64,000 nucleotides of DNA from Nematopogon swammerdamellus (lineage: Eukaryota > Arthropoda > Insecta > Lepidoptera > Adelidae), in contig OX336340.1 in NCBI GenBank assembly GCA_946902875.1, positions 1,409,501 to 1,473,500 of the forward strand. Direction: 5' to 3'. Positions 1-64,000 of the stretch are shown here, piece by piece. Each line of letters starts with the position of its first letter. The first letter of the stretch is position 1. Under the pieces are notes generated by a model. The model ran no database searches, was not told the origin of the DNA, and saw only the letters and a list, made by a program, of their open reading frames with translations. The translations under genes and the position numbers were made by a program.

Positions 1-21
1 ACCCTTTAACTCCCCATATTA

Positions 22-362
22 GGCTCAATCCACACTGGGACGGCAGCGGCCGGCGCGGCAGGCTCGCGTCGCCGCGCGCTGCCGCGCTCTGCCGCGCGTC
101 GCCGCGCGTCGCCGCGCGTGGCCGCCCGCGTGCCTATGCTAGAGTCGAGTAGGTGAGTAGAGCGGGGAGAGCGGGGAGCGCGCGGCCGCCAGCGGCGCCG
201 CGCGTCCACGCGCGTCCACGCGCGTCCGCGCGCGGCCGCTCGATCTGTTCGAACTTTTCAAGCGATATTGGTCTTTTTAAGTATGTAGATAAAGTTTAAA
301 ATTATTTCACACCGAAAGTGCGCGCCGCGCCGCGCCGCTGCCGTCCCAGTGTGGATTGAGCC
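22..362. mobile_element. PIF/Harbinger-like MITE with 28-bp perfect TIRs
   Basis: The termini GGCTCAATCCACACTGGGAC... and its reverse complement match for 28 bp, and TTA flanks both ends (19-21 and 363-365). A 3-bp TTA/TAA duplication is the signature of PIF/Harbinger. The 341-bp interior is very GC-rich (repeated gccgcgcg blocks) and has no transposase, so it is non-autonomous. Confidence 0.8.
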
Positions 363-874
363 TTACAATGCTTAGGTACGGTAAAATCCCAGCCCTTTTC
401 GCCGCGCGCAAAAACGCGAAATTTTAGCGCGCGCGTTCCCGCACAAATTCGATTATCTATCTCGCATCAATCGATCGATCCATCAATAATAATCTGTGCT
501 CACTCTTATTTCTACTGAAATTACGCATTCAGTCATACCAACGCAATTGATAGTATCAGATTACGTGAAGATAAACACAAGATACGGTAAATCGTAAGTG
601 ATATAGTAACAGTTATCAACATTCAATATAAATATTGTTGATGTCCTTGCATATCGAAGATTAGGCTATATAGATATCGAACTAGATGTAAGATTACCAC
701 TTAGCTGGCTCGACTGTGTTCTCCTCTAGTTCAGTATAGATAGTCTGCAATCAAAATGTAGAGACATGACTTATCGAATTTCAAAGTTATTCAAAATCAA
801 AGTTAAAAGAACATGGTAAAAAACATTTGTTGCTGACATTGGGGTTTTGAGAACCCATCGGTTCTCTAAATCGT

Positions 875-1113
875 TTCTTTGGTCACCACTAGAGTGCGGA
901 ACTGTCTTCCGGCGAGTGTGTTTTCCGAATCCTTTAGCCTGGGTGTCTTCAAACATCGTATTAACAGGCTAGACAGCCTAGCAACAGTCCGCAATTCTGC
1001 TGGCATGGCACCTAACTGAGCGTGGCTTCGCGAGGAGAGGTGTTTTTGGCCCTGTCGAATGCACCATTGGTCTCTCGGCACAGCCACCCATGTTGGTTTA
1101 CCTACATAAAAAA
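875..1113 (+). mobile_element. LINE 3' end (family E), C-terminal RT relic
   Basis: The frame 894-1019 reads RNCLPASVFSESF..VFKHRINRL and then a stop. This is the 'W/RN-LP..VF....FK.R.N..L' ending typical of Jockey/CR1-type non-LTR reverse transcriptases. It is followed by a short 3' UTR and an A run. The 3' UTR recurs at 28405-28512 and 30583-30745. Confidence 0.6.
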
Positions 1114-1245
1114 ATAGCACCGTCGTCGTCTCCGAAAAACAACTAGAACTTAAAAGTGTTAAATAATATTTTGATTAATATTCGGACCCTTGAGTTGAAG
1201 GCGGTACAAAAGCACAAAAATGGGGTCTATCTATCAATTTTCAGT

Positions 1246-1768
1246 TATGGCAATTCGATTTCTAGTTTCCGAGAAATTCGTGGACAAACATTACATATAA
1301 ACATAACAAACATACAAAGATACAAACATACTTATGTACCGTGTGGGGCCGGTACTTTAAAAGAATAGCCCCACTGCATCTCTCCCCGTGTATGTCGTAA
1401 AAGGCGACTAAGGGATATGACTCCCTTCTTATATTACTAGGTGGTAGGGTTTAACCCGCCCGGGTTGGTACCACCGCACTGAATGAAAGGTCGGTCGAAA
1501 CGGCTATGTAAATAGTTTGTGTTTTCCGTCCAGTTCAGTGTAGCCGGCGCGACCGAAGGGAAGAACTGACGTGGCACCAAGTTCACCCGGTGTTATGGGC
1601 TGACATCACGGATGTTGTAGGTGATGTAGCCAATCGTGTCAGTTTCCATAAAAAAAAAAACATGATACACTTATGAATTTTACACACCTGTTTAGAAGCC
1701 CACATAGACTAACATTATACGAATATTGTGCAATTCCAACGATATTACATACATACGGGTCAATAAAA
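1246..1768 (+). repeat. Family-P repeat split by a SINE D insertion
   Basis: 1246-1277 and 1690-1768 together match 56005-56140, where the two parts are contiguous. Here they are separated by the SINE at 1336-1660 plus flanking sequence. This fixes the order: P first, SINE later. Confidence 0.55.
1336..1660 (+). mobile_element. SINE D, full copy with A tail
   Basis: Head GTGTGGGGCCGGTACTTTAA, then AAGGCGACTAAGGGATA, then the A-type body (TAGGTGGTAGGG, GGTACCACCGCACTGAATG, TCCAGTTCAGTGTAGCC) and tail (TGACATCACGGATGTTGTAG, GTGTCAGTTTCCAT), ending in ten or more A. The same structure occurs at 25893-26229, 43550-43856, 52457-52762 and 56955-57232. Confidence 0.75.
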
Positions 1769-2408
1769 AAATGATTGCGGGCACCGCTCGCCGTGTTGAC
1801 CGCCGCCGGTGGTGTGCGAAAGAGACCACGCTAGTACATCTCCGTCGCGTGCGGTGAGATGGCGGTCACGTGTACTGATGGGCAAGGATTCAATCCCATT
1901 TGGGACCGAATCCTTATTCGAGACTTTATAGGGATTTTATTGGGAAAGTTGGGGAAGGTTCCTCATACGATCCTGCGAAATAGGATTTTATTTTAATATT
2001 AGATTTCAACATCGTGAATGAGTTGTTTTCATTAGTACTAGGCATAATATGGTAGTAGGTATGTAGATCATTGTTTTACTGGATGAATTCCTATATCTAA
2101 ATAAATAATGTCTCGACAGGTTTTAATTTGAATGCATGATTCCCTAGTTATGTTCACAAAATAATATATATCTGTGGTCGTTTGAGCGCGCGTACATTTC
2201 GCCGTGATGTGAGAGAGGAAAAAGGTCGGTAATAGAGTCTGTTCCGTGTCCGTGACAGTGTGAAAAGTTAGGTACCAATTTTTTGGTAGATCTACCAATT
2301 TCGGTCATGTTTGACCAAAAAACATACAGTCGAATTGAGAACCTCCTCCTTTTTTTGAAGTAGGTTAAAAAATAACGAGGTAATAATAATCTACCGATAT
2401 TTGTAAAA

Positions 2409-3382
2409 TCAATACTAATAATAAATCTGTAAGGGATGGTCATAGAGTAAGTTACTTTGTTTTATGAGATACTGAGGTATAAGACTCTATGTATGATACT
2501 AAAGCTAAATTGACGATTTTTAGAAATATTTTCTGTGTATGTATGTTCCACCATAACTCTTAAACCGATCATCTGAATTCGATTAAACATCGTACAAGGA
2601 TGTTATATCCTATACTATACGACACAGAGGATAAGCTAAATAAAATTCAGTTCCGGTTACGCTAAGATGTGGTTCCCAAACTGAAATGTTTCGCGCGCCA
2701 TTTAGCGCGAGTAGGTATCAGATATGAGCGAGCCGGCGGCGTGGCGGAGCGGGCGGCGCGGCGGAGCGGGCGGCGCGGCGCGCGGGCGGGTGCCTATAAA
2801 TGCGCACTGCCCATACTATAGAAAGCCAAAATTGTAATTTGATTCGATCCAATTTTTTTTATCCTATTCTTATGGGACAAGTTAGGATACATGTAAACTA
2901 AATATGACGTCACCGATACGAAACATGTACCTTTTCGAAGTAAGTAACTAAGGGAGAGGCCGAAAGCGGAGCTTCGTTCAAGTTAACGATATATTTCTCG
3001 ATGAAAGTAAGTAAATAAGGGCGAGAATATCGTTTACGCGAACGCAACTCGGCGTTCGACAGGGCATTAACTTAGTTTCTTTGAGAAGGATTATCATTTA
3101 CTTGAACGCAGCTCGGCCTTCGGCCTCGTCGGCCTCTTTGAAAAAGTATATGGTTTACCTATAGGGAGCTCCGCCTTCGGCGTCGCCATAGGTAACTTAG
3201 TTTCTTCGAGAAAACTAACGTTTACCTGAAAGGAGCTCGACCTTCGGCCTAGTCAGGAGTTACATATTTTGTTCGAGAAGGTTTGTCATTACCCTGAATG
3301 CAGCTCAGCTTTCGACCTTCTAGCTTTATAACTTACTTTCTTCTTTTGAAATACGAATTTCACGAGAGCGGGCAAAAGCTAG
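2409..3382 (+). mobile_element. Helitron-type element nested in the hAT-like element
   Basis: It starts A|TCAATACTAATAATAAATCT and ends GGGCAAAAGCTAG|T, with no duplication: the TC...CTAG ends and A/T insertion of Helitrons. A 396-bp relative is at 25031-25426. This copy carries an extra array of CTCGGCCTTCGGCC-type units at about 2935-3330. Confidence 0.65.
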
Positions 3383-3413
3383 TAAACTATAATAGTTACT
3401 AAAAATAATACTG

Positions 3414-3809
3414 TTTTATGTAATCCGGTCGCCTGAGTCGAAGGGGCCTAAGCACATTCTCCGACCAGCCAATATCACCTCTGAGAAGGTAGGTGCCCGT
3501 GCATACCGGAGACTTCCCTGGATTCCTGGATATACTGAACTAGAAGAGAACACAGCCGAGCCTGCTATGCGGCCATCTTACATCCAGTACGGTGGTACTA
3601 ACCCAGTCGGCTACAATTTGAGCCTACAACCTCGTAAGGGGTAAGGGAAGGTACCTAGTTTTACACCAGTTCTAAACGGTGAAGCAGCAGGTGTAAGTAT
3701 GCACGTAAATTTTTTCGTCAGAAAAAACTCATTGGTACACATTGACCGGATTCGAACCTCGGACCTCTTGCACGAGAACCCGATGCCCAAAAACTCGGCC
3801 ACCCGCCGC
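3414..3809 (-). mobile_element. SINE B, full copy
   Basis: Minus orientation. The tRNA-like head is at the right (GGTGGCCGAGT.. A box; GGTTCGAATCC B box) and the body and tail run left. Flanking TAATACT repeats look like a target-site duplication. Confidence 0.7.
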
Positions 3810-3948
3810 TTAATACTACTTGTGTAATGTAATCAGAGATGTAATGTCATCAGATCAGAGCGGATAGTCCAAGCGATCCCTTGCAATGACCACTCACAAA
3901 TACGACTCGTGAAAACTCGTTGCAAACTTGCGTGGCTCATAACGAGAT

Positions 3949-4290
3949 CCTCGCCCTTAATGATTAAGTTTCTTCTTTTGAAATACGAATTTCACGAGAG
4001 CGAAGCCGCGGGAAAAAGCTAGTTAAAAACATACTTTATTCGAGAAGGTTTATCAGCTCAGCCTTCGGCCTCGCCCTTAATGATTTAGTTTCTTCTTTTG
4101 AAATACGAATTTCACGCGAGCGAAGCCGCGGGCAAAAGCTAGTTAAAAACATACTTTATTCGAGAAGGTTTATCATTAACCTGAACGCAGCTCAGCCTTC
4201 GGCCTCGCCCTTAATGATTTAGTTTCTTCTTTTGAAATACGAATTTCACGAGAGCGAAGCCGCGGGCAAAGGCTAGTTAAAAACATAAAA
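3949..4290 (+). repeat. Three tandem copies of a Helitron 3' end
   Basis: Units start at 3949, 4069 and 4203 (periods 120 and 134). Each holds CGAATTTCACG, GCGAAGCCGCGGG and (A)GCTAGT, i.e. a complete Helitron 3' terminus. A fourth, similar end is at 3340-3383. Confidence 0.7.
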
Positions 4291-4460
4291 TCCTTTCGAT
4301 CTTAAAATAGGATTAAATCCGGGACTTTATGATAAAATTTCGCTCATATTACAGAACAACTTCACATACTTAACCTTAAAACATAAAATCCTCATTCGGT
4401 CCTAGAATAGGATTAAATCCGGGCTTTTATGATAAAATCCCGCCCATAAAGATTCAATCC
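4284..4460 (+). repeat. Two AAAATCC-rich repeats of about 100 bp (hAT subterminal)
   Basis: ACATAAAATCCT..TAGGATTAAATCCGGG..TTTATGATAAAAT occurs twice (from about 4284 and 4380), just inside the right end of the hAT-like element. Confidence 0.5.
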
Positions 4461-4816
4461 CGGGATCGACCCATCAGTAGTCACGTGTAGCATGTCAACC
4501 AGACCGAGGTCTTATTCACAGATTACCAATATATATGTCTGGTCTTATTGTCATGCCGGCTATCAGCCTTCAATCGTTCTATAGTGTGTCAGCCATGACC
4601 TCGCATGCAGACCGACACATAAAATAATAATATGTTTAAACTTATACATTTATAACCAAAACCCCGTAACTAAGTGCGCCATCGTGAAATTTGTCATCAA
4701 CTCATCAATCAGGCTCTCAAATTTGTTTCATGTTAGTCATCATCAGTGAGTGAGTGAGAGTGACAACCCCGAAACCTCTGCATTGTATTATTTCGGTAAT
4801 AAAACAGGATTTTTTA

Positions 4817-5158
4817 CATACATACATACATATACATATCACACACGCTGAATCCCGAAAATCTGGGTAAGCAGAGTAATCGGTATTGTGCTGCAATAAC
4901 TCTGGTAAATTACAGCACAACACCGACCACCACGTTTCGCAAAGTATTCGAACAAGATTAAAACGATCAAGCAGCAAGTAAGGCACGAAGACCCACCTGC
5001 TGCATGACTCGGTGGAAGTACAGTGCCAAGGTGAGAGTTGGCGAGCCTGTCGCTCTTTAGCACGGCATCTTGTCCTTATCCCTTAGTCGCCTTTTACGAC
5101 ATGCATGGGGAGAGATGCAGTGGGGCTATACTTTTTAAGTACCGGCCCCACACGGTAC
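4817..5158 (-). repeat. Family-C repeat, full copy
   Basis: The head GTACCGTGTGGGGCC is at the right end, the body (GCCGTGCTAAAGGGCGACAG, CTGCAGCACAACACCGATTA) runs left, and it ends in a CATA microsatellite. C shares its head with SINE D but has a different body. Confidence 0.65.
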
Positions 5159-6140
5159 TTTCCCACAGGATTTTTTAAAGAAACCATAAACCTTTTTCTC
5201 ATTTACTTCTGGCACTAAAGAATTATCCTTAATATAATTTTACTCTATTGCCTTTTGTAGAAATATTCATGTATCCAGTAAGTAAGCAATTATAAATGGT
5301 AATTCTAGTTAAATGGAACCTGTTAACTACCTTCGACAAGAACAGAAATATCCCAAAAGTGTTGGTGCCTATGGAACTTCCCTGCGCGACGCCGAACACA
5401 GAAAGGGTTACACGGGGGTTGGATTTAGATAACATCCTCTGAATTTCAATCAGGTGAGGGACCAATGGCAGCTGGTTGTGTTCTAGTATGCTACTCCATT
5501 TCTATGATGACATTGTTTCGACACAAAATGGAACGACACTATCGAAAGCTTATCTGTGTTTTTTTTTTCGATCCAAATTTGAACTGCTGAATAAATAGAA
5601 TGTAAGTTATACTAGAACCTCTGTACTTGTAGCTATAATAATTTTTAATTTACATTTTCAAGAAGTATTGCACTTTTATTATTGCGTATATATGATTAAT
5701 TTTGAAGTTTACTAACTTATCAATGTGTAAACTTCCAATCAATATGAATCTTAGCTCCACAAAATATTTCACTGTAGCAATATTCGTGATTGTTTTAGCA
5801 ATATCCAATTAGCTTACACTCCTACTGCTCGTTCGTACATTTAATCCACATAATTGAGCGTTTGAATCTTTCCATAAATTAATGTAATTGTAGCAACGCT
5901 AAGAGCGGTAATCCACAAAGGCGTATGATAATTATCACGAGCAGGTAGGCTGGCATTATCTTGGACCGCGAGAGTATCAGCGTTATTGGAGAAGTTGTAG
6001 GGATTCGACATAGGAATGCGGCGGCAATACTGCGTCCCCATTGGCCCTGGAGTTACAAGTTTTCTTGGAGTCGTTCTACTACTGTCATTATTGTGTCATA
6101 AAATGCACTGAGTGTACGCTTAATGTGATACAGGCAGTAG
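5159..6140. other. Stretch with no confident gene
   Basis: AT-rich sequence. The only item of note is a 66-codon minus-strand frame at 5841-6041, listed separately. Confidence 0.4.
5841..6041 (-). CDS. Unassigned small ORF with one hydrophobic segment
   Basis: 66 codons from ATG, with about 16 more open codons upstream. It has a Pro/Asn-rich N-terminal half (PMSNPYNF) and a hydrophobic segment (WITALSVATITLIYG) before a stop. Composition looks more protein-like than its surroundings and it matches no repeat in the window. It could be an exon, a small membrane protein or a relic of an integrated element. Function unknown. Confidence 0.2.
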   Translation of the reverse strand: MGTQYCRRIPMSNPYNFSNNADTLAVQDNASLPARDNYHTPLWITALSVATITLIYGKIQTLNYVD

Positions 6141-6154
6141 GATAACAAATGTCA

Positions 6155-6290
6155 AATGAAATCAAAATATATACTTTATCATATACCAGTTTGAACAAGG
6201 CAACTAAAGGCGAGTTTAATGCCTTATGGCATTCTTTAGATGATTACCCTTGGGATGTGGAGAGGTGTATGGGGGCGGACTATGCATGCA
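6155..6290 (-). repeat. Family-H LINE 3' UTR fragment
   Basis: Shares AAAGGCGAGTTTAATGCCTT and GGCATTCTTTA with 51690-51918 and 52155-52455; the opposite orientation is at 12830-12907. Confidence 0.5.
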
Positions 6291-6319
6291 TGCGTAGAAT
6301 TTTTTATTTTCTATAATGC

Positions 6320-6570
6320 ATCCATTAGATAAGTCATAGTCTATTTTTAAATAATGTTATGATGTAGTATTGCGCATCGAGCAAAAAATAGCCTTCGTCC
6401 AATACAGAAATGGATAATAACAGTTTTAATAATACTGTGGTTTGAAGCGAACAGTAAACTTACACTACAATATCTTATTAGCTACCTACTTAAAACTAAA
6501 CTTACAATAAAGATGTGTAAACAATAATTATACATACATTACATTACTAATGTCAAATATAGAAAAAAAA
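6320..6570 (+). repeat. Family-Q repeat, copy 1
   Basis: Matches 22755-22987 over about 230 bp (GCATCGAGCAAAAA, CAATATCTTATTAGCTACCT, AAAGATGTGTAAACAA). Unknown class. Copy 2 interrupts a LINE. Confidence 0.5.
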
Positions 6571-7017
6571 TAATAATATCAGTAGTCAAAGGAAATAAAA
6601 ATTGTCAAAACTGAAAAGTAAAAATTTTAAAAATTAACAGTAAATCATAAATATTAAGAATATTTTTAAAGAAGCATTTGGCAAAGTGGCAGATAGATAG
6701 GATAGTGTAAATGTAACTATAATAATACATAAATGTTAATAGATTACTTATATATGTATATAGATACACATAAGTAGTTAAATGCGAACATACAGAAATA
6801 AATAATGAAAAAAAACTTTAATTTAAATAAAATTTTAAATATTCTACATCTTCTCAAGCGAAAGTTAACTTTACCAACCTGTGCTCTAATGGCCGTTTTC
6901 ACCACTGCCGTTTAAGTCTTATACAACAGTTATTTGTCGGTTAAGCTAACAATGTTCTGACAGGATTAACCGGCATTTATGTACATTTTAGCTGAACGTG
7001 GTGTAATCCTAAGTCAT

Positions 7018-7397
7018 TTTTTTTAAGGAAACTTGACACGTTTTGTTTCACCACCTACAACATCTGTGATGTCAGCGCATAACATCGGGTGAACTAAGTG
7101 TCATGTCAGTGCTTCCCTTCGGTCGTGCCGGCTACACTGAACTGGACAGAAAACACAAACTATTTACATAGCCGTTTCGACCGACGTTTCATTCAGGGCG
7201 GTGGTGGTACCAAACCCGGGCGGGTTGAACCCTACTACCTAGTAAGGTAAGAAGGGAAGGGACCTACAACAGTTTTACGTGGAATTCGAACCAAGGTCAG
7301 CCTCCAACGGTCGAGCGGTCACCCATCCAAGTACCGACCGCGCTCAGCGTTGCTTAATCATCAATAGCGACAGTCGACTGTCTGCACCACTGAGCTA
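7018..7397 (-). mobile_element. SINE A, full copy
   Basis: Tail, body, 5S-like block (reverse complement of AAGCAACGCTGAGCGCGG..) and A-box head are all present. It abuts family K at the right, without a clear target duplication. Confidence 0.7.
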
Positions 7398-7575
7398 GGC
7401 CTCACGCACTCTATGTACTTGCGCGCGCTAACTACCTACCGCCCGACGGGCCGCCGGCGGTCTTTTTCAGTGAAAATGCGTCAGCCGCGCGAAGTATACA
7501 GACAGAGACGCTCGCCCACGCAACTGCGCGCAGCTGCAAAGAAATAAACACTTTACACTCGATCGTTAAGAGAAT
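7397..7575. repeat. Family-K repeat, copy 1
   Basis: AGGCCTCACGCACTCTATGT.. through CCGCCCGACGGGCCGCCGG to TTTACACTCG matches 50351-50522. GC-rich, class unknown. Confidence 0.5.
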
Positions 7576-8281
7576 CGGGAAGTCCGCTCTCCTCCATACA
7601 CCAGGGGAAGTCTCTTTTCAACCCTTAAATCTTGCACTAGCATTTTCAAATTTTTATGTGTAAAAGATATTATCAATATCTATGCCCCTATGTTGTCCTT
7701 TTTTCGTTATTTCATTTTAAATAAAATATATTTGATTATAAAAGTGTCAAAATATAGCCTAACTTTCATATTTTTTATATGGAAAACTATTAAAAAAATA
7801 ATTAAAATTAAAACATAGAGGCACCCAGTAGGCTTTTGTTGATAGCAAAAAAAATATATCACTTAAATTGAGGAAGAATAAAGACATGAAAACAGACTTC
7901 GCCTGAATGATGATTCACAAATATTTTGTAGGCAGTTAGCTTCTGAGCTGCAAATGTCCTTTTCACACAATTCGGGGTGTGAGGGGGGAACTACTCATGG
8001 ACAGCCCACTAATACAGAAACATATTACGTGATGTAATAGTGAAGTTCATTTCATTATCGACATATTTTCTTTAGGGCTGGGATGCATTTTATCGATGTA
8101 ATATAAGCATCTACGAGTATGTAAGTCTACTTACTACTAGTCAAAGAACAAAAGATATTTAATTAGGTGGTGGGCCATATCAAAATTTAGTTTTTGTAAT
8201 ATAAAAGAAAAATTCAGGTTTTTTGCTGAATTTTAATAAGATACTTTTTTAATAATTTGAAAAGGTCTATTTTCTGAAATA

Positions 8282-8365
8282 TCATCATCATCATCAGCCT
8301 GTATCGGTCCACTGCTGGACATAGGCCTCTCCCAAGGCACGCCACCACACGCGGTCTTCCGTTCT
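8282..8365 (-). mobile_element. RTE-type LINE 3' end
   Basis: The reverse strand encodes an ending like 'RVWWRALGEAYVQQWT' and terminates in (GAT)n, as RTE-clade elements of Lepidoptera do. A plus-strand relative is at 59043-59112. Confidence 0.65.
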
Positions 8366-8384
8366 TCAATATAAAGTATTAAAT

Positions 8385-8640
8385 TTGAACCTTCAGAAAA
8401 CGGTCGTTCAGAAAAAGCTACTACACAATTCGCAGCTCATGAAGTACCTGGAGACGAATGGTCTCATCAGCGATCGGCAATACGGCTTCAGGCCAAAACG
8501 ATCAGCTGGTGATCTCCTAGCGTATATCACTCGTCTTTGGGGTGAATCGCTCGAAGATCATGGTCAAGAATCCTTGGCAATTGGCCTTGATATTGCCAAG
8601 GCATTTGACCGGGTTTGGCACAAGTCGCTCTTATTAATTT
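8385..8640 (+). pseudogene. Jockey-like reverse transcriptase fragment
   Basis: The frame reads QLMKYLETNGLISDRQYGFR..RSAGDLL and then LDIAKAFDRVWH, i.e. RT blocks around the first catalytic Asp (A/DIAKAFD), then leaves homology. It is a truncated piece of the non-LTR family that also appears at 10104-12020, and it covers the RT part that copy has lost. Confidence 0.75.
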
Positions 8641-8711
8641 ATTTTTATTTTTTCGCTTTAATTTTTTTTTCTCTTAAACCAAGTCAATGCGAGCATACAA
8701 TTATTATATAA

Positions 8712-8855
8712 CAAAGAACCCCAGACTAACGTATGCCAAAAACACCGAAAGGTAATCTCGTTTGGTATAGAAGTTACAGCTAGGTGTAAGTTTTTTCGTT
8801 AGGGTTGTCACAAATGTTCGGGCTAAGTTTGGCCGAACATTTTTAACAACTAAAT
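8712..8855 (-). repeat. Left arm of a distant inverted repeat pair
   Basis: AACCCCAGACTAACGTATG..TTTGGTATAGAAGTT..GGGTTGTCAC matches, in inverse orientation, 13080-13240. Either the ends of one 4.5-kb element or two independent insertions. Confidence 0.5.
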
Positions 8856-9599
8856 CAAATGAAATGAAATTTAATGGACATACAAATTATTATACAAGAG
8901 TTGACAAACAAAAACAAATATGAAATACATCAGTACACTATATTATATTATAATATCTAAGAATCTAATCCGGCCGGAATATAATCCGTTATTAATATTA
9001 ACTGTGAAAGTGAGAGACTATACAAATTTATCTATGTTTAAAGTAACCAAGAGCTCAAATAGATAAAGAAAATGACTTTGAGGGCGTATATTCAAATATA
9101 AGCGTATAGTGACTCGCCGACTGTGAGCGTGCTGACTGTGAGCTATAGGAAGCGATTAGTCGGCCTCAGGTCAGTGAGCTAAATGAGCATATGTATTGTG
9201 TAATTACATTGTAACGTAGTAGTCTGCGGTAGCCAGAGAGAGCGAAACTGACTGGCGGCTTAGTTTCCAAGTATAGCCGTTTTAATGTTGGCAGCTGTCA
9301 TTCAAAATGAAGATCTTGACGAGATATATCATTACTACCATCACACTAGTAGTCTAGATTTTTTTACAAAAATAAAAAATAAATAAAAATATTTAATTAT
9401 AAAATAATTTTTTTTAATTTTCAAGTATGTATATGCATACACGAAACCCATTTTAACTATTCACACTGCAAGATAAAGACGACTCGTAACTCGCGTAAAG
9501 AAAAATAAAAAAAATCATAACTCCCAAATTTTTCACTTTATTCAAACAATAAAAAAAACATCCCCAGATATTGAGTCAATCTACAATATAAAAATATAG

Positions 9600-9880
9600 A
9601 AGTTTAAAATATATAGTATTTAGAAATATGTTAAAAAGTGCCCTTTTTAAACCCCCTAAAAACGGCAATTTTAAGCGGTCTTTTTGCGATTTTCTCAAAA
9701 ACTCCCAAACTTTTTAAATTGTTTTTCCACCATCCGTAGCCCTAATCGATACGCGTCATTTGACATCCTAAATATTTACGTATCTGTAAAACTCACAACA
9801 CCAGGGCGAATTCGCACTCTCGGTGGAAATCAGGGACTATACTGAAGCGATTGAAAAGACATTTTAAATGTCAAAATAAA
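9600..9880 (+). repeat. Family-N repeat, copy 1
   Basis: AAAAGTGCCCTTTTTAAACC..CAGGGCGAATTCGCACTCTC..AAGCGATTGAAAAGACATTT; the inverse copy is at 19745-19975. Non-coding, class unknown. Confidence 0.5.
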
Positions 9881-10103
9881 ATGTGTTGGAACATTTCACA
9901 CACCACGACTATTATCGAATTTCGGAAATTTCATATTTATTTACATTTATTTTGGACAAAATAAGCCTGTACTATGCTATGCCTGTGCCTGACCTTCGCA
10001 GGCAGGCGTACTATAAAAAAAAGAAAATGTGCAGTTTTCTGGTTCGGATTCCACGTAAAACTGTAGGTCCCTTCCCTTTTTACCGTACTAGGTGGTAGGA
10101 TTT

Positions 10104-12020
10104 TTTTATAGATAGAAAGCGCGACATGTGGCGCCGAGCCACCCATAGTGTGTCTAACGACGCCCATGGACATTCGATCGTACGCGGGGGTTGCGAATGC
10201 CATGCCGGCCTGACAGGTGCCTATTCACGCCTCTCTTGAAGGACCCGAGACTGCACTTGAGGGGAAATATGTGGGCAGGGAGAGCGTTCCAGAGTTTACC
10301 AGTTCTGTGGAGGATAGATTTGCAGCACCGATTGGTACGCATCCGTGGTAAGTCCAGCGTATAGGGATGCAATCTCTGCCCAGTGCGCGTTGTGCGGAGG
10401 TGGAAAGGGGACGGCGGGATTGCGTTAAACAGCTCCTCCGAGCATTCCCCATGGAATAAGCGATAGAACACACTTAGGGCGCCGACATCCCTACGGAGTT
10501 GCGGGGGTTCTAGATCGCGGGATACGTCGGGGTCACCCACTAGTCGCAAAGCTCGACGCTGGATCGAATCCAAAGGCGCAAGCTGGTATTTAGCTGAGCC
10601 ATCCCACAAGTGCGAGCAGTACTCCAAGCAGGACCTAATCTGCGTTTTATAAAAAAACAGCCTTGGTTGTTTGTGTCCAGGTACGCCATGAGCTGTGCAT
10701 TGATAATGCGCTCCATCACCTTGCAGAGTAGAGAGGTAATCGCTATAGGTCGGTAGTTCGACGGGTTTGAGCGGTCGCCCTTTTTGGGAACTGCTTGAAC
10801 AAACGCAGATTTCCAGGCTGCCGGCACACGGCAAGTGGAGTAAGAGAGGCGGAAAAGGCGCGTCAGCACTGGAGACAGCTCCGGAGCACACCGTTTCAGC
10901 ACCAATGCAGGAATTCTGTCCGGCCCACCTGCCTTCCTGGTGTCTAGGGAGAGAAGCTTTGCCCGCACAGTTCGTTGTCGGAACTGTACTTCCGGCATGG
11001 AGTTCTTACACCTAGTTATGGATGGATGGATGGCACCCCCATCGTCCAGGTTAGAGTTCCCCGCAAAGAGAGACACCAGTAAGTCGGCCTTCTCTTTTGC
11101 GGAGTGAGCAAGTGAGCCCCCAGGACATTGCAGAGGCGGAAGTGAGGAGCGGCAGAAATTCGACTCGACAGATTTGGCGAGAGACCAAAACTCACGGCTC
11201 CCAGTTGGGGGCTGGTTCAGCCTACTCTGCCGATAGGGGTCCCGGCGGCCGTGTCGGTGCACCACTAACAGATCGATTATTCGAGCACTTGAGTAGAGCG
11301 GCAGACGAAGTGCAAGTCCGGTTTCCCTTCGCGAATATGGCTCTGCTCGGAGATTTTAATGCCCACCACGAGGTGTGGCTAGGCTCCGGGAGAACTGACT
11401 TGGCGGGGAGAGCCGCCTACGACTTCGCCCTGACCCATGACCTGTCTCAACTGGTAAACCACCCGACAAGAATACCAGATATAGACGGTCATGAACCCCC
11501 TCTGCTGGATCTTCTGCTGACAACGAACCCTGCTGGATATAAAGTCACAGTGAGCGCTCCTCTTGGCTCCTCAGACCACTGTCTAGTGGGGTCCACGGTG
11601 CCATTTTCGCCTCCTCCGTTCAATACTGGAGGAACGCGTCGAATTTGGCACTACGCGTCAGCAGATTGGGATGGAATGCGAGAACACTTCGCATCCTACC
11701 CATGCAGAGAGCTATGCTTCAGTTCGGATGATCCGTCAGAACGCGCTAATTCCGTCGCCGCGATGGTTCTGGGGAGAATGGACATGTTCATTCCCAGTGC
11801 CGTCGTCCGCCTTGGTGGTAAGAGCCAGCCCTGGTACAGCCGTGACTGTGCCGATGCTGTCTCAGCTAATGGTGCAGCTTATCGTGCATGGTCGTGCGCT
11901 CGTGCCAGAGGTGATCCTGACATCTCCGAACTGAAGAAAGAATACAACCGCCTCTCCAGATCCTGCAAGAGGGCTATTGCCAGGGCAAAATTCGAGCATA
12001 TCGGCAGAGTTGGCGACATC
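10104..12020 (-). mobile_element. Jockey-like LINE with twin-priming inversion
   Basis: Minus-strand part (10104 to about 11234): RT N-terminal half (GSREFWSLAKSVE, KAGGPDRIPALVLK, YRPIAITSLLCKVMER) joined to the RT C-terminal region (SCLEYCSHLWDGSAKYQL, TGKLWNALPAHIF). The palm with the catalytic YADD is deleted. Plus-strand part (about 11235-12020): the endonuclease half. The endonuclease end (FEHIGRVGD) and the RT start share ATCGGCAGAGTNGGC, i.e. one element broken and inverted at that point, with GGATTT target duplications outside. Confidence 0.8.
10154..11234 (-). pseudogene. Reverse transcriptase segment of the LINE, internally deleted
   Basis: Two overlapping minus frames carry the RT N-terminal blocks (about 10680-11220) and the C-terminal 'thumb' region (10154-10660). 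Between them, near 10660-10690, the middle of the RT is missing and the frame shifts. Not functional. Confidence 0.8.
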
Positions 12021-12056
12021 GGATTTATCACGCCCGAGTTGATACCACAAAACTGA
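11235..12056 (+). pseudogene. Inverted apurinic-type endonuclease segment of the LINE
   Basis: The open frame shows LLGDFNAHHEVWLGS (GDFNAHH motif), LDLLLTTNP and GSSDHCLV (SDH motif) of AP-like endonucleases, then the C-rich linker with SRSCKRAIARAKFEHIGRVGD before entering the split SINE at 12021. The catalytic N-terminus is missing. Confidence 0.8.
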
Positions 12057-12433
12057 ATAAAACATCGGTCGAAACGGCCATGTAAATAATTCGTGTTTTC
12101 TATCCAGTTCAGTGTAGTCGACATGAAATGAAGGGAAGCACTGACATGGAGGCTAGTTCACCCGGTGTTATGGGCTGACATCACGGATGTTGTAGATGAT
12201 GTAGCGAACCGTGTCAGTTTCCATAATCTTTGATCGGTAATGGTTGCTCTATATAACAATAAAACTCTTGATGAAGGTAACAATAGATCCTCTAAGTCAA
12301 TAAAGAAGAATGATGTATATTTTTTTCAACCGATCAAGATAACATTGAATTTATTATTAAAATTTACCTACATAATGAAATTACTCGAGTTCGTTCTACA
12401 CTGACTCATTTACAGTTAGTGCGGCTCGCATGT

Positions 12434-12907
12434 GAAATCAGCTTCCTGAGGAGATACGTCGCTCCACTACTATCCACATGTTCAAAGAACGTATCGACAA
12501 ACGATTTCTGAAACCACATGGCAATGAGTAGGTAAAATAAATATAAATACTCATCGATGCCCTTGCGTCTTCAATCCAGTTGAAATATATGTAAAGTATG
12601 TATATAAGTATGTATGTATAGTATATAAGAGTTGATGTAGGTATATTATAATATGTATATTTCTTAGTGTATATATGTAATTATGTATATGTAAGGATTT
12701 ATATTGATTGTATGTATCTTTGTACAATTTGTATATGTGTGTATTTATATTTCATACAACTGTTCCCTGTTTAGTACTGCATTGTCCGCCCCTACGTGTT
12801 TTCCACATCCCAAAGGTTAGTTCGTAAAGAATGCCGCAAGGCATTAAACTCGCGTTTTGTAACCTTTTTATACGGTGTACAATAAAGTATATTTTCATTT
12901 CATTTCA
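12434..12907 (+). mobile_element. LINE 3' end (family H): C-terminus and 3' UTR
   Basis: The frame ending at TAG 12529-12531 reads NQLPEEIRRSTTIHMFKERI, a non-LTR RT C-terminus. The 3' UTR carries ACACGTAGGGG's complement and ends AATAAAGTATATTTTCATTT. Inverse copies are at 51690 and 52155. Confidence 0.65.
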
Positions 12908-13079
12908 AATTATCAATGTAATTAATTAATAATAATATCTTGGAGGCTTGTCTCCCGCCTCCGGCAGTATTACCCTTTTTAATTTTTGTATAAATTTTGT
13001 GTATTTTTATTACTTTTGTATAAATATGTAAAATTAATATAAATTTTTAATGTGAAATAAAGGATATGAATGAAATTAC

Positions 13080-13240
13080 ACTTTCGGCCAAACAAATAAA
13101 ATTAATTTACAATTCGAAAAGTGACAACCCTGACTGTAAAATTTTTGGCCAATGCATTAGTACTTATGTTAAAACTTCTATACCAAGCGAGTTTATATTT
13201 CGGTTTTTCTAACATACGTTAGGCATGGTCTGGGGTTATT
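13080..13240 (+). repeat. Right arm of a distant inverted repeat pair
   Basis: GTGACAACCCT..AACTTCTATACCAAGCGAG..CATACGTTAGGCATGGTCTG mirrors 8712-8855. Confidence 0.5.
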
Positions 13241-13491
13241 TGTTAAATAATAATTTTATGCTAATGAGGCTTGGTTTAGGTGAAAAAAATTACTCGTATT
13301 GTACTTTTTTTGGCCAAAAGAAAAGTAAGTTTTTTTTATTTATTACTTTGAAATTATGTATAATTGGCACACGGGAGTTCTACGCTACCTTTTTAAATAC
13401 TCAAAACTAACTAATTTTGGAGTAAAAGGACCTTGTACGAAAATAAGGTCAAATTCCACACTGTGCGCCACTCACGCCGTCTATGTATTAG

Positions 13492-13746
13492 TTAAAATGC
13501 TTCATACTCTTTTCGCCAGATGGTGCGCATACACTTTTTAGTTTCTTGTATGGGGACCCCGTTAATTTTTAACTTTTTCTTATTTTTATTATTTGTTATA
13601 TCGGACATAATAACACATATTCTGTGAAAATTTCAACCGGTTACCTATTACGGTTCAAGAGATACAGCCTTCGGACAGACTGACAGACAGACAGACAGAC
13701 GGCGTAGGCTTAGTAATAGGTCCCGTACGACGGATACGGAACCCTA
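13492..13746 (+). repeat. Family-G repeat
   Basis: GATGGTGCGCATACACTTTT, TCTGTGAAAATTTCAACCGG, a GACA-rich run and GGATACGGAACCCTAAAAA. Matches 19050-19398, 45661-46075 and the inverse copies near 20.5, 51 and 53.5 kb. Confidence 0.6.
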
Positions 13747-14085
13747 AAAAGGTTCACCATCAAACAGGTATCTATAGAATTCTCCCATTTCAGATTGTAC
13801 TAAATGTTTTGAAATACCAGGGTGTAAAAGAAAACGCTCATGAAAATGTTCAATACATGTTCTTATTTTCTTGGATCGACTATCTCTGGAAAAAAAGAAG
13901 AATTATAAAAATTATTTCCAATTTCGGTTCAATTTTTTCATTCCAAAACTTGTCTCTTTCTTTTTTTTTCCACAGTAATCCCTTCTTCGTTCAAAGAATG
14001 AAATAGGCAAATTTATTTTCAGCCACATGCATCTGTCCTTGAACTTGATAATAATAATTAGCATTCCTCTTTAAAAATACGCGAC

Positions 14086-14455
14086 GCTACTCAATCCAAT
14101 AAATGAATGATGCGAAAAAGCATAAAACCTCGCAACCTGCTGCGCTGCGATCGTCATAGTGTCCGCCGAGTGCGTGTGTGTGCGTGCGCCACGTAGACGC
14201 ACGCACACAGAGACAAGTGAGCTCGGGCGGCTTGTATGTTTGTGTGCGTGACCAGCGGCGCCGCCCACAGCGACAGCAATAAGATGAAGGAAATCCTAAA
14301 TTTGAAAACGCTTCGTAGTACACGATGCTCTTAAGGTACATTTTCGCACGCAGCGATTGGCGATGTGAAACAGTAGGCGATTAAAGCCCGAAGGTGGGAA
14401 CATTTTCTATGGAGTGATTTATCTGTTACGAAGTAACTATTAAGTAATCTGTGGC
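14086..14455. repeat. Family-K repeat, copy 2
   Basis: 14336-14453 (TACATTTTCGCACGCAGCGA, AAAGCCCGAAGGT, TTACGAAGTAACTA) matches 50522-50636. The left part is a GTGCGTG-rich variant. Could be a decayed LTR or DNA element. Confidence 0.4.
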
Positions 14456-15427
14456 TGAGCTATCGACTACTATCGACTAGGCTGACTGAGTCATGTGTAC
14501 AACTATAATATTTCTCTGAGTAATAAAATTTGTCTTTCATTCATCTTTAATATTTGTTGCTCCGTGGCCGTCATCAGGCAGCACGCAGCAGGTCGGCATG
14601 GTACCTACCTGCCTCCGCACTACCGGCAGCCCCGACACCGCCGCAGAATGCTTCGGAAACTCGTAACCCAGAGATTAACGAGCGAGGGTAGATTCCCTCC
14701 GCGAACAACTTTAACAATTAAATCGTTTGTACGGATTCCGCTCAGTTCCAATGTGGCAACATTGGCTAAAACCGCGTGTTTTTGGTCTGCGATTTCAGTT
14801 TCAATTGGAGTTACCACTAAGTTGGAATTTAGGTAACATATTGGATATTACGCTTGTGGTTGAAAATGTATTTATGACTTTTGTTTAGCGGACTATGTTG
14901 TAGCATTCTTTAGCGGTTTCGCTCGCATAGCCTATGTCCATCCTGAAGGTCCATTCTAAATATTGGTCAAAAATAAAAATAAAAATGGGATCAGTATTTT
15001 TTGAGATTTTTAGAGCCTAAATCCAAACTTACAAACGCACAAACTTTACCTCTTTATATACCTCTTTATTTACCAATTTAGCGCTAAAGCGCTAATATCA
15101 GTAATAATCAATCACCCCGGAAATCGTGTGTGACAGATGGACGTACGGACGGATGGACAAGCGCCTGACCGATTTCATAAGGCTTTCCTGTCAGCGCCGC
15201 CGCTGGCTACGAAACGCAAAAAGTAGTCAACGTAATATTTTTTATGTATATTTTGTACAAAAAAATACACATAATATACATCTTATATTTCGACTTTTTG
15301 AAGTCGTCGACAGAGAACAAAATTTAATATTTTTACATGTTAGATTTGTAAAATATATTAAATTTTATTAAATGTTGTTCTATGACGACGTCATAAAATA
15401 CTCTGACGAAATGTAAGACTTATAATA
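14456..15427. other. Mostly unassigned; Helitron relic inside
   Basis: 14911-15075 (TTCGCTCGCATAGCCTATGT, TTTACCTCTTTATA) matches the Helitron-type fragment at 33460-33590. A 113-codon frame at 14495-14836 has no recognisable features and is probably chance. Confidence 0.4.
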
Positions 15428-16346
15428 CGTGGGCTGTTCCGAAAATTGTTAGCCACAGAATAAATACAATTTTTTTTTTCCTGAAACTATTTTGATTTGA
15501 CGGCTAATTTAAATACAAATCTCCTCGATGAAAATTATTGGCCACCTATGTGTAGTTCTTTTTTTAAATATTTTTAACGGTTATCCGTCACTCATATTTT
15601 ATTTGCAACAATGGACGTCTCGCGAGAAGCTTTTCGTGTTATGATTTTCTATGCTTATAAACTAGGGTTAACCTTCAAGGAATCTCACGAAAATTTGCAA
15701 GCTGCTTTTGGGGAGTCTGCTCCTTCGTTAGCAACAGTTACTTATTGGTTTCGTGAATTTAAACGTGGTCGACAGAACCTAAACGATGACCCCAGACCCG
15801 GCCGACCATCAACTGCAGTCACTCATGAAAACGTCATCAGGGTAGAGTGGCTATTGCGGGAGAATAGACACATTACACATCGGGAGATTCAGGCTGAACT
15901 GAAGATTGGTATTGCGAAGTTTGTCTGCCTCAAGCTTTCGGGGAGTTGAATAGCGAGCGCCCAAGGAGCGGCTTCCGTGGCATTCTTTTTCACCAAGATA
16001 ACGCGCCCGCTCACACACCGGTAGAAACATGGACTATTTGGCAACTTCGGTTATCCCATCCTCCGTACAGCCCAGATTTAGCTCCATGCGATTTTTTTTT
16101 ATTTCCCACGGTATAAAAAATGCTTCGCAGGCGAAAATTCAACACTGCATATGAGGCCGTCGAAGAATTTCGGCGGTTATTTTTCGACCTCCCGCAAGAT
16201 ACGTTTTTTAAATGTTTTGAAACCTGGTTCACCCGAATGCATAAGTGCATAGGGATTGGAGGGAAATATTTTAAAAAGCTGTAAATAGTTTTTTTTCATA
16301 TTCTAACTATTTTTCATTTCACTAACAATTTTCGGAACAGCCTATG
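15428..16346 (+). mobile_element. Internally deleted mariner element
   Basis: Near-identical TIRs (GGCTGTTCCGAAAATTGTTAG inside both ends) flanked by TA. Length 919 bp against about 1.3 kb for a complete mariner. The transposase N- and C-termini are present but the middle is lost. Confidence 0.88.
15611..16284 (+). pseudogene. Mariner transposase, deleted and stopped
   Basis: 15611-15905 encodes the DNA-binding region (MDVSREAFRVMIFYAYKLG.., TVTYWFREFKRG, DDPRPGRPS). After the deletion a different frame resumes with FHQDNAPAHT, YSPDLAPCDFFLFP (third catalytic Asp) and ends at TAA 16282-16284. An additional stop follows FFLFPTV. The second catalytic Asp region and the first are gone or partial, so it is inactive. 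Confidence 0.85.
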
Positions 16347-17090
16347 TATGTGTATTTTTTCAATTTATAGTATAAAAAATAATTATACACGGTGTTGCAG
16401 TTGCTCCCGTAATATTTTTAACTGAAATAAGGGGGTTATTCTATATGTGAAACTAAACAACTTCTGTGAAGAAAAAATAATTATTTTTAAACAAAAAATA
16501 ATTATTTTTTTCCATACACATTTTAATTACCTACCTATTCTCAAATAAAAATATTTAATTCACAACGTAATAATTTGAAAAAAAAAGTTTCCAGCCAATC
16601 GGCGCATGGCAATACTCTAGAGATTTAATACATTATGTGCGTGTGTTGCTAGACGCACCTTAAATAAACTACCAGTGTGGCCAGTTGCAAATAACGAGCT
16701 CCCACGTCGACGTCTGCCCACTATTCTGTTGCTCCTCAAATATTTAATGTAAATAACACTGTTTACCCAAAGCCAGGGCCGGCGCCTGCAGTTTAGCCGA
16801 CCGCCGACAGACAAACAAACAGTTTAAACATTTTATAACTGTATTTTTGAAGAGAAATTTGATATGTCTGCGTAAATTTACTTTCAATATTTGCGGGTCT
16901 GGTTTGTTTTTAATAAAGTTAACTGCATCTGTCGGGGTTATGCTCATATATTGTTGCAAAGTTTAGTGTTTTAAATAGATGCCTGCAGCATCCAATGAGT
17001 GATCATTAGGTACAAATGGTCCGATACAATCGGATCCGATCCCATTGGATATTAGCGGAATGTGCTTTAAAGTGGTCCCGGAGACGATCA
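16347..17090. other. No gene seen
   Basis: AT-rich intergenic sequence; several short frames without family features. Confidence 0.4.
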
Positions 17091-17099
17091 ATTGCAATT

Positions 17100-17675
17100 G
17101 ACAATGTTTACGTGATTGACGGTGTGCGATAATTGGAAATGGACTGTATTAAAAAATGTTAAATTTGGTAGAAATAAACAGGAAAGGGCTACCTTTCTGT
17201 GGAGTCGGAGATGCTTACTGGCGCCCTGGGACGCCGTTACCTGTTTCCTTCCGCCGGTTAGGAGCCCCGCCGTGGAGATCGCCAGGCTAGACACTTATAG
17301 GGCACTAGTGAAGGAATTGAATATTGACCTGTGGAGATTATTTTCATTCTACCCACAGGGTACACTGGATAGTTTTAAGGCTACACATACGAAAACTGAA
17401 CAGACGGTTTCAATTCCCGATGAAAAAGAGAGATTCTCCAAATTGTGATCGGTGTAACAAGGAGGATGATGTATACTATTTGCTGATGGAATGTGGTCAG
17501 AACGAGGAATTACGGAGGGAATTGCAGGTGTCACTTAGAGTGGACAGACTCAATTTGTTTTTTAGTATTCATAAACTGTTAGTGAGCCCACGTGAGAGGG
17601 ATTTAGTAATTGTGTTGAATTTCGTTGAGCGTTCTCTATCCCTCAGGGACTCTGGGCCCTAAGTGATAGGGAAGA
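17100..17675 (+). pseudogene. Decayed LINE C-terminal fragment
   Basis: Frame 17116-17448, then after a one-base shift 17438-17662. The second part has CDRCNKEDDVYYLLMEC, the zinc-knuckle-like 'C..C...ED..(H/Y).L.EC' found after RT/RNase H in non-LTR elements. Truncated at the 5' side and frameshifted. Confidence 0.6.
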
Positions 17676-18013
17676 TGAGTACTACGAGGCTGATATTAAA
17701 AAATCATTGTTAAAAGCCATAAAAAAAAAATATATGGGCGATTGAAGCTCCAATTGATGGTGCATCAATCGCGCACGCCTCATTCGAATGCTGAACTGTG
17801 TTGAGAATGGTAGTATCGCTCTATATAAATAATGATTTCAAACGCAGATATGGCATTTCTTGCAATATTTCTCGCGGTTTCTGTTCAGAAAAAAAATTGG
17901 TTCAAATTGGTAAAATGGTACAAATTACCACAGATTAATTACTAAGCCTCTATTTTGTTAGTAACTAAATGTAGATACCGCTCAGAATAAATTTTTATTA
18001 AAAATTTTTTTTT

Positions 18014-18480
18014 ATGGAACCTGACACGGTTGGCTACATCACCTACAACATCCGTGATGTCAGCCCATAACACAGGGTGAACTAGGTGCCATGTCAATGC
18101 TTCCCTTCAATTCATGTCGGCTACACTAAACTGGACGGAAAACACGAACTATTTACATAGCCGTTTCGACCGACGTTTCGTTCAGTGCGGTGGTACCAAC
18201 CCGGCCGGGATAAACCCTACCACCTAGTAAGGTAAGAAGGGAAGGGACCTACAGTTTAACGTGGAATCCGAACCACGGTCAGCCTCCAACGGTCGAGCGG
18301 TCACCCATCCAATCACTGACCGCGCTCAGCGTTGCCTAATAACAGTTGACTAACCAACCGCGCCACTGAGCTACCGAGGCTGACGAATTTTCTTATCCCT
18401 TAGTCGACTTTTACGACATGCGACGGGGAGAGATGCAGTGGGGCTATTATTTTTAAGTACCGACCCCACACGGTACCCGG
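18014..18480 (-). mobile_element. SINE A followed by a C-type head
   Basis: 18014-18382 is a full SINE A in minus orientation. 18388-18480 is the C/D head (TTTACGACATGCGACGGGGA, CCCCACACGGTAC). The head-to-head union is another module combination. Confidence 0.65.
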
Positions 18481-18739
18481 TACGGTACCTAATTAATTAC
18501 ACACCTCTAATTAAATATCTCTAATTACTGCTTTACACATCATCCAATGACAGCAGCACACCGCACAATCACGACGCATACAATCATTCATCACCAAATG
18601 TTTTTTTGTTTTTTTTTTCTTCAATATGAAATGGTATGCCCACCACGTCGCCACTTGAAGCAGGCCAGTCACCACAAACAGCACCCTTTCACGAGCATCA
18701 CACCGGGGCAAGCCACCACCGCCTCCCTCAACCATATTA

Positions 18740-18860
18740 TATAGGGTGAGAGGTAGTAATGAAGGTAGTTTATGTTTTCCGTCCTGACCCCCCGTGCAGC
18801 CGGTACAACCAAACGAAAGTACTGCCATTCGACAGTTCTCGATCTGACATGACGGATGCA
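18740..18860 (+). repeat. Worn SINE A body relic
   Basis: GTTTATGTTTTCCGTCCTGA..GCAGCCGGTACAACC..AGTACTGCC is a degenerate match to the A body and tail. Confidence 0.35.
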
Positions 18861-18927
18861 TTTATGTCTATATGTTAGTACTAAGCACGTACACGCTTTA
18901 TGTATATTTTTAATTAGAAACGGTCAC

Positions 18928-19040
18928 GGCCCGGTGGCGTAGTTGGTTATCGCGTTGGCGGTTCAACCCAGAGACCCAGGTTCGAATCCTGGCCGGTATG
19001 TATTTTTTTCAATGATTTTCGCATTGCATTTTTCTATTTA
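18928..19040 (+). mobile_element. tRNA-headed SINE L
   Basis: GGCCCGGTGGCGTAGTTGG (A-box-like) and CAGGTTCGAATCCTGGCCGG (B box in a stem) are tRNA-like, followed by TTTTTCAATGATTTTCGC. Relatives are at 33190-33360 and 42415-42495. I do not call a functional tRNA because the anticodon arm and acceptor pairing are not convincing. Confidence 0.55.
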
Positions 19041-19049
19041 AAAATCTGT

Positions 19050-19398
19050 TAAGTCCGAGTTTTACTCGCGCACGAAGGTTTCCGTATCTATCCGCCTATA
19101 TTTTGTCTTTCAGCAATGCAATGTATAAAAGCCTGTGGCGCCATCTATTATTCAGTAGTGTGACTAATCGATTTTTCGGTACGTTTGTTGTATGGGAGCC
19201 CCTTTAATGTTTAACATTTTCTTTTTTTTTATTATTTGTTGTTATATCCACCATAGTGACACATATTCTGTGAAAATTTCAACGGGCTAACTATTACGAT
19301 TCAAGAGATACAGCCCTCGGACAGACGGACGGACGGACGGACAGACAGACGGCGGAGGCTTAGTAATAGGCTTCCGTACGGGATACGGAAACCTAAAA
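19050..19398 (+). repeat. Family-G repeat
   Basis: GTGGCGCCATCTATTATTC..ATTCTGTGAAAATTTCAACG..CAGCCCTCGGACAGACGGAC..GATACGGAAACCTAAAAATG. Confidence 0.55.
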
Positions 19399-19744
19399 AT
19401 GACGGGTGTAGTGGTTGAGGTAGCTGAACATGACAGCTTGCTTATAAAAAAGCGCTGTCCGTCTGTCTGTTTACTTATAACTGCAGCACAGTTCAACGGA
19501 TTGAGCTGCGGTTTTCAGCAATACAATCACACGTATCGCCATAATATCACATTCTTAATTTAAATTTAACAATAGGCGCACTGTTTTGAAAACACGGTCC
19601 GATTGTTGTGTCTCGTGACTAGTCGTGATTCGTGACATGTCAAGCGGCTAGTGGTCGGCGCGGTCTCGGCTTGGCTTGGACTATTGATCTCTGGGTCCGA
19701 GTTTCGAATTCGGCCGACATATTATGCATCAATGATTATTATCC

Positions 19745-19975
19745 TATTTTTTGACATTGAAAATGTCTTTTCGATCGCTTCAGTATAGTCCCCGATTTCC
19801 AGCGAGAGTGCGAATTCGCCCTGGTGTCGTGAGTTTTAAGGCTACGTGAATATTTAGGGTGTCAAAAGGTGTCAAATAACGCGTATCGACGAGGGTGAAA
19901 AAAAAACAATTTAAAAAGTTTGACCACTTAAAATAGCCGTTTTTAGGGCGTTTAAAAAGGGCACTTTTAAACATA
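19745..19975 (-). repeat. Family-N repeat, copy 2
   Basis: Inverse of 9600-9880 (CTTCAGTATAGTCCCCGATT, GTGCGAATTCGCCCTGGTG, AAAAAGGGCACTTTTAAAC). Confidence 0.5.
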
Positions 19976-20535
19976 TCTATCTATCTATCTATATCTATAT
20001 ACATATAATAAAATCGTAGACTTACCGTGTCTGTACATTAAATATTTTTGCAAAACAATAACTGGGGGACGGAAGGAATAAGTAATAGAACGTAAAAATA
20101 TAGTTTTTGAAATTTTTGTCTGTTTGTCGGTTTGTTGGTTTGTTTGTTCGTTTGTGCGCGCATCACGCAAAAACCACTCATTGGATTAAAAATCTAATTA
20201 CTATAAAATATGAAGCTTTATTCCGAGTAACATTTAGGGTTTATTTCATCAAAATCAACCCACAGAATCAAAAGATATGAATTTTTTAAGTTTAGTTAGA
20301 AAATATCTTATAGCAACACGCCGCCGCCCCGCAGCGCGCAGCGCCCCGCAGCGCCGCCGTGTCTCGGCGCGTCGCGTGGATCTTTTGTTTAGTGTCATGG
20401 AAAAGAATCAAGGCTGTAGACTGGTGAAGGTGAAAAATTTCATGTTTGCAGTTTTTATCTGAACTAATGAATTATAGATGGTGCTGTTATCTGGTAATTA
20501 GATTTATGAGTTCTTTTATCCTTTCATTTCATTTT

Positions 20536-20894
20536 TAGGGTTCCGTATCCGGTACGGGACCCTATTACTAAGCCTCTCTGCCGTCTGTCTGTATGTCTGT
20601 CTGTCTGTCTGTCCGTTCGTCTGTCTGTCTGTCCGAGGGCTGTATCCCTTGAATAATCCGTAAGAGGTAGCCCGTTGATATAACCGATATAGCAGCAAAT
20701 AACAAAAATAACCAAAAGTAAAAAAATCTCGGGGGTTTCCATAGAAGAAACCAAAAAGTGTATGCGCGCGCGCCATCTACCGAATAGATTATGAAGCATT
20801 TTAACTAATCATAACATTTAACTAATATGAAGCATTTCATAACAAGCCATAGATGGCGTGAATGGCGCTAGCCTTGACATGGCGATACGGAACC
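20536..20894 (-). repeat. Family-G repeat inside the Helitron
   Basis: TTAGGGTTCCGTATCCGG, CTGTCTGTCTGTCTGTCCG, then GCGCCATCTACCGAATAGA to GGCGATACGGAACCC. It runs straight into the SINE A head through the shared CCTCGGT. Confidence 0.6.
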
Positions 20895-21265
20895 CTCGGT
20901 AGCTCAGTGGTGCGGTCAGGCGACTGTTGATAAGCAACCCTAAGCGCGGTCAGTACTTGGATGGATGACCGGTCCACCGTTGGAGGCTGACCGTGGTTCG
21001 GATTCCACGTTAAACTGTAGGTCCCTTCCCTGCTTACCTTACTATGTGGTAGGGTTTATCCCGCCCGGGTTGGTACCACCGCACTGAATGAAACGTCGGT
21101 CGAAAACGCTATGTAAATAGTTCGTGTTTTCTGTCCAGTTCAGTGTAGCTGGCATGAAATGAAGGGAAGCACTGACATGGCTCCTAGCTCACCCGGTGTT
21201 ATGGACTGACATCACGGATGTTGTAGGTGATGTAGCCAACCTTAACACTTTCCATGAAAAAAAAA
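20889..21265 (+). mobile_element. SINE A, full copy showing all modules
   Basis: A-box head CTCGGTAGCTCAGTGGTGCG, 5S-like block GCGGTCAGTACTTGGATGGA, B-box-like GGTTCGGATTCC, central domain, tail and poly-A. Used here as the reference for the A family. Confidence 0.75.
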
Positions 21266-21499
21266 ATGTTTTTTTTTATCTTAGCGGCTTATAGACAGAG
21301 TCACGTTGCGTTTTATAACAGGCTGAGAAAGATCAAGTCCACGCGGACGTAGTCGCGGGCACAGCTAGTTTCTAAATATATATATTAAACTTTGACGCAC
21401 GCATTGATTGAGTACGCACTATTGAGTAGCAAAGAAAATAAAAAAAATTCTTTTAAAGCAACTAAAGAACGTTATTCATAACAGGAGCTATGATTGTCA

Positions 21500-21568
21500 G
21501 CCCCGGTAGCTCAAGTGGTGCGGTCGGTCGACTGTTGTTAAGCAACCGTGTCAGTTTCCATAAAAAAA
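21500..21568 (+). mobile_element. SINE A with a massive internal deletion
   Basis: Head (GGTAGCTCAAGTGGTGCGGT..TTAAGCAAC) joins directly to the last tail bases (CGTGTCAGTTTCCATAAAA). The join falls at a short AAC(C) shared by the two parts, suggesting template jumping. Confidence 0.6.
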
Positions 21569-21821
21569 GGAACTTCGAAAGAACTTTGTATCCAGTTAGA
21601 TCTCACTTCTTTTATTAGCGAAGCCGTTATCCGAGTGCTTATCTTGCAAGTTTTTTTTTGTTGCGAACTTGACCTTTATTTTAACATTTATGTTTTTGGT
21701 GGGATTTAAGGTAACATAAAATTAATAACAAGAATACTTATTGCGCCGTTTTTGGGCCGACATGGGCATTCCGGCGCGCGATAGTTCCGATTCGGATATT
21801 TATTTCGCCATAAAGAACACC

Positions 21822-22119
21822 CAACATACATACATACATAACACACGCTGTATCCCGACAATCAGGGTAAGCAGAGTAATCGGTGTTGTGCTATAAGGAC
21901 TCTGGTAAATTACAGCACAACACCGACCACCACGTTTAGCACAGTATACGGACAAGACAACTATCAAGCAGCAAGTAAGGCACGAAGGATTCACCTGCTG
22001 CATGACTAGGTGGTAGGACTGCGCCAAGGTGAGAAGTGGCTAGCCTGTCGCCCTTTAGCGCAGTATCTTGTCCTTATCCCATAGTCGCCTCTTACGACAT
22101 GCACGGGGAGAGATGCAGA
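21822..22119 (-). repeat. Family-C repeat
   Basis: From the CATA microsatellite through ACACGCTGTATCCCGACAAT to ATGCACGGGGAGAGATGCAG; the last part of the head is missing. Confidence 0.6.
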
Positions 22120-22364
22120 ACACACAACAATAATAATATTTCATTGAGACATTATGCATATTCTGTATGGTTCGTCATTTTTTTTTGTCATGTCATTGAA
22201 AGATGTTTGTCATTGAGATATATTATTACTTTGTGTTATATAGCCATAACCATACTTTAATTTATTACTGTTTGTTCTGTACCTACTTATAGTTAGAGTT
22301 TAATGCGAAGACATTAAATTTCCTTGTTAATTTTAATCTCTTTGGTTTAATGTCTTTTTATGAA

Positions 22365-23046
22365 TAGCGCGACATGTGGCATCGTTTCACCTACAAGTAG
22401 GTGTCTAACGATGCCCATGGACATTCTGTGATGCACGGGGATTGCGAATGCCATGCCGGACTGACAGGAGCCTTTTCACGCCCCTTTTGAAAGACTCCAG
22501 GCTGTACTTGGGAGGAAATAGATGGGCAGGGAGTGCGTTCCACATTTTCCCGGTTTTGTGAATAAAATACCTACAGAACCGGTTGGTGCGCCGTGGTAGA
22601 TCAATTGAATAGGGTGCACCCCCTGCCCGGTACGCGTAGTGCGGAGGTAGAATGGGGACGGAGGAATCGAGTTAAACTACTCCTCTGAACACTCTCCGTT
22701 AAATATTTATTTATTTATTTTTATTTATTTATTTATAATTCATCTATTTGGTGTCTGCGCACACTTGGACAAGTCATAGTGTATTTAAAATTAATGATAT
22801 AATATGGTATTGTGCATCGAGCAAAAATTAGCCTCCGTTCATTACAAAAATGAATAAAAAAGTTTCAATAATATTGTGGTTTGAAGTAAACTTACACTAC
22901 AATATCTTATTAGCTACCTACTTAACAGCAAAGATGTGTAAACAACCTTAATTACATGACTAATTAATGTCAAATATTATATAATAAATAGAACACACTT
23001 AGGGAGACAACGTCCCTACGGAGTTGCAGCGGTTCTCAGTCCCGGG
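22365..23046 (-). mobile_element. Jockey-like LINE 3' part, split by repeat Q
   Basis: 22365-22690 and 22988-23046 match 10106-10530 (GCGCGACATGTGGC, GGGCAGGGAGTGCGTTCCA, ATAGAACACACTTAGGG). The family-Q repeat (about 22695-22987) lies between. Confidence 0.6.
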
Positions 23047-23058
23047 ACTTAGAAATAT

Positions 23059-23097
23059 GTTGTAGGTGATGTAGCTAACCGTGTCAGTTTCCATTAT
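23059..23097 (+). repeat. SINE A tail scrap
   Basis: TGTTGTAGGTGATGTAGC and CGTGTCAGTTTCCATTA. Confidence 0.5.
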
Positions 23098-23261
23098 ACT
23101 ATAAGTCAGCTAAAGATTCTAATGACAGCATTGGCTCCAGTATCTGTTGTTGTTGATTTGGTTTGGGGTTGGCTCTAGGCCAGCAAACAAATCCCGCTTG
23201 GTTGTGCGGACCTTCGTGCAAAACCCCGCAATCTCCAGCTACCCCAGCCAGCCTATGTTTT

Positions 23262-23624
23262 TTTTTTATGGATACTGACACGGTTGGCTACATCACCTAC
23301 AACGTCCGTGATGTCAGCCCATAACACCGAGTGAACTAGGTGCCATGTCAGTGCTTCCCCCTTTGATCGTGCCGGCTACACTGAACTGGTCGGAAAACAC
23401 AAACTATTTACATAGCCGTTTCAACCGACGTTTCACCAACCCGGGCGGGTTAAACCCTACCACCAAGTAAGATTAGGAGGGAAGGGACCTACAGCTTTAC
23501 GAGGAATCCGAACCTCGGTCAGCCTCCAACGGTCAGCGGTCACCCATCCAAGTACTGACCGCACCCAGCGTTGCTTAAAATTCAATAGCGACAGTTGACT
23601 GTCTGCACCACTGAGCTATCGAGG
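23262..23624 (-). mobile_element. SINE A, full copy
   Basis: Complete tail-to-head in minus orientation, ending at GCACCACTGAGCTATCGAGG. Confidence 0.7.
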
Positions 23625-23625
23625 C

Positions 23626-23800
23626 TGTCTTCCATGAAAGCCACAAACCGTCCTGGGTGTCTGCAGACCGCTGCAACGGAAGATGGAGAACAGAGTATGT
23701 CCCTTCGTTGGTTGTCGAGCGCACTGCACTCCAACAAAACATGCTCGGCCGTTTCATTAGTTGCCAAGCATCATCGGGCGTCGGTATCTATCAGGAAACT
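23626..23800 (-). pseudogene. LINE C-terminal zinc-knuckle fragment
   Basis: The minus frame reads CLATNETAEHVLLECSALDN, the post-RT C/H/C segment of RNase H-bearing non-LTR elements. It is short and truncated on both sides. Confidence 0.55.
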
Positions 23801-24017
23801 CACTTTTATCATCTCTTATCATCTCTTATCATTGTGATTTCGTTGCATTAGTCATTGGAACATTAATTAAATTATCTGATACAGAAACAATGATTAATAC
23901 CTACGCGTATTAAAATAGATCAATGTGATAAAATGTAAGTAAACCTTCAATGAATCACAATTTTTAATTACCTAATATTGATACTGGAAATATTGAATAC
24001 AGGTGGATAGTAGTGAT

Positions 24018-24705
24018 GCGTCATCGAGAGTCGTAAAATGCGACTAAAGGATAAGGACACGATGCCGTGCGAAAGGGCGACAGGCTAGCCACCTCTCACC
24101 TTGGCACGGTGGTTCTTCCACCGAGACTTGATCAACCTCGATAGCTTTGTGGTGCAGACAGTTGACTGTCGCTATTGACGGTTAAGCAACGCTGGGCCGG
24201 TCAGTATTTGGATGGGTATCCGCTAGACCGTTGGACGCTGATTGTGGTTCAGATTCCACGTAAAACTGTAGGTCCCTTCCCTTCTTACCTTACTAGGTGG
24301 TAGGGTTCAACCCGCCCGGGTTAGTACCAACGCACTGAATGAAACGTCGGTCGAAACGGCTATGTAAATAGTTTGAGTTTTCCGTCCAGTTCAGTGTAGC
24401 CGGCACGACCGAAGGGAAGCACTGACATGGCACCTAGTTCACCCGGTGTTATGGGCTGACATCACGGATGTTGTAGGTGATGAAGCCAACCGTGTCAGTT
24501 ACCAAAAAAAAAAAAAACTTACAGCGGGTGGGTCTTCTTGTCTTACTTGCTGCTCCATATAGTTATCATGTCCGAATACTTTGCTAAACGTGGTGGTCGG
24601 TGTTGTGTTGTAATTTACAAGAGCACTTGCAGCACAACACCGATTATTCTGCTTACCTCGATTGTCGGGATAAAGCGTGTGGTATCTATGTATGTGGATA
24701 CTTCG
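24018..24705 (+). repeat. Family-C copy split by a SINE A
   Basis: C parts 24018-24127 (GTCGTAAAATGCGACTAAAG..TTGGCACGGTGG) and 24523-24705 (AAACGTGGTGGTCGGTGTTG..ATAAAGCGTGTGG) flank the SINE A at 24128-24518. Confidence 0.65.
24128..24518 (+). mobile_element. SINE A, full copy
   Basis: CCTCGATAGCTTTGTGGTGC head to GTGTCAGTTACCAAAAAAAA tail, inserted in a C repeat. Confidence 0.7.
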
Positions 24706-24809
24706 TAGATTTGGTCACAGCTAAGTTAAAGAATCACAAATTTTAGTGGACTGGGCACGTCAGCCGACGAGACGGCGACGACCCATGTGTTTTCTGTCCA
24801 GTTCAGTCT

Positions 24810-25030
24810 AGCTGACAGCACTGGTTCTGCAGATCTTTCCTCGACAGAACTGGTAAACTCTGGAACGCTCTCCCTGCCCATATATTTCCCCCCAACCAAG
24901 CACAGTCTCGGGTCCTTTAAGAGGGGCGTGAATGCGTGCCTTCGCAACCCCGCATACAACCGAATGTCCATGGGCGTCGTTAGACACCTCATGGGTGGCT
25001 CGGCGCCACATGTCGCGCTTTCTAATATCA
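24810..25030 (+). mobile_element. Jockey-like LINE C-terminal end
   Basis: AGAACTGGTAAACTCTGGAA (TGKLW in one frame), then SLGSFKRGVN in another, and the end CGGCGCCACATGTCGCGCTT; same family as 10104-12020, frameshifted. Confidence 0.6.
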
Positions 25031-25426
25031 TCAATACTAATTATAAATCTAATAATCTACTAATGTAAGGTATGGTCATGGAGTAAGTTACTTTGTTTTA
25101 TGAGATACTGCGTTTGTAGACTCTATGTATAATAGGTACTCGTACTAAACCTAATGTACGATTTTTAGAAATCTTTTTTGTATGTATGTTCCGCCATAAC
25201 TCTTAAACCCATCATCCGAATTCAATGAAGTAAAAACCTAGTACAAGCACATTTGATAATACGGGACACAGGATAGGCTAAATCAAATTCAGTTCCGGTT
25301 ACGCTATGGCTCTAATACAAACCGAATTGTTCCGCGCGCCGAAATAAAGGTACGGTAGCGGGCTTACCTTGCTTTCTTCTTTTTCAATACGAATTTCACG
25401 CAAGCGAAGTCGCAGGCAAAAGCTAG
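25031..25426 (+). mobile_element. Helitron-type element, 396 bp
   Basis: A|TCAATACTAATTATAAATCT at the left and GCAGGCAAAAGCTAG|T at the right. It starts exactly at the end of the LINE copy. Matches 2409-2720 and the 3' end at 3340-3382. Confidence 0.65.
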
Positions 25427-25499
25427 TAAAAAATAAATAAATAAAAAAAATACAGTTATTTTCTATCTGTCTAAATAATACCCCCTATAATAAGTCGCA

Positions 25500-25888
25500 T
25501 AGATAGAGTTGAGGCGTATGTGTGGAGTTACAATGAAAGATAGATTGAGAAATAGTGTAGTGCGAGAACGCTGTGGGCTGAAAAAAGATATTATAGTGAC
25601 AAGGATTGACAAAGGGATGCTTCGGTGGTTCGGTCATGTTGAAAGAATGGATGATAGAGACTAACGAAAGAAATTTATGAAGCAAATGTGAGTGGAAGAG
25701 TCGGGAAGAGTCGCCCTAGACGCACGTACCTGGACCAGATCGGGTATGTGCTCAAAAAGGGTCAAGTGCGTAGTACCCGTAACCGACGAGCATGCATGAA
25801 TTGGGAGAGGCGGCAGAGGTGTGTCAGGATCGTGGCGCGTGGAGATCCGTTGTCTCTGCCTACCCCACCGGGAAACAGGCGTGACGCT
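25500..25888 (+). pseudogene. LINE C-terminal region (same family as 46700-47137)
   Basis: Encodes, with frameshifts, RMCGVTMKDRLRNSVVRERC, KGMLRWFGHV and then RPRRTYLDQIG, the C-terminal part of an endonuclease/reverse transcriptase, ending CAGGCGTGACGCTATGTATG. Confidence 0.65.
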
Positions 25889-25892
25889 ATGT

Positions 25893-26229
25893 ATGTTTTT
25901 TTATGGAAACTGACACAGTTGGCTACATCACCTACAACATCCGTGATGTCAGCCCATTAACACCGGGTGAACCTGATGCCACGTCAGTGCTTCCCTTCGG
26001 TCGTGCCGGCTACACTCAACTGGACGGAAAACACAAACTATTTACCTACATAGCCGTTTCGACCGTCCTTTCATTCAGTGCGGTGCATACAGCTCAATGG
26101 TGCGGTGGTACCAATCCGTGCAGGTTATACCCTACCACCTAGTAATAAGAAGGGAGTCATATCCCTTCGTCGCCTTTTACGACATACGGGGAGAGATGAA
26201 GTGGGGCTATTCTTTTAGAGTACCGGCCC
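25893..26229 (-). mobile_element. SINE D
   Basis: Tail at the left (GGAAACTGACACAGTTGGCT) and C/D head at the right (GTCGCCTTTTACGACATAC, TACCGGCCCCACAC). Confidence 0.65.
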
Positions 26230-26690
26230 CACACAATGTAGATAGAATCGTCCCCACATTGTCACATACCTATTGATCTGGCGGAGTGCAATGGACATTT
26301 CACACAGCCGGAGCAGTCGCCACCGCCGCAGTACCGACATCACTGTCTGATCGGCTTGTAAATCGCACAATTAACCGGCATGAATGCTTCGAAGCGCCTA
26401 TCTGCCATCTGTTGTATGATGCAGTGCAGTACACACACAACAAGTCACCGTACTAAATACTAGAAGAGACAAAGAGCGATAAAACTTGTTATATCTGTCG
26501 GTAAGCGAATGTGCGTGCCGTTACACCCAATTGCCATTGCTCACAAATGCATAATGGAGATTGCCTTTACCTTCAAATATTCTCAAACTTGTCTTCTGCG
26601 ACCAACGAGCATGGATGGACATGGATAGCATGGATGTATGTATGCTCGGTGTCTGCGACCGACGAATGAGTGGTAACTACCCGCAATTCG
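26230..26690. other. No repeat recognised
   Basis: Mixed-composition unique sequence just upstream of the CpG-rich block; no convincing frame. Confidence 0.35.
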
Positions 26691-26928
26691 TTGGCGCGTT
26701 TTTTTCTAAGCGCTCGAAGCGAGGGTTCTGATTCGAGCATTCGCTCGTGGCTCGTCGATTTTCGAAAAGATTCCTTGCGCTCTCGCTGCCGCTACCGCCG
26801 CAGTCGAGCCGTCTATCCTAGCCTCTCCACCGGGTGATAAAGTGCGTGTCGTGCTTCGTGAGTGTGAAGCCCGGGATCCTGGTGAAGAGCTCCGCACGCA
26901 TCCTGCGCCCGCCCGCGGAGAACCAGGT
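26691..26928 (+). other. CpG-rich orphan exon or promoter candidate
   Basis: A GC- and CpG-rich island not shared with any repeat here. It ends in a strong donor (GAGAACCAG|gtacgt). The frame before the donor (VKPGILVKSSARILRPPAEN) is open for about 35 codons but lacks an ATG; an in-frame TAG lies at 26819. It could be a 5' UTR exon whose gene continues beyond recognition, or a relic. Confidence 0.3.
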
Positions 26929-27245
26929 ACGTGGCCCTCTTTCGTTCGGTCGCATCATCTATCCATTTCGTTCTACATTACAGTCCATTATTGAAATTCC
27001 AGCTACCGAGTTTTGCTGGGTCACCAAGGCGGAACTCTCCTTCAGTCATCGTGAATATAACCTGGTTATTTAAAGAAAGGGATTAAAAATGGCGGCGTTT
27101 TACAGCTCGTACAGTCGGCATGATTTTTTTTTTTGCATAGTATATTTATTTGCAATTTTTTGTCTTTGTACAATTGCTTTATTTTCTTTAGACGGCAATA
27201 CCTTATGAGCGAGAGACAAATAGGAACGCCGCCATTTTCAATCCA

Positions 27246-27590
27246 TACATACATACATACACACCACACACGCTGTATCCCGACAATCTGGGTTAGCAGA
27301 GTAATCGGTGTTGTGCTGCGAAAACTCTGGAAAATTGCAACACAACATCGACCACCACGTTTAGCAAAGTATTTGGACAAGATAACTATTAAGCAGCAAG
27401 TAAGGCACAAAGACCCACCTGCTGCACGACTCGGTGGAAGGACCGTGCCAAGGTGAGAGGTGGCAAGCCTGTCGCCCTTTAGCACGGCATCTCGTCCTTA
27501 TCCTTATCCCTTAGTCGCCTTTTACGACATGGACGGATGAGACGCAATGGGGCTATTCTTTTTAAGTACCGGCCTCACACAGTACCCCAA
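27246..27590 (-). repeat. Family-C repeat, full copy
   Basis: CATA microsatellite, ACACGCTGTATCCCGACAAT, body and CCGGCCTCACACAGTAC head end. Confidence 0.65.
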
Positions 27591-27660
27591 TCCCTTTCCT
27601 TAAATAACCAGGTAGTACTTTCAAACAATCGCATTAGAAACCCATCTCATGCTTAATTTA

Positions 27661-27793
27661 CAAAAAAAAAAATCGGCTTTACTCACGGTCGTCTCCGAGC
27701 TATGTGGTACATCCTCATGGCCATACGTTTGGCCCGGCACGTCGAGACACATAGCCCGGAGACGCCGTGACTAAAGTCGATTTTTTTTTATTA
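27661..27793. repeat. Foldback repeat of about 130 bp
   Basis: AATCGGCTTTACTCACGG..CTCCGAGCTATGTG on the left pairs with CACATAGCCCGGAGACGCC..ACTAAAGTCGATT on the right; outer A9/T9 runs also pair. The loop is about 50 nt. Confidence 0.65.
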
Positions 27794-28072
27794 TTTTTAA
27801 CAACTACCTACTGTAATTTAAAACCCTCATGCTATTATAACGCTAATGCTCCTTGCTCGCGTATTTGCGGGCCTAAGACGATAAGGTGAGCTATACTACA
27901 GCACAAGCATAGTTTATTGTGAAATCCGCTTATAAGCTCCTTTGGGCGATGACATGTTTTTTTCGGGATAAATTTTATAGGCCTCATCTAGTACTTTAAG
28001 TGCGGTGCGATGTAGGTGGCGGCGGATGGCGGCGGCGGCGGCGCTGCGTCTGGCATAAGTAAAGCGGCGCCA

Positions 28073-28142
28073 CACATACACAAGCTGCGTCCCGAGAATC
28101 GGGGTGAGCAGAGTGATTGATGTTGTGCTGCAAAAACTCAAC
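28073..28142 (-). repeat. Family-C scrap
   Basis: AGCTGCGTCCCGAGAATCGG..TTGATGTTGTGCTGCAAAAA. Confidence 0.45.
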
Positions 28143-28367
28143 TTAACAACTATAAAGCACGAAAACTTACCTACGCCTCGACCTCGAGCCTTGAGAGATC
28201 AGTGGTGCGGTCGGTCGACTGTCGATTGTGATCGTAAGCATGCATCGGCGCGGTCAGTACTTGGATGTAAATAGTTCTTGTTTTCCGTCCAGTTCGTCCA
28301 GACGCTGCTCTGTGGAACTAGCATCCCTTATTCCCTGCCACCCGTCCTATCTCCGCATGACTCGTCG

Positions 28368-28407
28368 CCTAACCTAACCTAACCTAACCTAACCTAACCT
28401 AATCTAA
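28368..28407 (+). repeat. Interstitial telomeric repeat (CCTAA)7
   Basis: Seven perfect CCTAA units followed by TCTAA. TTAGG/CCTAA is the ancestral insect telomere unit. It lies directly before a LINE-E 3' end and inside a broken SINE. Confidence 0.75.
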
Positions 28408-28512
28408 CTGAGTGTGGTTTCGCGAGGAGAGGTGATTTTGGCTCTATCGACTGCACCATTGGTCTCTCGGCACAGCCACCCATGCTGGTTTACATAAAAA
28501 AAAATATAAAAA
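28405..28512 (+). mobile_element. LINE family-E 3' UTR
   Basis: ACTGAGTGTGGTTTCGCGAG..TTGGTCTCTCGGCACAGCCA matches 1014-1110, ending in A-rich sequence. Confidence 0.55.
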
Positions 28513-28771
28513 AAGTTCAATGTAGCCGGCACGACCGATTGGGCACGGCACCTAGTTCACCCGGTGTTATGGCCTGACATCGGATGCTGTAGGTGATGTA
28601 GCCAACCGTCTCAGATTCAATAAAAAATAAAAAATAAAAAAATCTTATCAAAGCATGTGCTTTGGCCCTCTGACTCATTCGCAATTACCGGATTAAATTA
28701 ATTGTCTTTTAATCATAGCGAAAATGTCCCAATTACAGATAATTCCCACCAGCGCCATCACAGGTGGTTCC

Positions 28772-28848
28772 TTATCAGCATATTTCTAAAAAACGACAAT
28801 TAAATGTATTATCAGTTTATCATTAATCGATATTCAACAAATGATAAG
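28772..28848 (+). promoter_or_regulatory. Cluster of GATA-type sites upstream of the esterase
   Basis: TTATCA at 28772-28777, 28809-28814 and 28817-28822, and TGATAA at 28842-28847, lie within 80 bp and about 35 bp upstream of the TATA-like box. GATA factors drive gut and fat-body genes in insects. That this cluster works is inference. Confidence 0.45.
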
Positions 28849-28880
28849 ATTCTGATTTGTGCATGATTCACGCCATCCAG

Positions 28881-28890
28881 AATATATATT
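28881..28890 (+). promoter_or_regulatory. TATA-like box of the esterase gene
   Basis: AATATATATT lies about 63 bp upstream of the ATG, which leaves room for a start site near 28912-28922 and a 5' UTR of 30-40 nt. Position and composition fit a focused promoter. Confidence 0.5.
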
Positions 28891-28952
28891 GCCGATTATT
28901 CTCATAATATCTACAGAAGCATTCTAGCTTCGAGCACATTAGCATTGCCAAC

Positions 28953-29138
28953 ATGGCGCTCTTGCGGTGTTGTGTGCTCTTAGCACTTTCAACGATGGTC
29001 AGTGCACAGACAACCGATAGGCTGGTGACTATCGATCAAGGACCTGTGCGTGGGTACCTGAGCAGCCAAGACAACGAGGTGGTCGCCTTCTACGGTATAC
29101 CGTACGCCACCGCTCCCACGGGCAGGGACAAGTTCAAG
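28953..29138 (+). CDS. Esterase exon 1: signal peptide and N-terminus of domain 1
   Basis: 62 codons, ending in phase 0 at AAG|gtaagt. It encodes a hydrophobic leader (LLRCCVLLALSTMVSA) followed by the family N-terminal strand with DQGPVRGY and FYGIPYA. The equivalent mature N-terminus recurs, without a leader, at the ends of exons 3 and 5. The initiator is the first ATG after the TATA-like box and lies in a favourable context. Confidence 0.9.
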
Positions 29139-32100
29139 GTAAGTTTATTCGGAGCATACGGAAGCCTTTGGCAAGTTGCCAACGCTAGGGTTTGGTATTG
29201 TTTATTGTTTATTGTACCTACGCTTGGACATGTCAAAAAATTCCGCCAGTTCTAAATTCAAATGCGAAGAAGAACTGACAAACAAACTTTGCAAGTCACA
29301 ATGTTTTGTTAGTACCTTATAAGTGTTTTTTTTTTTTAGAATAGAAAAGAATTTATTGTTCGAAGAATTTTGGTACAGAATCGGTACAGAATATCTGTAA
29401 AACACTTAATATTTAAGAATAGGTACATTTTACAATACAATTTACATTTTAGCATTTTACAAATCATCATCCATCAGATTAACCTACTAAGGTATATTGT
29501 GTATGACACATGCATAGGTTTCTGTACCAGCTATTTTGTTTATACCCTACCATGCTCACTGGGAACAATCCCATATTGAGGATGGCAGGTTTGTCTTTAG
29601 TCGCGTGCTACTAGCTTCCACACTAAACAGTTTTGAACAATTAAATAAATAATGATGAGAAAAAAAAATGTATAAAATAAATTAAAATATTATGCTATAG
29701 TAACTTACAAATAATTAACCCATACTACCGCTCACAAGAGTTTTAATATTTACAGCATCAACATGAATACTGAAGAATCTGACCACACTGTCTATTTAAA
29801 TTACTACTTATATAGGCTGTTACGATGACCATGTCATTAACTTCGGGAGGGTTACATAGACACTCAAATAAACACGTTACGCAAAAAAAAAATATATGTT
29901 TATAGTATTACTTTTCGAGAAATTTAACAAAACATGTTAGCTACCTAAACATTAACCTGTGTGTAACAGTAGGTAACTTGCATTGTACGGGGTCAATGAC
30001 CGTACTATGTTCAAACGCAGAACAGCTGTTTGTTGTAAGTAAGTCACAAGGTCACTATGATTGGTTTTTACAGCTACTTATTTGATTTAATTTTTTTGTT
30101 AGGAGAAAAAATGCTCCAAAAGAAAAAAACATATGTTTTTTTCTTACGTAAAGTGTTTATTTCAGTGTGTATGTAACCCTCCCGAAGTTAATGACATGGT
30201 CAGCGAAACACCTTATATATGGTCTATCGAAGAGTACTGTATTGTCTATCGAAGAGTGTTTCCCGATTTTTTATGGAAACTGACACGGTTGGCTACATCA
30301 CCATCTAGATCCGCGATGTCAGCCCCATTACACATTGGCGTAATAATAGGTACCATGTCAATGCTTCCCTTCGATTGTGCCGGCTACACTAAAATGGACG
30401 GAAAACACGAACTATTTACATAACCGTTTCGACCGACGCTTCATTCGGTGCGGTGGTATCAACCCGGGTAGGATAAAACCTTTCAACCTAGTAAGGTAAG
30501 AAGAAGGTGCCAGGTGTGCTTATAATCCGACGGATAGTCGACCAACCGCACCAATGAGCTACCGAGGCTGACTAATCCGATACTTTCAACCTAGCAGTTT
30601 TCAAAGGTCGTATTAACAAGCTGGATAGCGCTTCTGTGGTGTCTCGCCGAGCTTGGTTTCACGAGATGAAGTAGACTTAGCTGTTTCGGTTCCTCTGGTC
30701 CCTCGGCACAGCCACCCACACTCTTTTTCATAAAAAAGTCCCCTTTTGATTGTTTGCTGCACTGGTGTAGACTAGAGGAGAACACAGCCGGGGTTATTAT
30801 TCGGCCATTTTTCGTTCATTACGATGGTACCAACCGAGTAAGCTACAATTGGAGCCTACCACCTAGTAAGAGTCAAGGGATGGTATGGTCGGCTATGCCA
30901 TTTCACTTTGTTTCTTTCGGAGTGAGGTGTAACGCCAGTGTATCCCTTTAGTCGTGCCGATAACACTGAATTGAACTTTTTAGGTTTTTTTTTATTTTTT
31001 GTTTTATGGAAACTGACTCGGTTGCCTACATCACCTAGAACATCCGTGATGTCAGCCCATAACACCGGGTGAACTAGGTGCCATGTCAGTGATTCCCTTC
31101 GGTCGTGCCGGCTACACTGAACAGGACGGAAAACACAAACTATTTACATTATTCATTCAGTGCGGTGGTATCAACCCGGGCGGGTTGAACCCTACCACCT
31201 AGTAACGTAAGAAGGGAAGGGACCTACAGTTTTACGTGGAATCCGTACCACGGTCAGCCTCCAACGGCCAAACGGTCACCCATTTAAGTACTGACCGCGC
31301 ACAGCGTTGCCTAACAATCAATAGCAACAGTCGACTGTCTGCACCACTGAGCTATCGAGGCTGACAAAACCTGAAAATACAAATTATTTCTCAAAACAGT
31401 TTCAATTATTTTTCATTCAGTTCGGTGCTACCAATGCTGACGGGTTTAAAACAATATACTATATTTGGTTTCAGGCGCCTCTCCCTCCACCAGTATGGAC
31501 CGAGGTCTTTGAAGCGACCAATGATCTAATTTTATGTCCACAACCACATTTACCCTCGCGCGAAGACTGCCTAGTGGTGAACGTCTACTCGCCTGCTACT
31601 CAGCAAGGTCCACTGCCGGTGATGGCCTATACCCACGGCGGCGGATTCACGATGGGTTACGGTGCGATGACTTCACCTGAACAACTTGTAAAACAAGGTG
31701 TCGTCGTCGTAACCTTCAATTACCGTCTTGGCGCCACAGGTTTTCTCTGTCTCAAAAATGAAAATATCCCCGGCAACGCCGGGGTCAAGGATCAGGTGGC
31801 AGCCCTTCGCTGGATTCAGAGAAACATTAACAGTTTCGGAGGAAATCCAAACGACGTCACTATTGCTGGATATAGTGCGGGCAGTGTCTGTGTTGAATAC
31901 ATGATGCTGTCCCCTATGGCCAGTGGGTTGTTCCACAAGGTAATATCTGAAAGCGGTTCGGTACTCTCTCCGTTTTCGGAATCGCGTGACCCGATAGCAT
32001 TCGCCAAGCGGTTCGTTGCTGATATGGTGGGACAAAATGTTGACGATTTGGCAGAAATTGAAGAATATTTGCTTAACGCGTCGCCAGAGGTACTACTCAC

Positions 32101-35100
32101 GGACTTATATCAAGACGACATAGACACTAGCATGGGACTAAGTCCATGCGTTGAGCAAGAAATCGACGGCATAGAAAGTTTCTTGACAGAAAGTCCTCTG
32201 AAGATTTTGCAGAGCGGAAACTATAACAAAGTTCCCTACTTAACAGGCACTACCAGCTTAGACGGATCTTTGAGATTGCCAATATTTGATGACTGGAAAA
32301 CAAAAATGGAAGATAACTTCGCTGATTTCTTGCCTGTGGGTCTCAATTTTGCAAATGAAAATGTAAAGAAAGAGGTCGCCCAGAGGGTAAAACAATTTTA
32401 CTTCAACAACGAGCCTGTGAGTGACGAGACCATAAAGGGTTTTGTAGATTTTTCTACAGACATAATCTTTGGCTACCCTTCATTACGCTCTGCCAGGCTC
32501 CATGTCCAAAATGAAGTTCCTGTATTTCTGTATTCGTTTAGTTATGTTGTCAGCGAATATCCTTCACACATACACGACGACAAGATAAGGGGCGCCATAC
32601 ACGGCGCACAATCATTCTGCGTGAACAGGATCCCGTGGCTGCATAATCCTGTCAGTGAAAGCGAAAACGATATTCGCATGCGTAATCGTCTCACTAAGAT
32701 GTGGTCAGATTTCGTCAAAAATGGGTAAGTGAATTATAGTACAGCTGGTAGCTTAACTAATAAAGCACAAAATCTGTAACGACCGGAGCGCTTTCGACCA
32801 TTATATCTTGACGATAAAAATTAAAATTTACATCGTAAGATTTCAACTTCTCTTGAGCAATGCCGGGAGAGGAGGGGCATTATCTTGTTACACGAAATCA
32901 TCCATTCCTCTATAGATTACCCTTAACTTAAATAATTACTATTCTTTTCTATTCTGACTCCTGTTATAGATTAACTTCCGTTCTCCATGAAAGTCTACGA
33001 ATAAATGGATACATTTTTGAAAAAGAAAGGCAATAAACCTTATAGAGCTATTTATTGTTATTAAATGTGCTTTTAATATAGGTAACGTTACCGTTACGTA
33101 GTAAGGTAACGTAAGTGTTAAGTTACATCTTAATTAATTTGGAAACTTTATTGATTAATGCCTATAATTTTCTGGCATATCTATCTGATATTTTTAATTA
33201 GAAAAATGCAAAACGAAAATCATTGGAAAAAATACATCCCGGCCAGGATTCGAACCCAGATTTTATGTCGATCGGGCAGAGACCCAGGTTAGAATCCTGG
33301 CCAGGATGTAGGTATTTTTTTTCAAAGATTTTGGCGTTGCATTTTTCTAATTAAAAATATAATATATAAAGCGAGTACGTGCTTACTACTAACATATAAA
33401 CATAAAATATTATATACGTATCTATCTGATAGTTATAGGACACTAGTTTTTGCCCGCAACTTCGCTCGCATAGCCTATGTCCATCCTGAAGTTTCATTTT
33501 AAATATTGTTCAAAGTATTTTTAAAATAGGATGAGTATCGTCGGAGATTACCTCCTACATCCAAAGTTACAAACTTTACCTCTTTATAATGTTAGTGTAG
33601 ATGTAGATGTTGCAGGACGAAGCTACGGCAACAGCAGGTTCAATAATACAAATAAGTACTGTACCTATCTGATAAAACGACATAAAATAGTACATCCATA
33701 CATACATACCACACGCGGTATCTAGCGGCGGGTGGCCGAGTGGTTTGGGCATCGGTTTCTCATGCGGGAGGTCCGAGGTTCAAATCCGGTCTCCGTGTAC
33801 CAATGAGTTTTTTCTGACGAAAAAAATTACGTGCATACATACACCTGCTGCTTCACCGTTTGGAACCGGTGTAAAACTGTAGGTCCCTTCCCTTGCCCCT
33901 TACTAAGTGGTAGGCTCAAATTGTAGCCGACTGGGTTGGTACCACCGTACTGGATGTAAGATGGCCGCATGGCAGCCTCGGTTGTGTTCTCCTCTAGTCC
34001 AGTATAGCCAGCAATCCAGGGAATTCTCCGGTATAGCACCTACCTTCTCGGAGGTGATATTGGCTAGTCAGAGCATGTGCTTTGGCCCCTCTGACTCAGC
34101 CACCCATACCAAAATAATAAAAAAAAAATCTTGACAATTCGGGGTAAGCAATCGACAATCGGTGTTGCGCTGGAAGAACTCGAGTAAATTACAACACAAC
34201 ACCGACCACCACGTTTAACAAATTATTAGGACAAGATAACTAGCAAGCAGCAAGTAAGGCACGTAAACCACCCTGCTGCATGATTCGGTGGAAGAACCGT
34301 GCCAAGGTGGGAGGTGGCAAGCCTGTCGGCCTTTAGCTCGGCATTTCGTCCTCATCCCTTAGTCACCTTTTCCGGCATTCAAGGGGAGAGATGCAGTGGG
34401 GTTATTCTGTTTTAATTTCGGCCCCACACGGTACATAAATATATAAAATATGTATTAGTGTATAAGCAATTAAAATTTTGCACTTCTGAGAAATTAAGAT
34501 TTTAGATAGAAAACATAGCAGCTTATTAGTTATTAGTCTAATTAGTAGTAGAAAAGCCTTTTTTAAACTAAGTAAAAATATAAATACAGTTACCCATAAT
34601 TTCAAGTATAAATCTTCGATAATAAAAATAATTCCGCTTATGGTATAAATAACTAATTTTTAATTACAGAGTGCCGGTGCCGGAAACTTCGGAACTGGTG
34701 TCAGTAAACTGGGAGCCTATGGAGTACGACAAGATGAACTACTTGTCTATGGATGTTGAGATGGAGTCACGGGAGCTGCTGCTCGGCGACCGGTTCACGC
34801 TGTGGGACGAGATATACCAGCAGTACTACGGCAGCACTGACGAGACAGGCCAGAGTGTGGTCGTCGACATAGAGCAAGGACCAGTACGAGGCTATAAGAG
34901 CCCACTTGGAAAGTTCTACGTGTTTAACGGAATACCTTACGCCACCGCTCCTATTGGAAGAGACAAGTTCAAGGTAACAGGCTTAGTTACTTTGATAAAA
35001 TGTCAGCTCTTAATGCTACTTTAGAGCATTTCAAATAATAACAAAACATAATTTCTTGAAAGAGCAATAACGGTACAATTTTAATAATTGGAAAATATTT

Positions 35101-38100
35101 CAGGCTCCTCTTCCTCCGCCCACGTGGACAAATGTATTTGAGGCAACAAATAGTAACATCATGTGTCACCAACCTGGGTTTGCCGGACTGACACAAGACG
35201 ACTGCCTTGTCGTAAACATTCACACACCGATCAATCGACAAGGACATGTACCGGTGATGTTTTATATTCATGGCGGCGGATTCACGCAAGGTTACGGAGC
35301 AATGGTATCACCCGAAGATCTGGTAGAACACAAACTCGTTGTGGTTACCATCAATTACCGTCTCGGCGCCACAGGTTTTGTCTGTATGAGAGATGAAGAT
35401 ATCCCAGGCAACGCAGCTTACAAAGACCAAATAGCGGCTCTGCGCTGGGTCCAGCAAAATATTGCCAGCTTTGGAGGAAACCCCAACGATGTTACGATTG
35501 CCGGGTTTAGTGGAGGAGGTATAAGCGTTGAATTTATGATGTTGTCACCGATCGCAAATGGGTTGTTTCACAAGGTTATTTCTGAAAGTGGTTCAGTACT
35601 AATCCCATTTTCTGAAGGACGAGATCCGATCGCATTCGCTAAGCGATTCGCATCTGATATTGCAGGAAACGATATTGACGATCTTGAAGAAGTAAAACAA
35701 TTATTGCTGGATGCAACATCAGAAGAACTCTTCACAGATCTCTATGAGTCATATCAATATCGACAAGATGCTAGTATGGGTTTTACTTTTTGTGTTGAGG
35801 ATGAAATCGACGGTGTTGAAAGTTTTTTGACGGAAGCTCCACTTGAAGTTTTGAAGAAGGGCAATTACAACAAAGTAACGATCATGACGGGTATTGCTAG
35901 CGAAGAGGGTTCAATATATTTACCCCACTTTGACGACTGGAAACCAGAAATGAATGAACATTTTGATCATTTCATTCCCGTGGGTCTTAATTTTGCAAAT
36001 GAAAATGAAAAGAATGCAGTGGCTAACAGAGTGAAGCAATTTTACTTCAATAATGAACCAGTGAGCGACGAAAACATAAGAGGCTTTATGGATTTTGCAA
36101 CCGACATAAGCTTTGGTTATGCATTGTTGCGCTCGGCCAGGCTCCACGTGCAAAACTCAGTTCCTGTGTACCTGTACCTCTACACATACATTGTGAGCGA
36201 GTATCCTCGACACGCACACGACGATAAGATAAGGGGCGCAATACACTGCGCACAATCATTCTGTGTGAACAGAATCCCGTGGTTGCATAATCGCGTCAGC
36301 GAAAGCGAGAACGATATTCTAATGCGTAATCGTCTCACGAAGATGTGGTCAGATTTCGCCAAAACTGGGTATGTAAATTCTATAACTTGTATTTATTAAC
36401 AAACAACTTATTGTCTCTAATAACACGATAGAAAAAATATAAGTATAGGGATTAACATTAAACAGTTCTAAGAACCAATTTGTGTGACGCAGGCGAGGGT
36501 GCAACTAGTATATTTTTTTTAAAACAATGAATGCTCTTTATACGTCGCTCCAAGCCCTTTTTAAAACAAAGTTAAACAATATGAAACGCAGTTCTACATA
36601 AGTAATTGTCCATAGCTATAGGTATAACTAATTTTTAATTGCAGAGTGCCGGTGCCGCAAACTTCGGAACTGGTGTCAGTAAACTGGGAGCCTATGGAGT
36701 ACGACAAGATGAACTACTTGTCTATGGATGTTGAGATGGAGTCGCGGGAGCAGCTGCTCGGCGACCGGTTCACGCTGTGGGACGAGATATACCAGCAGTA
36801 CTACGGTAGCACTGACGAGACAGGCCAGAGTGTGGTCGTCGACATAGAGCAAGGACCAGTACGAGGCTATAAGAGCCCACTTGGAGAGTTCTACGTGTTT
36901 AACGGAATACCTTACGCCACCGCTCCTATTGGAAGAGACAAGTTCAAGGTAACAGGCTTAGTGACTTTGATAAAATGTCAGCTCTTAATGCTACTTTAGA
37001 GCATTTCAAATAATAACAAAAGATAATTTCTTGAAAGAGCAATAACGGTACAATTTTAATAATTGGAAAAAATTTCAGGCTCCTCTTCCTCCTCCCACGT
37101 GGACAAATGTATTTGAGGCAACAAATAGTAACATCATGTGTCACCAACCTGGATTTGCCGGACTGACACAAGACGACTGCCTTGTCGTAAACATTCACAC
37201 ACCGATCAATCGACAAGGACATGTACCGGTGATGTTTTATATTCATGGCGGCGGATTCACGCAAGGTTACGGAGCAATGGTATCACCCGAAGATCTGGTA
37301 GAACACAACCTCGTTGTGGTTACCATCAATTACCGTCTCGGCGCCACAGGTTTTGTCTGTATGAGAGATGAAGATATCCCAGGCAACGCAGCTTACAAAG
37401 ACCAAATAGCGGCTCTGCGCTGGGTCCAGCAAAATATTGCCAGCTTTGGAGGAAACCCCAACGATGTTACGATTGCCGGGTTTAGTGGAGGAGGTATAAG
37501 CGTTGAATTTATGATGTTGTCACCGATCGCAAATGGGTTGTTTCACAAGGTTATTTCTGAAAGTGGTTCAGTACTAATCCCATTTTCTGAAGGACGAGAT
37601 CCGATCGCATTCGCTAAGCGATTCGCATCTGATATTGCAGGAAACGATATTGACGATCTTGAAGAAGTAAAACAATTATTGCTGGATGCAACATCAGAAG
37701 AACTCTTCACAGATCTCTATGAGTCATATCAATATCGACAAGATGCTAGTATGGGTTTTACTTTTTGTGTTGAGGATGAAATCGACGGTATTGAAAGTTT
37801 TTTGACGGAAGCTCCACTTGAAGTTTTGAAGAAGGGCAATTACAACAAAGTAACGATCATGACGGGTATTGCTAGCGAAGAGGGTTCAATATATTTACCC
37901 CACTTTGACGACTGGAAACCAGAAATGAATGAACATTTTGATCGTTTCATTCCCGTGGGTCTTAATTTTGCAAATGAAAATGAAAAGAATGCAGTGGCCA
38001 ACAGAGTGAAGCAATTTTACTTCAATAATGAACCAGTGAGCGACGAAAACATAAGAGGCTTTATGGATTTTGGAACCGACATAAGCTTTGGTTATGCATT

Positions 38101-38882
38101 GTTGCGCTCGGCCAGGCTCCACGTGCAAAACTCAGTTCCTGTGTACCTGTACCTCTACACATACATTGTGAGCGAGTATCCTCGACACGCACACGACGAT
38201 AAGATAAGGGGCGCAATACACTGCGCACAATCATTCTGTGTGAACAGAATCCCGTGGTTGCATAATCGCGTCAGCGAAAGCGAGAACGATATTCTAATGC
38301 GTAATCGTCTCACGAAGATGTGGTCAGATTTCGCCAAAACTGGGTATGTAAATTCTATAACTTGTATTTATTAACAAACTATGCGATAGAAAAAAATAGA
38401 AGTATATGGATTAATATTTAACAGTTCTAAGAACTAATATGAAAGTGTGCAACTAGTATTAAAAAAATTTTACAACAATGAATGCTCTTTAGAGTGCGCT
38501 TCAATTCTTTGGTACCGTCGTCGTCCCGTTGAACCGCAGCAGGTTAAAACAAAGTTAAACAATATGAAACGCAGTTCTACATAAGTAATTTGTCCATAGG
38601 TATACTTAACTAATATTCAATTGCAGAGTGCCGGTGCCGCAAACTTCGGAACTGGTGTCAGTAAACTGGGAGCCTATGGAGTACGACAAGATGAACTACT
38701 TGTCTATGGATGTTGAGATGGAGGTGCGGGAGCTGCTGCTCGGCGACCGGTTCACGCTGTGGGACGAGATATACCAGCAGTACTACGGCGGCGGCGCGCA
38801 TGCGCTCGTCACATCCACTACTATACTCCTTCCCATACTACTCGTCATCTTTAACTTATTCTCTAAATATTTTAGTACGTAG
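28953..38882 (+). CDS. Three-domain tandem carboxylesterase, 7 exons, 1609 aa predicted
   Basis: Seen: exons 28953-29138, 31475-32724, 34670-34973, 35104-36368, 36645-36948, 37079-38343 and 38627-38882 join with GT/AG introns in phases 0,2,0,2,0,2 and no internal stop. The start ATG has a good context (CAACATGG) and opens a signal peptide (about residues 1-18, ending MVSA). Each domain has an HGGG oxyanion motif (116, 636, 1159), a G-x-S-x-G nucleophile elbow (Ser196 GYSAG; Ser716 and Ser1239 GFSGG), an acid (Asp325; Glu848; Glu1371) and a His in GAIH (438, 961, 1484). Residues 1585-1609 are a hydrophobic tail. Known: alpha/beta-hydrolase carboxyl/cholinesterases are normally single domains of about 530-560 aa that hydrolyse carboxylic esters. 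Inferred: a secreted, probably GPI- or membrane-anchored polyesterase for dietary, xenobiotic or semiochemical esters. Domain 1 is about 70% identical to domain 2 by eye; domains 2 and 3 differ at very few residues. The exact subfamily is not assigned. Confidence 0.9.
29205..29815 (+). repeat. Family-M repeat, interrupted, in intron 1
   Basis: 29205-29325 and 29690-29815 match the contiguous 61664-61945. The intervening 29326-29690 is a separate AT-rich insertion. Confidence 0.55.
29826..30202. mobile_element. 377-bp MITE with long TIRs, in intron 1
   Basis: TGACCATGTCATTAACTTCG.. (left) and its inverse ending CGAAGTTAATGACATGGTCA (right) agree over about 50 bp with only a few mismatches. 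Transposase is absent. No clear target duplication, so the superfamily is open. Confidence 0.75.
30272..30572 (-). mobile_element. SINE A in intron 1
   Basis: GGAAACTGACACGGTTGGCT tail to CACCAATGAGCTACCGAGGC head; part of the central block is lost. Confidence 0.6.
30583..30745 (+). mobile_element. LINE family-E 3' end in intron 1
   Basis: TTCAAAGGTCGTATTAACAA (FKGRINK) and CCTCGGCACAGCCACCCACA match the 875-1113 element. Confidence 0.5.
30755..30985 (-). repeat. SINE B and SINE A pieces in intron 1
   Basis: 30755-30885 is the B body (CTAGAGGAGAACACAGCCGG, GGAGCCTACCACCTAGTAAG); 30930-30985 is an A-tail scrap. Confidence 0.5.
31005..31365 (-). mobile_element. SINE A in intron 1
   Basis: Full tail-to-head copy ending CACCACTGAGCTATCGAGGC, 110 bp before the exon 2 acceptor. 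Confidence 0.7.
31475..32724 (+). CDS. Esterase exon 2: catalytic core of domain 1
   Basis: 416 codons plus 2 nt, after acceptor tttggtttcag and before donor gtaagt. It carries the two N-terminal loop cysteines (83 and 94), THGGGF (oxyanion hole, 115-120), GYSAGS (Ser196), TSLDGS and GAIHGAQ (His438). The acid position has Asp325 where domains 2 and 3, and most of the family, have Glu in an (E/D)EG context. Asp works as the triad acid in many alpha/beta hydrolases, so the domain may still be active, but this is the clearest difference between the domains. Confidence 0.92.
33190..33400. repeat. Palindromic pair of SINE L halves
   Basis: TTAATTAGAAAAATGCAAAA..CCCGGCCAGGATTCGAACC and its inverse GGTTAGAATCCTGGCCAGG..TTTTTCTAATTAAAAAT face each other around a loop of about 30 nt. 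Confidence 0.6.
33441..33600 (-). mobile_element. Helitron-type fragment in intron 2
   Basis: ACTAGTTTTTGCCCGCAACT at the left (inverse of a CTAGT end) and TTACCTCTTTATAATGTTAG at the right. Confidence 0.5.
33723..34122 (+). mobile_element. SINE B, full copy in intron 2
   Basis: tRNA-like head GCGGGTGGCCGAGTGGTTTG, B box GAGGTTCAAATCC, central domain GTAAAACTGTAGGTCCCTTC, tail GGTGATATTGGCTAGTCAGA, A-rich end. Confidence 0.7.
34130..34436 (-). repeat. Family-C repeat in intron 2
   Basis: TTGACAATTCGGGGTAAGC to CGGCCCCACACGGTAC; the CATA end is missing. Confidence 0.6.
34670..34973 (+). CDS. Esterase exon 3: fusion exon, end of domain 1 plus start of domain 2
   Basis: 304 nt, after ttttaattacag and before AAG|gtaaca. 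The first 54 codons (VPVPETSEL to QQYYG) are the C-terminal end of an esterase and match the terminal exon 7. After a short linker (STDETGQS) it continues in frame with VVVDIEQGPVRGY to GRDKFK, the homologue of mature exon 1. There is no stop, ATG leader or intron at the join, so the fusion is encoded in a single exon and does not depend on a splicing guess. Confidence 0.9.
35104..36368 (+). CDS. Esterase exon 4: catalytic core of domain 2
   Basis: 421 codons plus 2 nt. Motifs: IHGGGF (635-640), GFSGGG (Ser716), ASEEGS (Glu848) and GAIHCAQ (His961); loop cysteines 601 and 614. All catalytic positions are intact. It is separated from exon 3 by a 130-bp intron and ends ACTGG|gtatgt. Compared with exon 6 I count four amino-acid differences (K/N, V/I, H/R and A/G). 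Confidence 0.92.
36645..36948 (+). CDS. Esterase exon 5: fusion exon, end of domain 2 plus start of domain 3
   Basis: Same length (304 nt) and design as exon 3 and almost the same sequence. I see three amino-acid differences: PET/PQT, RELLL/REQLL and LGK/LGE. It lies exactly 1975 bp downstream of exon 3, after a 276-bp intron. Confidence 0.9.
37079..38343 (+). CDS. Esterase exon 6: catalytic core of domain 3
   Basis: Same length as exon 4 (1265 nt) and placed 1975 bp further on. It keeps IHGGGF, GFSGGG (Ser1239), ASEEGS (Glu1371) and GAIHCAQ (His1484). The open reading frame and the preserved triad suggest selection or a very recent origin. It is followed by a 283-bp intron that resembles the exon 4/5 intron but carries a short extra segment (about 38490-38545). 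Confidence 0.92.
38627..38882 (+). CDS. Esterase exon 7: domain 3 C-terminus and hydrophobic tail
   Basis: It starts like exons 3 and 5 (VPVPQTSEL to QQYYG) but then diverges to GGGAHALVTSTT and a strongly hydrophobic stretch (ILLPILLVIFNLF) close to the TAG at 38880-38882. Small residues before a short hydrophobic tail resemble a GPI-attachment signal. A single membrane anchor is the alternative. This was probably the terminal exon of the ancestral single-domain gene. Confidence 0.88.
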
Positions 38883-39185
38883 ATACTCATGAGAATTTAG
38901 TATAATATAGAAAATTTTGCTCATAAAAACGTTTATTAGATCTGTATATAAAACAGCAGTGTCATTATATTTTATTAGTCATATTTTTATATATTTACCC
39001 GATCGAGATGATATTGGCTGGTCGGGGCATGTGCTCTGGCCCCTCTGACACACACAGCTGACCTAGCGAGAATATACAATAACATTATGTCAGGTAAAAT
39101 AACTGTGAAAAGACAGTACCTAATTTAAGTTAGACTTGTAAACATGAGTTAGGATATCATAAAAAGTTTACTAGTTAAGTGTGTA

Positions 39186-39191
39186 AATAAA
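39186..39191 (+). terminator. Polyadenylation signal of the esterase gene
   Basis: AATAAA about 305 bp after the stop codon, in an AT-rich 3' flank. The intervening 3' UTR contains a short family-B SINE tail relic (39008-39055). Confidence 0.45.
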
Positions 39192-39289
39192 TGATTCATA
39201 AAAATTATTTCATGTTTTACTACTTTTTACTAGATTTTGCCCAAGGTTCCACTTATGAAATTTGTAATATAAATTACGCGGCGGCTTTG

Positions 39290-39612
39290 GGTGGGTGGGG
39301 TCAGTACTTGGATGGGTGACCGCTCGACCGTTGGAGGCTTGACTGTGGTTCGGATTCCACGTAAAACTGTAGGTCCTTCCCTTCCTACCTTACTCGGTGG
39401 TAGGGTTCAACCCGCCCGGGTTGGTACCACCGCACTGAATGAAACGTCGGTCGAAACGGCTATGTAAATAGTTTGTGTTTTCCGTCCAGTTCAGTGTAGC
39501 CGGCACGATCGAAGCACTGACATGGCACTTAGTTCACCCGGTGTTATGGGCTGACATCACGGATGTTGTAGGTGATGTAGCTAACCGCGTCAGTTTCCAT
39601 AAAAACAAAAAA
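39290..39612 (+). mobile_element. SINE A downstream of the esterase
   Basis: Starts inside the 5S-like block (GTCAGTACTTGGATGGGTGA) and ends in the tail with an A run. Confidence 0.7.
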
Positions 39613-39644
39613 TTATAAAACATTCCAAAATTCCAAATTGCGGT

Positions 39645-40011
39645 TTGCCAAAATTAATAATGTTTATTAATCAAAGCAACAAACAGACGGACAAATACAC
39701 ATTCAGACAGACAGACGACATGGTGTCTCTCATTTATCGAAAATATTCCTTCCTACCTATTACTTATGGATACATTTTCAACGGCGGCGGTGGTTCAGTT
39801 TTAGAGCTGCAAAAAGTACTGACAATATGACATATATAGTTTACTCTTTTTTTTATAATCTAGTTACATGCCGTCTTCCAATTTTTTATTTAAATTAATC
39901 AAAATAACCTAATACAATAAAATTAAACTAAAATTAAGAAATATGATAAAACTAAACTAAAATAACTTATAAACTAAACCTAAAAAATAAATAAATAAAA
40001 ATTAAAACTAC
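39645..40011. other. AT-rich stretch, no gene
   Basis: A-rich sequence without frames. The part next to 40012 may be the 3' flank of the minus-strand retroelement ORF. Confidence 0.4.
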
Positions 40012-40974
40012 CTATAAATAATATATTTCATTTAAATTTGACAGAGTCGCTGCACCGGTGCAAGTGCCAAGTACGCACGCCGCGTTACACCTCTGAATCT
40101 CAATGGCGATTCGCCGAACAAAGAAAGCTTTGGCACGGCGGTCACCAGATTTATCTACTAAAAGTTTTCCCAATTTATCCGAGAATGTTTTGGTGTCTGG
40201 CGACCACGGCCCCAAAGTTTCTACGGCGAAAGGTTGAAATTCAAAGTGGTCGCGCAGCGGGCTGTACTTAGACACTTTGATGGCAGCTGCCTTAGATGCA
40301 GCGGCTCCGGCAGATTTGGAGGAGTCGAGTACATGGGACGGGGCCAAGGTGTCCACGCACGTAGCGTCCCACAAGAGCGCCTTTCCCTGGCACCATGGCA
40401 CCAGCGTCATGCCGTCTGGCTTTCTCCCGTCTGTGCGGCATAAGCCCGCTGGCTCCAGCGTAGACGGAATATTTACTGAAGCCAGCGAGCGTTTGATGAT
40501 ATTATTCAAGCCGCTGTGACGGGGAAGCCTGCCGGCACTTCTCTGGCACGAAAGGCCATGGATACCGCTGGAATCTACGCTCTTACCACAGACGCAAATA
40601 TGGGGATTGCACACTCCGGCCCCGACACGAAGAGCCACAGCTATACGTAGTGTGGTTCCGTCTAAAAGCGTCCCAAGACTCGGAGACGGGTACGCTTTCA
40701 GCCATGCACCCGACTCCTCTTCCGCAGATGCCAGGATGCGCGCCCGATCCGTAACGCTCCCCTCTGACAATAAAATCTCACGCTGTTTCATTGCCAGAGG
40801 GATGTCCCACAAACGTTGAAGTCCCTTGTTTGCGTCAGTCGGTTCGACGACATCTGGACACAGCGCCCTCCAGTGCTCCAGAGCCTCATCCATGCAGTCG
40901 ACCTCACAGGCATTTCCGAGAGATTTTTCAAGAATTTTTCGGATGAGGCTAAGACTAGCATGGGTAGAAGCCAT
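40012..40974 (-). CDS. Retroelement-type protein, zinc-knuckle plus nuclease-like C-terminus
   Basis: 320 codons, uninterrupted. Residues 40-120 include LQRLWDIPL and LPS/YPSPSLG; residues about 140-175 carry CVCGKSVDSSGIHGLSC followed by RH, a C-C-H-C-like knuckle; then DGRKPDG..LLWDATCVD, a PD..D arrangement like restriction-like endonucleases. This protein type recurs in animal mobile elements next to reverse transcriptases. Seen: motifs and the intact frame. Inferred: C-terminal part of a non-LTR (RLE-type) or related element. No RT domain is visible upstream, so it is a 5'-truncated copy or a stand-alone relic. It does not look like a host gene. Confidence 0.6.
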   Translation of the reverse strand: MASTHASLSLIRKILEKSLGNACEVDCMDEALEHWRALCPDVVEPTDANKGLQRLWDIPLAMKQREILLSEGSVTDRARILASAEEESGAWLKAYPSPSLGTLLDGTTLRIAVALRVGAGVCNPHICVCGKSVDSSGIHGLSCQRSAGRLPRHSGLNNIIKRSLASVNIPSTLEPAGLCRTDGRKPDGMTLVPWCQGKALLWDATCVDTLAPSHVLDSSKSAGAAASKAAAIKVSKYSPLRDHFEFQPFAVETLGPWSPDTKTFSDKLGKLLVDKSGDRRAKAFFVRRIAIEIQRCNAACVLGTCTGAATLSNLNEIYYL

Positions 40975-41214
40975 GCCTGATTTTTTTGTAATTTTAGAAA
41001 ATATAGGTTTTTAAAAGTTTTATAAAAATATTATAATCTAAAATTGTTTTTATTAATATTATTTACATTCCAAAGGTGAGCCCTAATCAAAATACTAAAC
41101 CAAAATACTAATAAAGTATTTTTAATTTATTTTCACGAATATTTTTGGTAAGTTAAGCAAGTAGTAAGAATTTTAATATTATACTTTTTCTTCTTTAGAA
41201 GCTAAGGTGCTGTG

Positions 41215-41312
41215 ACAGGACGACAGACGGACAGACAGACAGACGACTGAGTCTCAAAGTCTCAAAGTGAGGTTTTTTTGTACAATTTAGTTAGGGAACC
41301 CTAAAAATTACG
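41215..41312 (+). repeat. Family-G scrap
   Basis: GACAGACGGACAGACAGACA and GGGAACCCTAAAAATTA. Confidence 0.4.
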
Positions 41313-42410
41313 GATTCTTCACGCACACGATCTGATAACGGACTAGCCGCCACATACAGCGGGCTCTTTAAAATTTCATTACACGCAACGCTTCCGAAAT
41401 AAATTGAGTCGGAAAGAAATTAAACCCCAAACGGAATTTCGTTTCCTCCTTCGCCGTCTTCGTCCATTACGTTCGGTGGATCCCGCATTTATTATTAAGA
41501 ACTCACCACTTACAGGGTAACTCCTGTTGCAACTTCATTTCCCCCGGAGAATTTGTGAAATTTAACGTTTTTCATAAACTTTAATTCGTAGTACTTATTA
41601 TATTTTTTTATTTTTTTTATAATATGTTAGTACCAAAGAGTTTGTATTGCGTCGCTGCGCTCATAAAGCCAGACCAGGAATATATGAGGGGCCGCCATAT
41701 TGCGGAATTTCGTTGGAACTAATTTCTTACACTGGCCACAATTATGTTTGATGCTTGATAATCTGTAGTCAATGTCAAAATTGCTTCTGAACTGACATTT
41801 AGGTAAAACGTTATGTCAATGTAGCCAGATTGTCATGAATTGGCTGCCGTAATGTACAATTAGGTAATTATTTTTTGTTCTATCTAGATGTATCTCAAGC
41901 ATCTATTTACCGAATAGCAAACAAAAGAGGGATGTAAATTTTTATTCGTTCTGAACAAAAAACACTTTTTGCCTTTACAAAAAATACAAAACGTTCGAAT
42001 AAAAATAGCTTAGGTTAAGTTTTTCTGAACTAGAATTTTTATTAAAAAGTTTAGTGTTTCAGCAAGGTCGATTAATAATTTTTTTAATAATTTGTACACT
42101 TTGCTTCAGGACATATTATTATCTGCAGATACATGGAAAAAATGCTGTGAACATGTAAATGTCAAGGCTAGTTCTTTTTACATTGACATCAAAATATATA
42201 TAAAAGATGCATTAAATTAAAATACATTTTGTATATCTTATTGTGTATTTCAGTGCAAAAGTACATTTTAATGAAAACATCGGCCAATTCAATATGTGCT
42301 TACTATACTGAATGTTGCTATATAAATCTAAAAAGTGGCTCCATCTTAACAGCTCACGTAAATTCCTGGTCAGGCTTTACAAACTCTTTGGTTAGTACTT
42401 AGCATGTACT
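41313..42410. other. No gene or repeat recognised
   Basis: AT-rich unique sequence; short frames only. Confidence 0.4.
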
Positions 42411-42414
42411 CGCT

Positions 42415-42735
42415 TTTTATATTTCTTCTTTTAGATAAATGCTACGCTGAAAATGAAGAGAAAAAATACTTCCCGACCAGGATTCGAACCTAAAACTCCG
42501 TTCAGTGTAGTCGACATGAAATGAAGGGAAGCACTGACATGACACATCATAGAAGTGTGTATTTTTAGGTAGCCTACTCTTTCATCAATTACTAGACATT
42601 CGTTAGAAGAGTTAACACACTTGTTCACGCTTAGTCGTGGGAATAACGGCTGTTTTTCAACAGCATGTTGATGTTGGTGTTGGATGTTGTAGGTGATGTA
42701 AGCCAACCGTGTCAGTTTCCATAAAAATAAAAAAA
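42415..42735 (-). repeat. SINE L scrap followed by broken SINE A tail
   Basis: 42415-42495 has the inverse L head (CCAGGATTCGAACCT). 42498-42540 and 42680-42735 are plus-strand A-tail pieces around about 140 bp of other sequence. Confidence 0.45.
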
Positions 42736-43361
42736 AATTAAAAAAACACGTTAGAATGATCTGCTGTTTTAAAGTGCTACATTGCTATATTGCTGTTTTT
42801 GGTGCTGTTGTTGTAATTTGAACCTAACGCTGTTGGAATAACTGGCATAATTGAAATAAGAGATAAATATTAGTGTTATATCAATCACGGGAATACAGCA
42901 GGCAGACAGATCAGTAATCTGTCTGTGGTCAATTTTTTTTAATTATTGGCTTGGATGCCGGGTCCTTCTGCCATTTCTTTAAAATTTATATATTATTTTC
43001 GACGGTATTTATTATGTATTTGTAAAGGCTTTTATAATATTTTTATTCAGTTAATAAATCAGTAATTTTAAGATTGCACAACTTGTCATTGTAATCTTCA
43101 GCTCGGCGGCATTTTCACAAATATTGCTAATCCTATGCTTCACTCACTATATTATATAAGCCATGTTTTTATTCCTATTAAAATATATCTAGTAGACACT
43201 AGCTAGACACAATAATTGCTAGACACGTTAAGTTGCTATATAAACTGCTGTCTGCTGCTGCTGTATAAGTCTGCTCATAGCAAGCAACGAGCGCGCACTG
43301 CTATACTGCTGTTTTATTGTTGCTGTTGCTGTTTCTAACAAACAGCAGTCTAATTCTATTA
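42736..43361. other. No gene seen
   Basis: AT-rich, with GCTGTT/CTGCTG-rich patches near 42760-42835 and 43245-43345. Confidence 0.4.
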
Positions 43362-43436
43362 GTCACTCGGTGTTATGGGCTGACATCACGGATGTTGTAG
43401 GTGAAGTAGCCAACCGTGTCAGTTTCCATAAAACAA
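43362..43436 (+). repeat. SINE A tail
   Basis: TCACTCGGTGTTATGGGCTG to CGTGTCAGTTTCCATAAAAC. Confidence 0.55.
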
Positions 43437-43549
43437 AAGTAAGACAACCAAGTTGTCTGGGTAAGCTTGAAATAGCACACCTTCACCTCTCTCTTTCGTA
43501 ATCTGTGCATGGCTGAGATACATACATACATACATACATACACACATTT

Positions 43550-43856
43550 AAAAGAATAGCCCCACTACATCTCTCCCCGTGTATGTCGTAAAAGGCGACT
43601 AAGGGATTTGACTCCCTTCTTATACTACTAGGTGGTAGGGTTTAATCCGTCCGGGTTGGTACCACCGCACTGAATAAAAGGTCGGTCGAAACGGCTATGT
43701 AAATAGTTTGTGTTTTCCGTCCAGTTCAGTGTAGCCGGCACGACCGAAGGGAAGCACTGACGTGGCACCTAGTTCACCCGGTGTTATGGGCTGACATCAC
43801 GGATGTTGTAGGTGATGTAGCCAACCGTGTCAGTTTCCATAAAAAAAATAAAAAAA
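43550..43856 (+). mobile_element. SINE D, full copy
   Basis: AAAGAATAGCCCCACTACAT to the tail and A run; it lies directly beside a family-C copy in opposite orientation. Confidence 0.7.
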
Positions 43857-44196
43857 ACATACATACGTAATATCACACACGCTGAATCCCGACAATCGGG
43901 GTAAGCAGAGTAATCGGTGTTGTGCTGCAAGAACTCTGGTAAATTACAGCACAACACCGACCGCCACGTTTCGCAAAGTATTCGAACAAGATTCGTTCGA
44001 ACAAGCAGCAGGTAAGGCACGAAGACTCACCTGCTGCATGACTCGGTGGAAGTGCCGTGCCAAGGTGAGAGGGTGCGAGACTGTCGCCCTTTAGCGCGGC
44101 ATCTTGTCCTTATCCCTTAGTCGCCTTTTACGACATACACGGGGAGAGATGTAGTGGGGCTATTCTTTTTAAGTACCGGCTCCACACGGTACAATC
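43857..44196 (-). repeat. Family-C repeat, full copy
   Basis: ACACACGCTGAATCCCGACA to CCGGCTCCACACGGTAC. Confidence 0.65.
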
Positions 44197-44408
44197 TAAT
44201 TCATGTGCCTAATAAATCGCATAAGCTGCAAGATATGTTTTATCTTCTTAATTAATTCCAAAGCAGACCAGACCAACTTATCCAAGCGCGCAGACTAAAA
44301 ACTCTCGTACCTCACTCGTGGAGGCTGCAGCGTGCAACGGACACAGGCTAGGTCCAGCCCTCCCTCTGTGCGACCATAGACTGTATCACGCCTCCGTATG
44401 GCTTGTAA

Positions 44409-44810
44409 GCGGCGGGTGGCCGAGTGGTTTGGGCATCGGCTTCTCATGCGGGAGGTCCGAGGTTCGAATCCGGTCGGCGTGTACCAATGAGTTTTTTCTG
44501 ACGAAAAAATGTACGTGCATACCTCCACTTGCTGCTTCACCGTTCGGACCCGGTGTAAAACTGTAGGTCCCTTCCCTTGCCCCTTACTAGGTGGTAGGCT
44601 CAAATTGTAGCCGACCGGGTTGTACCACCGTACTGGATGTAAGATGGCCGCATAGCAACCTCGGTTGTGTTCTCCTCTAGTCCAGTAAAGCCAGAAATCC
44701 AGGGAAGTCTCCGGTATGGCACCTACCTTCTCGGAGGTGATATTGGCTAGTCAGAGCATGTGCTTTGGCCCCTCTGACTAAGCCACCCATACCAGATGAC
44801 ATAAAAAAAA
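44409..44810 (+). mobile_element. SINE B, full copy
   Basis: Head GCGGGTGGCCGAGTGGTTTG with B box GAGGTTCGAATCC, central domain and tail, ending CCAGATGACATAAAAAAAA. Reference copy for family B. Confidence 0.75.
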
Positions 44811-45394
44811 CTTAACAAAACTTGGTTCCTTACCAAGAATAAAACATTATTTTCATATCAGCGATAGCTTTAAATAATTCATTCAAATGTCTTTATTAAT
44901 ATTCAATTTGACAGTTATTTAGTATGAATAAATTAGTTTACTGTCCACAAATAGTCGACTCGCACTAAAAAAAATCATTATAAAAAACGATTGTCACCTA
45001 ATAAAGTGAAAATGAAAAACGGTAACGAATTCTTTGATCCTTTAGCTATCGAGTGGTGTAATTAAATTTTGGATGTAGGTATAATTATGATGATAGATAT
45101 GCAGCTGCAACACCAAACTGTATCTCCCGATTTTGTTATCATCACTTTTATAAATTGGCTCCCTCCCACTATGGAAGCAAAAAAGACGTATTCACGTCAA
45201 AAAATACGATTTCAATCTTGCCTAAAACGACATATCGTCGAAAAGCGCTTGCTTTGGGAATTTATATTATTAGGTACCTATATTAACTTTTCAATTGACA
45301 ATTTTATAAAATATACAAAACACCGAAGTTGCTCCAAAGTCAGGCGTACAACTAGATTTATAAATATAACCAAAAAACGTGAAAGTAATAGCTA
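44811..45394. other. No gene recognised
   Basis: Includes a 108-codon frame (45069-45395) with Lys-rich, low-information composition; probably chance. Confidence 0.35.
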
Positions 45395-46075
45395 GTTATG
45401 GCGATGACACGGAACCCAAGCCATGGCGCGCGAATCCAACTCGCACTTGACCGGTTTTGAAATCAGCAGCTCCGGTCGCGGCGTTACTGTGTTTCAATGC
45501 TCACTGCTCAATCCCTTTGGGAAATATCGCGATGATATGGTGGCCTTTCACGACTCTTAGAAAACAAAACAAAACACTTGAAAACACAATGATGTAAGCG
45601 TTATAGACAAGGTGATAACCGCACTGAGTATATAGATTAGAACATCTACTCATGCTTGTATGCTAATTGCAAAACCGGCCAAGTACGAGTCGAACTCGCG
45701 CACCGAGGTTCTGTATCGCCATGTCATGGTTAGCGCCACTCACGCCACCTATGGCGTGTTATGAAATGCTTCATATTAGTTAATGCTTCACACTCTATTC
45801 GGCAGATGGCGCGCGCGCATACACTTTTTGGTTTCTTCTATGGAAACCCCCGTGCATTTTTTACTTGTTCTTAATTTTATTATTTGTTTTATCGGCCTAA
45901 ATATATATAAAATATTACATATTCTGTGAAAATTTAAACGGGTTACCTATTACGGTTCAAGAGATACAGCCCTCGCTCGGACAGACAGACGAACGGACGG
46001 ACGGACGGGCAGACAGACAGACAGACAGACGGCGTAGGCTTACTAATAGGGTCCCGTACCGGATACGGAACCCTA
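45395..46075 (+). repeat. Family-G repeats
   Basis: 45395-45460 is an end fragment (CCAACTCGCACTTGACCGG). 45661-46075 is a full inverse copy from AAACCGGCCAAGTACGAGTC to GGATACGGAACCCTAA. Confidence 0.6.
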
Positions 46076-46244
46076 AGAATAGGCCCACTGCACCTCTCCC
46101 CGCGCGTGGATAAAATATAAAGACATTGTGTAAATTGGCCCAAATTTATCGATAAATATTCAACAGCGTATTGTCAATATGCATTAATCTCTTCTCCCAA
46201 GAAAAACAATACCCTATCAACGTCACATAAAAACTTAAATTTCG

Positions 46245-46281
46245 AATTCGCGCGGACGAAGTCGCGGGCAAAAGCTAGTTG
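46245..46281 (+). mobile_element. Helitron 3' terminus
   Basis: GCGCGGACGAAGTCGCGGGC then AAAAGCTAG|T. Confidence 0.5.
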
Positions 46282-46448
46282 TTGCTTAGGTATATTAGCG
46301 TTCGCCTGCATACAACCGAGCATACATCTACATCTACCACATCCCAATGGTTATCTGAAATAGAACATCTTATGGCATCAAGCTCGGCTATTGCTCCTAA
46401 TTTTTAAGAATCGATGTTCAAATTAAAGATCATAATAATATATTTAAA

Positions 46449-47183
46449 TCCTACTAATATTATAAACGCGAAAGTTTGTGAGGATGGATGGATGGATGTA
46501 TTTAGTAAATTTGTTCCTCTTTCACGCAAAAACTACTGAACGGATTTTGATGAGACTTTACAGTACTATAGCTTATACATCAGAATAACAATAGGCTATA
46601 TACCATCATATTAGGGCTCAGCAGTTTATTAAAGTATAGTAAGGACGGGAGAGAGAGTGAATATAAAAAAGCGATCGTTCATTATCATATTGGGTTTAAA
46701 TCGTACATACATACATACATAGCGTCACGCCTGTTTCCCGGTGGGCAATTCAAGATTCAATCTGCCTATAGGCAGAGACAACGGATCTCCACGTGCCACG
46801 ATCCTGAAACACCTCTGCCGCCTCTTCCACTCCCATAATATTCTTCATGCATGCTCGTCGGTTAACCGTACTACGCACTTGCCCCTTTTTGAGCACATGC
46901 CCGATCTGGTCCAGGTACGTGCGTCTAGGGCGACCCTTCTCGACTCTTCCACTCACATTTGCTTCATAAATTTCTTTCGTTAGTCTCCTATCATCCATTC
47001 TTCCAACATGACCGAACCACCGAAGCATCCCTTTCTCAATCCTTGTCACTATATCTTCTTTCACCCCACAGCGCTCTCGCACTACACTATTTCTCAATCT
47101 ATCTTTCATTGTAACTCCACACATACTCCTCGTATTTGCTATTAAACTGAGTCTATGCGAGCGAAGCCGCGAACAAAAGCTAG
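46449..47183 (+). mobile_element. Helitron-type element carrying a LINE insertion
   Basis: A|TCCTACTAATATTATAAACG at the left; GCGAAGCCGCGAACAAAAGCTAG|T at the right. A LINE fragment (46700-47137) lies inside. The 3' part recurs in inverse orientation at 62634-62760 without the LINE. Confidence 0.65.
46700..47137 (-). pseudogene. LINE C-terminal region, longest copy
   Basis: Minus frame: MCGVTMKDRLRNSVVRERCG, KGMLRWFGHVGRMDDRRLTK, RPRRTYLDQIGHVLKKGQVR, DRGTWRSVVSAY. This is the C-terminal end of an endonuclease/RT LINE whose 3' end is GTGACGCTATGTATG followed by (TATG)n. 5'-truncated. Related copies are at 25500, 49693, 53237 and 58632. Confidence 0.7.
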
Positions 47184-47395
47184 TTAATGATAAATTTAGA
47201 CGCCTCGTCATTCCAGACTGTTCCTAGCTCTGCGGCGTCTGCACTTAGGACATTTGTCACCGAGATATCGCTTGTGTCCGGCTTCCGGAGGTGGTCAGTT
47301 CGTTGATAGCGAGCGAGCTATCTGCTAACTGTGAGGTAGATTTGTAACTCGTGCTTGGCTATTTTTGTGAGTTTTCTAGTGCAGTCCTACTATGC

Positions 47396-47562
47396 TACTA
47401 TAATACGAGTACTTACTTATAAACGCGAAAGTTTTTGAGAATGGATGGATGTATGAACCTTTGTTCCTCTTTCACGCAAAAACTACTGAACGGATTTTGA
47501 TGAGCCTTTGCAGTACTACGAGTATTAGTTTATACATCAGAATAACATATAGGCTATAATTT
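47396..47562 (+). mobile_element. Helitron 5' fragment
   Basis: TATAAACGCGAAAGTTTTTG and CTCTTTCACGCAAAAACTAC match 46449-46600. Confidence 0.5.
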
Positions 47563-47639
47563 ATAAAGACATTGTGTAAATTGGCCCAAACTTATCGATA
47601 AATGAGTCGTAAAAAATCCTGACATCTGAAAGATATCTC

Positions 47640-48262
47640 GGCGTGCGCCGATCTGCGTTCAGATAAACGATAAACCTTCTCGAAGAAGTAAATAAGGGCG
47701 CGGTCGAACGCCGAACTGAGTTCGCGGAAACGATATTATATTATTATGTCGAAGAAAGCAAGTCATTAAGGGTGAGGCCCGAGGGCGGGAGAAGGTTTAT
47801 CGTTTACCTGATTTACGGAGCTCAGCCTTCGGCTTCGCCCTTAGGTCATTACTTTCATCGACAAAGAATATTGTTAATCTCGGCTCGGCCTTCGGCCTAG
47901 GCTTTAGTTACTTACTTTCTTCGAGAAAGTTTACTGTTTTCCTGAATACAGTTTGGCCTTCGGCCTCGCCCTCGGGGCTCGACCTTCGGAGTCACCTTTA
48001 GTTACTTACTTCCATCGAGAGATAATATCGATTACCTGAACGCAGCTCGGCCTTCGGCCTCGCCCTTAGTCACTTAGTTTCGTCGAGAATAATATCGTTA
48101 ACTTGAACGAAGCCTTCGTCCTCGCCCTTGGTTCCTTTCATCGAGAAGGTTTATGGTTTACCTGAACGCAGCTCGGCTTTCGGCCTCGCCCGTAGTTACT
48201 TAGTTTCATCGAAAATAATATCGGTAACTTGAACGAAGCTCAACCTTCGGCCTCGCGGCATC
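47640..48262 (+). repeat. Dyad-rich tandem array of about 80-bp units
   Basis: Seven or more diverged units built from TTTCATCGAGAAGG, TACCTGAACGCAGCT, CTCGGCCTTCGGCCTCGCCC and TTAGTTACTTA. The first unit is inverted. The same units sit in the Helitron at 2935-3330. Confidence 0.7.
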
Positions 48263-49199
48263 AGTAATGGCAAAGGCTGATTTCTCCCAGTTAACCATTG
48301 TTTAGTTTTTAAATGAAAACAAAATGAATGATAATTGATAACCTATCCCGCGCCGGAGGGCCTGTATTGGCCCAAAATACTTATTCTTTCTTTAACATAC
48401 AAACAAACTGTTTCATACGAATATGAACCCTGTTCAAACACAAAACAGCTGTTATTTAGTTTATCTCGTACATAGGCACATAGAAACGTAGTCGTTTGTC
48501 GAATACACGTACATCTAATGATATTTTAAAAGACAAATTGTAAATTCGTTTGTTGTGAGTCCCAATATACCACATAGGTGCGATATTTTGTCATGTCGCT
48601 TGCGTTAATATGTGAATGTTGTTTAAACAAGAACTTTCTCAGAAAGTTTTAGCTCGTCATCTACTTTGACGCTGATGTAGGACTGTATGTATGTGTGTGC
48701 ATAATTATTTACTTTTGTTTAAGGGGCTCGTGCTTGTCTTATTTTATTTATGATATTTTCGCCATTTTAAGACAAGACGGAAGTTAAATTTCTCGATACA
48801 AAATCGTCTTTCGGCATTTATGTTTTTTACCCCCCTAAACCTTATCCGATTTTTACAATTATTTTGTTGTTGTAATAAGGATAGTCGAATCTACGTTCCT
48901 GTCATTTTATATTTTCAATAACTAAAGTGATGTCTCAATAAAGCTTAATGAAGATCATGACATCAAAAAATAAAACATTAGTATTTTTTCGGTCGAAATA
49001 CTAAAACTTTACTAGAATTTTAGCTCCGGTGTTGTAGGTATATTTCATCTAAACAAATCAATGACAGGAACATACATTGGACAGTCCATAAAACAAGAAA
49101 AAAAAATTAAAAATTGTATAATATAGATATAAATATTTTATTCCTCCGATTTTGTATGGAGAAAGTTAACTTCCGTCTCGTCTTAATTATTTTTTTTTT
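48263..49199. other. No gene seen
   Basis: AT-rich unique sequence; nothing recognisable on either strand. Confidence 0.4.
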
Positions 49200-49474
49200 T
49201 TATGTAATCCGGTATGGGTGGCTGAGTCGGAGGGGCCAAAGCACATGCTCTAACCAGCCAATATCACCTCCGAGAAGGTAGATGCCATACCGGAGACTTC
49301 CCTGGATTGCTGGCTATACTGGACTAGAGGAGAACACAACCGAGGTTGCTTGCGGCCATCTTACATCCAGTACGGTGGTACCAACCCAGTCGGCTACAAT
49401 TTAAGCCTACCACCTATTAAGGGGCAAGGGAAGGGACCTACAGTTTTACACCGGTTCCGAACGGTGAAGCAGCC
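49200..49474 (-). mobile_element. SINE B, head-truncated
   Basis: TATGTAATCCGGTATGGGTG to CCGGTTCCGAACGGTGAAGC; the tRNA-like head is missing. Confidence 0.65.
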
Positions 49475-49692
49475 TTAATAGCCTTTCCCCAGCGACGTTA
49501 GTCTGGTATCTTCGGGGGTGAAATTGGCTGCGCCTAAGGCTTTGGCGAATAATAATTTATATACCTTTTCGTTAATTGTTCACCATCTATTAACCGACAA
49601 TCTCATAGACATTAGTAGATAATGCCTTACTTTAGGAATAAAATCCGCTCTTTGCCGACATTTTGTGTTATGCATTAATTACCAAGTTTTGA

Positions 49693-50072
49693 AGCAAATG
49701 TGAGTGAAAGAGTCGGGAAGGGTCGCCCTAGACGCAATACGTACCTGGACCAGCAGGTCTATTCTTGTAAATTCTGACCGCGGAATCAGCGCTGTTGTGG
49801 CGCTGAGAGCCACTTACCAAAGTAGCTCTCAGCGCCACATCAGCGCTGATTCCGCGGTCAGAATTTAGAAGAATAGACCTGCAGATCGGGCATATGCTCA
49901 AATATGGTCAAATGCGTAGTACCCTGTACCCATAACCGACGAGCATGCATGGAGAACATTATGGGAGTGGACGGGGCGGCAGAGGTGTGTCAGGATCGTA
50001 GAACGTGGAGATCCGTTGTCTCTGCCTACCCCACCGGGAAACAGGCGTGACGCTATGTATGTATGTATGCAC
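49693..50072 (+). pseudogene. LINE C-terminal tail interrupted by a palindromic MITE
   Basis: GAAGCAAATGTGAGTGAAAG..CGTACCTGGACCAG and ATCGGGCATATGCTCAAA..GGCGTGACGCTATGTATG match 46700-47137; the break is the 128-bp element at 49754-49881. Confidence 0.7.
49754..49881. mobile_element. 128-bp palindromic foldback MITE
   Basis: Two arms of about 60 bp (CAGGTCTATTCTTGTAAATT.. against its inverse ..GAATAGACCTG) meet almost without a loop. CAG flanks both sides (49751-49753 and 49882-49884), fitting a 3-bp target duplication. The empty site is known from the sister LINE copies. Confidence 0.82.
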
Positions 50073-50350
50073 TAAGTTTAATTTTATTTCATTACGTTGG
50101 AATAATTTCATTTCAATATTTTGTTTAATGTTCGCATAACTTACAACTATAAATGCACGAATGCACAGAACTGAAGCGCAAGCGGCATGCGATTAGAATG
50201 TGAGCTAGCAATAACGAAAGCACGAAAGTTTGTGCATTTGTTAAATAGTAATTTAGTACGCACAACTAGGGTTCCCACATAATAAAACCTATCGAGATAT
50301 ATCGAGAAAAAAAATAATGTTGATGAGACGCTGTGGTAAGACTACAAGCA

Positions 50351-50640
50351 GGCCTCACGCACTCTATGTACTTGCGCGCGCTAACTACCTACCGCCCGAC
50401 GGGCCGCCGGGCGGCGGTCTATTTCAGTAGAAATTCGTCTGCCGCGCGAAGTATACATAGACGCTCGCCCACGTAAGTGCGCGCAGCTGCAAAGCAATAA
50501 CCACTTTACACTCGTCGTTAAGGTACATTTTCGCACGCAGCGATTGGCGTTGTGAAAGGGTAGGCTATTAAAGCCCGAAGGTAGGAACATTTTCTATGGA
50601 GTGATTTATCTGTTACGAAGTAACTAATAAGTAATCTGTG
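50351..50640. repeat. Family-K repeat, copy 3
   Basis: Joins the part seen at 7397-7575 with the part seen at 14336-14453, showing they belong to one element. Confidence 0.55.
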
Positions 50641-50729
50641 CTATAAGTATGGATTGGATAATGACGAAGAGGATAGGTATGAATGTATAACATTCAGAAT
50701 ATTTGTTAATATGACCGATATAACATACA

Positions 50730-50913
50730 TACCTATGCATATACATATCAGACACGCTGAATCCCGACAATCGCGGTAAGCAGAGTAATCGGTGTTGTGC
50801 TGCAAGAACTCTAGTCAATTACAGCACAACACCGACCACCACGTTTCGCAAAGTATTCGAACAAGATTAAATCGATCAAGCAGCAAGTAAGGCACGAAGA
50901 CCCACCTGCTGCA
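50730..50913 (-). repeat. Family-C repeat, truncated
   Basis: ACACGCTGAATCCCGACAAT to AGACCCACCTGCTGCATG, then directly into family G. Confidence 0.6.
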
Positions 50914-50914
50914 T

Positions 50915-51480
50915 GCCGATATAACAACAAATAATGAAATTATGAAAAAGTAAAAAAATCACGGGGGTCCCCATAGAAGAAACTAAAAAGTGTATGCGCG
51001 CCATCTACCGAAAAGAGTATGAAGAGTTTTAATACATAGATGGCGTGAGTGGCGCTGACCGATACGGCGATACGGAACCCTCGGTGCGCGAGTTCGACTA
51101 TTTGGCCGGTTTTTTATGGTTTCGTATCCAGTACGTGACCCTATTACTAAGCCTACGCCGTCTGGCTGTCTGTCCGTCCGTCCGTCCGTCCGTCCGTCTG
51201 TCCGAGGGCTGTAGGTATCTCTTGAACTGTAATAGGTAGCCCGTTGAAATTTTCACAGAACATGTGTTATTATGGCCGATATAACAACAAATAATACAAA
51301 TAAGAAAAAGTTAAAAAATCCCGGGGGTCCCCAAGTCCCCAGTCCCCACAAAAGAAACTAAAAAGTGTATGCGCGCCACCTACCGAAAAGAGTATGAAGC
51401 ATTTTAACTAATACATAGATGGCGTGTGTAATGCTGACCATGACATGGCGTGCGCGAGTTCGACTCGCACTTGGCCTTTT
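50915..51480 (-). repeat. Two family-G copies in tandem
   Basis: 50915-51112 (partial) and 51113-51480 share GGGGGTCCCCA, AAAGTGTATGCGCGCCA and TACCGAAAAGAGTATGAAG. The second ends GAGTTCGACTCGCACTTGGC. Confidence 0.6.
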
Positions 51481-51689
51481 TTTTTTTATATGGCCACATC
51501 CGGTAAAACCCGAACCAATGGCAACCCTTCACATCCAACTGTGCACGCGGCAAACTGCTCCAGGGCTTACCTTGTTAGTTAGTTGTGTGGTATTTGTTTT
51601 CGAACATTCCGGCGGGCGGCGCTGTATTTCCGGATTGTTTCTGAATTTGGTCTGTATGAGTACAGTTAACATAACAAACAACATTGAAA

Positions 51690-51918
51690 TGAAATTAAAT
51701 GAAAATATACTTTATTGTACACTATTGTATAAAAGGGTTACAAAATGCGAGTTTAATGCCTTGCGGCATTCTTTACTGTCTAACCTTTAGGATGTGGAAA
51801 ACACGTAGGGGCGGAAATGCAGTACTAAAGAGGGAACAGTAGTACGAAATATAAATACACACATATCAAATTGTACAAAGATACATACAACCAATACACA
51901 TTCTTACATATACAGGTT
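51690..51918 (-). mobile_element. LINE family-H 3' UTR
   Basis: ATGAAAATATACTTTATTGT..GCGAGTTTAATGCCTTGCGG..AAAACACGTAGGGGCGGA. Confidence 0.6.
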
Positions 51919-52154
51919 GTTCGGCACATCGACCGACAAAATTTTGTTGTAGGTAAGTGGGGTCATTTGCAACGTTTTGACCCATGATACCTTTTGTCAG
52001 ATGTCACGTGGTATCGAGATACGATTTTATTTCTTTATTTTTGAAAATTACCAAAATCCCAGCTTTAAACCCTTGTAACTTTTTTTTTATGATTTTATCA
52101 GCACGAAATAAAATTTATTGAATTTTACGATGTATCCTTGTTCTAGAAAAAATA

Positions 52155-52830
52155 TTATTTGGAATGAAATGAAATGAAAATATACTTGATTGTACACCAT
52201 TGTATAAAAAGGTTACAAAAGGCGAGTTTAATGCCTTGCGGCATTCTTTACGTACTAACCTTTGGGATGTGGAAAACACGTAGGGGCGGACAATGCAGTA
52301 CTCAACAGGAAACAGCTGTATAAAATATAAATACACACATATACAAATTGTACAAAGATACATACAATCAATATAAATCCTTACATATACATGATTACAT
52401 ATATACAATAAGAAATATAAATATTATAATATACCTACATCAACTCTTATATTTTTTTTTTTATTTTTTTTTATTGATACTGACACGGTTGGCTACATCA
52501 CCTACAACATCCGTGATGTCAGCCCATAACACCGAGTGAACTTGGTGCCACGTCAGTGCTTCCCTTCAGTCGTGCCGGCTACACTGAACTGGACGGAAAA
52601 CACAAACTATTTACATAGCCGTTTCGACCGACCTTTCATTCAGTGCGGTGGTAACAATCCGGGCGGGTTAAACCCTACCACCTAGTGATATGAGAAGGGA
52701 GTCATATCCCTTAGTCGCCTTTTACGACATGCACGGGGAGAGATGCAGTGGGGCTATTCTATATACTATAAATACATACTTATATACATACTTTACATAT
52801 ATTTCAACTGGATTGAAGATGCAAGGGCAT
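52155..52830 (-). mobile_element. LINE family-H 3' UTR split by SINE D
   Basis: H parts 52155-52455 and 52765-52830 flank the SINE D (52457-52762). Continuity across the gap is supported by the copy at 12540-12907 (TATATAAGAGTTGATGTAGG region). Confidence 0.65.
52457..52762 (-). mobile_element. SINE D
   Basis: TGATACTGACACGGTTGGCT tail to GCACGGGGAGAGATGCAGTG head. Confidence 0.65.
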
Positions 52831-53236
52831 CGCTGAGTATTGATATTGATGGAGTTAATACCATGATTATGACCTCCCAAAGTACCGAGAACGAGTAAAA
52901 ATATTACATAATCTTAATTTCTTAATTCATTAAAAAAAAAAACTGACAGCAATTGATAGCTTCATTTTTCTTCTTCTTTCAAAAAGTTCGCTAGTTTACG
53001 CCCTTTCCAACGGTATACCACATGTCATACAAATAGTAATTCACCAAAAATGTGCCAAAATTAGGCACAGAGACAGAACAGAACGACAAAATTAGGGATA
53101 ATTTGCAAGAGTGCCCGCGCGAACGGTACATGTTCTAAATTTGAAAATGCTCCCGAAAACGCTCTCAATACTGCTGCTGCCGCTGTCCAGAAGTAGACAG
53201 TGCAGTAGTAGTGTTTTAGGTGACATTAATTTTTAC
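52831..53236. other. No gene seen
   Basis: AT-rich intergenic sequence. Confidence 0.35.
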
Positions 53237-53325
53237 AGAGTTGTGTCAGGATCCTGGCACACGACGATCCGTTGTCTCTGCCTACCCGCCGGGAACCGGC
53301 GTGACTTTACGTATCTATGTAATGC
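53237..53325 (+). mobile_element. LINE 3' tail scrap
   Basis: GTGTCAGGATCCTGGCACAC..TTGTCTCTGCCTACCC..CGGCGTGACTTTACGTATCT. Confidence 0.5.
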
Positions 53326-53469
53326 GCGTCGAAATGAGGTCTGCAGGTTCTCTCATGAGTAATTCAGGTCTCGATTCTGTCGCGTGTAATGTCAGTTGGG
53401 TACGATCAGCGCAATTTTAATATTTGATTGGGCATCGAACCGCGTCCCGTCATCGTCGATACCGCTTTT

Positions 53470-53831
53470 TAGGGTTCCGTATCCGGTACGGGACCCTATT
53501 ACTAAGCCTACGCCGTTTGTCTGTCCGTCCGTCCGTCTGTCTGTCCATCCGAGGGCTGCATCTCTTGAACCGTAATAGGTAGCCCGTTGAATTTTTTACG
53601 GAATATGTGTTATTATGGCCGATATAACAACAAATAATAAAAATAAGAAAAAGTAAAAATTCGCGCGGATCCCCATAGAAGAAACCAAAAAGTGTATGCG
53701 CGCGCGCCATCTACCGAATAGAGCGTGAAGCATTTTAACTAATCATGACATTTAACTAATATGAAGCATTTCATAACACGCCATAGATGGCGTGAATGGC
53801 GCTAACCATGACATGGCGATACGGAACCCTT
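53470..53831 (-). repeat. Family-G repeat, full copy
   Basis: TTAGGGTTCCGTATCCGGTA to ACATGGCGATACGGAACCCT. Confidence 0.6.
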
Positions 53832-54037
53832 ATAAATTCGGTCATGTGCCAGTGTCCGTCCGTCCGTCCGTCCGTGTCCGTTTGTCTGTCTGTCACAGAC
53901 TGTACCTCCTAAGAGGTTCGAGCTTCAAACTTGAAATGTTTGTAGATTGGTGGACACAGGAGGTCACGCACTTTTATATGTGAGCGACGTCAGGGGTCCT
54001 CAGCTTTAATTAATAGGGACAGCAAAACACTGTTTTT

Positions 54038-54436
54038 TTTTATGTAATCCGGTATGGGTGGCAGAGTTGGAGGGGCTAAAGCGCATGCTCCGACCAGCCA
54101 ATATCACCTCCGAGAAGGTAGGTGCCATACCGGAGACTTCCCTGGATTGCTGGCTATATTGGACTAGAAGAGAACACAACCGAAGCTGCTATGCGGCCAT
54201 CTTACATCCAGTACGATGGTACCAACCCAGTCGGCTACAATTGGAGCCTACCACCTAGTAAGGGGCAGGGAAGGGACCTACAGTTTTACACCGGTTCCGA
54301 ACGGTGAAGCAGCAGGTGTAGGTATGCACGTAAATTTTTTCGTCAGATAAAACTCATTGGTACACGCCAACGGGATTCGAACCTCGGACCTCTCGCATGA
54401 GAAGCCGATGCCCAAACCACTCGGCCACCCGCCGGT
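54038..54436 (-). mobile_element. SINE B, full copy
   Basis: Tail at the left (GTAATCCGGTATGGGTGG), tRNA-like head at the right (GGGATTCGAACCTCGGACC, CCACTCGGCCACCCGCCGG). Confidence 0.7.
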
Positions 54437-55046
54437 TTTGAAAATCTAAATCTGTCTTATGTCTGAATAAAGAAATAAATTAATAAATATTTTGAACAGG
54501 TTCAGCAGTTAGGCATCGATGAAAAGGTCTTTCAAAGCCTAGCTTAATAAAATTTTTAGAATTTTTTTTTTTTGCGTATTTATAAAGATTTGTAAAAAAC
54601 TATTTGCGCTTTCCAAGGCGTTTATTCCAAAACAAAAATCTTAATTATTCTAAAGAAAAATATTTAAGTAGGGATAATTAAGATTACATCGTCAAAGTCA
54701 AATTTCAGGATCTACATAAAAAAAATTATTACTAAACTTCTTCACAATAAATGAATGGAGCATGGAATTTGGAATGTATTTTAAATGTATTTTAAAATTC
54801 GTGTACTTCTTGAGACATCCTGTAGTAATCATTAATAAACCCACATTGGGGGCTATGTCTTCCTATGGCTGTGTCCTTATAGCCCATAAGCCCACCTCAT
54901 CGGACTTAAATATCCTACGAGGGTGTAAACACTTGAAGGATTTGCAAGTCCGACACAATGGCCTCAGATTGCAAGCGCAGGCTCTGACAGATGTACGAGA
55001 GGGGTTTTGCGGGTGAGTGGACCTCGAGTGGCTACTTGTAATTTTT
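54437..55046. other. No gene recognised
   Basis: Contains an 84-codon frame (54762-55016) without recognisable motifs. Confidence 0.35.
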
Positions 55047-55083
55047 AACCCCCGACGAAAAAAACGGAGGGGTGTTATAAGTT

Positions 55084-55124
<41 letters not shown>

Positions 55125-55985
55125 TGTCTGTGGCATCGTAGCTCCCAAACGGATGGACCGATTTGGATGCGGTTTTTTTTATTAGGAAGCTTGTTTAATC
55201 GGGATGGTTCTTAGCTATGTTTTTAATCAAGTAATAAAGTAATTAAGTAATAAAAAAAATAATTATCTTAAAAAGTGGACCGATTTGCATGCGGTTTTTT
55301 TTAAAAAGCTTCAAATAAAAGTTAAATTACAAATTTAAAAAACCCCCGACTCTTAAAAAGTCAAAAATAATTTCCGTTTACTTACTTAAAGGAGTCGGGG
55401 GACCGCTAAGTAAATTAAATATAAAGACTCAAAAGTTGCGCGGGAATTCACTTAGCGGTCTACCGACTCCTTTAAGTAAGTAAACGGAAATTATTTTTGA
55501 CTTTTTAAGAGTCGGGGGTTTTTTAAATTTGTAATTTAACTTTTGAAACGCTAAGTCGCGAGAGAAGGGCTGGAACCGCAGAGCATAAAAACAAATAGAG
55601 GTGGCGCGACGAAGTAGAGCATGAAGAACAGTGTAACTAAATACCTACCCATACAAATATGGGTTGTTATTTTATTTTTAATCCCCGACGCAGTTTAACG
55701 CGTGTGTGTATGTGTGGGTGTGTCTGTCTGTGGCACCGTAGCTTCCAAACGGATGGACCGATTTGGATGCGGTGCTTTTTATTAGAAAGCTGGTTTAATC
55801 GGGATGGTTCTTAGCTATGTTTGTAATTAAGTAATCAAAACAAATCTCTGAAAAAGTCGACCGATCTGCATGCGATTTTTTTAAAAAGCTTTAAATAAAA
55901 GTTTAATAAAAAATTTTAAAAACTCCGACCCTTAAAAGTTAACAATAATTTCCGTTTTCTTAAAGGAGTCGGGGGACCGCTTATA
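55047..55985 (+). repeat. Family-F repeats, two copies around a foldback
   Basis: 55047-55345 and 55676-55985 share CCAAACGGATGGACCGATTT, AATCGGGATGGTTCTTAGCT and the GGAGTCGGGGGACCGCT end. The first contains a (GT)n run (55088-55123). Confidence 0.6.
55317..55544. repeat. Foldback with 95-bp arms
   Basis: Arms 55317-55411 and 55450-55544 are almost perfect inverse copies (e.g. AATAATTTCCGTTTACTTAC against its complement), separated by 38 bp. Confidence 0.8.
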
Positions 55986-56004
55986 AAAGAAAAATAATTA
56001 TGGC

Positions 56005-56228
56005 AATTCGATTTCTAGTTTCCGAGAAATGCATAGAAACCCGAAAACCCGAATAATCGAAGCCCACATAGACTAACATATACGAATATTGTGCAATTCC
56101 AACGATATTACATACAATATACGGGTCGAATTGATAACCTACATTTTTGAGAAGTCGGTTAAAAACAGGCCAATTACGTGGTGGTACGGAACTCTCGGTG
56201 CGCGAGTCCGACTCGCACTTGGCCGGTG
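56005..56228 (+). repeat. Family-P repeat and a G end
   Basis: 56005-56140 is the uninterrupted P copy; 56183-56228 ends GTCCGACTCGCACTTGGCCG. Confidence 0.5.
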
Positions 56229-56324
56229 TTTATATTCTATGGCTAAAAATATAAATTCCTACAGAGAGGGGAGAAATGACTGGGGTCGGTGGAAACTTTC
56301 CTCAGATTTTACTGATACATGATT

Positions 56325-56640
56325 ATACCACACACGCTGTATCCCGACTATCCGGGCAATCAGAGTAATCGCCGTTGTGCGCCAGGAACTCGGGTAAATT
56401 ACAATAAAACACCGACCACTAAGTTTTGAAAAGTATTAGGACAGGATAACCTAGCAAGCAGTATAAGTAAGGCGCGAAGACTTACCCACTGCATGACTCG
56501 GTGGAAGGACCGTGCCAAGATGAGAGGTGGCTACCCTGTAGAGTAGACCTTTAGCGCTAATCTTAAAAGAGTACTTGCAGCACAACATATATTACTCTGC
56601 TCACCCCGATTGTCGGGATACAGCGTGTGGTATGTATGTG
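56325..56640 (-). repeat. Family-C pieces, facing each other
   Basis: 56325-56560 is inverse C; 56570-56640 is the forward 3' part (GATTGTCGGGATACAGCGTG). The ends converge. Confidence 0.5.
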
Positions 56641-56649
56641 TGTATGTAT

Positions 56650-56845
56650 TTTTTGATACCACCGTACTGGACGTAATATGGCCGCATAGCAGCTTCGGAT
56701 GTGTTCTCCTCTAGTCCAGTATAGCCAACAATTCAAAGGAAGTCTCCGGTATGGCACCTCCTCATATTGCAGCTGATATTGGTTGGTCGGCGCATGCGTT
56801 CTGGCCGCTCTGACTCAACCACCCGTACCAGATTGCAAAAAAAAA
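56650..56845 (+). mobile_element. SINE B, 5'-truncated
   Basis: TACCACCGTACTGGACGTAA to CTCAACCACCCGTACCAGAT and an A run. Confidence 0.6.
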
Positions 56846-56861
56846 ATCCGTGATAGATATA

Positions 56862-57322
56862 GCATAACGACCATTAAATTATTTCGTTTTTGATCTGTGA
56901 AATTAATATTGCTCGATCAAAATCACTGAATCGTATTGAAAAGTAATTTAGTATTTTTTTTATGGAAACTGACACGTTTGGCTACATCACCTACAACGTC
57001 CGTGATGTCAGCCCATAACACCGGGTGAACTATGTGACATGTCAGTGCTTCCCTTCGGTCATGCCGGCTACACTGAACTGAAAACACAAACTATTTACAT
57101 AGCCGTTTCGACCGACTTTTCATTCAGTAATATAAGAAGGGAGTCATATCCCTTAGTCGCCTTTTACGACATACACGGGGAGAAATGCAGTGGGGCTATT
57201 CTTTTAAAGTACCGGCCCCACACGGTACAATGTGGTATAGCATAACGACCATTAATTCCTCTGAACTGTGGAATTTAATGTTTCGCGATCAAAATCACTG
57301 AATCGTATTGAAAAGTAATGAG
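56862..57322 (+). repeat. Direct repeat of about 88 bp flanking a SINE D
   Basis: TATAGCATAACGACCATTAA..GATCAAAATCACTGAATCGT at 56866-56950 and again at 57236-57322, with the SINE D (56955-57232, minus) between. Too long for a target duplication. Confidence 0.6.
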
Positions 57323-57339
57323 ACGAACAGTTTCCAACA

Positions 57340-57654
57340 ATGATTAATACAGTATTGAAAACGTTTTTGCAAATTGTCAATTTCGCAACATGTATCTGGA
57401 ATCTGGAACAACGAGTCGCTATTGGATTAACTTCAGATAAATTGCCAACTCTGAAAATAAAATACGTTTATTCCCCTACCTGCTGCCTTTTCGATTGCGT
57501 TAAAAACAAATACAAAAACAAAATAAAAACTGTAAAACGACAGGACGTTGTAAAATGTAATTTATGTGAACAATACAAAGTTCAGAATACATTTACAACT
57601 AATCTATTAGCATTTTATTGCTCAGTCGATACCAACGATCTCATCTATAACTAA
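57340..57654 (+). CDS. Unassigned 104-codon ORF
   Basis: ATG-started. A basic middle (KNKYKNKIKTVKRQ) is followed by CNLCEQYK, a possible half zinc-binding motif; four other cysteines. It matches no repeat in the window. Could be an exon, a domesticated fragment or chance. Confidence 0.2.
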   Translation: MINTVLKTFLQIVNFATCIWNLEQRVAIGLTSDKLPTLKIKYVYSPTCCLFDCVKNKYKNKIKTVKRQDVVKCNLCEQYKVQNTFTTNLLAFYCSVDTNDLIYN

Positions 57655-57773
57655 TAGATGGGCCCTTCAGAGTGACATGCCATGACATACCCCTAGTGTT
57701 GCCGCTGTTATTTTTTCTGTGTCTTCTATAACTTGGCGATCTGTGTCGACACAATGAGCCAATATCCAGGTAT

Positions 57774-58127
57774 TTGGCGTCATCCGCCTGGGGGATTTCC
57801 TCTGTAAAACTTAAATTTACTCATTCGCCATTTTATATTTTATATTTTGTTAATTACAGAATTATTTTCTTGTACCTATATGGCTGTTATAAATGGACAA
57901 ATGAAATGACTGAATTTCATGAACAAACAATTTTTCCTCACACACAGTCAGCTTTCTTATCATGCAACACCAAGCATATCTTTTCACGGACCCATCCCGT
58001 TCTAACCGTTTTGAACGATGAAAAACGACGCAAAAGTGTCAGAGCTCCGGTCATATGGCAAGTTTACACAGTAGCAGCGGGGGCGTATCTAAGTAAGAGG
58101 AGGACGCATGCTTCTGTTTCATGCTGA
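57774..58127 (+). CDS. Unassigned 117-codon ORF
   Basis: Contains a good acceptor-like sequence (TTTTGTTAATTACAG, 57845-57859) within it, so a real exon could begin at 57860. The downstream part (PHTQSAFLSC, THPVLTVLNDEKRRKSVRAP) looks protein-like. No family recognised. Confidence 0.2.
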   Translation: MASSAWGISSVKLKFTHSPFYILYFVNYRIIFLYLYGCYKWTNEMTEFHEQTIFPHTQSAFLSCNTKHIFSRTHPVLTVLNDEKRRKSVRAPVIWQVYTVAAGAYLSKRRTHASVSC

Positions 58128-58631
58128 GTAGGCAATCGCTCCATCAATAGTTTTAGGTGAGATCGTTGGTTCATACCAACAATCTACAGAAGTAGCGATA
58201 AATACTTAACCGGAAAGTACAACGACATTTGTTCAATAAATGTAAATACTTGGATGCGTCGCGACGTGCGCGCAATAGGAATTATGAAAACCTATGAATT
58301 TGCAACAACATTGTCACGTTAGAATGCTAAAGGTTTTGTTGAATAAAATGTTTTTAAATCGACTACTACATGCTAAGAGATAGTTAACTTCTTATTAAAC
58401 TTTTGTGTATTTCTTCCAGTATGCCTTCTATATACAACTTATTAGTGTAAGAGCGTGTACACATGTGAGTGGAAGAGTCGGGAAGGGACGCGATTAGAAT
58501 CAATTGGTTTTATTTTGATGAGTATGAAATAGTCGGTTTTCATAGGTCTGCATCAATCCTGCGGTGTTGATTACCCGGTCGGTAGCCTCATAAGAGAATG
58601 TATTGATTTCATAAAACATTATCATGATAAT

Positions 58632-58962
58632 ATAGTGACAAGGATTGAGAAAGCAATGCTTCTGTGGTTTGGTCATGCATGTTGGAACAATGAATGATAG
58701 GAGACTAACGAACGAAATTTATGGAGCGAATGTGAGTGAAAGAGTCGGGAAGGGTCGCCCTACACGCGTACCTGGACCAGATCAGGCATGCTCTCAAAAA
58801 GGGTTAAGTGCGTAGTACCCGTAACCATCATTCTCGTTGCCCGTAACCGACGAGCATGTATGAAGAACATAATGAGAGTGGAAGGGGCGACAGAGGTGTG
58901 TCAGGATCGTGGCACGTGGAGATGCGTCGTCTCTGCCTACCCCACTGGGAAACAGGCGCTTA
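58632..58962 (+). pseudogene. LINE C-terminal tail
   Basis: GTGACAAGGATTGAGAAAGC..CGTACCTGGACCAGATCAGG..GTCTCTGCCTACCCCACTGG; frameshifted copy of the 46700 family. A separate scrap lies at 58459-58490. Confidence 0.6.
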
Positions 58963-59042
58963 GTGCATGGCATGTAGTATTAGTTACTAGTTTCTTTGTG
59001 ATTTTATAGAAAAAGTGATTTTATAGAAAATTCAAGTGCCTT

Positions 59043-59112
59043 GTTTCCACACCGCTGAAGACCGGGAGGACTGGAGGAAAATTGGAGAGGCGTATGTCCA
59101 GCAGTGGACGCT
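59043..59112 (+). mobile_element. RTE-type LINE 3' end
   Basis: Encodes AEDREDWRKIGEAYVQQWT, the characteristic RTE C-terminus. Confidence 0.65.
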
Positions 59113-59129
59113 TACACGCTGACTGACTG

Positions 59130-59560
59130 ACCCGTGTTTCCATACAGAGCGCTCTTGATTGCATAACCATCTAGCGGTTATTTTAAGATATCTATGATTC
59201 CAGAGGACCGTTAGAAAGATATTAGAGTTGCGTCCCCAAACTGCACCCTCGAAGTAGTCTCGAGTACACAGCTGAAGTGAAATAGATCGCAGCCATTAAC
59301 AATCATTCCTGACCCGTGGAGCAGACAGCGAGTGCGGACCCGCTCACCCGCTGCAGGCATTCCGGCGACTTAGCATACATTAGCATGAGCAAACGCCTCT
59401 CCGAGGCGCGAGACCGGAATTAATGAGGTGCATCAATCAAAAACGCCAGCCATTCGTTAGGGACGGAAAAACGATAGGCGAGGTTAGTTCTGAATAAAAT
59501 GTCACTTAGCCTACATGCTCGCTTTGTGTTTGCTGATGTTCTTTTCTATATTAAGACGTC
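59130..59560. other. Unique, non-repeat sequence
   Basis: Higher complexity than its surroundings around 59310-59490 (TTAGCATGAGCAAACGCC, GGAATTAATGAGGTGCATC). No frame or repeat match; possibly a conserved non-coding element. Confidence 0.25.
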
Positions 59561-59599
59561 TGGCACCACGCACATATTTTATGTCCTTGCACAACTGCA

Positions 59600-59757
59600 A
59601 CTAACAATACAACAAACTCTCATTTAATTTTCCGCACTACCCATCTACCCTACTCACAATCCCAGGCATTACTGGCAGATAATGTCTTTAGGCTTTAAGT
59701 CCGCCTTTTGTCACTTTTTGTGCAATAAAGTATATATTCATTCTTTCTTTCTTTCTA
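59600..59757 (+). mobile_element. LINE 3' end
   Basis: TAATGTCTTTAGGCTTTAAG, TTTTGTGCAATAAAGTATAT and a TTCT run resemble the 3' termini of non-LTR elements; a similar end is near 49620-49665. Confidence 0.4.
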
Positions 59758-60499
59758 ACAATCCGAATGTGGACAATCGTTTCTCAAAATCGTTTGTCGT
59801 ACGGCTATAGTGGGCAAAAATAAAACAGGAGCGGGGAGGCTCGTGGCTTAGGAATTCGGAAAGAGCCAATCACAAGCCTGCACTTCTTGTCAGGTGCATA
59901 GAGTGATCCATAGACAAATGCCTGTAAGACTTTATGAGCGACTTGAGTGGCTAGGAGATCACGGACACGCCACGTGGGGCAGTGGTATTTCCCTAAAAAT
60001 CCCACAGCACCGTGGGGCAGCAGTGGTTTCAATGTAATGGCGTCGAGGTGTTGGAATGACCTTCTTCCACCAGTCAGGGCATTGAGGTGTACCAATGTGT
60101 TAAAAAAAAGCTGAAATCGGCACTCTTGTTAGCACAAAAGGCCCATTGACGATTAAAAAAAAAAAATTTATGTTTTGTCGTTTTATGTATCTCTTTTCTA
60201 ATTTTATTTATTGCTGCATTGTATTTAGTTATATCATTTTATTGTGTTGTTCTTTTTTGTATTATTCTGTTTTTGTTATCCTTTGTGTTATTATAAGGTA
60301 TTATTTTTAAGTTGTTATTTATAGTGTTAGTCATTTGTTTGTTCATAGATAGAAAAAGGTACTGTGCTTATGTTAGTGTTTTATTTATTTATTTTCACAT
60401 TTTTACCATATTTATATTAATTTTACATATTTTATAATATTATACAAAAACTTATAAAAATACACAAAATTAATAAAAATCTAAATAAAAACGGTAAAT

Positions 60500-61110
60500 A
60501 TCCGCCGGCGGCGGGAGGCAGGCCTCCAAGCACGCCGGCGGGTGCAGGCCGTGGCTACGGAGTTCTCCGAGACGACGCGAGGCAAGCTACGAGCGATAGG
60601 TGGTGGTACTAGACACGTAGGCCACCACCACCCCCATCTCGGAGAGCTCCGTATCCGCCGGGCTGCGGGGCGACGTCACGCAGCTCTTCTATACTTGAAA
60701 GGCCTCTTGCGTACGTCGCTGTGGCGCACGGCGCTGCACCGGTAGCGGAGGCTGCAAGCGGGCGGGACACAGGGCCGCGATAGCCCCAAGCTAACCGGTG
60801 GCGGCGGACTTCGTCCCGTCGTAGCTGGTGTGGCGGGGCGCGTCCCTGGTTCGCCACCCTCACCGGCAGACGCGGGCGATGGAGTAGCAAACCGTGGTGG
60901 ATTGTGTGCGCTGCTGGTGTTGAAAGAAGCGGCAGGTCTTGTCACTGGATCCTCCGGCCACACCGCGAGGAGGGCGAGGCCTCGGGAGAGGCGCTGCGCT
61001 GTTGACTCGGACGCGTTGCATCACTGGTCCCTCCTCTGACACAGCGGGGTGGTGAGGCGCTGAGGCGGTGTCGCCCGTATTCCGCTGCCGAGGCTGTCGA
61101 CGACTAGTTT
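60500..61110. other. GC-rich island, no clear product
   Basis: About 600 bp of high GC with frames on both strands but no recognisable domain. Followed by AT-rich sequence ending GACAATAAACAACATTTTTC plus (TTTC)n, which suggests the 3' portion of a GC-rich retroelement. Confidence 0.35.
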
Positions 61111-61663
61111 TATAAAATTTTCATTTTTCCGGAGAAAATTTTTTCACCCTGTCAGTCTGACAGCTTTTCTCCTTTTTATTTATTATTATTACTCTGGGCC
61201 CATCTGAAATACAGCGCTATAGGTCGCCTTGTGCACCTATAGCACATGCTGAGATGGGTCCATATTGTCATTAATTGTGTATTAATTTAGGTTTTGCTTG
61301 TATAATTTCATGTTTTTTTGTAATGTTTTCTTTTTTTTTGTTATGATCTTTAATGACAATAAACAACATTTTTCTTTTTCTTTCTTTCTTTCTTTCACAA
61401 GGACGCTTTTGCACGTCCGAGCTGTCTGTCTTCTTAGCAGTAAAGTGTGTAGTTGCGCATTTGTACAAAAGAAAATGCCATAATATGTTTAAAATATTTG
61501 GAATCTACGCTACAAGGTTCAATATTTTCATGTCTCAAGCTCTAATCTTACTTATGTACTTAATATGTGAAAATTTTGTATTACCTTGTTGTTCTAGATG
61601 TAAATTCCTGTTCGTTTTTCCAAATTCGAAAAAAAAATCTTCGTTTTTTGGGTTTAGTCCTTG

Positions 61664-61945
61664 TTGTTTATTTATTGTTTATTGTATAATTTCATCCATA
61701 GGTAGGTAACCTACGCTTGGACATGTCGAAAATTCCGCCAGTTCTAAATTCAATGCGAAGAAGAACTGACAAACAAACTTCGCAAGTCACAATGTTTTGT
61801 TAGTACCTTATAAGTATTATATTATAGTAACTTACAAATAATTAACCCATACTACCGCTCACAGGAGCATTAATATTTACAGCATAAACATGAATACTGA
61901 AGAATTTGACCACACTGCCTATTTAAATTACCTATATCTGGTGTA
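61664..61945 (+). repeat. Family-M repeat, uninterrupted copy
   Basis: TACGCTTGGACATGTCGAAA, AAGAAGAACTGACAAACAAA, TAATTAACCCATACTACCGC; the intact version of the split copy in esterase intron 1. Confidence 0.6.
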
Positions 61946-62370
61946 TAGTGCCATCGTCAATTTTGATACTTCATATTATATCAAGTCAAAAAATAAATAA
62001 AAATTAGTTTACATTTATTACAAAGAGATGTAATAAGCAGTTTTGCAGCGCTGTTTGATGAAGAGACGTGTTTTTGGCTGCGTCTGACTGTTTTCATTTG
62101 ACCGACTGTTGGTTGGTGGACCATCCGTGTCGGTTCTCTATATCTCTATACAAATTTTACTAAAACACAGATTGTGTCAATTTACACATATTTACACACG
62201 AGCTCATACTCTCATTCAATACTTGTCACAACATCCGACATATGCAACCAAATCTAAACGTGTTCACGAGTAGACACTACTTGCAGACTAGCTAGCTAGC
62301 CAGGTGCCAAAGAATTGAAAAGAGAAGAAGTGTCACTTCCGCTATCTTACTTTGTGGGAAATTTTAAACC
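61946..62370. other. No gene seen
   Basis: AT-rich unique sequence. Confidence 0.35.
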
Positions 62371-62374
62371 GGAT

Positions 62375-62585
62375 TTACACCACCGCACTGGATGAAGATC
62401 GGTTGATTCTGTGAAAATAGTTCCTATTTTTGGTCCAGTTCAGTGTAGCCGGCACGACCAAGGGGAAGCACTGACATGGCAGCCAGTTCACCGAAGTGTG
62501 ACGAGCTGACATTTCGTGGTCGTGTAATGATTCGGTAGAAGGACCGTGCCAAGGTGACTATCTTCTCGCCCTTTAGCACGACAAC
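62375..62585 (+). mobile_element. SINE A/C chimera
   Basis: A-type body (TCCAGTTCAGTGTAGCCGG..AGCACTGACATGGC) passes directly into C-type body (TAGAAGGACCGTGCCAAGGT, CGCCCTTTAGCACG). Confidence 0.55.
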
Positions 62586-62633
62586 AAAGATTTTATTGAT
62601 TTTTATTGATTTATTTATTATACTAGCTTTTTC

Positions 62634-62760
62634 CCGCGGCTTCGCTCGCGGTAGACTCAGTTTAATAGCAAATCCGATTTAAAAGCAAATATGACAATAA
62701 ACTATCGCTTCTCTTTTATTATCTCACTCTATCCCGTCCATACCATACTTTCTTTGGTAC
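62634..62760 (-). mobile_element. Helitron 3' end
   Basis: Reverse complement ends GCGAAGCCGCGGGAAAAAGC then TAGT; matches the right end of 46449-47183. Confidence 0.55.
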
Positions 62761-62826
62761 TGCTAGTCGTCAAGGCTGCCTTATTTAGGCGTGTGTGCGG
62801 TGCTGCCTTTTAGGGAGGCGATGGGT

Positions 62827-62880
62827 CGAGGTGTCGAGGGGTCGAGGGGTCGAGGGGTCGAGGGGTCGAGGGGTCGAAGG
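62827..62880 (+). repeat. 8-bp minisatellite (GTCGAGGG)n
   Basis: Six near-perfect GTCGAGGG units. Confidence 0.75.
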
Positions 62881-63072
62881 TCGTTTTATTAAAGCGAAAA
62901 TCACGAGAATCGGACAATTCTGAGATGAGCCAAACGGGTTCGAACCAGTATGAGCCCGCGGAACTAAAATTTAATAAATTGAATTAGTTTAGGCGCGTGT
63001 TGGTTCCATGTCCGACAGATGTCCAGAAGAACCGATCGGCCTAGGGTAGGTACCTAAGCTTTTTGATGTTTT

Positions 63073-63400
63073 TTATGTAATCCGTTATAGGTGGCCGAGT
63101 CGGAGAGGCCAAAGCAAATGCTCCGACCAGCCAATACCTCCAAGAAGGTAGGTGCCATACCGGAGACTTCCCTGGATTGCTGGCTATACTGGACTAGAGG
63201 AGAACACAACCGAGGCTGTTATGCGGTCATCTTACATCCAGAACGGTGGTATCAACCCAGTCGGCTACAATTCGAGCCTACCACCTAGTAATGAGCAAGG
63301 GAAGGGACCTACAGTTTTACACCATTTCCGAACGGTGAAGCAGCAGGTGTAGGTGTATTTTTTTCGTTAGAAAAAACTCATTGGCAGACGCCCACCGGAT
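63073..63400 (-). mobile_element. SINE B, head-truncated
   Basis: TTATGTAATCCGTTATAGGT to AAAAACTCATTGGCAGACGC. Confidence 0.65.
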
Positions 63401-63723
63401 TACACATTTGCACATTGTATAGGATGAAAATAAAATGGTATGAAAATGAATTGTAAGTAAATTGTATGTACATAATATTATTATTATGAGCTTCTCCTTT
63501 TGAATTATTATTCTGTGACAGATAACGGCCCGATGCAAAGCGTGCGCTCGGTGGAGGCGACACGTGACAGCCAATCGAAATATGAAACAGCCCGCTTCCC
63601 ACAAATCACGACGACGTATTCCAAATTTGAAATGTGACACTCGGATATACCTAACCGTTATTATTATGAAATTGTGCAAATAGAGTTAGTAGGTACTTGC
63701 AGAGAGTAGTAGATAATATAGCT

Positions 63724-63890
63724 TCGTCGAAACGGCTATGTAAATAGTTAGTGTTTTCCGTCCAGTTCAGTGTAGCCGACATGAAATGAAGGGAAACACT
63801 GACATGGCACCTAGTTCAGTCGGTGTTATGGGCTGACATCAAGGATGTTGTAGGTGATGTAGTCAGCCGTGTCAGTTTGCATAAAACAAA
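63724..63890 (+). mobile_element. SINE A tail part
   Basis: CGTCGAAACGGCTATGTAAA to GTGTCAGTTTGCATAAAAC. Confidence 0.65.
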
Positions 63891-64000
63891 AAACTTTTAA
63901 ACGAGTAATATGTGGAGTTCCTCTGTCATAAGCGGTAACTCTTCGCATAATGCTGCGACAAGGCGGATGCTTGATCGCACTGGCATCTAGCAATAATTTC

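Follow-up and report, generated by a model that had tools for sequence, protein, structure and literature searches.

A lepidopteran locus predicted to encode a three-headed carboxylesterase on a single polypeptide chain

We analyzed a 64,000-nt window of the Nematopogon swammerdamellus genome (assembly GCA_946902875.1, contig OX336340.1, positions 1,409,501-1,473,500 of the forward strand), and all coordinates given below refer to this window. Positions 28953-38882 of the plus strand carry an esterase gene of seven exons and six introns, for which splice sites were placed by script. Every intron has GT-AG ends, the intron phases (0/2/0/2/0/2) are mutually consistent, and the spliced coding sequence of 4830 nt translates into 1609 amino acids followed by a stop codon, with no internal stops, which bears out a preliminary description of this DNA that had proposed seven exons with agreeing splice phases. 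Exon 1 (28953..29138) is an open frame that supplies the ATG, the predicted signal peptide and the N-terminal part of the first esterase domain (head 1), and ends at the donor AAG/GTAAGT. Exon 2 (31475..32724) encodes the core of head 1, including S196, D325 and H438, as established by frame, Pfam, PDB and motif evidence; the same kinds of evidence place the core of head 2, with S716, E848 and H961, in exon 4 (35104..36368). The core of head 3 (S1239, E1371 and H1484) lies in exon 6 (37079..38343), which differs from exon 4 at 7 of 1265 sites. Two fusion exons connect the heads: exon 3 (34670..34973) contains the C-terminal part of head 1, up to 34832, followed by the N-terminal part of head 2, and exon 5 (36645..36948) contains the C-terminal part of head 2, up to 36807, followed by the N-terminal part of head 3. 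Exon 7 (38627..38882) completes head 3 with its C-terminal part (to 38789) and adds a hydrophobic, anchor-like tail and the stop codon. The donor sequences of the gene are AAG/GTAAGT, TGG/GTAAGT, AAG/GTAACA and TGG/GTATGT, and the near-identical acceptors of exons 3, 5 and 7 have the motif TAACTAAT in common, which resembles the branch-point consensus.

The Pfam COesterase profile (PF00135) matched the predicted protein in three stretches with a whole-protein score of 1180.8 bits, the best stretch aligning residues 23-512 to profile positions 3-503 of 515. BD-FAE and Abhydrolase_3 were also matched in Pfam, in three stretches each but far more weakly than COesterase, and at the sequence level the COesterase fold is settled. 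When searched singly, heads 1 and 2 matched 181 and 165 distinct PDB sequences, respectively, at E up to 0.001. The top match for both was Carboxylesterase-24 (7mp4), which we take to be an esterase of the moth Epiphyas postvittana; residues 5-491 of this 556-residue chain aligned with head 1 and residues 4-503 with head 2. Similarly, head 1 covered residues 43-573 and head 2 residues 36-572 of the 577-residue 5tym chain. Several such near end-to-end matches indicate that heads 1 and 2 are whole. Whereas 7mp4 is matched in a single stretch, the protein encoded here has three.

Judged by motif position, the oxyanion motif HGGGF occurs at 116, 636 and 1159, and GxSxG is likewise present three times, with S196, S716 and S1239 as the nucleophiles; the acid residues are D325, E848 and E1371, and the histidines H438, H961 and H1484. 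For heads 1 and 2, the triad and oxyanion motifs also aligned to 7mp4. The catalytic roles given to these residues are those of the COesterase family. The heads fall into two sequence types, with GYSAG and an acidic Asp in head 1, and GFSGG and an acidic Glu in heads 2 and 3, the last two being 98.6% identical over 509 codons. Replacement of the usual Glu by Asp at the acid position need not inactivate an esterase. As judged from these motifs, the chain probably comprises three complete, active esterases. The preliminary description had proposed three domains with three complete active-site sets; three COesterase domains, each with a triad and an oxyanion motif, are indeed present, with the amendments that the acid of head 1 is Asp rather than Glu and that heads 2 and 3 represent nearly identical copies of one 1975-bp unit, not two of three equally distinct domains.

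The joints between the heads lie within single exons, so that the fusion is visible without merging gene models. In exons 3 and 5 alike, the first 163 nt are homologous to the beginning of exon 7, and the remaining 141 nt form a second part. The 163-nt C-terminal parts of exons 3, 5 and 7 differ from one another at 4 of 163 sites in every pair (97.5% alike), and the 141-nt parts of exons 3 and 5 differ at a single site (1/141). Alignment of the 141-nt part of exon 3 to exon 1 after the leader yielded 100 matches, 22 mismatches and 32 gap columns. At the protein level, the joint reads ...IYQQYYG, then the 11 residues STDETGQSVVV, then DIEQGPVRGY. Reading the frame through exons 3 and 5 revealed no leader, ATG or stop between the heads, and upstream of both exons the reading frame closes after 6 codons without an ATG. 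Nor did we detect leftover leader or anchor sequence when each was compared with three stretches, since 25 to 93 of 100 shuffles reached the same scores. The earlier proposal that both exons read through from one esterase C-terminus into the next N-terminus thus stands, as does that of one gene with three fused domains, given one frame, three Pfam stretches, one leader and one anchor-like tail. We consider the two-head fusion via exon 3 secure at the DNA level, and the third head is probably real.

Head 1 is interrupted by a phase 0 intron after amino acid 62 and by a phase 2 intron in codon 479, and both phases are found again in heads 2 and 3. For Bombyx alpha-esterases, a phase 0 intron is reported at the 42nd-74th amino acid and a phase 2 intron at the 469th-515th (PMC2784812), in agreement with the places and phases found here; the family and the catalytic motifs are common to both as well. 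This agreement indicates that each head retains a whole ancestral gene body and, with the recurrence in heads 2 and 3, that the fused exons each represent a last exon joined to a first exon. The lepidopteran origin of the DNA likewise fits with the Bombyx intron layout. With exon 4 as the query, viral and prokaryote contigs gave 5 and 22 pattern matches, respectively, and 0 relatives, as expected of an insect gene. A tblastn search of the window with the three domains (E up to 0.01) returned no esterase pieces beyond the seven exons and their edges.

Across the whole 1609-aa protein, hydropathy analysis ranked residues 1585-1603 as the strongest hydrophobic stretch and residues 1-19 as the second. 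A single signal peptide and a single C-terminal anchor had been predicted before, and the hydrophobic ends are in place, although the tail may serve either as a GPI signal or as a short transmembrane anchor. We lean toward a GPI signal; the final six residues, SKYFST, are not hydrophobic, which is atypical of such a signal. A leader, an esterase domain and a hydrophobic C-terminal tail are also features of Helicoverpa armigera CCE001f, 001g and 016a, midgut-library esterases for which PMC3684599 reports GPI anchoring, shown by phospholipase release. That paper attributes at least two sequons to all Helicoverpa armigera esterases with secretion signals, in contrast to the one sequon in 1609 residues found here (N263, in NASP, with Pro next) and none in heads 2 and 3; this scarcity counts against a typical secreted esterase. 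The word "domains" is absent from the text of PMC3684599, whereas the present protein has three.

From the frame, domains, triad residues, fusion exons, leader and tail read in the DNA, we infer that this is one expressed gene for a secreted, surface-anchored, ester-hydrolyzing carboxylesterase with three heads, which arose by duplication, exchange and gene conversion, and we hold this reading to be probable, with real room for doubt. The precursor of ~181 kDa would carry three carboxylesterase domains in tandem on a single chain, exported by its one signal peptide and kept on the cell surface by its one C-terminal anchor. Each head having its own triad, the chain would offer three catalytic sites of two sequence types; the two types could widen the substrate range, and the doubled type could raise capacity. 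The presence of all three triads makes the previously suggested multivalent hydrolase plausible. Its most likely role would be a digestive or detoxifying one, with esters of dietary or xenobiotic origin hydrolyzed at the surface of an epithelium, perhaps that of the gut. Here, the tissue and substrate, and the notion of a multi-headed ester hydrolase at the epithelial surface, are proposed by analogy with the GPI-anchored Helicoverpa esterases of PMC3684599.

The history of the gene appears to be a mosaic. BLAST comparison of the region with the window delineated a 1975-bp repeat unit made up of a fusion exon, an intron, a core exon and an intron, with copy 1 at 34649..36623 and copy 2 at 36624..38598, both on the plus strand, and a partial third copy that continues to 38792, into exon 7. 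The unit copies are 94.9% identical over 2195 columns. Between heads 1 and 2, dN/dS is 0.157 over 504 codons (NG86), indicating purifying selection since the two split, but the divergence is uneven: the 450 codons without the C-terminal part gave dN 0.20 and dS 1.47, compared to dN 0.016 and dS 0.06 for the last 54 codons. For heads 2 and 3 we obtained dN 0.0067, dS 0.0123 and a ratio of 0.54, the two being too alike for selection on head 3 to be shown. A near-identical tract spans roughly 34833-36404, with an abrupt end inside intron 4. Introns 3 and 5 differ at 3 of 130 sites, whereas the alignment of introns 4 and 6 has 24 differences in 245 aligned sites and a further 69 gap columns (~90% alike), a divergence that suggests that two unit ends were present well before the last homogenization.

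These sequence patterns are most simply explained by a fusion of long standing, to which a third unit was added later, and by recurrent gene conversion. A tandem duplication with its junction inside coding DNA would have produced a two-headed gene in one step, provided that the junction fell after the catalytic domain and before the anchor signal, and was joined to the mature N-terminus past the leader. The third head would have been gained later by unequal exchange between units, and gene conversion since then would have homogenized the C-terminal exon parts as well as the cores of heads 2 and 3. We also considered a recent chimera, in which exons 1-2 of one gene were joined to the array of another, because the C-terminal part of exon 3 is 97.5% like those of exons 5 and 7, in contrast to the strong divergence between the cores of heads 1 and 2 (dS 0.06 versus 1.47). 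Under such a chimera, the 3' end of intron 2 should be similar to introns 4 and 6, and only a weak likeness was seen: a score of 37 with intron 4 (reached by 0 of 300 shuffles, top shuffle 35) and of 31 with intron 6 (reached by 6 of 300), compared to 209 between introns 4 and 6. In the same shuffle-scored comparison, the first 500 bases of intron 2 had no likeness to introns 4 or 6. Gene conversion of the exon is therefore preferred to a recent chimera; an older chimera would still be compatible with the data.

A more far-reaching interpretation, which we offer tentatively and with considerable doubt, is that the gene is an expandable array, in which every copy of the phase-keeping 1975-bp unit adds one head. 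Gene conversion would keep the joints alike, head number would differ between individuals or species, and ester hydrolysis or binding would be tuned by copy number within the gene rather than by whole-gene amplification.

Overlapping with the favored three-headed product is a modular gene that gives mostly one- or two-headed products by exon skipping, with the three-headed form as a minor species. Omission of exons 3-4, 5-6 or 3-6 would keep both frame and tail, yielding products of 1086, 1086 and 563 aa, respectively, and the near-identity of the acceptors at exons 3, 5 and 7 is in keeping with this scheme. Nevertheless, the possibility of in-frame skipping is a by-product of the duplication and does not show that it is used, and introns 3-6 are short (130-283 nt); short introns are normally spliced in order. 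We consider skipping as the main mode of expression unlikely.

Somewhat less probable still is an assembly error, in which the true gene is two-headed and head 3 results from two alleles, or a miscounted unit, laid end to end. The differences between exons 4 and 6 (7/1265) and between introns 3 and 5 (3/130) are in the range of alleles, and the dN/dS of heads 2 and 3 is loose. On the other hand, the divergence of introns 4 and 6 (24/245 plus 69 gap columns) is large for alleles whose exons are 99.4% identical, three versions of the C-terminal part exist in exons 3, 5 and 7 that differ pairwise at 4/163 sites, and the window is without any N. Even if true, an error of this kind would leave the two-headed fusion via exon 3 intact.

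To a similarly small degree we credit a mainly sponge-like protein at the surface, binding esters or toxins, with the three sites raising capacity rather than turnover; an ester sponge had also been suggested in the preliminary description. Extra sites per chain would be helpful for such a role, and PMC3684599 describes some Helicoverpa esterases as binding tightly with low activity and proposes toxin binding to anchored esterases. By the same source, none of the three anchored Helicoverpa enzymes (0/3) was in the gel region linked to toxin resistance. Moreover, all three triads are present here, so that a binding-only role is not required.

Highly improbable, finally, is transcription of the region as individual esterases that have their own internal starts and poly-A sites, or a gene becoming a pseudogene: intron 2 does contain five AATAAA, the first starting 35 nt past exon 2 (a count reached in 22 of 300 shuffles), and read-through of exon 2 meets a stop at 32726-32728, but a product ending in intron 2 would be short of the domain's last 54 codons, heads 2 and 3 have no directly preceding start codon or leader, every exon is open and the motifs are present. 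Poly-A sites in introns 4 and 6 had been named as a check on the fusion; AATAAA is absent from introns 3-6 (130-283 nt), in favor of the fusion, while the weaker signal ATTAAA, which counts against it, occurs once each in introns 4 and 6.

Lepidopteran alpha-esterases usually have one catalytic domain per protein, although this is not strictly defining, and the three domains in one frame depart from that pattern. Several same-family catalytic domains per anchored chain are known from sucrase-isomaltase, lactase-phlorizin hydrolase and two-domain ACE, which resemble the three-headed esterase in layout and belong to unrelated folds and families, such that the comparison is an analogy only. Insect esterase dose rises by whole-gene copying or over-expression; if the three-headed reading is true, a gene that multiplies the catalytic heads within a single anchored protein would reach a higher esterase dose differently, by clustering the sites on one chain and by combining two head types that could act on different esters. 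The joints would show that a single tandem duplication cut at the right two places can yield a working multi-domain enzyme in one step, and the patchwork of segments that are old, converted or new would make the order of events testable in related species. Exact-phrase searches of open-licence papers, most of them not opened, found no protein with at least two such esterase domains, which agrees with the layout having been called unusual; protein catalogues may list entries that have several COesterase domains. Passages from PMC3280521, PMC13209539, PMC4720363 and PMC9844850 do not treat several such domains in one protein, and the text of PMC2784812 is without the terms "two domains", "three domains", "double" and "fused". 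Unlike the Bombyx alpha-esterases described in the latter, the present gene has three heads in one frame and two last-plus-first fusion exons.

Repeats also occur in the window. One of ~320-380 bp is scattered over it in many copies and both orientations, including one in intron 1 (30987-31364) and one just past the gene (39299-39620), and a second, of ~280-410 bp, has copies up to 94% identical at 33703-34137 (in intron 2), 44408-44818, 54033-54434, 49192-49473 and 3433-3831. Intron 1 also contains an inverted repeat (arms 29809-29901 and 30127-30219, 89% identical) resembling the termini of a small DNA transposon. Elsewhere, a fragment at 15578-15946 (+) matches the HTH domain of Mos1-type transposases (PF17906), and retroelement fragments with reverse transcriptase (PF00078) and endonuclease (PF14529) lie at 8325-8708 (+) and 11055-12053 (+); positions 10001-12000 have the highest GC content (54.5%) of any 2-kb stretch in the window. 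A 332-aa open frame at 40015-41010 (-), with 0 Pfam matches at E up to 0.001, may correspond to the end of a LINE polyprotein. Rfam called a tRNA at 18928-19000 (+) with 35.7 bits, absent from the ARAGORN report; part of this call is repeated in intron 2 (33190-33256 and 33277-33358), suggesting that it is perhaps a tRNA-derived repeat.
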